DNA of 64,000 nt from positions 5,549,401 to 5,613,400 of the forward strand of contig OX359198.1 of the NCBI GenBank assembly GCA_947172415.1. Direction: 5' to 3'. The translations under genes were made by a program, and so were the position numbers. Of the stretch, positions 1 through 64,000 are shown in pieces. The DNA is from Chondrosia reniformis. Its lineage: Eukaryota; Porifera; Demospongiae; Chondrillida; Chondrillidae. Under the pieces are notes generated by a model, which was given only the letters and a program-made list of their open reading frames with translations, searched no databases and had not been told where the DNA came from. Each line of letters begins with the position of its first letter. Positions within the stretch are counted from its first letter, which is position 1.

Positions 1-1131
1 CATATGGGTGAACCATGAAATGGGCACCTGTTTCTTTGAATTGGGCCAGTTTGAAAAAGCTCGTTCAGTTGGAGAGAAAGCCATGACAGAATCTGGGGAA
101 GCCAAGGATATGACATGGTATCTGAATGCTAGTGTTCTGGTAGCAAGATCTGAAGGTGTGTACCTTTTCAGAGGTGATAGCCAAACAATGTGTAATGAAG
201 TATAGTGTTACACTGTGATATAGTATTTCCTTTACTCTTCTGTTTTTAGTTCTTAAATAAGAAATTGAAACTATCTAAAATATGACATAATCTTATAGCA
301 TGAGAACCTACTGCCAATCATGTAGTGAGAGGTTATAGGTAGATTCTAAGTCCATACAGTTAATATACACATATGATTTGAACATATATGGATATCAAAG
401 TGATAATCAAACCACAAGTAATCTTTAGGTCAAGGGTATATAAGTACCCTGGTGGATTGGTACATAGCCAGGATGGGAAGGTGTTTACTGTTTCCCAACA
501 CAGAGATAATTGCCAGGTGTTGCAAACATGTCCAAACAATGTTTAATGAAGTATAGTTTTACAATGAGAGATACTATTTCCTACAGTAATTGTACCATGA
601 TTATAACACCTCCATGTTGTAAGTTAACACTGAGTGGCCATGTTGTCCCTCTATCCCATTCCACATCAAACCACATCCTTGCAGTCTTGTTGACTGATAC
701 CCATTGTGATCCATTTGTAGTCTGTTGAAGGGTCAAGTATAATATACTGCATTGTGTCATGGATCATCACCTCCAACTGCTGATTGGACTCTATCTATCT
801 TGCTTTCCTCTCTACAGCCAAACTGAATGATCTATCTTCAGCTGTTCAGTCCTATGAGAGGTCCCTAGAAATTGCAAAGATTGTTAATGACGAGTTTGCA
901 GAAGATGCCATCACTAAAGCTCTAACTGAGCTGAATCAGAAGATTATAGATCAGCTGCAGGTAAAGGAGTCATCAGCTGATGAGGATAAGGGAGATACTG
1001 AGCAAGACACCTCTGAAGGCCCTGCAGCTGTAGAGGTGGGAGAGCCAGAGGAGACTGCCGAGGTGGAAAGGGTTAATGAAAGTAATGAGGAGGGTAGCCC
1101 GATGCACAGTCCTCTGGAAGAAACTGTTTAG
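1..1131 (+). CDS. ODAD4: ODAD4/TTC25-like TPR protein, 3' end only
   Basis: Two exons are visible: 1-155 (5' side cut by the window edge) and 818-1131, joined by an intron with a GTGTGT donor at 156 and an AG acceptor at 816-817; the split codon restores Ala and keeps frame. The first exon encodes a TPR-type helix pair (NHEMGTCFFELGQFEKARSVGEK) and then LNASVLVARSE. The second continues with SAVQSYERSLEIAKIVNDEFAEDAI, followed by a Glu/Ser-rich acidic tail and TAG at 1129-1131. The LNASVLVA and YERSLEIAK segments match what I know of TTC25/ODAD4, which docks outer dynein arms on axonemal microtubules in motile cilia. The acidic tail is a usual low-complexity ending. The orthology call rests on recognition of the family pattern; another ciliary TPR protein remains possible. 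Confidence 0.72.
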
Positions 1132-1189
1132 ATTAGTAACTATATTCATAAGAGATAATATTATTGATAAGCAAAGTGTATTCATTGCC

Positions 1190-1195
1190 AATAAA
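1190..1195 (+). terminator. AATAAA poly(A) signal of the TPR gene
   Basis: Canonical AATAAA 59 bp after the stop codon of the TPR gene, giving a very short 3' UTR. The next gene on the same strand starts at 1409, so the whole intergenic gap is 277 bp. Confidence 0.6.
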
Positions 1196-1357
1196 CATTA
1201 AACAAAGATATACGGTGTCTCTATGTTAAGTTCCTATGTACGCGATCGGTAATACAGAGTATAATGTATGCGCGTGCGACTGCGAAAGGCGCACTAGCTG
1301 ATGTTATGTGGGAGATTTGGCGTGGGGGCGTACACACAGCTGACATATAGGGCGCTG

Positions 1358-1365
1358 TATTTAAA
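1358..1365 (+). promoter_or_regulatory. TATA-like element before the IGFBP/CCN-like gene
   Basis: TATTTAAA lies 44-51 bp before the start codon at 1409, in a stretch richer in CpG than its surroundings (about 1230-1340). Position and sequence fit a TATA box with a very short 5' UTR. This is suggestive only, since TATA-like strings are frequent in this AT-rich DNA. Confidence 0.3.
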
Positions 1366-1408
1366 GTGAGCTCCAGTTCGAGCTTCACAGTTCCAGGTCA
1401 ATGCAGAA

Positions 1409-4400
1409 ATGAAGTTCTCACGTTGTCAGCGTTTCCCGTGTAGTGCTCTTAAAATCAGTTTTTCCAGCTGCTCAACATTGCAGTTTTCATTACTTTTTCT
1501 TTGTTTACAAAGTGTCAGCGAATCTCTAACTTGCACCTGCGATATGTCCAAGTGCCCAAAATTGCCCAGAAACTGCACCAATCTAGAAATAAACCCGTGT
1601 ACCTGCTGCCCAGTCTGCATAAAGGAGGAGGGCGAGAGATGTGGTGGCTGGATGAATTCTGAAGGAACTTGTAGAACTCCCTCCTTCAGCTGTGCTTACA
1701 GGCTTGGCAGCATACTCGGACCTCATAAAGCAGGAATTTGTGAGCCAGGCGAGTTATAGACATGCTATTGAGGAAGCTTAACCGTTTGTTTTGATATAAC
1801 AAATCTTCCAAATGTCTCAATTAGAGCTAAATATAATCTTCTTTTACCAAATATGGAAATTATACATTATTAAGATTCAAAAACAAGTATATCCTATATA
1901 TACATATTACATGTATCCCTATATATTTCATTTTGTTGTGGTTCCTAGGAAACTTTAGCATAATATGAGTTGTCTTTCTAGTTATTAATTTACTAGAATC
2001 TATATCAGATCCATGTCAAAATCAGCTATGAATTATCTTATTTGAAAAGATAGACACTTATTAAATTATCTCCTTTAAATAGGCTGTTTTCATTTCACTT
2101 TGGGTATATTTAGCCATGGAAACCGTTACTCTTTGGTCTTCTATCATTATGATTATATATTTTAAATATATCAGTTCATATAAATTGTATATATACGCTC
2201 AAGTCTATTTATAGCTACAGTCACTTTGCTATAACTTTTTGTTAGTGGGTGGTTAGATTAGTATGCATGCATTGCATTGTGTAGCTGGTATGTTTGGTGG
2301 CTACACTTTGTATATGAAATACTTTAGTTTCTCAAGTGTGTAATTGCATAGTGACATAGTGGTAGTGGGCGTCTTCACCATGGCAACCTGAATAAGAAGC
2401 AAACTCCAAAATGCTACTGACAGGTTAAGTGTTAAAGTGAATTCAAACTGAATTGCATATATGCACATTGATATTCAAGCAAGCTTCTACAGCATATATA
2501 GGAACACCATGGCTAGTGTTTAACCATAAAAACTACAAAGCTTATTGAATGGGAATTGATGATGCATGAAATTGGACTAATTGAAATGTAAACGTTATTA
2601 AAAGGTATCTAATATTCTGTGTAGTCAGCTAGTATAGGGAGAGGACTACCTGCAAAGTTTGTGTGGTGATACAAAAGGATATTTGTAAAGCCACTTAATA
2701 GCAAGAATGATAACAAAGGATATTTCCTGTTACATATCTTCATGTTACAATGGGAAACTGCATGACATATTGTATGGAATCTACAGAATGTGTGTGGAAT
2801 GTATACATATATGTTGATCACTCCAGAAGCACTTTGCCTGTTAATATTCTTCATTTATGAGATACCACTACACCATCCAACCAGCCTTCTTCTCTTGTAT
2901 ACACTGGTACACAGGAAGATCAAGGAGTAACTATATTCATAGATTTATGAACACATAAACAATGAGTTCACCCCATGAAATTTTATTACCGATTGGAATT
3001 TTTGCTAGCAAAATATTAATACCCTGCCTATGAATACTCTTGAACTGGACATTTTATGGTCATAGTCTTATCTATGGTCGCACTTGACTGGATAAAGTAT
3101 GCAATAGTAGATAACCTTAAACACAAGGGTTATACCACAAGATTCTTGTTTAGGAGATAAGTCATGTGATAAAGTTGGACCTTCTCCTTTCATCAGCTTA
3201 TACATTCAATACTCTGGTGAACTCTGACCTCTGTCATGTGACATTTTGTCTATGATTTTGTAAGAGGGGGTTAATTGTTAATTACACTTAGCATGTGCAA
3301 AGGCCATGATGATAAGTAAATAAGAAGTGTTTATTTACGTAGGGGTGCATGCTTTGACTCCAAAAGTGGTGTCAGAAGAGTGCACTGTGGTGCCAATCAC
3401 CTAACAATTGGAGCCCCCATGTTAATTGCCGTAGGATAATAATTTCAATTAGAAATGTATCTAAATAATATATACATTTTGGTTGTAAGCAGTTAGGTTC
3501 GAGAACACAACCTTGTGTCACTAAATTACTGTCCCATGTAATGGTAATTCAACACTCTTGTTTACTCATTATTCTTATTTTATTTCATTTTAGAGAACTG
3601 TAATGATGAACATTGCAATTTTAGACAAAGATGTGCCTTGAATAGGGCAACTCGTCTTCCTCAATGCGGCTGCCCACAGTTCAACTGTAATGGCAAATAC
3701 AATCCAGTCTGCGGTAATGACAACATCGAATACCTCAGTGTTTGCCGACTACAAAAGGAGGAGTGTGCCCTTGGAAAGTTTATTGGTATAAAGAATTTTG
3801 GTGGTTGTCCGCCACCTAACAGTAAGTTATTATGTCCTATTTGTACATATGTATATTGAAATGCCAATATATGTACGTACATGCATCAAGGAATGCCAAT
3901 CTCTATATTCTCCTTTAGCTGAAGCTCCTGAAAATTCCCTTCCATCTGTAACACCAAGTAAGCATTTGTTATCCAAGAATATATGTGCGTATATGCAAGA
4001 AAACAAATGTCGTATGCTTTAGTAATTAGGATAATACATAGATATCTGTTCAGATTATGTAATACGGAGGGGTATCAGATAATCCTTCAAGCATGTATAA
4101 TTCAATTGTAAATCTCAAAAAAAACAAATGTCGATTTTATTCAAATGTCTGTAATTTCAGACTCTGGAATACTATATATAAAACATTGAACTGACAAATT
4201 AATATACAGTATACAGACTTTGCCTCATGTGAACATCTCTATCTTTTTTATAGAATCCTGTATTTATAACAATAACATATATACTATTGGTGATGATATC
4301 CCATCAACTGATCCATGCATCAAAAGGTAGGTAGTTACATATGGTGTAATCCAGTCGCAATACACAGCTAACTTATACTGATGTGCTAAAGCAAGATATT

Positions 4401-6005
4401 ACAGTCTCCTTATGTATGTTTGTACAGTTACTGCTCAAGTAATGGCAAAATAAAAATAGTTGAAATACCAGGATGTGGAGGTGAGTGCGACTGTAGTGAA
4501 AGATGAGGTGACAGAGTATCAATGTAATCACATTTCCATTTTGTCTTTAGATAATCCACCAGAGAAGGACTGGAGAGTAGAAAGGTCTCTTGGTAAGTTT
4601 ATCTATTCAAAATACTCATTTTTAAGTTATCCTAATAAACAGTATTTTACTCTTTGATTGATTGATCTATGCCAAAATTCTGTGGACAGTACTAGCATCC
4701 TAAAAGTCTATCAAATACGTAGTAATTACAGGTTTTCTTTTACAGTTAATGGCAGTTGGTCCACTTGGACATCTTGGTCGATGTGTAGTGGTAGATGCGG
4801 GGCAGCGTTTAGGAACCGATCCAGGAAATGTAATAATCCGCCTCCACAAAATGAAGGTCACAATTGTACTGGTCTGTCCATTCAAGAGAGGCCTTGCATA
4901 CTAGAAGACTGCTCACGTGAGCCATTTTGCACCAGACCTGTGGTCAACAAGTACGTATTTAAGTATTATATCATTACTCATATGTAGTTGAAGAGAAGTG
5001 CAAGCCCTTTGTTGGAGGGTGGAGTTACTGGTCTCCATGCAACAGTGCTTGTGGAGTGGGACAAATGAGTAGACGAAGACTGATTAATCACGGACAGTTA
5101 CTCCAAGCTTCCTTAGCTGAAAAGAAAAAGATTCTTACTGAATGCTTAACAGAGGAGACAGCAACCTGTTCAGTGACGTCATGCAATTCTGGTACATATA
5201 CTTGTCTTGTCCTGTAATACAATAAGCATAATTCTGTGTGTTAAGTTAATCAGGCCCATAGCCAGCCTTCTCAGTAGGGGGGTTCTAAAAATTGATCTGT
5301 ATTGAAAGTTTCCGCCATTTTTACGCTATGCATGCTACCGTGAGAAGGGACCTTTTACGTACGTATACGCGAGAGTCAGAGACCATTCCCAGCTAAGCAG
5401 CAAAGCTGCAATCTTCCAGTGGCATAATTCATTCGCCACTCACATGAGGGGGAAATAGTAGGACTGTGTGATATAGAAGGTTGGTTTCCTATGTAGCTAA
5501 AAGTAACTATCATTCATTTAAATGATAAACTTCTGAACAGGAAATTTTAGGGGGTTCGTTCATACCCCTCGAACCCCCCCTGGCTACGGGCCTGTAAATA
5601 TATAGGTTATTAAATGTAGATATATGTACAGTATGTATGTATGTACATATATACCCTGTATAATTATTTACAAGACCATCGTTCTCCTACTCACTTTGTG
5701 AATTTGAAATGGGTCCTTTATTTGTTGTAGGTTCTACCTGTCAAGCAAATAGCACGTTTGACTATATTACAATTGAGCACCCTTTAAAACAAAATAGACC
5801 AGCCAATGAATGGTATTGCAGATCTATTCAGAGGTACAGACGTTTAGTCTGTAGTGGAGGGTGTCCAAACGGAGGAGCAAACAGCTGCTGCAGGCCAAAC
5901 GGAAATAGGGCAAAGAGAGTTATCTTTAAATGTGATCCTAATTCTGTGAAACAAAGAATAGAATATATAAAGTTCCCTTATGCATGTCAATGCAATTGTA
6001 ATTAA
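1409..6005 (+). CDS. Secreted IGFBP-Kazal-VWC-TSP1-TSP1-CTCK protein (CCN-like)
   Basis: Nine exons keep one frame: 1409-1748, 3594-3821, 3919-3957, 4254-4326, 4428-4480, 4551-4592, 4746-4916, 4988-5191, 5731-6005 (474 residues). Order: N-terminal hydrophobic segment around residues 26-36 (probable signal peptide), IGFBP N-domain (CTCCPVC followed by GERCGG), Kazal module (PVCGNDNIEYLSVC) near 115-190, a short linker, a VWC-like segment (CIYNNNIYTIGDD, DPCIK, CSSNGK) near 203-245, two TSP1 repeats (WSTWTSWSMCSGRCG; WSYWSPCNSACGVG), and a C-terminal cystine knot with CSGGCP and a CQCNC ending. IGFBP-VWC-TSP1-CTCK is the CCN matricellular layout; IGFBP-Kazal is the IGFBP7/HtrA1 layout. Inferred role: extracellular-matrix or growth-factor binding protein. 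Introns inside the VWC-TSP1 part are mostly phase 1, the usual state for shuffled extracellular modules. The VWC call is the weakest because it has fewer cysteines than usual. Confidence 0.85.
1749..3593 (+). other. GC-AG intron 1 of the CCN-like gene
   Basis: The donor is CAG|GCGAGT at 1749. It joins to the AG at 3592-3593 with a split GAG codon and gives CEP-E-NCNDEH in frame. The nearby GTGAGC at 1740, spliced to the same acceptor, would create an immediate TAG, and reading through reaches TAG at 1757. GC-AG is therefore the only join I find that keeps the Kazal exon in frame. The intron has no gene-like content that I can see; it is AT-rich. Confidence 0.7.
5251..5594. mobile_element. Short TIR element (MITE-like) in the last CCN-like intron
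   Basis: The 344-bp segment starts CAGGCCCATAGCCAG and ends with its near inverse CTGGCTACGGGCCTG. The termini also carry a run of G followed by TTC on the left and the corresponding GAACCCCCC on the right. There is no open frame inside, so this is a non-autonomous element. A clear target-site duplication is not visible, so the superfamily is left open. Confidence 0.7.
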
Positions 6006-6670
6006 AAGGATATTTTATATCCTTTCACTCATTGAAAACTTTTTTAACCATTTTCATGTTTTTGTTCCTTTCTCACTTAGACTGTGTATGCTTATATACA
6101 TTCCCACTTGACTTGACCCACCACTGTAATGATTGTATACTGTATTTATGTGTATCAACAAATTTAGAAATATCTATGTATGTATACACATTTTCTATGT
6201 GACAAAAAGATGTAATTTTTACCAGATATTCATTCTGAATTTGAAGTGAAACTTGTTTGGTTTGTAAGTCTCCCCTGGTACACGAGGCCCCCTGACATCG
6301 TGGGCCCCTGGTACATGCACAAGGATATCTGACAGAATTTTCTCTGTTATAACAATTCACTAATCATTAAATCCAAGAACATTAAAGTTTTGTTGAAATT
6401 TCAGGATTAGAGATTCAATTATATATTCACACTTTGCAGTTCTTCTATAGCATTGCAACATTTAAATAAACACTGACAGCATTGTAGGCATTCTTGAGGT
6501 ATTTATGATGTGTGGGAAAACATTCTAGCTATTTCCATAAGAGGATATGTCATGCCAGCCTGTAGATATGGTAATGTTTGCATACTAATTGCTATAACAA
6601 CTAATTAAAAAGCAGTTGAGCTCATATTTTAGCAAGTTTCACAAGTACTCAAGTAATTAATAGCATTAAA
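6006..6670. other. 3' flank of the CCN-like gene, no gene seen
   Basis: AT-rich sequence without a convincing frame. An AATAAA at 6465-6470 could end the CCN-like transcript with a 3' UTR of about 460 bp, but nothing shows that it is used. Confidence 0.4.
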
Positions 6671-7300
6671 TAGGAAAATGGAACTTAGATTACTCATTAT
6701 CAACATGATCATATCATCATATCTTACATATTTAGACAATAAATTACAGGTGAGCGACAAACACCTCTAGCTGTAGGCCACTATTGTATGTTCAGCAAGT
6801 TGTGTGAGATTGGCATTAGTAATCACTGGATAACTATATTAAACTATTGGGCTATATACTAGGTAAATGCAAAATGGGTATTTGGAGCCAATTAATAGGA
6901 CTTCGGCTCCAGCACATCTATGTAGGACTTCACAGTCTACCAACTACTTTCATTTAGTAGCTTTCTTGTTTGGTGTGGTTATATAGTGATTAACTATTTT
7001 AATTTGACATACTCAGGTCAGTTGTGAGTGTAATAGTTTTTGTATAATAATATAACAGATGTCATTGCTAGCCTATTTTACAAGACTAAGGATGTTCTTT
7101 ACTATAATTGAATGCACTGACCCCTGACAATAATAGTTTAATGTAGCTATCCAGTGATTACTAATGCCAATCTTGCACAACTTGCTGAAGATACGTACAT
7201 ACGTACAATAGTGGCTTGCAGCTAGAGGTGTTGGTCGCTTATATACTTGTCTATATGTGTAAAATATATGATCATGTTGATGACGAGTTCCTTTTCCCTA
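6671..7300. mobile_element. 630-bp foldback element with ~180-bp inverted arms
   Basis: The left arm (about 6671-6857) and right arm (about 7128-7300) are inverted copies. Shared stretches include the segment with GTAATCACTGGATA on the left and TATCCAGTGATTAC on the right, CACCTCTAG against CTAGAGGTG, and ATGATCATAT-type ends. The loop is about 270 bp. The outer ends read TAGGAAAATGGAAC and GTTCCTTTTCCCTA. No coding frame is present, so it is a non-autonomous foldback or MITE-type element with diverged arms. Confidence 0.75.
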
Positions 7301-8784
7301 CACATAGACTTATTCTACAGTAAAAAGCCTATAGGGAACTAAGCCTTTAAACTTTCTCCACATGCACTGGTTTATGTGTGTACTTCTACGTAGTTTTGGA
7401 TGGAATATCTTTCAACTTGGCAGGGCATCCATAAACTATATCTCTTGGCCAAACGTTTTGACCTCGAGCGTCTTCATCAGCAAATGATGGATTGTGTCTG
7501 GTTGTCTTTTTATAGACACCTTAAAATAGTATACAAAACTCATAAACTTTAAGTTGTCATTTATTTATAAGATCAGCATAAGTAAAATAATAAGTATATA
7601 AATTTATAAGATTTACTATTTCAAATGATAAGTACAAGCTTGGAAATATGTAAATGTAAAAAGGTTTATTGAAAGTAAAAACATTAACACATTGAGCTTG
7701 GCTGGTTCCCAGGTATAGACTTCCGTCTCTTGTGGGTCATCAGAGATGCCTATAATGTAGTGGTTATAAAGGACAAGACATTGGATAGCCATTGATCAGG
7801 TTCTTACATAACACTTGTAAAACACTTGTACTATACATCAGAAATTGAATGAGTATGTCCAAAGAATGTGAGATTGCCTACATCTACAATCTTCTGACAC
7901 ACATTGATTTAGCACCTCAGTAATTCGGTATACTAGTCTGTACACCTTAAGCTTCATCTGGCAGTCTTTTAACCACTTACTAATATCTTTACTAATACCT
8001 GAAAATCGGATAAATTACAATCTATTATCCTCGCATTCAATTCCCATACGGTATATTCATCATCATTTGACTTTGGATTTTACCCCCATCCACTCATGTA
8101 TCCTGAGGGAGCACAATGGTGGAACAGAAAGTTCACTAATGGAAACCAGAGTCTCCTCTTAGCCGTCCTTATTTGGATGCATCAGTATGGCATACAATAG
8201 AAGTTTGAGTACACTCCCAAAAGCATAAAGGCTTGTAGTTTGTGGTAAACTTCAAAGTCATATGTAGATAATATCAAGACTTTGAGATTGACTTTAGATT
8301 TTTAACTTTTTTTCAACTAAATCTTCAGTATATTAAGTTCCTACTGAAGCAGAGCTTAAAAATCAGTGTGATAATGAGATTCCATTGGATAACATACCCT
8401 CCAGGATCTGCTGGCATTAAACACCTTCAGTCGAGAAGTGTCAACCTTAAATATAGACCTTCTTCTACCGGATGGATCCTGTTAAACAGATTTAGGAAGA
8501 AGGAAAGATATAAACCACTTTCGCGTTCAATTACTACTAACTATGCATAAATAAATACATGCAGAATGAAACTTCTATTTTAAATTTCAAACATTGGTCA
8601 ATTTGTATTGTAATATTTAAATTGGAGCATTCCAATTGCAAACACACTAGTAGTGGAGTGTTAAATGTACTACAAAGGTTTCTGTTATTTAGAAAAGTGT
8701 TGGCTTCATTCATATATTGCAGGTTCATTTCAGTCAGAAAGACTTGTCACCATAGGTATAAGTATGTACAGTATATGAAAGGTA
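7301..8784. other. Intergenic repeat remnants between the CCN-like gene and Trio
   Basis: No gene seen. A fragment at 7320-7350 resembles, on the minus strand, the end of the dispersed repeat found in the Trio introns. At 8050-8290 there is a diverged copy of the foldback repeat at 42460-42640 (shared TTTGGATTTTAC, CATGT-CCTGAGG-AGCACAATG and the TATCAA-ACTTTGA tail). The 3' UTR of Trio must lie here, but I cannot place its poly(A) site. Confidence 0.5.
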
Positions 8785-10833
8785 TCACTTAGAATATAGC
8801 ACCTTAATCCAGGGATGATACAAGCACTCTCCAGCACTTAACCTGTGTAACAGAGAAGAAGGAGGTTTACACATAAGAAGACATAACTATTCTCTAAGTG
8901 GATTGAAGAAGTGATGACAGCGAATAAATGTGAACTACATGAAGAATAGATTTGATAAAAGTGGATGCTGGATGCAGTATAGCATTACACATAGTCTGAA
9001 AGGGTGATTAAAGTCATAAAAATGGCTTCCTGAGAGATCCATTCATATGTACGATAAAGCTTATCTATTTAGTAGGGGCAATCAAAATAATTCATACAAG
9101 TTCCCTGCAAACAAGAAGTAATATACCTCTGGTCTCTGACTAGAAGCTTTCTGATGAAATCTTTAGCCTCTTTTGACACATCAGCAAAATACTGTTGTGG
9201 GAGGGAGTACCGCACTGATGTGATATTGGTCATCATAATCTCTCTCTTACTGGCAGCAAAAGGGGATAATCCTGTCATTCTGTAGCAACAAAAAGTCAAC
9301 CCACAAGTATGTATGTGTGTAATTATCTATGTACGTAAGTATTATGTAGGTAGGTACTTAGGTACATGTGTATACGTAGGTAAATCAGCACACCTTCCTA
9401 GAGCTATATATGGGTAAACACATGAAACAAATGGCATTGGAGGCAAGGAAGTACATAAATACTTACATTACATAAAGCAGAACGCCCAAGGACCACATGT
9501 CGGTTGCCAGGGTAACAGGTTGCTTTTCAATTACCTCAGGTGCTACAGTCAACGAAAATTCCAACAACAGTGTTACTATTGGACAATGTGTCAGGGAGTC
9601 GCATTACCACTTTCAGAGGGAGGAAATATTTTGAATAAAATATTTAAGTCGGAAATCTACCAATTATAGTACCATTGGCATGTTATCTATGTTACTTAAG
9701 AGTTGCTTAATTCAATCTACAATTAGGACAATGTGGCTATATTCTAGCAATACATCTAAGTTAAGCTGTTGGATTATACAGAATATATGAATCTAGCTAC
9801 GTACATATCTGTCCTTGGTTAGTGTGTATGTACAGAATGTCTGTACAATAGACTATATGCCCTTTTTAGATAATTCAAATTCCCTCTGAACTAAACACAT
9901 ATACATAGAAGAGTAGAAATATGAATGGAGCATTGCTGTGGCACTTATGGTTCAGTGCCAGAGCATTGGTAGTTATAACCAGCTGTCTTGGATTTGATTA
10001 GCAGCAATTGCTTTTTTCATAGTTTTCCCTCTTCATACTGATTGAGAACAGCTACTTGTGGTTTGATTATCACTTCAGTTATTCATACCTGAAAACTCTA
10101 TATTGACTTGTGCAGCTTCAAGAATACAAGGTGGACGTCTTGGCCCAATATGGGCAGCATTACTGAAATCTACAATCTTCATCTGGGGAGCCACACCTTT
10201 GTCAATGGCTAGGATGTTCTCCGGCTGCAGGTCCAGATGAGCTATTCCCTGCTGATGCATGTACGACAGCCCATGCAGGAGGCCGCTACAGATGTCTGTT
10301 ACAAGGGACTCCAAAATTGTGTCCTTGTCAACAAGATATTGGAGGAGTGGTCGCCCATCAATGCTGTGCAGATTAAGAGGATTTATAGGGTCACATGACT
10401 ATCACATGCTCATATAGTATATGGTATAGAGGGCAAGAACTTGGTATGAAATGGAACGGGGTAAGAAGAAGTCGCTAGACAAGAAGGTACACCAGATTCA
10501 GGATTACAAGTGATGGGGAGAACCGACCTGACAGTTTCAACAGAAGATGACTGCATAACATTGACAGGCAGAACTTACAATTCAGAAACAAGGAAAAATG
10601 CAGCTCCTGTTTTAAATCCTTCTATGGCTTCTGGAAAACATGGGTGACTAAGTCGCTGCATGATCCTTAACTCATTCTCAAATCTCTTCTGCACAAACTG
10701 AATTGCTTCTCTCTCGCTTCCATTGCTCTGGTTGATCCATTCCTGAACCATGGATGGCATGTAGTATTTCTTGGCAGCATACTTGATGGAGCTGGACTTG
10801 TGTACACATTCATGAACAACAGAAAACCTTCCT
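8785..10833 (-). other. TRIO: Trio kinase domain exons
   Basis: Exons 10579-10833, 10089-10363, 9467-9542, 9127-9279 and 8785-8842; the domain begins in the end of exon 10985-11357 (ITDTYNLTCIIA). Motifs in order: a reduced glycine loop GRFSVVHEC, the VAIK-type lysine in KYAAKKYY, the C-helix Glu in RFENELRIMQRLSHP, catalytic loop HLDLQPEN, metal site IVDFSNA, APEV for APE, DMWSLGVLLY, and the final LYHPWIK. Lys, Glu and both catalytic Asp residues are kept. The HRD Arg is Leu, the catalytic-loop Lys is Gln and the DFG Gly is Ser. Trio and Kalirin kinases are known to be divergent in these loops, so activity cannot be judged from sequence. Confidence 0.9.
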
Positions 10834-13800
10834 CTAAACAGATTCAGAAGAATTAATGTGAAAACTAACCAATGTCACATGATAGTCAGCTGATGTCATG
10901 TGATAGTTAGCTGATATTATTCATGTTTCTAGAATTCTAGCAAATGCTGGCCTACATATGTGAATACATTATGCAGGCTGGTACCTGGCTATAATACACG
11001 TCAAGTTATAAGTGTCAGTGATATCTTCTTCCACCAATCCTCTTCTTGGGCCAGACATACTGTTGCTAAGCAACATGAGCACATCTGATGGCTCACTAAA
11101 GGACCCTTCCCCAAACTGGTTAGATGCGGACACCTTGAATGTGTAGGCTGGTCCATAATGGAGGCTCTCCAGGAGGAGCTGCTGTACAGTGGGTGGGCAG
11201 GTCTTGGTGATGACAACCTCTTCTAACTCATTCAAGACATGAATAGTGTATCCTGTAACTTCTGAACCACCGTCATCTATGGGATCACTCCAAGTGATTG
11301 ATACACCAGTTTCTGATATTTTTGAAATTTCTGGTCTATTAGGTGGAGCAGGTGGACCTATGGAAGACATTAGAAATCATTTAAAGTCTTTCTGTAGTTA
11401 AAAACATAAGCTTTACAGGTTTAATAACCTCTGAATCATAAATCACATTTATAGCATTAACAACTGGTGGCCATTTTAATTCAATTGAGATGCTGCTAAA
11501 GTGCTTCATCACGAAACAAGAGCCTCACCTTTGACAAGCAGTTTCACTTCAGAAGAAGCCGACCCAAAAATGTTGCTTGCCATACACACATAGGATCCCT
11601 CATCCTCCTTACTGACTGATAATATCTCCAGCATGCACTTTGAACCCACTTGCAGCTGAGCCTTATTCTGGCTGTCTCCTAGGAGACTGTTGTTATGAAA
11701 CCACCGTATGGTCGTTGCTGGCAACTCTTTCTCCAGCAAACATGTCAAAGTGACATTCTGACAACAGGTAGCAGTTTGAATTTCTGTACCACTGGTTATA
11801 ACAGGTACCTGTGACGCAAAAACAACAAATAAATAATAGAATTAAGCAAGAGAGAGCGCACTAGTAAACTTCTCACTACCTTGCCCTCCAACTGATGGAG
11901 ACTAGCTTGAGAGCTCCTGTTGGTGAGGTCACTATTGAGACTGCTACTGGAACCTTCAAAACTTGCAACTTCCAGCTTCAAAGTAGGTGTAGATTGGGCT
12001 TCAAGATGAGTACTACAGGGACACAGTGCAAGGAGTTAAGAAATGTCTCATCTAACAGCAGCCACATGAATAACACGTACCCTGAATGAGGAGTGATAAA
12101 ATCAGAAGCCGAAGATACGGATGATGCTGAAGGTCCTGTGAGCATGGGACAAGAACGTGTTGGAATATTTATCTTTGAGATACAGCAATCATAGCTTACT
12201 TCTATTGGAGGTCATAAGAGAGTCTACTCTTCTGGGGGGCGGTGGGGGCACCTTTTTCTTCTCAATATGTGTTGATGGTAGCCAGATATGTTTAGAATGG
12301 TTGCTAAGGGAAGATGCATGGTTGCTAGGTGGGGAGACATCCCTTACAAGTTTGCCCTTCCACCAAAATGAGTCTTGCTCTAGAATGTCATACACTTGTC
12401 CTTTTCTGACTGACTTTGGCGACATCCTTTCCTCAGGTAGAACATCACAGTCATCGGTATCCGGGGAGAAGTCTCGAGTCACAACATAAAGGTTGCTATG
12501 GTGATCTGATTGGATGGAGCGAGAAGCTAAATGGCCATCACTTCTTTTGTTTACCTGAAATAGAGAGGTATCAAGATACAGCCATGTAAACAGAAGGAAG
12601 AAAAGATTCAGGGCTGCAGTACATTCACGGCTACCTACCAATGATCTCTCCCTGACACCATCTCTTTCTTCAGATATAGAACTGCTGTCGCTGTCAACAT
12701 TTGTCACTGGAGTAGACCTGTAAATGCATAATTGGAGTCATAAACAGCTACGTACATCAACTTTTCATTTGATAAAGCGGGGGAAACATAAAAAGAAACA
12801 GTTACATAACCTTACTACATAATTAATTACTTGTATTTACATATACAGTCATTATAGCCAGATAGGCTGCAAGTAAAGCAGGATGGTATTAGATACCAAA
12901 GGATAGACTTACAACTCTGATCCCTTCCGTATTCTCCTCTCTCTGAAAAATGGAGGTGTGTAGGCAGACGGCATGTCAGTACCACCTACAGGTCTCAAAG
13001 CTACAGCACAGAGAGGTGACATAATGATTACATGCACAAGGGTCATGTGATAGTCACATGACATACAGTGCAAGAGCTGGATTTGCTTTGCCTGTGTTTC
13101 CTGTATTACAGCAATCCATTCGTTTCTAGCTGCCTCCGTGTCTGTCTCAATGCAGTAACACTGCTCCACTCCTCCAAGTTGTAGAGTACCAAGGGTGAAT
13201 CTCTGAGTCTGGTCTGGTAGGGCATCTAACTGAAGACTGTCTGCAAGCTACGTACGTATATACAGAAGATATTAAACAGACATTGTATGCATGAACCTCC
13301 CTACACCAACCACCACAGAATTTCAAATAACAAACCAACACTTTGATTGACAGCTTGATCCATATACAATAAATTAAAAAACCCATTCATTGCCGATTTT
13401 TTAGGTGATAACGTGTAATACATTGAATAGGATGGTCATGCCATATCCTACTTATAGAGTACACTACCATACTCTCTGATATGTCATGAGCCAAATACTA
13501 CAGATCAAAAAAGACAAAGATTCCCAGGGTCACTGATGAAGGGTGGAATTCTCCAAAACAGCTGTCTGGCCCAGTGGAGCAAAAGAAGAAAATTCATCTA
13601 AAGCTTTTTAATTTATTACAGAGTAGGTATAACATGTAGGACTTAGTCATGTAAGTACAGTGAAACCTCTTTAACTTTATCTCATTTAGTCAAGGAAATT
13701 ACTTTTACAAATTTTGAATAATTAATATACAATATAATAATAGGCTACAAACAATGCAAAAAATTGTAACCTCTCAAATAAACATCAAATAGTAATTAGC

Positions 13801-14097
13801 AAGGTTCCACTGTATATTGACTATACATACACACGTACATACGTACATCTTTACAGCTAATACAGTATATCTGTACCTTACCTCTAAGTCATCAATGTAG
13901 AGGTAGCTCCCTTGGGCTCCTTGGGGCTTTGTGATGAGGATCTTCTGCTCCAACAGGAAGAGGTGCCCCAAGTAGTTGCCAGTCTTGCTGCTCAGACCCT
14001 CTGTGACCATCACATGACCCTTCAATGTGCAGAATATAACATTAAAAGTGACGAAAATGAGCAAATTCACTAAAAATGAATAAATTATTGAAACATG

Positions 14098-14130
<33 letters not shown>

Positions 14131-17100
14131 TTATGGGAAAATGGATTGAATTTATGGGAAAACACTTTAATATAGTGATAATGAAACAAAAACTTATAAC
14201 TGTGCAGCACAATTCTATGTGGGTACATAAGCCAGATCAAAGGAATGCCATCTACTAGTGTTGTGCAGATAGAGGACATTTGAACATACAATGTAATTAC
14301 AATAAACAATTGGCCAACACCAATCCATATGTACGTATGTAATTCAACAGTAGGAATTTGACAGCAAGCCTTTTTATCACATAAAGCTTACACAATTTAC
14401 CCTTCTACGTATATATGTGTATGTATCAACTCCTGCGTGCAGGACCCACCTCTTTGATCAGGCTGCCTGCTGAATGGATGGTGCCATTGTAACCCTCAAT
14501 AAGACCAACTACTGCACATTCACCAATCCTGTTCCTCAATGACTTGACAAAATCAAATGCTTTCTGTAAAGTGTAAAATTTCCATTTGTAAGTACGTACG
14601 TATGGTTAGGGGTACAATCAATAGGATGGAGTAGGTTATGGGATATCTAGGGTATGCATACTTACCTCAACATCACTTGTTTGAAGAAAATGTGAATTAG
14701 CAATTATTTGCATTTGCTAAGGGAGAAAAATAGAAATAAATGTTGATAGTGATAGTTTTAATGTCTAATGAAGGATCCTGCAATGATACTGGTGCATGCC
14801 AAGGATTCACAGAAGATCAAGATAAAGAAAAAGACAAAGACTCCCAGGATCACTGATGAAGGGTGGAATTCCCAGAAACGGCTGTCTGACCCAGTGGAGA
14901 AGAAGATGAAAGAAGGGAAAAGAAGGAAGAAAAGACTCCTGTATCTTCATATCCAAAGCTCTCTTCAGGTTTAGTTCCCCTATAGGCTCTTTTACAGAAT
15001 AGGCATAGCATGTAGGAAAATGGTATCTTAGATTTTTCATATGCCTATATGTACGTATGTATGTATGTATGTATGTACGTATGTATGTATGTATGTATGT
15101 ATGTATGTATGTATGTATGTATGTATGTATGTATGATTGTATGTATGTATGTATGTATGTACTGTATGTATGTATGTATGTATGTATGTATGTATGTATG
15201 TATGTATGTATGTATGTATGTATGTATGTATGTATGTATGTATGTATGTATGTACTGTACGTATGTATGTATGTACTGTATGTATGTATGTATGTATGTA
15301 TGTATGTATGTATGTATGTACTGTACGTATGTATGTATGTACTGTATGTATGTATGTATGTACTGTATGTATGTATGTATGTATGTATGTATGTATGTAT
15401 GTATGTATGTATGTATGTATGTATGTATGTATGTATGTATGTATGTATGTATGTATGTATGTATGTATGTATGTATGTATGTATGTATGTATGTATGTAT
15501 GTATGTATGTACTGTATGTATGTATGTATGTATGTATGTATGTATGTACTGTATGTACTGTACGTATGTATGTATGTACGTATGTATGTATGTATGTATG
15601 TATGTATGTATGTATGTACGTACGTACGTACGTACGTACGTACGTATGTATGTATGTATGTATGTATGTATGTATGTATGTACTGTATGTATGTATGTAT
15701 GTATGTATGTATGTATGTACTGTATGTACTGTACGTATGTATGTATGTACGTATGTATGTATGTATGTATGTATGTATGTATGTATGTATGTACGTACGT
15801 ATGTATGTATGTATGTATGTATGTATGTATGTACTGTACTGTATGTATGTATGTATGTACGTATGTAGGTTACCTTGAGGCACTTTTCATACTCAGCTAG
15901 TCTGTGCAGTGGTTTAGCCATGTAATAGGCCAGTGAGTGTTGCATGTCCAGCTCCTCCTGCCATACCTGAAGGGACAACACAAAAGGTTCAGCTTGCTGA
16001 CATTCCTAATCTATTAGACTCCTCAATACAGTAAAACCTGTGTAAGCAGTCGCCTGAATAGAACGGTCGCCTCTGAATTATAGTCTTAAAGTCCCAAGTA
16101 ATTCACATACGTACATATAATAATGGGCTTTACATGAGCTTTCTATACTGCTGCCACCTCTCTAATAAGGCCAAGTTCAGCTAGGCCCAAACTGACCACA
16201 TTAAACAGGTTTCAATGTACTAGGGATGGCTTGTGTACAGTATGCAGGCACCGACCTCTGCAAAGGATCTTGCATAACCCCACAAAATGGCATCAGATCT
16301 TGGCTTGTTTTCAGAGTAGTTCAGGTAAACATCAAAACTTGATTTCTATTAAAAAAGCAAATTTACCTCCACACATAATGTACACTAATAGAGTAGCTTG
16401 CAATTATCAACTGACACATTCCAGAAAGCTTCTAGCCACCTCCTCGTGAGAATCCTTAGACTCTTCTAGCAACTGCATGAAGGTTCTGGCCAGAGAAGAG
16501 ATGAGAGATGTGTTTACTGAGAAGTGAGAACCCACAGCTAGAAACTTACCCTTCATGGAAGGTGTGAACTGATCTTATACTGCCAAATATCATCTTCTTC
16601 TTATCCTTCAATGAGTCTGGGGTTGAGGAATCCTGGAACTTCTTTCCATAGCTCTAAAAATGTACATTTAAGAATGTGTGGCTGAAAGATCTATGTACGT
16701 ACCAGTAGCAATTCAAACGGAGCTCACTCTAATGGCCTTCCCCAAATCTTGCACAAATAAACCTTCCGACTCTATCAGCTGACGAATTATGAAGCCTAAT
16801 TTGGTTTTCCCTGCAGACACTCTGGCTGGATCCACTGCTTCCATGACAACGGGAGGATTATATTCCTGGTCCATGCTCTTGCTGTCTCCACTATCAAAAT
16901 ACTGGCTACTTCTAGGGGAAATCCCCATTACTGGGGTACTGGATCCGGAGGACATTGGACTGCCACCAAATGACCTTTTCTGCCTTAAACTTGACCTTTT
17001 AAATCCTTTCTGTGTGGTCCTTTAGAATTAAAATAAAAATGCAATAAAAGTATTTAGCGGGAGCTAGGTTAAGTTAACCCTTTCTTTAGATCCACCTTTG

Positions 17101-20100
17101 AAGTAAGAGATGCATTATCATATAACAGTGCAGTGTAACTAACTCTGATGTGTTCTTTTCAAACTGCAGTCTTCTTAGACTCTTCTGTAAAGCTTCAATT
17201 AAATAGGATAAATACATATATATACGTATGGTGATCAAAAAGTCCCATATGTATATTGTTAAAAATATTAATTATTGTATCTGTTACTGTGTCACTACTG
17301 TTACTGTAAATCCAGAAATAGTATTAATTATCTTAATTAAGATAACCTACAATTATAATCACTGATCCCTGCAGTGTGTCGTCTTGGTAACTCTCCAACA
17401 AGTGGAGGACTGGTGGATTGGCTCTTCTCTGCATGCTGTCCCACTTCAGGAGCCAGAAATGTCCCCTTGGTGTAGCTGTATGTCTGTGCGACCTGCCTGC
17501 GTTGGGCCACAGGGCTGGTTCTGGCAGAAGATTCAGCTGTTTCTGATTCAGAAGGAGTATCCAAAATTGATGATAGAGTCACCTTCTTCAAAATGCCTGG
17601 GGGTACCTTTAAGGGAGGCATTGACAGTCTAAATCTATCTACCCATACATTCATATGTACAGTATATGGTACAGATATGAGAGGTGTGTCTATGAACCTT
17701 TACATATAATATAATGTAGAGATGAGGGGTGTGTCTATGTACCTATACATATATTATAATGTAGAGATGAGAGGTGTGTCTATGAACCTTTACATATAAT
17801 ATAATGTAGAGATGAGGGGTGTGTCTATGAACCTTTACATATATTACAATGTAGAGATGAGGGGTGTGTCTATGTACCTTTACATATATTATAATGTAGA
17901 GATGAGGGGTGTGTCTATGTAACCCTCACCCATCCTGTCCGCCTTCGATAAGATGATGTTCTTCCTAGCCACAATTCATCATCTTCAGCCTCCAACACCT
18001 CAATGTAGTCGCCCTTTTTCAGCTCAAGTCTTCCTGTGCCATCTACTGGAGTGTAATCCTCGGAGACAAGGTACTACAAACACAGAATGTCAAGTAAATA
18101 TAGTTGTTGTTACACATGTATAGATGTATTGCGTAATGTAAGCATGTATCAAGAGGATAACCCTATTCATTACACTTAGCAACTAGACAATAACATGGAA
18201 ATCAAGGTTGTGAATACAGGACCAACTGATAGCAATACAACTGAAGGTGCTCCCGAAGGCTGTCAAAGACACAGAAGAACTAAATGCCCGGAACTGTTAT
18301 TTACTTGGTAGTGTATTACAGTGGTATTCAGCAATATGGCCGACTGACCCTCTGACTGCTGGCTCTTCCAGTTAATCCACTTGTGCCAATGGTGTGATAG
18401 CGTACCATTGTCTTCTTTAACACTGGACTGTTGGTCAAAATACCATCAGCAGTGTCAGATGAATTAATGACAGCTCTTCGTCTCCCATCCCTCATGCTGA
18501 ACCTCGGGGACTTGTCCACATTCAACTTGTGTCGGTTGAGGACCTGAGTGATGCTGGTCACCCATTCTGTAGCAGACTCTTTTGAGAGTGCTTTAAAGAT
18601 TAACTTTTGCTCTCCTCTCATGGTCAAGGAGAACTTGCAGATGTCATTCCAGTCACTGCCATCCTGCAGCCTCACATTAGTGGTCTAGTGGTAAACAGAA
18701 GGTACAGATAGTACATAGCTCAACTTCTAGGAATTGCATTCACTTGAAACTTACTCTGAAATCAATTTTGCTCTTAAAGCTATACTTTAATACACCATAT
18801 TCAAGGCTCTCATGTCGGCATAACAATAGGGCACGATCAAACAGGAAAACTTGTCTCTCCTTCTCTGAGGTCCTAATACCCTTTGACTCTGCAACAAAGA
18901 GCTGACCTTGATGCCTGAGCTCCCCCAACTCAAAGAAGGGCTCATCATAGTCGCCTAGGGCACTCAAGTGGACCGCATTGTTGGTACTCTTTAGAATGAA
19001 TTCCAGTTGTTCGTAGCATTCAAAGAGACGTTCCGTGTCCTCTCCCGCCTGTTTGGTGTACTTGATGGCATCCTATAACACATTTTATAAAGGTTTTGAC
19101 AATGTCTACATCACCAGACATACCATTCACAGTCATTTTATAGTTCTAACAATGTCTACATCACATTCACAGTCACTTTATAGTTCTGACAATGTCTACA
19201 TCACATTCACAGTCATTTTATAGTTCTAACAATGTCTACATACCATTCACAGTCATTTTATAGTTTTGACAATGTCTACATACCATTCACAGTCATTTTA
19301 TAGTTTTGACAATGTCTACATCACATTCACAGTCATTTTATAAAATATAGTTCTGACAATATCTACATCACAAAGATAGTTCTGCAATATCTACATCACA
19401 TTCACAGTCACTTTAGTTTTAACAATATCTACATCAGCTATTGGTTCCACACTTAATCCCAGGTAAGAACTAACCTTCAACATCAAAGGGTACTTGGTGA
19501 GTCGCTGGATTGGTCGAATCAGATAGGATGACAGCGACTCGTTGGCTCCTAATTGCTTCTGCAGCTTGTCAAAGAATGGCCTGTGTTGCACAATCAGCTG
19601 TTCTGATTGGCTCTTTCCTTGACAGTACCCAACGTATATCTGCTTCATGTCATTCATTTTAAACATAAAGAGTTCGGCAATTTCATCAAAATTCCTTCCA
19701 CAAGCCTCCAGACAAGGAAGAAAGTCACTAAAATGAAGTTATACACAAATTAACTCTCAATAACAGTTCCCTGAGGTACAGGTACTGTTTTTAAAAACAT
19801 TCTTAACGACAATGTTTACTCAGAACATGAGAAGAATATATGACCTGTTACACTATACCCATAAAATCAGTGACCCAGAACACTAGGAGCTCCATTCAGT
19901 GACCCAGAACACTAGGAGCTCCATTCAATGACCCAGAACACTAGGAGCTCCATTCAGTGACCCAGAACACTAGGAGCTCCATTCCATGACCCACAACACT
20001 AGGAGCTCCATTCAGTGACCCAGAACACTAGGAGCTCCATTCAGTGACCCAGAACACTAGGAGCTCCATTCAGTGACCCAGAACACTAGGAGCTCCATTC

Positions 20101-23100
20101 AGTGACCCAGAACACTAGGAGCTCCATTCAATGACCCAGAACACTAGGAGCTCCATTCAGTGACCCAGAACACTAGGAGCTCCATTCAGTGACCCAGAAC
20201 ACTAGGAGCTCCATTCAGTGACCCAGAACACTAGGAGCTCCATTCAATGACCCAGAACACTAGGAGCTCCATTCAGTGACCCAGAACACTAGGAGCTCCC
20301 AGAAAGATACAAGTACGTATATAGGTACGTAAGTATGCCTACAATAGTTTGAAATACTATTCAACATTTTAATAGCAGAAAAAAACAGTCAATCACTGAT
20401 TTATGAAAAAATAAACACTAAATAATGACTCACACTCTGTGGTAAACCTCAACGGTCTCTAAGTTACCAAATATGGTGCCTGATCGGTTCTTTAGCACTT
20501 CTGAGGTGTCTCCCTTCATCAGAACTGGCATATACTCAAGTGCTTTTGTGAGAGCACTTGAGTATATACGTTCAGTCTCTAACAGCTCCATGGCAACACG
20601 ACTATATAAGGAAAATTACCCTCAAAAGGTTGCACGTACGTAAATGTACATACAGTTAGATACAACAACTTAATACAAAAGATTACAAATTAAGCTAAAT
20701 TACTGACTCTCTCTGCTTTAAAGCTCTCTGCTTCTCGTCCTGCTCCTTTTCAATCTGAAGCAATCTTTTCTCCCTCTTCTCTATGTCTGTCTTCAGTCGG
20801 TCAAACTGGTAGCAGTATTCCTTGGTACCGTTGTCCACCTGACGAGCCAGCTCCTGAAGGTGCTGACTCTGCAGATTCTGAGCAATGTCCACTACCTACA
20901 AGATGCAGATAAAATGAAACCTCGCTGATCACCTTCTTAAGGTGTTGACCCCTCGATATGAAGGAGGAGGCTACACTGGCGACCCAAACTACTTGCCTTG
21001 CATTTAAAAAAGCGCTGGAGAGGAATGCTTTAAGATAGCAAATGATCATTTACTACACTCACTCTGGATTAGAGGCCATATTACTCATTATCTGTTTTGC
21101 CTTGAGCTATACTGTGTATGTACTATAGTATATCAGATATATACATAATTACTAACTCTGTAGCTTCAGCCCTTAGCCCTATCCCATTTGGTAAGGTAGT
21201 AATATCATAGAGCAAGCTGGTTTAGCTATACACCCTTAACAAGGGTGGATTTAGAAATTTTGAGGGGGGTTAAGTTAAGTACGTAAACATAGACAGAGAT
21301 AGGGTATTAGGTGGCTGGGTAGTATTTTGCCAGAGTTTCAAATGTGGCTAACACACTCAGAGCAGTACCTCTGTGCACAGAGAGTACTCCCTCCTCACTC
21401 CACCACTGCTCACCTTGGTAACACGTTGCTCTTGGTCCCCCTTGGTAAACATGACGTACCCTTCCAGTTCACCATACAACTCCCTTGCATCGGCAGACTG
21501 CTCACAGATGGTGTTCTTAAGCTCGAGAGCTTCCAAGAAGTTGTGCGTTTTCACACACCAGTTATTAGCCTACATTCACAATATGGAGAACTCAACTGAT
21601 ATTACTACAATACGGATTTTTTCCTCTAATATAATATTGCAAAAGTACACTAAAATTAGTAAATTATACGTGAACAATTACACAATATGGTAATTGAAAC
21701 TGCGTTAGTGTTCATATTACAGTAAATAATTAACAGATGATACTATCATAGGGTGAACCATCAAAAGGTATGTAAAATATAATCACTTAAAATGGAGAGT
21801 CATAGAGATATGGGTTGCACCATGGAATCAACTGATCTGATACTACACACAACGGAACCTCTACATAATCAAACATTGCTCCAGTAAGTTCTTTGTGGAG
21901 AGGTAGCCCTATCAAGGAGCCTCTCCCTCTCCCTCCCTCACTCCTCTCTCCCTCTCTTCCCTCACTACTCCCTCCCTCTCAAGCTAAATTGTGGATTCAA
22001 AACCAGTAAGCTTGTACGAGTGCTCAGCCTATATTACAGACAAGCTTCAAATTATTTTACAGAAAGGTGATTTGCACTGTTATTGTAAACTAAAACTTTC
22101 ATTTTCATATTTTGGAAGATGAAAATACTTTATTGTCTTAAGATCTAAAGTGTAACCTCCCTTAAGGGTAATAGTGTGTTACATTATTGGAGCTAATAAA
22201 CTGTCCATTGTTGGGATAGAAAGGTATAATTTAGTACAGAAGGGGAACAGTAGACTAATTGCAAATGAAAATTCATAGTCACGTGTATTACAGATTTCAA
22301 ACACTCAGTTAAGCATGTGCAAATTAATTAGCCATAGAAAGTGAGAAAGTAAAACCAACCATCAGAACCCTTGAGTTATCCATACCCAACTGTAGAGCTC
22401 CGCTAACGAGAATATCAGCTCTCTTTGAACTTCCTGCTGCTGCCAATGACTCAATATTATTGGTTCTCAGTAATGACGTCATTAATGACGTAGTAAATAA
22501 AATGGCCGGATAGGGAAAAAAGCAATTTTGAAGATTTTAGCGATGTAAAAAGAACTGTTTTAGAGGACTTAGAAAGCCATAACCGAGCGCTTTATGTATT
22601 CCCTCGATAAGGTGGTTACAGGTTAAGGATACTTTACCAGAATCGTTGGGTGTCTTATGAACGTTTGTAGTTTTAAGTCTGGGATGTTTAATCTGTAACA
22701 AATATCCAGACTTTCCTACTAAAATAGTTACACATCTAAGAACGTATTATAGACATATTAAACTAACATAAGTATGTGTACTTTCAAATAAGATCTGAAC
22801 ATTCATTAAGACTCCTAAATCTATCCATTCCTACATACAGCACACTGCTCATAGAGTGACATTTATAGTTGCTGATTTATTTAGGTAAATACCTCAAATA
22901 GAGCCACATGGAAAGCCAGTGCTTCAGGGAGAGCCCCTTTTCTGTTTGTTGCCACGTCAACAGCCTCCCTCCACTTGGCACTTACATCTACTGTTGTAGC
23001 TTGTATCAGAACAATGTGCTTATTCTTCTGCTGTTCCAACTCCTTAGACCAGTTAATCAGCCTTGACACCTTGCTGAAGTACAGCTGAACAGCAAGAAGA

Positions 23101-26100
23101 AGTAGAGGGATGTGAGGGGAAGTGGAAAGAGGGAGGTGAGGGGAAGGAGAAAGAGGGAGGTACGTAAGGGGGAAGTGGAAGGAGGGAGGTGAGGGGAAGT
23201 GGAAAGAGGGAGGTGAGGGGAAGTGGAAAGAGGGTACAAATTTCTAGATCCACCCATGCAGTATTCTCTATAATAAGCCTTCTACCCTAAAAGGTTATGA
23301 TTGACCAGACTAGACAGTCTTCAGAGAGCATCCCCTCCAAATATGGTAGATGAACTACAGATACCATAATAACCTACGGGCATCTGTCCTTCCACAAAGT
23401 CCTGGTGCTTTCTCATCAAATCCTCCACGTCATCAATAGAGTCACCAAAAGAATTCATAGCCAAGAATTCTGAGCACTCCTTGTCATGCCATGCTAGTAT
23501 CTACGTGCACATACGTACATATGAACAGGATTTGTAGCAAACTGACAGATAATGATTTATCTTTAGGAATCATAAATGTGGAGTATGCATGTGTGAATAA
23601 TTAAATTCATGATCAAAATAATCAATCAGTTCATATATCAGAATCTAATGTACATTTAGTGCTGCAACTTTGTCAAATGGACAGACACCAACCTGAAACT
23701 TGGTGTCTGCATTCACAGACATCCATAAAACATGTCCAAGAATTTGTAAATTTCGACATTCACTCATATTTGCATAAAAATTACAGTCAAATATCATCAA
23801 GAAAATATTTTCTTCAAAACTAATTGCTGGAAATTAAACTAAGGACATCCAATTTGGACTACCAGTGCTCTGCTACCACAATAATGTCTCTCTCTTATTT
23901 GGACTACCAGTGCTCTGCTACCACAATAATGTCTCTCTCTTATTCTAACTATAAATTGTAACTAGACACCATTTATATCAATCAGCATTAAATCAATTTA
24001 ATTAATCAGAGCAAGCTGACAATCAAAACCAGCCCATTTCCTAAGGGAGCAGCCATCTTTGCAATACAACTACGTACGTAAGTAGGACAGTGCTACTTGT
24101 AGTCTGACATAGCCCGACCACTGTTCTTCCTCCATTTTGTTATGACATCATAACAAAATGGAGGAAGAACAGTTGTCAGGCTACGTCCAACTATGCTACT
24201 TGTAGTACGGGGATGTAGGTACAGATGTAGTACAGGTGTCTATGGTACTCTACATCATTAGGAAAGCTAGCAAGATACAAGTGTCTGCATGATTACTGAC
24301 CTCATCAGCAAGTCCTTGAAACTGTAACCAAGTGAGTGTCTGCTCCAGGAGGGACTGGCGATTCTGCCACACCATTATCAGTCTACTCAACTGAGTCTCG
24401 TCTTCAGATACAATCTTTGCGATCATGGTTCGATCTCCTTTATCCCAAGATGCACACTTGTGGTAGACGGAAAGCCTGATCTGCTGGTCCATTGGACTGG
24501 TGGGATTGCTAAAGTGTTTGGTCTGTCTGGTCTGTCCGCTCTTTGAAGGAGTGACGGCATCCAGACTGAGGTGTCTCCTCAGGTTCATGTTCCCGGGTTT
24601 AGGGGGCGTGGCCTGCCTCTTTAGGGAGAGAGGGTCTGACCTGGGAGCTACTGATAATTGCTGTCTCATCTTGGGAGGTTGGTGAGGGGGAGATAAGGAA
24701 TGGGCAGTGCCTCTCTTACTGGACAGAGGCTCAAACCCTGTGGACGGGCTCCTTCTAGTTGCACTGTAGGAGTGCAAGGAAAAGGCACTTGTCTTCTTCC
24801 TCCAGGTAATCCTGTTACCGAAGAGAAGGCTGTCAGTTGAGTGGTTGCCATTTTTTTCTGGTCCAAGTTCCAAGGCACTGTTCCTTTGATGAGACCTTCC
24901 GGAAGTGGAATTATTGTTTGTTAAGCTTACAGATGAAGAGGGAGGCAACATTACTGGTGAGGGTGGGGTGCCTGGTGAGAGCACTTGGCAGTCTGATAGC
25001 TCCTCCTCAGCTAAGGAGGGATGCCGCTCCATAGAGGGAGAGTTGTGTCGTTTGCTAAAGTACTTGGTCTCCAGTGCAGGAATGTGACCCTGAACCAAAG
25101 CTGCCCACTTGTCCATTTTGTTGAGAAGATTTAGGCTAGAGTCCTTAACAGATGTCAAAGAGCCTGTCAATGATTGCTTGAGCATCAAATGCTTCTCCAG
25201 TTCTGAGGTGCAATAGGACAACGTGTTTGGGTGGGTCTTCTGTGAGTACAACATATTGTGCTCTGCACACATCTCCAGAAACTACAGAATTGAAAATAAT
25301 ATATTGCATATATACAAATACGTACTATATTAATAAACTGGCATCATTACATTATTAGTGTTACTGTATAGACATTACAACGTATATTAATAAACTGGCA
25401 TCATTACATTATTAGTGTTACTGTGTAGACATTACAACGTATATTAATAAACTGGTATTATTACCTTATATAGACAAGTGTTACTATATTAATAAAACTG
25501 GCGTTATTAATTAATAGAACAAGTCTTGCTACGTATACTAACAGAATTTATTTCAAATAAATAAAGCAGTACTGTAATTAAATCCTGTTGATAAAAAGGT
25601 ATGTATGTATAATGAATAAACACAGAAGCAAGCATACAAGTTTAATGTTGTTTAAAAGCTACCAAAATGGCAGGATCAAAAGCCAAGGATCTGCCTATTT
25701 GGTCAGTGTATTAATAGCTGGCCTTGCCCAAGGAATCAATCATTACATTTGTACATACATATACGTATACATACAGTATACATAAAAATGGATGGCCAAT
25801 TTAGTGAAGGTTACTTGTGTGTGCTGGCTGTGGAAGGATTGGGATCCTTCCATCACACTCTGTCTGAGAACAATGAACTCCTCCGCACGTTTACATTCCA
25901 AATGCACTTCATCCACAACAGCTTGAATAGTCTCTTTTTTCAAAGACTGGGCTTGAGACATTTCACAGGATCGAACTTCAAACTTGCTCATATTAGACTT
26001 AACCTTCTACAGTAACAAAAACAACAAGTGTATACGTACATGCAAATGGCATAGGATTCACAGAAGATCAAGATAAAGAAAAAGACAAAGACTCCTAGGA

Positions 26101-29100
26101 TCGCTGATGAAGGGTGGAATTCCCAGAAACAGCTGTCTGACCCAGTGGAGAAGAAGATGAAAGAAGGGAAAAAAAGAAAAAAGACTCTTGTATCTTCATC
26201 CAAAGCTCTTATCAAGTTTACAGTAGTTCCCCTATAGGCTTTTTTACAGAATAGGCATAGCATGTAGGAAAATGGTATATTAGATTTTTCATGCACATGT
26301 CTTTGAGATGGTCTAATGAATAAAGGAGTTCCACACAATTGAGGACACAATTAATAACTATGTTAATTAAATTATATATGGTATAAATGATTAAGTGGAA
26401 TCAGCCTGCACCAATATGTGTACAAGACACACCTCAAAATGCATTGTTAAGAGATTTGCTTTCTCTGTCAGCTTCTGCACACTGTCTGTGTGGTTTCCCA
26501 CACCAGGAACAGACAACAGATCCTCCATTATGGCACCATAGTCAGAGTTGATCTACAAAAGGACAAACAAACCAAGTTCTAGTGCATGCACTGTAGCAAT
26601 AGAGCGCAAGCACTGTAAATACAGACTTCTAGTCAGGATTTACATACAAGGTTATGAGGTAATACAAGGATTACATCCCAAATAAAGGGTTTCACTTTTA
26701 AACTGCATTAGTTTCTCTGAAAAGACGTATAGGTACTTCTTTACCAGACACATACGAATTGAATGGCCTTATTGAGAGATGGATCAAGTAAAATCTAAAT
26801 ACATTCCTCTCCATGAGTGTCTGTTGTACAAAGGTGACCTTTTAGAGCCCACTTTGAGGCAGTCACTATACCATGACACACGGTGGAAATGTACGTATAT
26901 TTCTTGATATCCAGTCCACTAAACATTTCTAGTGCTAAAGATAGATCTAGAGCATAAGCAGGGAGCTAGCTTGGTAAGAGAACAACAGTGTTACCTTAGA
27001 AGCCTCCCGCTTTAGATCAAGGAAGTCAAGGCTTTTCCGTAGTTTGTCCTTTATCATTTCAACACCGTCAGTCAACCCAGAGAGAAAGTTCTTCAAATCA
27101 TCTAAAATCTCTTTAATGTGACTTGTAGCTGGAGTCCTGTCGACATCAGAAACAACTATTATGTGTTCATATCTTTGAAGGGCTAAAACCAGCTTTGTTC
27201 CCCTGAGCAGAAGGTCTCCATGGTGATCAACAAAGGATTGGTGGTTCTGAAGAAAGACTTCATATCTTTGGTGGGCATCATCTAGAGTCTGTGCCTCATC
27301 AAGAGTATTTTCAACTTCTAGCCAGTACCACACTTCACCCTTAAACTACACAAACATATAAGTGTAACCATTGTTCTGGCTAAATTGAGCCACATACAAA
27401 AATTAGTTTACAACATTGTAAAAGAAACAGGAAAAGTCATCGCTATGGTTACTGCAGCTCAATGACAGAGCAAGAATGACTATGTACAAGTGCCATGGAC
27501 TTGCTTCTCAGCTCAGACTGTACAACAACATACTACACAAGGTCTTATTCAATAAGAAAGGAGTACAAACCAATTACTGTAAACTGCAAAGTAAGTTTAG
27601 TTCCCTAGAGACCTTTAATACAGAATAGACGTAGTACGTACATAGGAAAATGGTGTTTCATTATTAATGACATGAATGAGCAGGATGTAAGGACCTCATA
27701 ATATAATTAAGATGTAACAGATGATACGCACAAGCACAGAACAGTCCTCATTCTCAACAAGCATAAAGGAACACGTACCTTCTTACAATCCATCTCAAAT
27801 GACTTGTACTTTAGTGAATGTGTCAAGAGATCCTCTCTCTCATCCAATACAGCTTGTATGCCATTCCATTGGGTTTCTATGGTGACTAGCTGTCTTTCCA
27901 CAAACGCTATAGACCCTGAATAGTCCAACACAATATCGTTCCTCTTTGCATTACTACTGCACTCTCTGAGCTTCTGTTTCATCTGCTCCCCTTTAGTTCG
28001 GAAATGGTCAAATGTGATGACAAGATCATTTTTGTCCTTTTCAAACCCGTCCATCAAGTCCTGGGACTCCACCAAGGTGTAAGCTATTCCTTCACAGGGC
28101 ATGAAGGTCCGAATGTGATTGAGCCTCTTGTGCAACTACAGTAACCAAGGTAACGACGCTAAACATTTGAAAACAAATGCTCAACATTATGGTAGACTTT
28201 GGCCATTTTATTCAACTATGCCCAACAACACTGTAAAACTACTCAATCTCTACTAACACTATGCATGTTCCTGTGAAATTCCTTTGAAAGGAGAAGAACT
28301 TCTCTGTGTTCATCCAGCTGGTTTGTAAAGTGCTGTAAAGATATTTCCAACACTGAAATTTCATCCTCCATCAAATCCTTATTGACCAAACCAGATTGTG
28401 ATAGATACTTTGCCTCTCGTATCAGTTTGTGACACAGAGCATATATAGGCTGAATAGAGAGGGAAAAGAGTCATAAACAAAAGTGAAAGAGGTACGTATA
28501 TCAGGAATCAAATGTGAGGATAATAGATTGCGATTTATCCAAATTACAGGTACAAGTAAAACATTGTGGTTAAAAGAATGTGAGATAAAGCTTAAAGTGT
28601 ACGGATTAGTATACACAATTACAGAGGTGTCAAATAAAAGCACGTCAAAAGATTATGTATGTGGGCAAAACTTGCAATATCACGTTCTTTAGACACACAC
28701 ATTCAACTCCTGATACGTATACGTATGATAATTGAAAATCTATCTACAACACTGGGATATTACATACATACCTCTGATTTGGACTCAAATGAGTCGTGTT
28801 CCTTGATTAACTGTTCTGTTGTTGCCACGTCTGACCCAATCTTGTTTGAGGCAGATATAAAATCTACTCCTTCATTCTCCAGCCACGACTTTACTTTACT
28901 AGATTCCAGAGTGAACCTCTTCAGGTTTAGCATTTGGCACAGAAAGAGGTCCTGTTGCTTCCACAACTGGCTCAAACGCTGCTCATCAGCAGACGCTTGT
29001 TCCAAAACCTCACTCACATGGCATAAGCTGCCAAGGAAGTTGGGATGCAGTCCTACATAGAGAACCACAAACAGACAGGCACTCAAAAAATAGATCACTA

Positions 29101-32100
29101 TTTGAAGAAAATGGACGTCAAGTGAACTTTAGTTCTGCCCATTAGCTCATTGTGCTCCTCATGAGTGGGTGGGGTAAAATCCAGAGTCGAACAGTGATGA
29201 TATGGGGCTCAATTAAGTAAGGGAATATATCCTCAAATGCTTAGCTTTCCATCCACATATATAATTATAGACACCAGACAATACTCAGTACAGACATATC
29301 TAATTAACACAATATGAAATATTAGTACAATATGAATTAGCACAATTTAGGAATTGTATGAGGTCACTTCCTCAGAGTTTAAATACAAAAGATCATTACA
29401 TGTTCCAGAAGATGGTAAATGACATGCACAAATGACATGACAGAAAAAGCTGCCTGACCAAGTGGAGAAATGAAGAAAAGAAGCCTAACTGTATCCTCAT
29501 CCAAAGCTCTATAGGTTGCCCAAAGTCATTAGTCTAAGGAAATTGTTTTAGTCTAGTCTCCTTATGTTTCCATATGTTAATAGGTGTGATAACCATAATT
29601 AGGAACATGTGCTCTAGATGGTACATGCACGTCCTCCATAATTAGGAACATGTGCTCTAGATGGTACATGCACGTCCTCCATAATTAGGAACATGTGCTC
29701 TAGATGGTACATGCACGTCCTCCATAATTAGGAACATGTGCTCTAGATGGTACATGCACGTCCTCTATATCTTGTTATCTACCAGTACAACAAACCTTCA
29801 GTTGTGAGCGTTACAGGTTCCTTCATTATCTTGGTCATTGCATGGCCATGCCTCTTCAGGCTCTCAAAGACAGTCAGGTACTGTTTCTCCAAGTCATTGT
29901 TCTGACGTATCATTTGCTCACATACTGGTACAGACTCGGGAATGGTTAAAAATGGCTGACACCTATCGACCCAGTCCTGCATCTTTGCTGAATACTGGAG
30001 TGACATCAACCAAAAATAAACAAGTAAAATGATACACCTTGTTAATAACCACATTTAGATACTAAAAGTAACACAGGTCATTGCATTATACATATCAGAT
30101 ACTTGCTGCCTCTTACCACAAGACACCACATCTTAATTGCTTACTGTGTATAATGTAATACATGTACATATGGAAGTCATGCCTATAGCTGTGTATAGTG
30201 TAATACATGTACATATGGAAGTCATGCCTATAGCTGTGTATAGTGTAATACATGTTATTCTTTTGACAGAAAGTATCTAGTTAATTATGACATTTGAGTA
30301 TAAACAGTCCAACCAACTGATTGCACAATGAAAGTGAGGTATACCCAAACTGGCAGTAGAGAGATACTGTGATCTCATAATGAAGTACTTAGAAGGTACT
30401 TAACTAAACAATAAGCACACTCTAAACATTGATATACATGCCCTTGCACCCCTGGAGGCCCTTGACCTACCTCATCGACTTTCATTCGGAATTCAATAGA
30501 CACTTGAAAGAGCTGGCTCCATCTCAACAGTTGAGTTTTGAAATCTTCCCACTGACATTTAATTTTGGACAATAAAATGGATACCTCTTGGTTACCATAG
30601 CTACCATTTTTCAACAACTGTTCACCCATCTGGTATACCCTTAGGTAGTCGCTCTCCTTGTTCTAAACAAAGAGTATAGAGTAAGGAATAGTTAAATACC
30701 TATCTACATCGCTAGAGCCCTCTAGAACTAAATGAGCACTACAAGGGTTTAGGACAATGAGGTTATTTTAATCAGTACTGTATAAACAGACTTGTGTATA
30801 TGTTGTCATAACAACACACATACCAGCATTTCCTTCCTGGTGAGCTCATGGTCTCTGTAGGCAGCTTGAGCCTGACTTAAACTGGTACCCACAGCTGTCT
30901 TGGAGAGCAAGTAAGCATGGCCCGTCTCACAGATCCATGACATAAGCTGCAACCAATCAAATGATTGTGTGTATTTTAAACCACAGCTGAACTAATTATA
31001 CAATAAAACATTGCCTACCTCATGAATGTCTCTTTCAAACACTCGCAGCTGCAAACATTGGTCAAGCAGAACTGACTTTTCTTTCCACAGTTGCTCCACT
31101 TTGTAGAGAAGGTCATTAACTTCTGCAAACTTTGTTTCCACAAAGGTCATCCTCTTGACAAAGTCTGGATGTCTGGTCGCAGTGAAGGCACTTGGGTGCA
31201 AAGCTGGTAGCCTCAGTCTTGCAATATCTGTATGAACTTGCTTAGCTAAGGAGGCCATGCTCTCAGCACTGAATCTGGTCTGCAGCTCAATGTGGTCCTT
31301 TACCATGAGGTGGGCACTGTACACTTCAGGTGCCAAGACGTAGCTGGACATCTTGTTACTCACACCCTCCAACTCTCTCAGTTTCAGAAGCAGCTGGGCA
31401 GTGAGGTCGTCCAGGATCTACAGTGTCAAGCAGGAGGCATTGCTAATGAGTGTGGCTAATGGGTGTGGCTAACGAGTGTGGCTAATGAGTGTGGCCATAT
31501 AACATCAGCTATAAATGAGCAAATGGCTTCTTAAGTGAGAAAATCATAAATTTCTGGTTAGATCATCTTTGAAATAAGTCACATTAAATTGAAATCTCAC
31601 TTTTGATGTACCTATTATGAGAACTAAAGTTTGTCACTTCCTATAAATGATATAAATAATTGACAGATTGGAATTTGAAAAACTAAGAGCAAATGAACAA
31701 GGAAGTGGTATGTGGGTGTGGCTTCATACTTTGGCAGTTTTCATCCACTCTTGGTGATCGTATGTCAAATTCCCGTGTAAGTTGGGAGGAACTTGATTTA
31801 TTCCGATGTGATGCCAAAGTTCACTGTAACTCTCCAACATGGTCACCTGTCAATTATGTACATACAAACTGTAACACAATACTGTGACTGCACAAACTTG
31901 TAATGCTACACACAAAACTGTTATATGATGCAGGTGTGAAGCAGTGTATACAGTTCCTGTGCACTCACAGCAAAAGGATATTTAGTTTTTTTTGAGCTGC
32001 CTTTGAACTTCTGCATGATTCCTTTTGGCTTTATCACAAGTGCAAGATGTATGTGATCAGAAAATGTTACCTGCAATTAGGCAAGCGGTAATTTAATGGT

Positions 32101-34789
32101 CATTCCTGTGGTTGTCATAGGCCAGCACAAGCACTTATACACTCATATATCCACATTCATACCTCACCTACGTATACACTCATATAGCCACATTCATACC
32201 TCACCTATATACTCATATATCCACATTCATACCTCACCTATACACTCATATAGCCACATTCATACCTCACCTATACACTCATATAGCCACATTCATACCT
32301 CAAGGGATTTGAGTGCATTGTACAGGGTCTTCCAGTGGGAATTATGGCCGTTCAGGAGAAGTGTAAATCCTAGACCACTTATATTGGGACTACATTATAA
32401 GAAAATGAAAGAGATACTTTGGATCTTAACAACTGCAATCTCAAAGGCACATACGTAGGTTCAGGTTCTTATTTGAATTGCGTATATATAGTATGTTCCA
32501 TATAGACTGAAAAACTGGGGATTTTCCCCTCTACAGTTTGTTTCCCCAAAAGGTTACATTACTCTCATGATAATATTTACTCCATCCCCAATCTAATATA
32601 ATCTAACACTTATCTGTTAACTATCAACACCTCTTATATGGTATTTTTTGAAATTTGCAATCTGAATACATCTGAATTACATTTTACACTTATGAATAAA
32701 CTCTAATGGTCAGGTCACGTCATTGGAATACAGCAACTAAACGTTCTCTTATGACATACACAGTGAAAATTGGAACTGAAAGGAGATTTCATTTTAACCA
32801 AAATCTCATCTTAAGCGAGTTCAACTGTATATTGTATTACTGGTGGTTCTAGAATTATACCCGTTCACTCACGCCTGAGATATAGTTCAGTGAACAATAT
32901 GTGCAGGTAAATTGTAGGACAATGTCTACAAGCATAGTTTCTGAGAAATTATACTTAATTCTAATTGTAGCCACAAATAACAACAAAGCCACATATTAAG
33001 TACGTACATCTACATATGTACATACATATACGTATAACATTACATTGAGCTTAGACTTACTCTGGTATTGTAGAGAGGTAGAGAAGACACTTTCCCAGTT
33101 CGAGTGCATTCAATTCATACTTATCATCCAACTCAATAATGATAATGGCTCCACCCCTTCTGTCACGCCCACCTGTAGTAGAAACACAACTAAACACTAT
33201 AAATACATCATAGCCTGTAATGAGTACAAAGCACTTTCATATTTCCCTTGTAGAAACCTTGAAATTATGCAAACGTCCCAGGTATACATCATCAAAAGGC
33301 ACTCCCCTCAATCATCAGCACTTGCCTCTTACACACTTCACTCCCCTATCACCTACCACTCCCCTATCACCTGCCACTCCCCTATCACGTGCCACTCCCC
33401 TATCACCTACCACTCCCCTATCACCTGCCACTCCCCTATCACCTGCAACTCCCCTATCACCTACGTACCACTCCCCTATCACCTACCACTCCCCTATCAC
33501 CTGCCACTCCCCTATCACGTGCCACTCCCCTATCACCTGCCACTCCCCTATCACCTGCCACTCCCCTATCACCTGCCACTCCCCCTCATATCAAGCATCA
33601 TTCCTACACTGTATCACATGTTCTCATGTATCCTCGAATCTGCTGACACAATATATTACAGACTGCCAGCAACTGTACTACTTAGAACTATTAACTAGAC
33701 ATGCTAACAGAACACCCACCAGCAATAACAAATGACAGACTTGCATTGCATAATCAATGCATTCTGTATCACACTAGGAAGCAGACATTTTAGGATAATC
33801 AAATCATTCACGCATCACTAATAAAATATTCACATCCAATGGCAACAGATTCAAAAATGTACACATAGTTGCCATGGTTAGATGAATCCCATCTAAGTAA
33901 GTACCATTTCTATACACTAGTCATGTCTGGCAACTTGCTGGATTAGATCACTGAGAGTAAAAGCTGTACCTGGTAAAGTGATGTAACCCGTCTGCAGAAT
34001 GTTTACTACATCATTGAAACTCCAATGTCTCCTCAGTACATTTCCTATCCTCAAGTCTGCAGATAAAAACAATGAAGATAGCAACTTTAGGCTGATTTGT
34101 TTATTCGATAACATACAATTGGCAATTACTGTAACACAATGGCGATGAAACACAAGGTATTTCAAAGTCAACGAAGTACAATTCTTTGTTGATGAACATA
34201 AATAAGTACAAAGCTATCTTAAATAATTCGAAGCGTAGTAACGTCTACAACGTGGATACAATATAAACCTAAAGAGCGTCTTCATCCGTCATTCTATTAA
34301 CACAAAGATACAGAAACACTAGTCATTATCAACTCAAAATCGAACAGACACTTTAAAAAGTTTAGTTTAAGCATATCGAATACATTTAATACACAAAGAA
34401 TGTAATTATCACTTTCAATGTACATTCCCTCCGGATGGCAAAGTAGCGGGATGGTGATACGTACCTTGGTCAAGGTCTTCTGACCGTTCTGATTCATTGG
34501 GTGCTTTCACTTTCTCGCTTGCATGGTGATCAGTAAGACTTGGAGTGCTCTTCGGTGACTTTCTGAGGGAGTGCCCTCGGGAAAACAGACTCTTCGAACT
34601 GGTAGACCGACCGCCCCTGTTTGTCATTGAGTTAGCTCTACCGCGGCGCAGAGAACTGAAACCATCTTCAGGATCGGGCTGAGTGAACACGTGGCTAAAG
34701 GGCCGGTGATTGGACGCTTCAGGACTTGCACTATGCCGTAGGTATTGCCTTGGTGAAAAATCCGGCTGCGACTGTCCACCAGTAGCCAT
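8785..34789 (-). CDS. TRIO: Trio/Kalirin-type dual RhoGEF with kinase domain
   Basis: About 49 exons on the minus strand encode about 3,240 residues. The order is the family signature: Sec14 (CRAL-TRIO), spectrin repeats, DH1-PH1, SH3, DH2-PH2, SH3, Ig, FN3 and a C-terminal Ser/Thr kinase. In Trio/Kalirin, DH1 activates Rac/RhoG and DH2 activates RhoA in axon guidance and cell migration; those specificities are known from the family, not shown here. The start at 34789 (MATGGQSQPDF) begins a Ser-rich leader; the stop is at 8785 after an LSAGECLYHPWIK ending. Splice phases agree across nearly all exons; the joins either side of the 17351-17628 exon do not keep frame with the sites I can see. 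It lies 244 bp downstream of the BRO1 gene's stop, same strand. Exon lists are in the domain entries. Confidence 0.93.
10985..11808 (-). other. TRIO: Trio Ig and FN3 domains
   Basis: Exon 11529-11808 encodes an I-set Ig domain (NVTLTCLLEK, IRWFHNN, ILSVSKEDEGSYVCMASN). Exon 10985-11357 encodes an FN3 domain (PEISKISETGVSITWSDP, GYTIHVL, YGPAYTFKVSASNQFGEG) that runs directly into the start of the kinase. In the family these sit between the last SH3 and the kinase, as here. Confidence 0.88.
11880..12717 (-). other. TRIO: Trio second SH3 and flanking linkers
   Basis: Exons 12639-12717, 12200-12554, 12081-12135 and 11880-12012. The SH3 is in 12200-12554: YVVTRDFSPD for the ALYDY region, SFWWKGKL for the WW turn, and IWLPSTHIE for the closing strand. 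About 18 extra Ser/Asn/His residues sit between GKLVRDVSP and IWLPS. A proline run (KVPPPPPRR) follows. The neighbouring exons are Ser-rich and look disordered. Confidence 0.82.
13506..13645 (+). repeat. Dispersed repeat, truncated copy 1
   Basis: Shares AAAGACAAAGA, CACTGATGAAGGGTGGAATT, CAGCTGTCTGGCCCAGTGGA and a TACAGAGTAGGTATAACATG tail with the copies at 14798, 26041 and 45020. It lies in a Trio intron, same orientation as the others. Confidence 0.8.
13656..13814. mobile_element. Short TIR element with TACAGTGAAACCT-type ends
   Basis: It starts TACAGTGAAACCTC and ends with the near inverse AAGGTTCCACTGTA, is 159 bp long and has no coding frame. The ends and the flanking TA resemble Tc1/mariner-pogo class MITEs. 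It lies in the PH2 intron of Trio. Confidence 0.6.
14798..15046 (+). repeat. Dispersed repeat, near full copy 2
   Basis: About 250 bp, closely matching 26041-26305 over its length: GGATTCACAGAAGATCAAGA, CACTGATGAAGGGTGGAATT, GACCCAGTGGAGAAGAAGAT, CCCCTATAGGCT, AATAGGCATAGCATGTAGGA. It ends exactly where the TATG microsatellite begins. Confidence 0.85.
15047..15868. repeat. ~820-bp (TATG)n/(TACG)n microsatellite
   Basis: Almost pure GTAT tetranucleotide repeat with interspersed GTAC and ACTGTA variants. It occupies most of the intron between DH2 exons 15874-15966 and 14666-14716. The long open frames on both strands are by-products of the tetramer lacking stops. Confidence 0.98.
16027..16219. 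mobile_element. Short TIR element in the DH2 intron
   Basis: It starts TACAGTAAAACCTGTGTAA and ends AAACAGGTTTCAATGTA, its near inverse; 193 bp, no frame. The termini resemble the element at 13656-13814, so both may belong to one MITE group. Confidence 0.6.
17144..17184 (-). other. TRIO: Candidate 41-nt Trio exon between the linker and DH2
   Basis: After a TTTACAG acceptor this reads KSLRRLQFEKNTSE and ends before a GTTAGT donor. It leaves phase 2, exactly what exon 16728-17019 needs. Its incoming phase (0) does not match the upstream linker exon, so the exon is plausible but not proven. Confidence 0.45.
17351..17628 (-). other. TRIO: Trio SH3-DH2 linker exon, joins unresolved
   Basis: An open frame of about 92 residues (LSMPPLKVPPGILKK, then Ser/Thr/Pro-rich, ending GISDYN) with coding-like composition between the first SH3 and DH2. 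With the visible acceptor at 17628 it needs phase 2 coming in, while the SH3 exon ends at phase 0. With the visible donor at 17351 it leaves phase 1, while the next candidate exon needs phase 0. Either small exons were missed, other splice sites are used, or the sequence carries an indel. Confidence 0.55.
17674..17925. repeat. 45-bp minisatellite, about 6 copies
   Basis: Tandem 45-bp unit containing GAGATGAGGGGTGTGTC and ACATATATTATAATG. It fills almost the whole intron between the first SH3 exon and the linker exon of Trio. Confidence 0.9.
17930..18073 (-). other. TRIO: Trio first SH3 exon
   Basis: The 48 codons read YLVSEDYTPVDG (ALYDY-type start), GRLELKKGDYIEVLEAEDDELWLG (n-Src loop and WW-type turn), ending RRRTGW. 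The last strand must lie in the next exon. Position after PH1 matches Trio/Kalirin. Confidence 0.85.
19090..19430. repeat. ~40-bp minisatellite, about 8 copies
   Basis: Units built around GACAATGTCTACATCACATT and CACAGTCATTTTATAG repeat every 40 bp in the Trio intron between the two DH1-PH1 exons 19475-19727 and 18755-19072. Confidence 0.88.
19866..20298. repeat. 29-bp minisatellite, about 15 copies
   Basis: Unit CAGTGACCCAGAACACTAGG followed by AGCTCCATT, nearly identical in all copies (C/A and G/A changes only), in the DH1 intron of Trio. The high identity points to recent expansion. Confidence 0.95.
23094..23234. repeat. Purine-rich minisatellite (~24 bp)
   Basis: Repeats of GGGAGGTGAGGGGAAGTGGA with small length changes, about six copies, starting just inside the intron next to the Trio exon 22893-23084. 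Confidence 0.85.
23852..23944. repeat. 45-bp direct duplication
   Basis: Two adjacent copies of a 45-bp stretch starting ATTTGGACTACCAGTGCTCT at 23852 and 23897, in a Trio intron. Confidence 0.85.
24112..24184. mobile_element. Perfect 25-bp inverted repeat (hairpin)
   Basis: Arms 24121-24145 (CTGTTCTTCCTCCATTTTGT and on) and 24148-24172 are exact reverse complements with a 2-bp centre. Weaker pairing extends outward to about 24112-24184. It lies in the Trio intron after exon 24301-25281 and looks like a compact foldback element. Confidence 0.75.
24301..25281 (-). other. TRIO: Trio exon with a ~200-residue disordered insert in a spectrin repeat
   Basis: This 327-codon exon begins and ends as spectrin helix (LNKMDKWAALVQGH; VWQNRQSLLEQTLTWLQFQG). 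Between them, about 195 residues rich in Ser, Pro, Arg and Thr appear, with many basic-Ser motifs (RRHLSLD, KRQATPPKPG, RRSPSTG) that look like phosphorylation or SH3/14-3-3 docking sites. Confidence 0.8.
25320..25500. repeat. ~57-bp tandem repeat, about 3 copies
   Basis: Units carry ATTAATAAACTGGCATCATT and GACATTACAACGTAT; the third copy is diverged. Intronic in Trio. Confidence 0.8.
26041..26305 (+). repeat. Dispersed repeat, near full copy 3
   Basis: The longest clean copy of the family seen at 13506, 14798 and 45020. It is intronic in Trio and antisense to the gene. The reverse strand has a short frame (RALDEDT...STGSDSCFWEFHP) that is echoed in the copies at 14798 and 45020, though broken, so the element may derive from a once-coding sequence. 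Confidence 0.85.
29120..29200. repeat. Fragment of the 42.5-kb foldback repeat
   Basis: Shares GTCAAGTGAACTT-AGTT, CTCATTGTGCTCCTCA and GGGTGGGGTAAAATCC with the elements at 8050 and 42472 in inverted order. Intronic in Trio. Confidence 0.6.
29595..29766. repeat. 43-bp minisatellite, 4 copies
   Basis: ATAATTAGGAACATGTGCTC then TAGATGGTACATGCACGTCC, repeated four times with almost no differences, in a Trio intron close to exon 29796-29994. Confidence 0.93.
30144..30256. repeat. 45-bp tandem repeat, ~2.5 copies
   Basis: GTGTATAGTGTAATACATGT then ACATATGGAAGTCATGCCTA in a Trio intron. Confidence 0.85.
32136..32300. repeat. ~33-bp minisatellite, 5 copies, reaching a Trio donor site
   Basis: Units CTCATATAGCCACATTCATA followed by CCTCACCTATACA. 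The last unit runs into the donor of Trio exon 32299-32389, and the repeat's own CATTCATACCT supplies the GTATGAATG donor on the minus strand. Confidence 0.85.
33340..33587. repeat. 18-bp minisatellite, about 13 copies
   Basis: CACTCCCCTATCACCTGC repeated with few changes in the second intron of Trio. A plus-strand open frame across it is a by-product of the unit length. Confidence 0.93.
34465..34789 (-). other. TRIO: Trio first coding exon (Ser-rich leader)
   Basis: 108 codons from ATG at 34789: Ser/Arg/Pro-rich, apparently disordered (SLRRGRANSM, SKSLFSRGHSLRKSPKS). It leaves phase 1 at a GTACGT donor and joins DLRIGNVLRRHWSF of the next exon. No earlier in-frame ATG is compelling. The start is 244 bp from the upstream gene's stop. 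Confidence 0.75.
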
Positions 34790-34990
34790 TTTACATCGAT
34801 CTCCTCGGAAAAGATTTTTGCCAAAGCATCAGTTTTTCCACAACGACATTACCTGTAAACTTTCGTCACGCAGTTTCATTGATGCGGTTTTAGATTAACA
34901 TTCCAATCAGTTTTCTTACAATGCTTAGCAACCAAATACTATTAATCTAATTACAGTGCGAAATTGCTGTGAATAATTAAACAAATCAAA

Positions 34991-34996
34991 TTTATT
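34991..34996 (-). terminator. Candidate poly(A) signal of the BRO1 gene
   Basis: TTTATT on the plus strand, i.e. AATAAA on the minus strand, about 40 bp after the stop codon at 35034. A second AATAAA overlaps the stop itself. Either fits the short gap to Trio. Confidence 0.5.
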
Positions 34997-35033
34997 TAGC
35001 GCAAATTACAATATAATATACAAGTAAGCAGTT

Positions 35034-38000
35034 TTATTTAGAAGCAGGTGTAGTTGTATGAATTGTTGCAGGGGAGGAAGTCATTCTTATTTGGTTCATT
35101 CCTTGCGAGGTGCCACTAAACTGAGGTTGAGAGGTGAAACCTTGCTGCCCCACATAGCTATGTGGCAATTGGTTCATATTGGAACCAACAGGCATGGGAT
35201 GATGAGGTCTGGGAAGTGATTGAAAAGCTTGAGATAAACCTAGACGCCCTGGAAATGTAGATTGCTGTCCCTGGGGTAATCCCTGCTGTCCCTGGGGTAT
35301 TCCTTGCTGTCCCTGGGGCCTGAACTGCTGTCCCTGGGGTATTCCTTGCTGCACCTGGGGTAATCCCTGCTGTACCTGGGGTATTCCCTGCTGTCCCTGG
35401 GGTATTCCTTGCTGTCCTTGGGGCCTGAACTGCTGCCTCTGAGGTACTCCCTGTTGCCCCAGAGGGGGCATTGAGTGCTGTCCCTGAATGGTGGACTGAC
35501 TTCCTGGTGGAAAAGGTTGGTATCCTTGAGAAAATGGAATCTTTTCTTGGGATAGCTGTTGCTGACTAAGCATTGGATTGTGTGCTGTCTGAAATACTGC
35601 TTGCTGGCCCTGGTATAGCCCCTGTTGGCCCTGGTGTAGCCCCTGTTGGCCCTGGGGTGGCCCCTGTTGACCCTGGGGTGGCCCCTGTTGGCCCTGGGGT
35701 GGCCCCTGTTGGCCCTGGGGTGGCCCCTGTTGACCCTGGGGTGGCCCTTGTTGGCCCTGGGGTGGCCCCTGTTGGCCCTGGGGTAGCCCCTGTTGGCCCT
35801 GGGGTAGCCCCTGTTGGCCCTGGGGTAGCCCCTGTTGGCCCTGGTGTAGCCCCTGTTGACCCTGGGGTAGCCCCTGTTGGCCCTGGGGTAGCCCCTGTTG
35901 ACCCTGGTGTAGCCCCTGTTGGCCCTGATCCAAGGAGAGGGGTTGCTGGGGAGGCAAGCTGAAAAGCCCACCTGGTCCAGGTCTCAGTGACACTACCTGA
36001 GGAGGCTTCTGCAACTGCGACGTCATGACAGTTTGTGGTCTAGGAACTATTACTGATGGTAGAGTAGTGGGTCGAGGTGAGGGAACTAGTGGCTCTGTCA
36101 TTGAGCTCACTTGTGGTACTGTCACATCAATCGGATGGGGCTGTGACTTAGGTGTATATGGAAGTGCTTGAGGCATCCCTTGCGACACCCCCTGGGGAAC
36201 TCTCTGAGGCATCCCCTGTAACACCCCCTGGGGCATATTGTGTGAATAGGCCACAGAAGGTGATTGCTGCTGGGCACTACTAGGAGAAGCCAGGTTTGCA
36301 GAAATGGCACCTTGTGATTGAAGACCAGGCTTTGGTTGGTTCTGGCTAGCAGCTACAGGCAGCTGAGAATGAGCTGGTAGTGGATTCTGAGGGGCTGTGG
36401 TAGGTTGGGAAAGTGGTGTCAGGGGCTCTGACATTTTCAGTGGATCTGAAGGCGTGGCTGGCCTAGGTGGGTGTGTTTGCCCAAGGGGTTGTGGCTCCTT
36501 TGAAGGTGCAGGCCTACCCTGCTGGGACGATCCAGTCTGCAAATGAAAGAGAAGATCTTGTAATTGTTTCTTTAAGTTGCTTATCTCTTCCCTGTGCTTC
36601 TTGTCAGCTGATTTCAGTTCCTCTTGACTCTCCTTAAGGTGGCTAAGTTCCTCCTTGTACCTCTGTTCCTTGGTGCCCCACTGCTGTTGCTGAAGGGCAA
36701 CCTGCTGCTGCTGGTTTTGCAACTGTTCCAAGTTTCTTTGTTTCTCCTGCAGTTCTCCTTGGCATTGCTGGACGTACTGATGTGATTGATGTATCTGAGA
36801 CATGCTACCCTGCAAACGCATCTGAAGCTGTTGAATCTCATTATTCTTCTGACTCAAAATCTGTTCCAAACTCCTAACTCTATCAGATGTCTCCTTCAAC
36901 TTTTCAGCATAGGTATTTTGTGAGTCCCTTAACTGGTTTTGTAATTCCCTAACTTTAGCTCCAAGCTCTTGGATTTTTGATTCAGCCTCTTCATTCAGCT
37001 GTCGTAACTGTTGCTTTAATCGATCCTTTTCCAGTTGTTCTTGTCCAAGTTGTTGTTCGTATTTCACCAACTGGACATGAACCTTCTTCCTCTGAGTTTC
37101 ATTCTGTTCCTGCAACTTGTGTATAAATGCTTGTTGCTGCTGGATCATAGGTTGCTGTTGTTGTAGCATTGATAACAGCGACTGGTAGTAGGCAGAAGAA
37201 GTCGCTTTGTCCCTGATTTGCTCATCGAGCTGCTTTCGAAGGGAGTCTATAGCTAGTTGCTGCTCTTCAACCTTTTGTAGCTGCTGTTGATACAACTTCT
37301 GTTCAGTTCTCAGATTAATGTCAAAGGAAGCAGGCATGCTCCTATTGCTGATGTCAATGCTAGATTTGAGTTGTGAGACAGATTCCTGTGAAACTGATGG
37401 ATCATCTGCGGGGTATGGTGCCAAGGAAGGCTGCTCAAGTGCTTTGAGAGGTACCTTGTTGCCTGGTGTATCGTCAGAATCCGTTTTAGCCAAATTTACA
37501 GTTATTTCAGATTCTAAGTTGTGATGAGGTTGAAAGGGATTAGAAGAAGGTTGGAAATCAGGATGATTATCTTGAGTCTGCTCAACACCAGAAACATCGC
37601 TGAGGTCAGAGAGGTGCTGCCTGTTTGGAGGCTGATGGACGTCTGGTGGCTGATGGACATCTTGAGGCTGGTGGACATTTGGAGGTTGTTGAATATCTGG
37701 AGGCTGGTGGACGTCTGGAGGCTGGTGGACGTCTGGAGGCTGGTGGACGTCTGGAGGCTGGTGGATGTCTGGAGGCTGGTGGATGTCTGGAGGCTGGTGG
37801 ATGTCTGGAGGCTGGTGGACAACTGGAGGCTGGTGGACATCTGGAGGTTGTTGAATATCTGGAGGCTGGTGGATGTCTGGAGGCTGGTGGATGTCTGGAG
37901 GCTGATGGACATCTGGAGGTTGTTGAATATCTGGAGGTTGCTGAATGCTTGAATGTAGCTGGATATCTGGAGGTCGTTGGATATCTGGAGGCCGTTGGAT

Positions 38001-41000
38001 GTTTGACTCCTGTGGTTGCAATACTGTATCAGGCAGTGAAATGTTTCTAATGTGCCGACCTTCAGAATCATCTGGATCAGGTAACAGAGGCGTCTCCTCA
38101 TCCAGTTTTGGAACACTTGAAAGGTCCTTATTCACTAATTCATCATCTTTAGGTACATCGTCTGTCTGGTCTGATGACGGACGGGTGTCTATTCCAGAAG
38201 ACTCAAGCCCAAATATGAAACTAGGTTCTTTAGCTTCGGAGGGTACGATCGGAAGACTCTTGCTACCTTCACCAGGGGGAGTAAGAGTAGGAGTAGGAGT
38301 AGGTCTAGCTTTGTTTGTAAAGGGAGGCTTTGTCAAAAAATCTGTAACTGAATTATGTTGCTCCGCATTAGGAATCAAACCCAAGGTTCCTGCCTCTGGG
38401 ACTAAACTTAGATTATTTTCTTTGGGAGTGCCATCTTGAAAAGTTGGACTTTGAAATATGGGATTTGGGGTTAAACTATTTTCCCTTGACTGAGGATCCA
38501 GTATATCTGCAAGTTCACTCAGAAAAGAATTGTGGGGCTGAAGTTTGTCTTCATTACTGGGAACTTGAGGCAATGACTCTGTTTCTGGTTTAGAAATGGG
38601 TTCTCCTCTCATGTCAATCCGCTTGGGTGGGCGTGATGGAGGGTGTGTTGAAGGACTAGTTGGTTGGATATTAGGTAGAGGTGATGCACTTCCTATAGAA
38701 GTGAATATATTACGTATATACATAGACCAAACAATCAGGCAGAGGTGCATGTCCTAACTAACCACTTTTTGGAGGATCGTCTTTAGATAATTGGGAAAGA
38801 ACCACTTTGACACGATCCCTCAATTTGATCATATTGCCATGGAGACGACGATAAAAGCTTAATCCTTCTACAAGCTTTCCTTCAATTAAGGGATAATTAT
38901 TTCCAGCATTCAAAAGGGAATGAAAGAACTCCTCTTGACTGTAAAGGCAGGGATATAGGGGTAGGTTAGGTTAAGAATGGAATTCAGTTACGAGTGATAT
39001 GTACACTTTTGATAATGATAATATCAGTGGAAATATATTTGAGTGTAATTACCTTTGAGTTACATCCAGTGCTGCCTCTCTAATGTTAGCATGCTGTGCA
39101 TTAGCCTCTGTTAAAGCTCTGGAGGAGGAAGAGTTAGGAATAATAGGTACATTTATACTATTGGAACACATACATGTACATACATTTACACTATTGGAAC
39201 ACATACATGTACATACATTCATACTATTGGAACACATACATGTACATACATTCATACTATTGGAACACAAACATATTTGTAGATATGAACTTACTGAAGT
39301 ATATTCTCCTGAGCTTGCAGATTCTGCCTAATTATAGCAACCTTCTCCTTGTGGGGTGTCATGTGATCATCAAACAAGGCCTACACACACCAGATATGTG
39401 CACATGCATACATATGTATATACGTACATACATATGTATCCATATACCTACGTACGTATATATGTATGTGCAGATATGTGGATACGTACGTATGTGGATG
39501 CAGAAAAGAGAAAAATCACAAATTTATAGTTTGAGTATTCAACATACGTACGTATGTACGTATATGTTCATAATAACTCACATCTTGGCTTTTATCAGGT
39601 TGTGTTAAGAGCGATTTAGTGATGTCATCATTCGCAATCTAAGCATGCAAACATACATACACTTTAGTATGCAAATACCAGTTCCAGATATATGTATAAT
39701 AAATGTGAATATCATTAACTTTACTCACAGCATCCCTCAGTTGTGTTATAAGGAATCTTCTTTGGATTTTCATTTCATCAACTTTTTTCTAATGAAGGCG
39801 ACATAAATATTTCTATAATTTGGAGTTTAAAGTGTACTGTACATGACTTTAGTACTGAATGTATACGTATATCATTCACTTACGTACCAATACATCTTTC
39901 AATCTCTGTGAATCAAATCCAGATACTTCGGGAACTACAAAAAGGAAGGGATGCTAGAAGAGTCAAGGGAGCAGATAAAAGGAAGATGCTATGTACAGCA
40001 CTAACACTACTACAAATAATAATATAAATAAATAATAATAAATAAATAATACTATAATACTATAATACGAATGTACTCACCATCCATTAGTGTCAGAGTT
40101 GGAACAGCTGCTTGTATAGCACCTAAAGGACTTTGAAGCAAAACAAAGGTTTGGTGGTATTGATCAAAAAGCTGTTTCAGTTCTGAATTTGATTTCACCT
40201 AAATGCAAATGGAAGTGAATCTAAATGACTCAAAAAGGATTCCATGGTCAGCTAATTACATACAGCATCAATATGATATCGCTTATTTCTCTCCATGTCA
40301 TTCCAGCATTCTCCTAAAATGGTTGGTTGCTGGGTATCAGTCTCTTTGTTTTGTCTAATCTCTTCCAGTTCCTCCAGCACACTCTCCACTTCACTTTGCA
40401 ACTTCAATAGCTCTACATAAAATATACAAGTACGTACCTAACTAATAACATACATACATACACATAAGACCTATATATACACAGCATACATAATATTTAT
40501 ATGTACGTATGTATGCATATATACGTAATACAGTTGATTGACCTTCCATATCAGATTTCAGTTTTCTCAAGTCCTTTCCAGCGAGCTCCTGATGATGTGA
40601 TATTACTGCCGCTAAACAAACAGAGATAAAGAACATGTGTGATTACAATTAGGTCAACATGGCTACAAGTGAGGGTAAATGGGTGTGGCTACAACTGAGG
40701 GTAAGTGGGTGTGGCTACAAGTGAGGGTAAGTGGATGTGGCTACAAGTGCGGGTAAGTGGGTGTGGCTACAACTGAGGGTAAGTGGGTGTGGCTACAAGT
40801 GAGGGTAAGTGGGTGTGGCTACAACTGAGGGTAAGTGGGTGTGGCTACAAGTGAGAGTAAGTGGGTGTGGCTACAAGTGAGAGTAAGTGGGTGTGGCTAC
40901 AACTGAGGGTAAGTGGGTGTGGCTACAAGTGTAGATAATTATAAATTTAATGTTGCAAAAATTGAATCTGTACCTGGTAGAGGAGGTGGGCCCTTTGTAA

Positions 41001-44000
41001 CATCTTCTAATTCATTAACCTTCAAAGATGCCATGAATTGCCTACACATATTACATCACAAACTGTAGCAGAGCTGAGTGTGTCATTCAGTATACAATAT
41101 AGCTGCAACATGCAACCAGAAGCAATTACACCAAGCAACTGCAAGCGTAGTAAGACTCACTCCAGAGTGTCATTAGCTTCTTCGACTGAAGACATTGTGG
41201 ATCTTAACAGCTTTGCTTTCTCCTCACTATAAGGTGCAAAGTGCAAAGTACAAAGTTCTCTGTCTGAACAACACTTACTCCTCTAGTAATAACTATGTAT
41301 GTAAATTGTTTATTTTCTATCCTAAATGTATTCCTTTCTACTGATATTCCTACAAATCTATTGTTTGTATGAAATACAAGTTTAAAAGATTAGATAGTAA
41401 CACACAGAAGAGTAAAACCAGCCTTGTTTAATGGTCTAAATGGCCAAAGACCTTTGAAGAGTTTTGCGGAGAAGTCTTATAAATACATAAACAGCTGGAA
41501 TGCCTCAGAAGCAATGAGATACTGTATAGCCGGAAATATTGCCAGGAAGAATATTTGGCGATTTGGGACAGATTTAAATATTGGCAGTTTTAATTTTGGT
41601 GGTTACTACATCACAATGGATTAGGTATGTCACTATGATGCAATAATAGTGGCAGACCATAATTTGGCAATTGGTGTGAAAATCGCCAATTTGCCAAAAT
41701 ATTTCTGGCTATGCGGTATACACAATGGTTAGCAACTGTTGCCATTGGCCTATATAAGATTGCGCAACAGCTAAATCATAATGGGTATACCTGTAAACAG
41801 AGGCCGCTTCATAAGCTCTCATTGGAACCAGCCTCTGGAGGATATCCGTCCCCACACTACTGGGGTCAGTAGGTTTGAATACTACTGGTTTCACGAGCTC
41901 CACCGGAAGAACAGGGTCCAAAGTCTCAATGCCAGGAATGATGTCATGGTAAACAGACTCATTTAATTGGGTAGATTCCTTTAATCTAATTGAGACCAGC
42001 ATCAATTATCAACAGACATCTAATCAATCAGCATCATAAAAACTAATAATCATGTACTTTGTTATGGAATGGTCAAGCAGCCATTTAATGCCTTGCTTCA
42101 TTATGTCTGGTAAGGTTTTAGATAACTTGCTCAAATCCTTTAACTGCTGCACAGTTGACTGGTAGTAGGCAATCTGAAACACAAACAACTTGTGAAGCAG
42201 CTTCATGAATGATAAGACAAATAAAGTACCTTTTGACCAAATTTTCCACTTTCATCACAAGACTCTCCTTGAAAATACTAACAAACACACAAAAGCAAAC
42301 AAAAATGAAGAACATATAATGAGTATATAACCAAACATCAAATCTTAATCTAATACCCTTCAACTTGAGGAGAGCTTAAACCTTATAATTTGAGAAAATC
42401 TTCAGCTACCAATTGTAATTCTGAAGGATACATACATTATCTGTACATCATCGTTTAAGTTTGGATTTTACTCCACCCATTCATGTCTCCTGAGGAGCAC
42501 AATGAGCAATGATGGAAACCATCAAGTGAACTTCAGTTGCACCCAGTGCTCACTGTGTTTCTCAGGAGACATGAATGGGTGGAGTTAATTGCAGAGCAAA
42601 ATAATGACAATATCAAAGCTTTGAAATTGGCTTCAGGTCTTATTTTTCTATACATGTATGGCATCATCAGACACCCTTGGGATTGAATATAAAGTGAACC
42701 AAAAGTAGTCATGTGATAGTGGTCATGTGACAGTGGTCATGTGATAGTGGTCATGTGACAGTGGTCATGTGACAGCTGCTAACTCACATGAGCCACTGCC
42801 AAATAAAATTGGGCTTTTCCTTGACTCATTCTATACCAGTCTTTATGTTTCTTTACAACTGGAGCACCTACGTCGCTGTCCAGTACCGACAACACATGGG
42901 TATACAGCTCAGAGACCTGTACCAGAAATGAACCATTCATCCTCTTCATGTGAAGTGCCATTTTATTCGTACCTTAGCAGCTAATCTAGCCACCACTCCA
43001 GGTTTTGATCTTTCTCCCAATTTGGTGGATTTTTCTATCAAACACTCTTGTGCCTGGGCCTACGTAAGTACGTACAACACAACTCAAATATACATACACA
43101 CATACGTACGTACATACTGTATATACGTGTGTGAGTGCTGTTAGTAGAAATCACAGAAAATGACACCCATCCAAAATCATTTTTTAGCAAATAAATATCT
43201 ACGTACGTATATAGCCCTTAGAGGACTCATGTACAAAGTTTAGAGCAGAATTCTCTCCTTTACGAAGGAGATATTAAAATATCATACCATATACATTTTT
43301 ACCATATCAAAAATATGTAACGGCTATTTCTTCGATAAATACCTGAGGCCAATTTCTACTGGCAGCAATCACATATACTGTACATACAAACTGAGGTAGT
43401 TAATGGAACTAAAGCCTGTGAAAAGGCTATGATAAAGTGCATATTCACTGGAAGATATTACGCAGATCAGCAAAGTGACTGGTTGCCATTTCATAGGACT
43501 TTGGTCACTTCACTTGTCTGAAATACGTAATATCTTCCAGTGATTATTCATTTCTTCAATCTCACACATATGATATTATTACATACTAAAGTACATACGT
43601 ATGCATGTTTACATACAAGCACATCCACTGCACATATGTACGTACATACATATGACTGATGGACAAGACATAAACCCACCAGCATCAGAGACTTGTACAT
43701 TTGGATCAGCTCTGGGCCAATGTCCTTACAATAATTAGCTCCAAAGTTTTCCTACAATATCGCACAACCGTGCACATATTATTACACAACATGGAGGTGT
43801 TATTACACAATATAAGCAACACACAGACACACATACGTACATTGTTGGACAATTATATTGTGCAAACCATATACGTACTGTATGCCCATTTCCACATGTA
43901 TACTATGGACAAATATAATGAGTAATAGTAGTGAAATAGAATACTACTCTGAGTACTTCAAACTCATTTTGAAAATAAAGTTTAGAATTATTGTTGATTA

Positions 44001-45970
44001 CTATATGTACATACATATCATGCTGAATGTCAAATAATCCATACTTTTGTAAAGTATGAAAAAAATGTCAGTCAAATCATTCCTTATGTTCCCAAACATA
44101 TGTACGCACATATGCACATACGTAGGTAAGAGTGACACACCCACACAAAGTCCATATATGCCACACCCACACAAGGTGGGTATGTGACACACCCATCAGG
44201 GGAGCATCCCCTCCTCCCCCCGCACACTTACAGACAAGTGAACCAGTGCTCCGGCAGCACACTGGAAATGTGTGCAGGCCTCCTTCATCTCCTGGTCACT
44301 GTTTCTTGTCTCCCTGGCACCGAGCTGGGAGTGCAGGGCACTCATGTTGTAAGTAATGGAGGCCTGTTCCAGGCTCAGCCCCTCGTGGTGATAGTATGTC
44401 CCTGTGTGGACGTCCTTCCTGTAGATAGATTACATTGGAAGCAACCTGTGATATTGGTACTATTGTAATATGAACACTTAGGGAAGGTTTCAAGTTTAAT
44501 TTTGATGCATGTTAATCATCACAGTTTTCATTATAATAGTGTTTTTATTAGTCTGGCCGGTTATATTGTTACTGTGTATATGTATAAAATATGTTTATAG
44601 ACTTAAAACTTTTTAAGGAAGAAAGACATACAAAATTTAATAACGTATATGTAAAACATAATTTCTTCTACTCATCTTTGAATACAAAGTCTAATCAGAA
44701 AGCTAAGACTAGAGATTCTTATAGTGTAATGTTTGCATTTTCTGGCTTTATATGGATTTGTACATGAATACATGTGTGATTACAGTGCTATCTTATTATA
44801 TAGGTATGTACGTATGTACATTACCTAGTTCAAAAACACAATAGACAAAGTGTCAAACCTCTGATATTATTATATAACATACCCCATTCTAAATTATATA
44901 TCTAAACCACCATTTTCCTACATAATACATACGTAGGAGACTAAGGAACATTAACAGTATAATAGACTAATAAAGTACATAAGACTTGCAAGACTTAGGG
45001 CTAGCCAAATAGCCTATGTACATAGAGCCAAGGACTGGCAACAGATCAAGAAAAAGACAAAGATCCCAAGAGTCACTGATGAAGTGGGGAATTCCCATAA
45101 ACAGCCGTCTGGCCCAATGGAGAAGGAGGAGGAGAAAAATAAAACTCTTGTATCCTCTATCCTCATCTAAAGCTCTCACTAGGTTTAGCTCCCTATGGGC
45201 CTTTACTCTGAAGTAGATGTAGCATGTAAGCAAATTGTTGTTCATGCATTATTTGTAGATTCTAGTGCTCCTTTATACGTATTTAGTTATATATACATTA
45301 TACATTATATAGTAGACATAACCTATGTACGTATATATGCCTGTTTCATCATTCATCATCACTATGTATTGCACAATCAGACATAGACATGTACTACCTA
45401 ACAGTATAGGCTATACTGCACTAACCATCTAAACTCCAGTGGCAAGGGATTCAGATCTCCCTGGGAAGAGAACCTGGCCTTCAGTAGGCAAAGCTGTCCG
45501 CTGTATCTCCGCAACACAGATAGACCACCGTGGTCTCGAGAAGGCTTTATTGCTTTCTAAAGCGAGATATGGGGGAAATCACTGTAATTAGTAAAATTAA
45601 ACTGATTAACGATAGAGGTAGACTGACAATCTATACCCTCGGACACTACGTACGTAGTTAGAAATCTCAGTCTGTGTTTCAAATGTTCACAATTAACTTT
45701 AGCCTTTACTTACAGCTCTAAGTTGATCAAATTGTTTGATTTCTTCATTGAAGGAGTTACCATCTTCTCCAAACTGACTTTCAATGAACTACAACAAACA
45801 AACAAATACGGTCATATCATATTAGTCGACTTAACAGAGCAAATTTTACTCTCAATTCAACTTACTGGCTTTATATTAGCGAAACTAGCTGTCTGTGTTT
45901 CTTTTAGAGGAAGACTGAGCATGGGAAGCAACGGAAGATCCCACTGAATCACAACGGAATCATCCGCCAT
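35034..45970 (-). CDS. BRO1/V-domain ESCRT adaptor, HD-PTP/ALIX type, without PTP domain
   Basis: 22 exons, every phase consistent, 1,921 residues: 45866-45970, 45714-45788, 45426-45556, 44232-44418, 43680-43751, 42973-43059, 42788-42916, 42230-42277, 42058-42173, 41791-41985, 41161-41226, 40974-41041, 40543-40611, 40264-40412, 40081-40198, 39888-39934, 39729-39788, 39582-39638, 39295-39380, 39053-39118, 38763-38938, 35034-38692. Residues 1-380 are a BRO1 domain ([36 protein letters not shown]). A coiled V-type domain follows ([30 protein letters not shown]), then a 1,219-residue C-terminal exon. [19 protein letters not shown] is closest to HD-PTP/PTPN23. BRO1 domains bind ESCRT-III in endosomal sorting. 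The tyrosine phosphatase domain of vertebrate HD-PTP is absent, so ALIX-like or Bro1-like function is possible. Confidence 0.92.
35235..35480 (-). repeat. Diverged coding GIPQGQQ-type repeats
   Basis: Within the BRO1 gene's last exon: irregular copies of G-I/L/V-PQ-x-QQ ([20 protein letters not shown]). They are older and more diverged than the array at 35604-35928. Gln/Pro/Gly-rich and probably disordered. Confidence 0.85.
35604..35928 (-). repeat. Coding 21-bp minisatellite: 15 heptads G[LP]xQGQQ
   Basis: Fifteen uninterrupted heptads in the C-terminal exon of the BRO1 gene: [14 protein letters not shown], six identical GPPQGQQ, then GLHQGQQ and GLYQGQQ. The unit is 21 bp at DNA level, so copy-number change keeps frame. 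The plus-strand frame seen here is antisense by-product. Confidence 0.95.
36530..37320 (-). other. Gln-rich coiled coil of the BRO1 protein
   Basis: About 260 residues of heptad-patterned helix within the last exon, from [20 protein letters not shown] to [14 protein letters not shown], with Gln tracts ([15 protein letters not shown]). It lies between the two repeat arrays. Human ALIX and HD-PTP have a proline-rich tail there, so a long coiled coil at this place is unusual. It could serve for self-association. Confidence 0.85.
37620..37998 (-). repeat. Coding 18-bp minisatellite: ~20 hexads [HQ]QPPD[IV]
   Basis: Roughly twenty hexapeptides ([18 protein letters not shown], with a few QRPPDI, HQPQDV and HQPPVV) in the BRO1 gene's C-terminal exon. 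The 18-bp unit keeps frame when copies are gained or lost. Confidence 0.95.
39141..39270. repeat. ~32-bp minisatellite, 4 copies
   Basis: ACACTATTGGAACACATACA followed by TGTACATACATT, in a BRO1-gene intron between exons 39053-39118 and 39295-39380. Confidence 0.9.
40668..40928. repeat. 26-bp minisatellite, about 10 copies
   Basis: GTGGGTGTGGCTACAAGTGA then GGGTAA, alternating AAGTGAGGG and AACTGAGGG variants, in a BRO1-gene intron. The alternating variants suggest a two-unit duplication step. Confidence 0.93.
42472..42585. mobile_element. Foldback element in a BRO1-gene intron
   Basis: TCCACCCATTCATGTCTCCT at the left is inverted as AGGAGACATGAATGGGTGGA at the right, with a ~65-bp loop. 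Diverged copies lie at 8050-8290 and 29120-29200. Confidence 0.8.
42703..42776. repeat. 18-bp tandem repeat of GTGGTCATGTGA
   Basis: Four to five copies of GTGGTCATGTGACAGT/ATAGT in a BRO1-gene intron. Each holds a CATGTG E-box-like core. Confidence 0.85.
43446..43542. mobile_element. Hairpin element in a BRO1-gene intron
   Basis: CACTGGAAGATATTACG and AAAGTGAC on the left are answered by GTCACTT and CGTAATATCTTCCAGTG on the right, with a ~25-bp loop. No coding frame. Confidence 0.75.
45020..45250 (+). repeat. Dispersed repeat, diverged copy 4
   Basis: Recognisable by ACAGATCAAGAAAAAGACAAAG, GTCACTGATGAAG, GGAATTCCCATAAACAGC and the TAGATGTAGCATGTAAG tail. It lies in the intron between BRO1 exons 3 and 4, in the same plus orientation as the three copies in Trio. 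Confidence 0.75.
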
Positions 45971-46003
45971 TTTTCCTTTTCCCATTGATCACGTGGTGGA
46001 AAA
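45971..46003. promoter_or_regulatory. 33-bp bidirectional start-codon gap with E-box
   Basis: The whole interval between the BRO1 gene's ATG (45970, minus) and prohibitin's ATG (46004, plus). It holds CACGTG at 45990-45995 and an inverted CCAAT-like CCCATTG at 45981. Both start codons sit in AAAAATGGC, which also resembles a YY1-type AAnATGGC site in mirrored orientation. Transcription of each gene must start inside or beyond the other's coding start, or both have leaders of only a few bases. Confidence 0.75.
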
Positions 46004-47933
46004 ATGGCTGCCAATAGCCTTCGAAAGTTGGGTTTTATTGGATTAGGACTTGCTGCAGCAGGAGCAGTTGCTGACCAGTGCCTTTATAATGGTATATATT
46101 GTCCTATTGAGACTGTGAAATAGCTGAAATAGTTCTTTTAGGAAATGTTAATGATTTCCAACCTTGCGTTGTAGTGTGGGGAGGAGAGAGAGCAGTCATA
46201 TTTGATAGGTTGCGTCAAAAGGTTTTCCCAGAAGCAGTTGGCGAAGGAACGCATTTCATAATACCATTTTTTCAGACGCCAAACATTTTTAGTGTTCGCA
46301 GTACGCCTAGGAGCATACCAGTTCTTACTGGTAGCAAAGGTAAGAATTGCTAGTGAGCTATGGAGTAGGGGGGAGGAGTTTAAACTAGGAAAGTCTCCTA
46401 ACAATATTTACTTAAATTCATTTTCAGACCTACAAAATGTTGACATCACCCTTCGTATCCTGTTCCGGCCGGAGGAGAAGGAGCTGCCAAAGATATTCAA
46501 ACAGTACGGCACAAACTATGATGATCAGATTCTACCTTCCATCACAACTGAAGTCCTTAAAGCAGTAGTGGTAGGTTTGCAGAGCCAAATAATTTGAATA
46601 TTTCTGTAGACACTCACTACATATACTATAGTAATATGTCATAATGTGTAGATGTGAAAGAAATTTCCTCTACTAAAATTATTGATTTCTTGATCTACCA
46701 AGTGACACTCTCTCCTAAGCCACTTTCTCCTCTACTGAAGCCTAATTAATTATTTATCATCTGTTATTGTTATAAGTACTGAATTTAACAGTCACATATT
46801 CACTTTAGTTAATTAAACACACTAGAATAATTCAGTTACTGCTACTACATATACGTATGTGTAGGTTAAAGTCAAGCCTATAATATATAATAGTTCAAAC
46901 ATACATAATATATGTGCTGTAGCCTCATTCACTCTATACTTGCTCTGTAGGCAGAGTTTGATGCCAGTGAGCTGATCACACAGCGTGAAGTGGTGAGTTA
47001 GGACACTGACTGGCAGGTTTTCTGGATTTAATTAATGTACTGCCTGATATAGGTGTCTCAAAGAGTTACAGAACTGCTTGTCGATAGAGCAAAGTATTTT
47101 GGAATAATTTTGGATGACATTTCACTGGTATGCACATTTTAGCAAGATGTTCATCAGAGATAATGAGCACCTTTAAGTTTGCTTTAATTTTCTTTCCTTT
47201 TCTCTTGACAGACTCATTTAGGTTTTGGAAGAGAGTTTACTGAAGCTGTCGAACGCAAGCAAGTTTGTGAGTTATGGAAACTTGTATTGTCTTTTTCATA
47301 CTTTAAAACTCTGTACACTTCTACTATAGCTCAACAAGAAGCGGAAAGAGCAAGATTTGTTGTAGAAAAGGTAAGTTAAACTTGCTTAGTTATTTTACAG
47401 ATCTTGCATTGTAGGAACTTTATTCTTTACGTACCTTCCTCTATCCAGTCTGTCCTTCTCTATATAGCCTTTCTCTGCCCACTCAGACCCTTCTCTACCA
47501 TGTGCAATTTACTTTTAACTCATTCTATATACCTCTATGGGAACCATATCCTCTCTACTATATACACAGTATACCCAATTTGCATTCGATTTTTCACCTA
47601 TATACGTACATATAAGTATATTGTAGTACCATATATGTATGTACAGTACGTATATTAACTTGATATTGTTTACTGTGTTCTCTCTACTGTGTTGTAACAC
47701 TCTTTCCCTCTCTCTAGGCTGAGCAAGTCAAGCAAGCAGCTATCATATCTTCTGAGGGTGATTCCATTGCAGCTGAGAAACTTGGTAAGGCTTTCAGTGA
47801 GGTTGGGGAGGGTCTGGTGGAGCTGAGAAGACTCGAAGCTGCAGAAGAAATAGCTGCCCTGTTGGCTCGTTCTAAAAATATTGCTTATCTTCCGGGCAGT
47901 GGCCAGAACCTTCTGCTGAATATTCCACCATAG
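46004..47933 (+). CDS. PHB1: Prohibitin-1
   Basis: Eight exons in frame: 46004-46091, 46175-46339, 46428-46570, 46951-46992, 47053-47127, 47212-47266, 47330-47370, 47718-47933; 274 residues against about 272 in the family. The N terminus is a short hydrophobic anchor ([16 protein letters not shown]), followed by the SPFH/PHB domain: [75 protein letters not shown]. The C-terminal helix has [26 protein letters not shown] and [11 protein letters not shown], ending [15 protein letters not shown]. Prohibitin-1 forms ring complexes with prohibitin-2 in the mitochondrial inner membrane. It is divergently paired with the BRO1 gene. An ATTAAA about 20 bp after the stop may be its poly(A) signal. Confidence 0.96.
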
Positions 47934-48080
47934 AGAAACACTTTGAGTTTGATTAAACCATCTCTTATTGGCATTTAGACTGCTGATTAGATTATAATTA
48001 GTTTAATTTTCATTATTGTATGCAAGATGTCATTTCATCTCTACTGTAATTATAGTATACTTATGGCAATGTACAGCATA

Positions 48081-48250
48081 TACTGTATTATCTCTAATAT
48101 AAGCCTGGGGCTTGTATTTTTCAAACCCCTCTGAAGCCGGGCTTGTATTGGGGACTGGGCTTCTATTTCTTCAATGATTCATAAAGGTGGGCTTCTATTG
48201 GAGACGGGCTTGCATTAGAGATCTGGGCTTATATTAGAGATAATACGGTA
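48081..48250. mobile_element. 170-bp MITE with internal GGGCTT repeats
   Basis: It starts TACTGTATTATCTCTAATAT and ends ATATTAGAGATAATACGGTA, inverted copies. The interior has repeated GGGCTTNTATTGGAGA-like units. It lies between the convergent prohibitin and LRR-like genes. No coding frame. Confidence 0.8.
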
Positions 48251-48434
48251 TATACGTACATACGTATGTATGTGCGACCATACACGTGGACTCTCTCTAT
48301 ATATATACTATACATAACTGATAGGTAGTTAGAGAGTATGGTGTGACAACAAGTGGACCAGACTGCATGTTATATAAGATCCTTTGATAGCATAAATGGC
48401 AATAAATTGAGCACACATGAATCTGTTTAAAGGC

Positions 48435-49646
48435 TTAGTTATAATCTTGTGTAACAGTAAAGTTACTGCTGTAGCGAAATAACACTTCCATCTTGCTACC
48501 ATCAGATGTTAGAATACTTCTGATCTCTTGTTGTAACTGTTCAGGTAGTCCCACCAATGTCACCTTCCTTACATGACAGTTTTGCGACAGACCTCTACTG
48601 TAGGCTCTTGCAACATCAGCCTGTCCATGTCTGAAATCAATCTCAATAGATCTGACCTTTGCTGTTCTTGCAGCTGCTACAAGATCAAGCTCTTCCTCTG
48701 AATGTGACTTTTCATTCATTGGCAACTGTAACATTTTAAATAGCACAGTCAGGCATTTATGATTGGTTAAATCCAAGTCAAACAGTTTCTAGACTTTAAA
48801 CTGATAATTTACTTCAAGCTATTATTATAATACCATCAAATTAGCTTTAATGTATTAAAGTAAATTTTAATTTAAAATGTATTCGATGTCTATATACGTA
48901 TATATATACGTACATAGTTCCTGCATTACAAAATGATACATTGCATTTATTGTATGATTGTGAAACAGGTCCAGAAAGAGATACATTGCAAATAAAATTT
49001 GATTCTACAATATGTACGTACATACGTACTCCATATTATATATAAGAACCATACACTATATACTTAGAATATGAACAAATGTACATGTATGGTTAACAAA
49101 CCTGTGGATGGCACGGTTCTCTAATGACAAGCTCCTCTATTGTCTCATTTCGACCACTCAAAGATAGTAAAAATGGTAGAGAATCAATTTCTCTCAGTTG
49201 AAGCCTTGTCAGCTGTGGAATGCTTACTACACGCTCTACATCATTTCCACCAAGTCTAAGTCTCTGAGAAACTCTAATCAGTGTGACGGCCTTCACATAA
49301 TTGTTTTGTGACAGGCCAGTGCTGTAAGCTTTGAAAGCATCAGTACTATCCCCTCCCAGGATGAGTACAGTATGACTGATATTAGCCTTACTGACAGCTA
49401 GTACAAGATCAGTGTTTTCTTCCTTTGCCAATGACTTCTGAATCTAAATACATTACAAAGTAAGCATTTCACAACCAAAATCTACAGTCTTTTGTGCACA
49501 TACACTTATCACAATCTCTTCCAAAAAGCCATTCCTAGCACTCAGTGAACTCAAAATTGATGTAGGAATAACATTCACTAAAGTCAGTCCCTTCAACTGT
49601 GGCATCCTACCAACTCCTTCAAAGACCTTGCGCTCAACAGGCTTCC
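48435..49646 (-). CDS. Leucine-rich-repeat-like protein, last three exons
   Basis: Minus-strand exons 49504-49646, 49102-49443 and 48435-48725 join in phase 0 and stop at 48435. Exon 1 (starting after a TACTTAG acceptor, so upstream exons are needed) reads MPQLKGLTLVNVIPTSILSSL-SARNGFLEEIVIS. Exon 2 repeats the pattern (IPQLTRLQLREIDSLPFLLSL, GRNETIEELVIRE) after AYSTGLSQNNYVKAVTLI. Exon 3 repeats AYSRGLSQNCHVRKVTLVGL and ends FRYSSNFTVTQDYN. The Leu/Ile spacing suggests LRR-type modules, one per exon. LRR ends of this sort occur in NLR-like receptors, but no NACHT or other domain is in view, so no function is assigned. Upstream exons would lie beyond the satellite array, or the gene is a remnant. 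Confidence 0.6.
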
Positions 49647-49679
49647 CTAAGTACAAAGGTACGTACATTTAATTAACTA

Positions 49680-49910
49680 AATTACATATATGTATATACC
49701 CTAGGTTAGAGCATAAATGCAAGCTTGTAAGAATTGCACATTGTGAGTTAAAAATTGAACATGAACATTATATAATTTAATGGCTCATGCAATAATTTTA
49801 CACATCACATCCTCTAGATTCACTGTCACCAGTTCTAACTGATTTGTCTAGCTAACACATGAAAAGCCACTAACACTCGCAGTACTTTCAGACACATTGC
49901 ATTATGCTTA
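49680..49910. other. Unique sequence between the LRR-like exons and the satellite
   Basis: AT-rich stretch with no frame or repeat that I recognise. The satellite homology begins at about 49911 with TATATACAAACTAATGCTCA. Confidence 0.6.
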
Positions 49911-52900
49911 TATATACAAACTAATGCTCATACAAGTAATTGCAAGTCTGTCAAATATACACATGGTCAAGTTAAAAACTCACCCACTATTGTTCCGTGG
50001 TGATGATTTGAACAAGATGTGACAAGAAACATGTAGAGAGGAAACGAGAGCAATTAGAAAATTTATGAAATGATACTTTACACAACTTTACACTCTGCAG
50101 TCAATGTATCAATGCATTTGGGTAAGTCTTTCACCATATCTATCTACACTTCATACAAACCGACAAATTACACTATACGGATACATACAAACTAATGCTC
50201 ATACAAGTAATTGCAAGTCTGTCAAATATACACATGGTCAAGTTAAAAACTCACCCACTATTGTTCCGTGGTGATGATTTGAACAAGATGTGACAAGAAA
50301 CATGTAGAGAGGAAACGAGAGCAATTAGGAAATTTATCAAATGATACTTTACACAACTTTACACTCTGCAGAGAATGTATCAATGCATTTGGGTAAGTCT
50401 TTCACCATATCTATCTACACTTCATACAAAAAGACAAATTACACTATACGGATACATACAAACTAATGCTCATACAAGTTATTGCAAGTCTGTCAAATAT
50501 ACACATGGTCAAGTTAAAAACTCACACGCTATTGTTCCGTGGTGATGATTTGAACAAGATGTGACAAGAAACATGTAGAGAGGAAACGAGAGCAATTAGG
50601 AAATTTATCAAATGATACTTTACACAACTTTACACTCTGCAGTCAATGTATCAATGCATTTGGGTAAATCTTTCACCATATCTATCTACACTTCATACAA
50701 ACCGACAAATTACACTATATGGATATATACAAACTAATGCTCATACAAGTAATTGCAAGTCTGTCAAATATAGACATGGTCAAGTTAAAAACTCACACAC
50801 TATTGTTCCGTGGTGATGATTTGAACAAGATGTGACAAGAAACATGTAGAGAGGAAACGAGAGCAATTAGGAAATTTATCAAATGATACTTTACACAACT
50901 TTACACTCTGCAGTGAACGTATCAATGCATTTGGCTAAGTCTTTCACCATATCTATCTACACTTCATACAAAAAGACAAATTACACTATACGGATACATA
51001 CAAACTAATGTTCATACAAGTAATTGCAAGTCTGTCAAATATACACATGGTTAAGTTTAAAACTAACCCCCTATTGTTCCGTGGTGATGATTTGAACAAG
51101 ATGTGACAAGAAACATGTAGAGAGGAAACGAGAGCAATTAGGAAATTTATGAAATGATACTTTACACAACTTTACACTCTGCAGTGAATGTATCAATGCA
51201 TTTGGGTAAGTCTTTCACCATATCTATCTACACTTCATACAAACCGACAAATTACACTATACGGATACATACAAACTAATGCTCATACAAGTAATTGCAA
51301 GTCTGTCAAATATACACATGGTCAAGTTTAAAACTCACACGCTATTGTTCCGTGGTGATGATTTGAACAAGATGTGACAAGAAACATGTAGAGAGGAAAC
51401 GAGAGCAATTAGGAAATTTATCAAATGATACTTTACACAACTTTACACTCTGCAGTCAATGTATCAATGCATTTGGGTAAGTCTTTCACCATATCTATCT
51501 ACACTTCATACAAACCGACAAATTACACTATACGGATACATACAAACTAATGCTCATACAAGTAATTGCAAGTCTGTCAAATATACACATGGTCAAGTTA
51601 AAAACTCACACGCTATTGTTCCGTGGTGATGATTTGAACAAGATGTGACAAGAAACATGTAGAGAGGAAACGAGAGCAATTAGGAAATTTATCAAATGAT
51701 ACTTTACACAAATTTACACTCTGCAGTCAATGTATCAATGCATTTGGGTAAATCTTTCACCATATCTATCTACATCTCATACATACCGACAAATTACACT
51801 ATACGGATACATACAAAATAATGCTCATACAAGTAATCGCAAGTCTGTCAAATATACACATGGTCAAGTTAAAAACTCACACACTATTGTTCCGTGGTGA
51901 TGATTTGAACAAGATGTGACAAGAAACATGTAGAGAGGAAACGAGAGCAATTAGTAAATTTATCAAATGATACTTTACACAACTTTACACTCTGCAGTCA
52001 ATGTATCAATGCATTTGGGTAAGTCTTTCACCATATCTATCTACACTTCATACAAACCGACAAATTACACTATACGGATACATACAAACTAATGCTCATA
52101 CAAGTAATTGCAAGTCTGTCAAATATAGACATGGTCAAGTTAAAAACTCACCCACTATTGTTCCGTGGTGATGATTTGAACAAGATGTGACAAGAAACAT
52201 GTAGAGAGGAAACGAGAGCAATTAGGAAATTTATCAAATGATACTTTACACAACTTTACACTCTGCAGTCAATGTATCAATGCATTTGGGTAAGTCTTTC
52301 ACCATATCTATCTACACTTCATACAAACCGACAAATTACACTATATGGATACATACAATCTAATGCTCATACAAGTAATTGCAAGTCTGTCAAATATACA
52401 CATGGTCAAGTTAAAAACTCACACACTATTGTTCCGTGGTGATGATTTGAACAAGATGTGACAAGAAACATGTAGAGAGGAAACGAGAGCAATTAGGAAA
52501 TTTATCAAATGATACTTTACACAACTTTACACTCTGCAGTCAATGTATCAATGCATTTGGGTAAGTCTTTCACCATATCTATCTACACTTCATACAAACC
52601 GACAAATTACACTATACGGATACATACAAACTAATGCTCATACAAGTAATTGCAAGTCTGTCAAATATACACATGGTCAAGTTAAAAACTCACCCACTAT
52701 TGTTCCGTGGTGATGATTTGAACAAGATGTGACAAGAAACATGTAGAGAGGAAACGAGAGCAATTAGGAAATTTATCAAATGATACTTTACACAACTTTA
52801 CACTCTGCAGTCAATGTATCAATGCATTTGGGTAAGTCTTTCACCATATCTATCTACACTTCATACAAACCGACAAATTACACTATACGGATACATACAA

Positions 52901-55900
52901 ACTAATGCTCATACAAGTAATTGCAAGTCTGTCAAATATACACATGGTCAAGTTAAAAACTCACCCACTATTGTTCCGTGGTGATGATTTGAACAAGATG
53001 TGACAAGAAACATGTAGAGAGGAAACGAGAGCAATTAGGAAATTTATCAAATGATACTTTACACAACTTTACACTCTGCAGTCAATGTATCAATGCATTT
53101 GGGTAAGTCTTTCACCATATCTATCTACACTTCATACAAACCGACAAATTACACTATACGGATACATACAATCAAATGCTCATACAAGTAATTGCAAGTC
53201 TGTCAAATATACACATGGTCAAGTTAAAAACTCACACACTATTGTTCCGTGGTGATGATTTGAACAAGATGTGACAAGAAACATGTAGAGAGGAAACGAG
53301 AGCAATTAGGAAATTTATCAAATGATACTTTACACAACTTTACACTCTGCAGTCAATGTATCAATGCATTTGGGTAAGTCTTTCACCATATCTATCTACA
53401 CTTCATACAAACCGACAAATTACACTATACGGATACATACAAACTAATGCTCATACAAGTAATTGCAAGTCTGTCAAATATACACATGGTCAAGTTAAAA
53501 ACTCACAGTCTATTGTTCCGTGGTGATAATTTGAACAAGATGTGACAAGAAACATGTAGAGAGGAAACGAGAGCAATTAGGAAATTTATCAAATGATACT
53601 TTACACATCTTTACACTCTGCAGTGAATGTATCAATGCATTTGGGTAAGTCTTTCACCATATCTATCTACACTTCATACAAACCGACAAATTACACTATA
53701 CGGATACATACAAACTAATGCTCATACAAGTAATTGCAAGTCTGTCAAATATACACATGGTCAAGTTAAAAACTCACCCACTATTGTTCCGTTGTGTTGA
53801 TTTGAACAAGATGTGACAAGAAACATGTAGAGAGGAAACGAGAGCAATTAGGAAATTTATCAAATGATACTTTACACAACTTTACACTCTGCAGTCAATG
53901 TATCAATGCATTTGGCTAAGTCTTTCACCATATCTATCTACACTTCATACAAACCGACAAATTACACTATACGGATACATACAAACTAATGCTCATACAA
54001 GTAATTGCAAGTCTGTCAAATATACACATGGTCAAGTTAAAAACTCACACGCTATTGTTCCGTGGTGATGATTTGAACAAGATGTGACAAGAAACATGTA
54101 GAGAGGAAACGAGAGCAATTAGGAAATTTATCAAATGATACTTTACACAACTTTACACTCTGCAGTGAATGTATCAATGCATTTGAGCAAGTCTTTCACC
54201 ATATCTATCTACACTTCATACAAACCGACAAATTACACTATACGGATACATACAAACTAATGCTCATACAAGTAATTGCAAGTCTGTCAAATATACACAT
54301 GGTCAAGTTAAAAACTCACACGCTATTGTTCCGTGGTGATGATTTGAACAAGATGTGACAAGAAACATGTAGAGAGAAAACGAGAGCAATTAGGAAATTT
54401 ATGAAATGATACTTTACACAACTTTACACTCTGCAGTCAATGTATCAATGCATTTGGGTAAGTCTTTCACCATATCTATCTACACTTCATACAAACCGAC
54501 AAATTACACTATACGGATACATACAAACTAATGCTCATACAAGTAATTGCAAGTCTGTCAAATATACACATGGTTAAGTTTAAAACTCACCCCCTATTGT
54601 TCCGTGGTGATGATTTGAACAAGATGTGACAAGAAACATGTAGAGAGGAAACGAGAGCAATTAGGAAATTTATCAAATGATACTTTACACAACTTTACAC
54701 TCTGCAGGGAATGTATCAATGCATTTGGGTAAGTCTTTCACCATATCTATCTACACTTCATACAAACCGACAAATTACACTATACGGATACATACAAACT
54801 AATGCTCATACAAGTAATTGCAAGTCTGTCAAATATACACATGGTCAAGTTAAAAACTCACACGCTATTGTTCCGTGGTGATGATTTGAACAAAATGTGA
54901 AAAGAAACATGTAGAGAGGAAACGAGAGCAATTAGGAAATTTATCAAATGATACTTTACACAACTTTACACTCTGCAGTCAATGTATCAATGCATTTGGG
55001 TAAGTCTTTCACCATATCTATCTACACTTCATACAAACCGACAAATTACACTATACGGATACATACAAACTAATGCTCATACAAGTAATTGCAAGTCTGT
55101 CAAATATACACATGGTCAAGTTAAAAACTCACACGCTATTGTTCCGTGGTGATGATTTGAACAAGATGTGACAAGAAACATGTAGAGAGGAAACGAGAGC
55201 AATTAGGAAATTTATCAAATGATACTTTACACAACTTTACACTCTGCAGTCAATGTATCAAGGCATTTGGGTAAGTCTTTCACCATATCTATCTACACTT
55301 CATACAAACCGACAAATTACACTATACGGATACATACAAACTAATGCTCATACAAGTAACTGCAAGTCTGTCAAATATACACATGGTTAAGTTTAAAACT
55401 CACACACTATTGTTCCGTGGTGATGATTTGAACAAGATGTGACAAGAAACATGTAGAGAGGAAACGAGAGCAATTAGGAAATTTATCAAATGATACTTTA
55501 CACAACTTTACACTCTGCAGTCAATGTATCAATGCATTTGGGTAAGTCTTTCACCATATCTATCTACACTTCATACAAACCGACAAATTACACTATACGG
55601 ATACATACAAACTAATGCTCATACAAGTACAGTAATTGCAAGTCTGTCAAATATACACATGGTCAAGTTAAAAACTCACACGCTATTGTTCCGTGGTGAT
55701 GATTTGAACAAGATGTGACAAGAAACATGTAGAGAGGAAACGAGAGCAATTAGGAAATTTATCAAATGATACTTTACACAACTTTACACTCTGCAGTCAA
55801 TGTATCAATGCATTTGGGTAAGTCTTTCACCATATCTATCTACACTTCATACAAACTGACATATTACACTATACGGATACATACAAACTAATGCTCATAC

Positions 55901-58900
55901 AAGTAATTGCAAGTCTGTCAAATATACACATGGTCAAGTTAAAAACTCACCCCCTATTGTTCCGTGGTGATGATTTGAACAAGATGTGACAAGAAACATG
56001 TAGAGAGGAAACGAGAGCAATTAGGAAATTTATCAAATGATACTTTACACAACTTTACACTCTGCAGTCAATGTATCAATGCATTTGGGTAAGTCTTTCA
56101 CCATATCTATCTACACTTCATACAAACCAACAAATTACACTATACGGATACATACAAACTAATGCTCATACAAGTAATTGCAAGTCTGTCAAATATACAC
56201 ATGGACAAGTTAAAACTCACACGCTATTGTTCCGTGGTGATGATTTGAACAAGATGTGACAAGAAACATGTAGAGAGGAAACGAGAGCAATTAGGAAATT
56301 TATCAAATGATACTTTACACAACTTTACACTCTGCAGTGAATGTATCAATGCATTTGGGTAAGTCTTTCACCATATCTATCTACACTTCATACAAACCGA
56401 CAAATTACACTATACGGATACATACAAACTAATGCTCATACAAGTAATTGCAAGTCTGTCAAATATACACATGGTCAAGTTAAAAACTCACACGCTATTG
56501 TTCCGTGGTGATGATTTGAACAAGATGTGACAAGAAACATGTAGAGAGAAACGAGAGCAATTAGGAAATTTATGAAATGATACTTTACACATCTTTACAC
56601 TCTGCAGGGAATGTATCAATGCATTTGGGTAAGTCTTTCACCATATCTATCTACACTTCATACAAACCGACAAATTACACTATACGGATACATACAAACT
56701 AATGCTCATACAAGTAATTGCAAGTCTGTCAAATATACACATGGTCAAGTTAAAAACTCACACGCTATTTTTCCGTGGTGATGATTTGAACAAGATGTGA
56801 CAAGGAACATGTAGAGAGGAAACGAGAGCAATTAGGAAATTTATCAAATGATACTTTACACATCTTTACACTCTGCAGTGAATGTATCAATGCATTTGGG
56901 TAAGTCTTTCACCATATCTATCTACACTTCATACAAACCGACAAATTACACTATACGGATACATACAAACTAATGCTCATACAAGTAATTGCAAGTCTGT
57001 CAAATATACACATGGTCAAGTTAAAAACTCACACGCTATTGTTCCGTGGTGATGATTTGAACAAGATGTGACAAGGAACATGTAGAGAGGAAACGAGAGC
57101 AATTAGGAAATTTATGAAATGATACTTTACACATCTTTACACTCTGCAGTGAATGTATCAATGCATTTGGGTAAGTCTTTCACCATATCTATCTACACTT
57201 CATAAAAACCGACAAATTACACTATACGGATACATACAAACTAATGCTCATACAAGTAATTGCAAATCTGTCAAATATACACATGGTCAAGTTAAAAACT
57301 CACACGCTATTGTTCCGTGGTGACGATTTTAACAAGATGTGACAAGAAACATGTAGAGAGGAAACGAGAGCAATTAGGAAATTTATCAAATGATACTTTA
57401 CACAACTTTACACTCTGCAGTCAATGTATCAATGCATTTGGGTAAGTCTTTCACCATATCTATCTACACTTCATACAAACCGACAAATGACACTATACGG
57501 ATACATACAAACTAATGCTCATACAAGTAATTGCAAGTCTGTCAAATATACACATGGTCAAGTTAAAAACTCACACACTATTGTTCCGTGGTGATGATTT
57601 GAACAAGATGTGACAAGAAACATGTAGAGAGGAAACGAGAGCAATTAGGAAATTTATCAAATGATACTTTACACAACTTTACACTCTGCAGTCAATGTAT
57701 CAATGCATTTGGGTAAGTCTTTCACCATATCTATCTACACTTCATACAAACCGACAAATTACACTATACGGATACATACAAACTAATGCTCATACAAGTA
57801 ATTGCAAGTCTGTCAAATATACACATGGTCAAGTTAAAAACTCACACGCTATTGTTCCATGGTGATGATTTGAACAAGATGTGACAAGAAACATGTAGAG
57901 AGAAACGAGAGCAATTAGGAAATTTATGAAATGATACTTTACACATCTTTACACTCTGCAGGGAATGTATCAATGCATTTGGGTAAGTCTTTCACCATAT
58001 CTATCTACACTTCATACAAACCGACAAATTACACTATACGGATACATACAAACTAATGCTCATACAAGTAATTGCAAGTCTGTCAAATATACACATGGTC
58101 AAGTTAAAAACTCACACACTATTTTTCCGTGGTGATGATTTGAACAAGATGTGACAAGGAACATGTAGAGAGGAAACGAGAGCAATTAGGAAATTTATCA
58201 AATGATACTTTACACATCTTTACACTCTGCAGTGAATGTATCAATGCATTTGGGTAAGTCTTTCACCATATCTATCTACACTTCATACAAACCGACAAAT
58301 TACACTATACGGATACATACAAACTAATGCTCATACAAGTAATTGCAAGTCTGTCAAATATACACATGGTCAAGTTAAAAACTCACACGCTATTGTTCCG
58401 TGGTGATGATTTGAACAAGATGTGACAAGAAACATGTAGAGAGGAAACGAGAGCAATTAGGAAATTTATCAAATGATACTTTACACAACTTTACACTCTG
58501 CAGTCAATGTATCAATGCATTTGGGTAAGTCTTTCACCATATCTATCTACACTTCATACAAACCGACAAATTACACTATACGGATACATACAAACTAATG
58601 CTCATACAAGTAATTGCAAGTCTGTCAAATATACACATGGTCAAGTTTAAAACTCACACGCTATTGTTCCGTGGTGATGATTTGAACAAGATGTGACAAG
58701 AAACATGTAGAGAGGAAACGAGAGCAATTAGGAAATTTATCAAATGATACTTTACACAACTTTACACTCTGCAGTCAATGTATCAATGCATTTGGGTAAG
58801 TCTTTCACCATATCTATCTACACTTCATACAAACCGACAAATTACACTATACGGATACATACAAACTAATGCTCATACAAGTAATTGCAAGTCTGTCAAA

Positions 58901-61900
58901 TATACACATGGTCAAGTTAAAAACTCACACGCTATTGTTCCGTGGTGATGATTTGAACAAGATGTGACAAGAAACATGTAGAGAGGAAACGAGAGCAATT
59001 AGGAAATTTATCAAATGATACTTTACACATCTTTACACTCTGCAGTGAATGTATCAATGCATTTGGGCAAGTCTTTCACCATATCTATCTCCACTTCATA
59101 CAAACCGACAAATTACACTATACGGATACATACAAACTAATGCTCATACAAGTAATTGCAAGTCTGTCAAATATACACATGGTCAAGTTAAAAACTCACA
59201 CGCTATTGTTCCGTGGTGATGATTTGAACAAGATGTGACAAGAAACATGTAGAGAGGAAACGAGAGCAATTAGGAAATTTATGAAATGATACTTTACACA
59301 TCTTTACACTCTGCAGTCAATGTATCAATGCATTTGGGTAAGTCTTTCACCATATCTATCTACACTTCATACAAACCGACAAATTACACTATACGAATAC
59401 ATACAAACTAATGCTCATACAAGTAATTGCAAGTCTGTCAAATATACACATGGTCAAGTTAAAAACTCACACGCTATTGTTCCGTGGTGATGATTTGAAC
59501 AAGATGTGACAAGAAACATGTAGAGAGGAAACGAGAGCAATTAGGAAATTTATCAAATGATACTTTACACAACTTTACACTCTGCAGTCAATGTATCAAT
59601 GCATTTGGGTAAGTCTTTCACCATATCTATCTACACTTCATACAAAAAGACAAATTACACTATACGGATACATACAAACTAATGTTCATACAAGTAATTG
59701 CAAGTCTGTCAAATATACACATGGTCAAGTTAAAAACTTACAGTCTATTGTTCCGTGGTGATGATTTGAACAAGATGTGACAAGAAACATGTAGAGAGGA
59801 AACGAGAGCAATTAGTAAATTTATCAAATGATACTTTACACAACTTTACACTCTGCAGTCAATGTATCAATGCATTTGGGTAAGTCTTTCACCATATCTA
59901 TCTACACTTCATACAAACCGACAAATTACACTATACGGATACATACAACCTAATGCTTATACAAGTAATTGCAAGTCTGTCAAATATACACATGGTCAAG
60001 TTTAAAACTCACACGCTATTGTTCCGTGGTGATGATTTGAACAAGATGTGACAAGAAACATGTAGAGAGGAAACGAGAGGAAACGAGAGCAATTAGGAAA
60101 TTTATGAAATGATACTTTACACAACTTTACACTCTGCAGTGAATGTATCAATGCATTTGGGTAAGTCTTTCACCATATCTATCTACACTTCATACAAACC
60201 GACAAATGACACTATACGGATACATACAAACTAATGCTCATACAAGTAATTGCAAGTCTGTCAAATATACACATGGTCAAGTTAAAAACTCACAGTCTAT
60301 TGTTCGGTGGTGATGATTTGAACAAGATGTGACAAGAAACATGTAGAGAGGAAACGAGAGCAATTAGGAAATTTATGAAATGATACTTTACACAAATTTA
60401 CACTCTGCAGCGAATGTATCAATGCATTTGGGTAACTCTTTCACCATATCTATCTACACTTCATACAAACCGACAAATTACACTATACGGATACATACAA
60501 ACTAATGCTCATACAAGTAATTGCAAGTCTGTCAAATATACACATGGTCAAGTTAAAAACTCACCCACTATTGTTCCGTGGTGATGATTTGAACAAGATG
60601 TGACAAGAAACATGTAGAGAGGAAACGAGAGCAATTAGGAAATTTATGAAATGATACTTTACACAACTTTACACTCTGCAGAGAATGTATCAATGCATTT
60701 GGGTAAGTCTTTCACCATATCTATCTACACTTCATACAAACCGAAAAATTACACTATACGGATACATACAAACTAATGCTCATACAAGTAATTGCAAGTC
60801 TGTCAAATATATACATGGTCAAGTTAAAAACTCACCCACTATTGTTCCGTGGTGATGATTTGAACAAGATGTGACAAGAAACATGTAGAGAGGAAACGAG
60901 AGCAATTAGGAAATTTATCAAATGATACTTTACACAACTTTACACTCTGCAGTCAATGTATCAATGCATTTGGGTAAGTCTTTCACCATATCTATCTACA
61001 CTTCATACAAACCGACAAATTACACTATACGGATACATACAATCTAATGCTCATACAAGTAATTGCAAGTCTGTCAAATATACACATGGTCAAGTTAAAA
61101 ACTCACACACTATTGTTCCGTGGTGATGATTTGAACAAGATGTGACAAGAAACATGTAGAGAGGAAACGAGAGCAATTAGGAAATTTATCAAATGATACT
61201 TTACACAACTTTACACTCTGCAGTCAATGTATCAATGCATTTGGGTAAGTCTTTCACCATATCTATCTACACTTCATACAAACCGAAAAATTACACTATA
61301 CGGATACATACAAACTAATGCTCATACAAGTAATTGCAAGTCTGTCAAATATACACATGGTCAAGTTAAAAACTCACAGTCTATTGTTCCGTGGTGATAA
61401 TTTGAACAAGATGTGACAAGAAACATGTAGAGAGGAAACGAGAGCAATTAGGAAATTTATGAAATGATACTTTACACATCTTTACACTCTGCAGTGAATG
61501 TATCAATGCATTTGGGTAAGTCTTTCACCATATCTATCTACACTTCATACAAACCGACAAATTACACTATACGGATACATACAAACTAATGCTCATACAA
61601 GTAATTGCAAGTCTGTCAAATATACACATGGTCAAGTTAAAAACTCACCCACTATTGTTCCGTGGTGATGATTTGAACAAGATGTGACAAGAAACATGTA
61701 GAGAGGAAACGAGAGCAATTAGGAAATTTATCAAATGATACTTTACACAACTTTACACTCTGCAGTCAATGTATCAATGCATTTGGGTAAGTCTTTCACC
61801 ATATCTATCTACACTTCATACAAACCGACAAATTACACTATACGGATACATACAAACTAATGCTCATACAAGTAATTGCAAGTCTGTCAAATATACACAT

Positions 61901-64000
61901 GGTCAAGTTAAAAACTCACACGCTATTGTTCCGTGGTGATGATTTGAACAAGATGTGACAAGAAACATGTAGAGAGGAAACGAGAGAAATTAGGAAATTT
62001 ATGAAATGATACTTTACACAACTTTACACAACTTTACACTCTGCAGTCAATGTATCAATGCATTTGGGTAAGTCTTTCACCATATCTATCTACACTTCAT
62101 ACAAACCGACAAATGACACTATACGGATACATACAAACTAATGCTCATACAAGTAATTGCAAGTCTGTCAAATATACACATGGTCAAGTTAAAAACTCAC
62201 AGTCTATTGTTCGGTGGTGATGATTTGAACAAGATGTGACAAGAAACATGTAGAGAGGAAACGAGAGCAATTAGGAAATTTATCAAATGATACTTTACAC
62301 AACTTTACACTCTGCAGTCAATGTATCAATGCATTTGGGTAAGTTTTTCACCATATCTATCTACACTTCATACAAACCGACAAATTACACTATACGGATA
62401 CATACAAACTAATGCTCATACAGGTAATTGCAAGTCTGTCAAATATACACATGGTTAAGTTTAAAACTCACCCCCTATTGTTCCGTGGTGATGATTTGAA
62501 CAAGATGTGACAAGAAACATGTAGAGAGGAAACGAGAGCAATTAGGAAATTTATCAAATGATACTTTACACAACTTTACACTCTGCAGTCAATGTATCAA
62601 TGCATTTGGGTAAGTCTTTCACCATATCTATCTACACTTCATACAAACCGACAAATTACACTATACGAATACATACAAACTAATGCTCATACAAGTAATT
62701 GCAAGTCTGTCAAATATACACATGGTCAAGTTAAAAACTCACACACTATTGTTCCGTGGTGATGATTTGAACAAGATGTGACAAGAAACATGTAGAGAGG
62801 AAACGAGAGCAATTAGGAAATTTATCAAATGATACTTTACACATCTTTACACTCTGCAGTGAATGTATCAATGCATTTGGGTAAGTCTTTCACCATATCT
62901 ATCTACACTTCATACAAACCGACAAATTACACTATACAGATACATACAAACTAATGCTCATACAAGTAATTGCAAGTCTGTCAAATATACACATGGTCAA
63001 GTTAAAAACTCACACGCTATTGTTCCGTGGTGATGATTTGAACAAGATGTGACAAGAAACATATAGAGAGGAAACGAGAGCAATTAGGAAATTTATGAAA
63101 TGATACTTTACACAACTTTACACTCTGCAGTCAATGTATCAATGCATTTGGGTAAGTCTTTCGCCATATCTATCTACACTTCATACAAACCGACAAATTA
63201 CACTATACGGATACATACAAACTAATGCTCATACAAGTAATTGCAAGTTTGTCAAATATACACATGGTTAAGTTTAAAACTCACACACTATTGTTCCGTG
63301 GTGATGATTTGAACAAGATGGGACAAGAAACATGTAGAGAGGAAACGAGAGCAATTAGGAAATTTATGAAATGATACTTTACACAACTTTACACTCTGCA
63401 GTCAATGTATCAATGCATTTGGGTAAGTCTTTCACCTTATCTATCTACACTTCATACAAACCGACAAATTACACTATACGGATACATACAAACTAATGCT
63501 CATACAAGTAATTGCAAGTCTGTCAAATATACACATTGTCAAGTTAAAAACTCACACGCTATTGTTCCGTGGTGATGATTTGAACAAGATGTGACAAGAA
63601 ACATGTAGAGAGGAAACGAGAGCAATTAGGAAATTTATCAAATGATACTTTACACAACTTTACACTCTGCAGTGAATGTATCAATGCATTTGGGTAAGTC
63701 TTTCACCATATCTATCTACACTTCATACAAACCGACAAATTACACTATACGGATACATACAAACTAATGCTCATACAAGTAATTGCAAGTCTGTCAAATA
63801 TACACATGGTCAAGTTTAAAACTCACACGCTATTGTTCCGTGGTGATGATTTGAACAAGATGTGACAAGAAACATGTAGAGAGGAAACGAGAGCAATTAG
63901 GAAATTTATCAAATGATACTTTACACAACTTTACACTCTGCAGTGAATGTATCAATGCATTTGGGTAAGTCTTTCACCATATCTATCTACACTTCATACA
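49911..64000. repeat. 271-bp satellite array, about 52 copies, open at the right edge
   Basis: Marker ACTATTGTTCCGTGGTGATG (or its GCTATTG form) recurs at 49986, 50257, 50528, 50799 and so on every 271 bp to the end. Copies are near identical; most changes are single bases at fixed positions, notably the hexamer after AAAACTCA (CCCACT, CACACT, CACGCT, CCCCCT, CAGTCT). Each unit has one CTGCAG. A few units differ in length, e.g. the repeated GAGAGGAAAC near 60065 and a doubled ACACAACTTT near 62022. Short open frames in some units (55524, 56071) are broken in others and are not genes. This is satellite DNA maintained by unequal exchange. Its chromosomal place (centromeric, subtelomeric or interstitial) cannot be told from here. 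Confidence 0.97.

Follow-up and report, generated by a model that had tools for sequence, protein, structure and literature searches.

A sponge gene for a predicted secreted protein that joins IGFBP, follistatin-type, VWC-like, TSP1 and cystine-knot modules in a CCN-like order

The CCN proteins (CYR61/CTGF/NOV), which act in vertebrates as wound and growth factors, are built in the order IGFBP, VWC, TSP1 and C-terminal cystine knot (CTCK), with 12 cysteines in the IGFBP domain and a single TSP1 domain whose first cysteine lies ahead of the tryptophans. IGFBP7 and HtrA1 carry a short Kazal domain after IGFBP, and sclerostin-type antagonists are single-domain proteins. The CCN VWC domain is described, in the account given of it in PMC10326224, as having ten conserved cysteines, and single-domain cystine-knot peptides of sponges are described in PMC4079206. 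A 2019 survey reports that neither Hydra nor any other of the simpler organisms searched yielded a CCN homologue, and it sets the origin of the family at flatworms; its species list includes no sponge (PMC6610741). A more recent survey mentions that in some cnidarian genes an IGFBP and a Kazal domain lie near each other (PMC12955574). Our search of titles and abstract openings among the matches listed, which included no preprints and few subscription journals, found no description of the module order reported here or of a sponge CCN protein.

The gene lies at positions 1409-6005 of the window (the whole 64-kb stretch of DNA that was analysed), where nine exons separated by eight introns are predicted to splice in frame to 474 residues and a stop codon. 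An earlier note on this DNA had read the same translation across eight introns, and its coordinates and frame were reproduced exactly. The features are as follows.

1358..1365, + strand: TATA-like element TATTTAAA, about 50 bases upstream of the start codon; candidate core promoter, by string match only
1409..1748, + strand: exon 1, start codon, signal peptide and IGFBP; phase 1 end
1749..3593, + strand: intron 1, GC-AG, 1845 bases, phase 1; longest intron
3594..3821, + strand: exon 2, residues 114-189: a single follistatin-type domain with 10 cysteines; phase 1-1
3919..3957, + strand: exon 3, short linker without cysteines, phase 1-1
4254..4326, + strand: exon 4, VWC-like half domain, part one; followed by a phase 2 intron
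4428..4480, + strand: exon 5, VWC-like half domain, part two; 4 cysteines in the half domain as a whole
4551..4592, + strand: exon 6, linker without cysteines, phase 1-1
4746..4916, + strand: exon 7, thrombospondin-1-type TSP1 domain, phase 1-1
4988..5191, + strand: exon 8, another TSP1 domain, with its first cysteine before the tryptophans; phase 1-1
5731..6005, + strand: exon 9, CTCK-like (cystine-knot) domain with 10 cysteines, and stop codon; profile score under the cut-off
6465..6470, + strand: first AATAAA past the stop codon; candidate polyadenylation signal, by string match

The string ATTAAA likewise occurs at 6366 and 6381.

The gene model is open and in phase, with its modules and cysteines present. 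Comparison at the sequence level confirmed the predicted order as signal peptide (residues 1-39, assigned by eye only), IGFBP (residues 40-113), follistatin-type domain, VWC-like half domain, TSP1, TSP1 and CTCK. The 48 cysteines past residue 39 are divided 12/10/4/6/6/10 among the modules, with none in either linker. Seven of the eight introns are in phase 1 and the remaining one, within the VWC-like module, is in phase 2; exons 2, 7 and 8 each encode one phase 1-1 module. The earlier note had argued from the agreement of exon phases that the order could not be a fusion. The phases do agree, but the conclusion does not follow, as two phase-1 genes could equally fuse; with seven of eight introns in phase 1, such agreement is weak evidence for a single gene.

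Profile searches placed these modules with uneven clarity. The Pfam IGFBP model (cut-off 28) was borderline, at 26.9 bits for exon 1 alone, 21.7 when the whole protein was scanned, 27.6 in a genome search and 28.2 with neighbours in frame; as in CCN proteins, the IGFBP domain has 12 cysteines and comes after a signal peptide, the latter judged by eye. Both TSP1 domains exceeded the TSP_1 cut-off of 21.6 (37.7 bits for exon 7 and 31.9 for exon 8), and the top PDB matches of exon 7 were thrombospondin-1 TSP1 repeats. Exon 2 scored 38.6 bits with Kazal_2 (cut-off 22.8) and matched only Kazal models in Pfam. Nevertheless, the simple Kazal label that it had been given must be replaced: it has the ten cysteines of a follistatin domain, which is made up of an N-terminal hairpin part and a Kazal part, and of its 76 residues, 2-72 can be aligned to domains of follistatin and agrin, identifying a follistatin-type domain contained in a single exon. 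Exons 3-6 reached 18.8 bits with SVWC (cut-off 27), so that the VWC-like module proposed earlier holds its position but amounts to a half domain with 4 cysteines and a sub-threshold profile. Exon 9 likewise gave only 13.8 bits with Cys_knot (cut-off 24), compared with 55.4 for the CTCK of human CCN2. The Pfam check suggested at the outset therefore succeeded for Kazal_2 and both TSP_1 domains, was borderline for IGFBP, and fell short for VWC and Cys_knot. Neither SVWC nor Cys_knot was reported in the whole-protein scan, exon 9 was not returned when the Cys_knot model was run against the genome at E values up to 10, and none of the 18 genomic matches to the VWC model lies in this gene. Because these profile scores fall short, it is the arrangement of cysteines, together with pairwise similarity, that supports the names CTCK and VWC. 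In PDB searches the CTCK exon gave best E values of only 0.072 (VEGF-like chains) and 0.64 (sclerostin), and the IGFBP piece one of 0.014 (IGFBP7); single-sequence structure prediction of this exon yielded a poor model (mean pLDDT 51.5, pTM 0.28).

The cysteine layouts were also searched as four spacing patterns (IGFBP, follistatin, TSP1 and CTCK), written after the sequence was seen, in six frames across the 64 kb. All six matches fell at exons 1, 2, 7, 8 and 9, one of them being the loose follistatin pattern, which also fits exon 1; both TSP1 matches overran the exon ends by a few residues. Sixty simulated windows gave a mean of 0.0 matches for every pattern.

Pairwise scores, with z values against cysteine-keeping shuffles, were obtained against nine IGFBP, five TSP1 and ten CTCK references. 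The IGFBP domain is nearest IGFBP7 (score 110, best of the nine; also its PDB match) and sponge paralogues, whereas the IGFBP domains of CCN proteins occupy the bottom three places (55-71). An IGFBP tree of 10 rows had no starred branch. The front of the protein is accordingly IGFBP7-like, as first proposed, in its IGFBP domain but not in the module that follows, which is follistatin-type rather than a short Kazal and nearest agrin and follistatin. With these proteins it shares a ten-cysteine domain in one exon, although here the domain is present as a single copy within an otherwise unlike layout. Both TSP1 domains score higher against thrombospondin-1 repeats than against CCN among the five references, although a Pfam scan found no further thrombospondin domain in the protein. 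For the CTCK, the highest raw scores were those of CCN1 (73) and CCN2 (72), with z values of 5.1-6.1 for CCN1-3, in excess of cysteine-keeping shuffles; sclerostin, at a score of 68, gave the top z of the ten references (8.0), and with a milder gap cost the values were 6.3 for sclerostin and 4.2-6.2 for CCN. The lean to CCN is small: pairs of established CTCKs from separate families give similar z values (CCN2 with VWF 4.7, with MUC2 4.8 and with gremlin 4.9; VWF with MUC2 6.1). The CTCK thus appears nearest CCN1/CCN2 and sclerostin, barely over this between-family baseline. The CCN-like back envisaged in the earlier note can be kept, to that extent, for the CTCK, but not for the TSP1 domains.

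Nearest references that differ from module to module are the pattern expected of a shuffled protein. We consider it probable, at roughly 0.6, that this is a single intact gene for one secreted protein of matricellular type, built by shuffling of phase-1 exons. We infer that the spliced product would be secreted and would stay at cell surfaces or within the sponge matrix; there its modules may take up secreted growth factors or present them. The likeliest such ligands would be of TGF-beta/BMP type, via the follistatin, VWC and CTCK modules, and the TSP1 domains may bind matrix sugars or cell surfaces. The order shared with CCN proteins would then be partly inherited, at the CTCK end, or convergent, and we lean to the latter.

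The gene could instead descend from a common ancestor with the CCN family; either CCN later dropped one TSP1 together with the follistatin module, or the sponge lineage acquired both. Once those two modules are set aside the order is identical, from the leading IGFBP domain through VWC-type and TSP1 to a C-terminal ten-cysteine CTCK, and several details point the same way: the top raw CTCK scores; a loop ahead of the CC pair of 7 residues, against 4 in CCN2 and at least 16 in VWF and another sponge CTCK; a VWC-like half that resembles the first half of rat CCN3, the sole VWC compared, at z 4.5 (3 of 2000 shuffles equalled it); an exon 8 whose first cysteine precedes the tryptophans, as in CCN TSP1 domains; and a CTCK tree (11 rows, no starred branch) that puts exon 9 weakly on the CCN side (79/88). 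However, in that tree the other sponge CTCK, which is pairwise nearer VWF, joins at the same position through a long branch; the CTCK z is higher for sclerostin and CTCKs of different families reach comparable values with one another; and the CTCK gaps are unlike those of CCN2 (first 25 versus 16, last 1 versus 3). The IGFBP and TSP1 sequences are not CCN-like, there are two TSP1 domains rather than one, and the VWC-like half has 4 cysteines instead of ten. The TSP1_CCN model (cut-off 27) shows no preference for exon 8, which at 19.5 bits ranks 6th among 10 matches in this genome (exon 7, 7.5 bits), and a CCN-type TSP1 in exon 8 was rejected on this profile. True CCN kinship is therefore possible but rather unlikely, and it is doubtful that the protein represents, in a sponge, the lineage from which CCN proteins arose, with a follistatin module still in place after IGFBP and before VWC. 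A plain CCN orthologue was rejected on the VWC, TSP1 and extra-module features; on the features tested, the predicted protein is CCN-like in layout and not classifiable as a CCN member.

Membership of the IGFBP7/Kazald or HtrA group, as an extended form of their IGFBP-then-Kazal layout, is highly improbable: the IGFBP domain is nearest IGFBP7 and a Kazal-fold module adjoins it, but that module is of follistatin type, and Pfam at E up to 10 finds neither the Ig domain of IGFBP7/Kazald nor the trypsin-like protease and PDZ domains of HtrA. The 2026 survey also reports that sponges, placozoans and cnidarians yielded no gene of the IGFBP-Kazal-Ig type (PMC12955574). The junction that most affects the single-gene reading is intron 1, a predicted GC-AG join (donor CAG/GCGAGT) linking IGFBP to the remaining modules. 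A single-domain IGFBP gene (exon 1, with a stop at 1757-1759) could precede a separate follistatin-VWC-TSP1-CTCK gene starting inside this intron, since the exon 1 frame reaches that stop shortly past the GC donor, the intron is the longest of the eight, a hydrophobic frame near 2800-2930 (by eye) could by chance be an alternative first exon, and phase-1 ends let any such pair be joined. Yet the GC donor coincides with the end of the IGFBP domain and, among 16 GT/GC sites at 1640-1764, fits 8 of 9 consensus positions with the frame preserved, and we regard two genes as quite improbable. This fit is not proof, because 1.4 donor-like sites of such pattern are expected by chance per 64-kb window on both strands (2 were found). 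As alternative donors for exon 1, the remaining 15 sites each fit at most 5 of 9 positions, and a GT donor after 1739 would create a stop upon joining.

No second copy of the module order was found in the genome, where the CTCK exon, at E up to 10, matched only itself. Two further IGFBP loci, on contigs C5 and C14, showed no frame resembling TSP1 or CTCK when 9-kb stretches were inspected by eye, and neither contig carries any of the genome's 35 TSP_1 matches. The C5 gene (L020), suspected by eye of being a second IGFBP-VWC gene, gave IGFBP alone in Pfam. Thirty of the 35 TSP_1 loci were inspected; six had a cysteine at most 10 residues upstream, of which five (L041, L043, L047, L050 and L052) were set aside because they looked by eye like probable intron sequence; one (L054) was kept. 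Searches of viral contigs with the CTCK exon, and of prokaryote genome contigs with the whole protein, returned no relative, as expected there.

With the CCN order and a follistatin module together in one sponge protein, the origin of the two layouts can be put to the test. A sponge relative of CCN would matter because the 2019 survey found no CCN in Hydra (PMC6610741); were the kinship true, the animal ancestor would already have had the CCN layout, and one ancestral protein would link the CCN family with the IGFBP-Kazal family. If other sponges and cnidarians share the order, the families would be older than thought; if they do not, the same order would have arisen twice from the same mobile exons.

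The candidate gene at 1409..6005 (+) has nine exons which, spliced in silico, encode a 474-residue protein with the predicted order signal peptide, IGFBP, follistatin-type domain, VWC-like module, two TSP1 modules and CTCK.

Exons of the candidate gene (window coordinates)
1409-1748, + strand, exon 1, IGFBP
3594-3821, + strand, exon 2, follistatin-type
3919-3957, + strand, exon 3
4254-4326, + strand, exon 4, VWC-like
4428-4480, + strand, exon 5, VWC-like
4551-4592, + strand, exon 6
4746-4916, + strand, exon 7, TSP1
4988-5191, + strand, exon 8, TSP1
5731-6005, + strand, exon 9, CTCK

Seven introns are GT-AG and intron 1 is GC-AG (CAG/GCGAGT). This donor matches 8 of 9 consensus positions and keeps the frame; the other sites among the 16 GT or GC sites at 1640-1764 match at most 5 of 9, and joining at the alternative GT after 1739 creates a stop, as read from the sequence. 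Because chance alone would give 1.4 such GC donor patterns per window, counting both strands (2 were found), the predicted joining of exon 1 to exon 2 is likely rather than certain. Seven introns are in phase 1, and intron 4, within the VWC-like module, is in phase 2. The earlier note took agreement of phases to rule out a gene-prediction fusion; this argument is weak, since phase-1 ends are the rule here and two such genes joined in error would match as well.

Elsewhere in the window, the upstream neighbour ends in a coding exon (784-1131, +) that is similar to outer dynein arm-docking complex subunit 4 (TTC25; best E 0.00026). Frames resembling Ig, fibronectin type III, RhoGEF/PH and spectrin repeats at 10969-31417 (-) look, by eye, like parts of a single large Trio/Kalirin-type gene. 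A proline- and glutamine-rich open frame of 1239 residues with short 18- and 21-base repeats occupies 35034-38753 (-), and a 271-base tandem repeat (~52 copies, 97% match) runs from 49910 to the window end at 64000, forming a satellite array that spans 14 kb or more.

Past residue 39 the protein has 48 cysteines, divided 12/10/4/6/6/10 among the modules; the linkers contain none. Across the 64 kb, cysteine-spacing patterns were confined to exons 1, 2, 7, 8 and 9, and they averaged 0.0 in 60 simulated windows. The domain list of the earlier note fared unevenly against Pfam: TSP_1 matched twice (37.7 and 31.9), and IGFBP was borderline at a cut-off of 28 (26.9 bits for exon 1, 21.7 for the whole protein, and 27.6, or 28.2 with neighbours, in the genome search). 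The proposed Kazal module matched Kazal_2 (38.6 bits), but the 76-residue exon 2 piece aligns over residues 2-72 with domains of follistatin and agrin and carries 10 of 10 layout cysteines, which identifies it at the sequence level as a follistatin-type domain rather than a lone Kazal. SVWC (18.8) and Cys_knot (13.8) gave weak matches to exon pieces only, the gene was not among the genome-wide matches to the Cys_knot and VWC models, and the CTCK exon found nothing significant in the PDB (best E 0.072); the CTCK and VWC labels therefore rest on cysteine layout and pairwise similarity. The four-cysteine VWC-like module aligns with the first half of the rat CCN3 VWC, the sole VWC compared, at z 4.5 (3 of 2000 cysteine-keeping shuffles as good).

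Modules were compared with reference sequences (that of norrin verified) by raw score at standard gap cost. The CTCK scored 73 with CCN1, 72 with CCN2, 68 with sclerostin, 64 with CCN3, 47 with the other sponge CTCK, 46 with norrin, 45 with gremlin, 29 with VWF, 25 with MUC2 and 23 with NBL1. This suggests a real but small lean towards CCN, small because sclerostin leads by z (8.0, against 5.1-6.1 for CCN1-3) and pairs of known CTCKs from different families give 2.6-6.1. The CCN-like back proposed earlier thus keeps a slight CTCK signal, but both TSP1 modules score higher with thrombospondin-1 (exon 7, 127-144 versus 44-51 for CCN; exon 8, 63-77 versus 31-45), and exon 8 placed sixth of ten genome matches to the TSP1_CCN model. 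As for the IGFBP7-like front, IGFBP7 gives the top IGFBP score (110), ahead of the sponge loci on contigs C5 (106) and C14 (96), ESM1 (82), HTRA1 (80), IGFBP5 (76), CCN2 (71), CCN3 (61) and CCN1 (55), although the adjoining module departs from that likeness. Trees of 11 CTCK and 10 IGFBP rows, a check suggested in the earlier note, have no branch with good support: the CTCK sits weakly with CCN (79/88), where the other sponge CTCK is also pulled on a long branch, and the IGFBP falls weakly apart from CCN (59/78).

Six-frame, exon-by-exon searches of the genome (117,379,552 bases, 15 contigs, including C10, of which the window is 5549401-5613400), whose counts are lower bounds, found no ordinary CCN gene. 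There are at least three IGFBP loci, including this gene. At L020 (C5:7622670) the IGFBP is followed by a short peptide, VWC-like by eye and unmatched in Pfam, then a repeat-rich stretch; at L021 (C14:5637298) it is followed by a Thr/Ser-rich mucin-like stretch. Inspection by eye of the fetched stretches showed no TSP1- or CTCK-like frame at either locus, and C5 and C14 carry none of the TSP_1 matches. The CTCK exon matched only itself; a second CTCK exon, L022 (C7:2321789-2322055; Cys_knot 22.6 bits, cut-off 24), is nearer the VWF CTCK (z 6.2) than CCN2 (z 0.5). The VWC model has 18 matches genome-wide. Kazal, VWC-like and other cysteine-rich exons also occur at C5:1957000-1976000 (L023 on the minus strand, L024 on the plus strand).

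Each module is already known; the novelty is the combination. No published description of this domain order appears among the literature matches listed, nor in the available portions of PMC12549020, PMC6526912 and PMC10280926. One survey, whose list includes no sponge, reports CCN as not found in Hydra or other simpler organisms surveyed (PMC6610741); another reports no IGFBP-Kazal-Ig gene in sponges and some cnidarian genes with IGFBP and Kazal near each other (PMC12955574). The main caution in reading the CCN-like order is the alternative to common descent named in PMC3927612, epaktologs, which are proteins similar only through gain of the same mobile domains.

The protein is rich in disulphides and predicted to be secreted. 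Follistatin, VWC and CTCK modules are each known to bind TGF-beta/BMP-type ligands in other proteins, and TSP1 modules to bind matrix sugars and cell surfaces. PMC10326224 describes TGF-beta/BMP-type ligand binding by VWC modules and also reports that the CCN3 VWC did not bind BMP2. Our best guess is that the protein would act as a matricellular regulator, controlling growth-factor access within the sponge's collagenous body.
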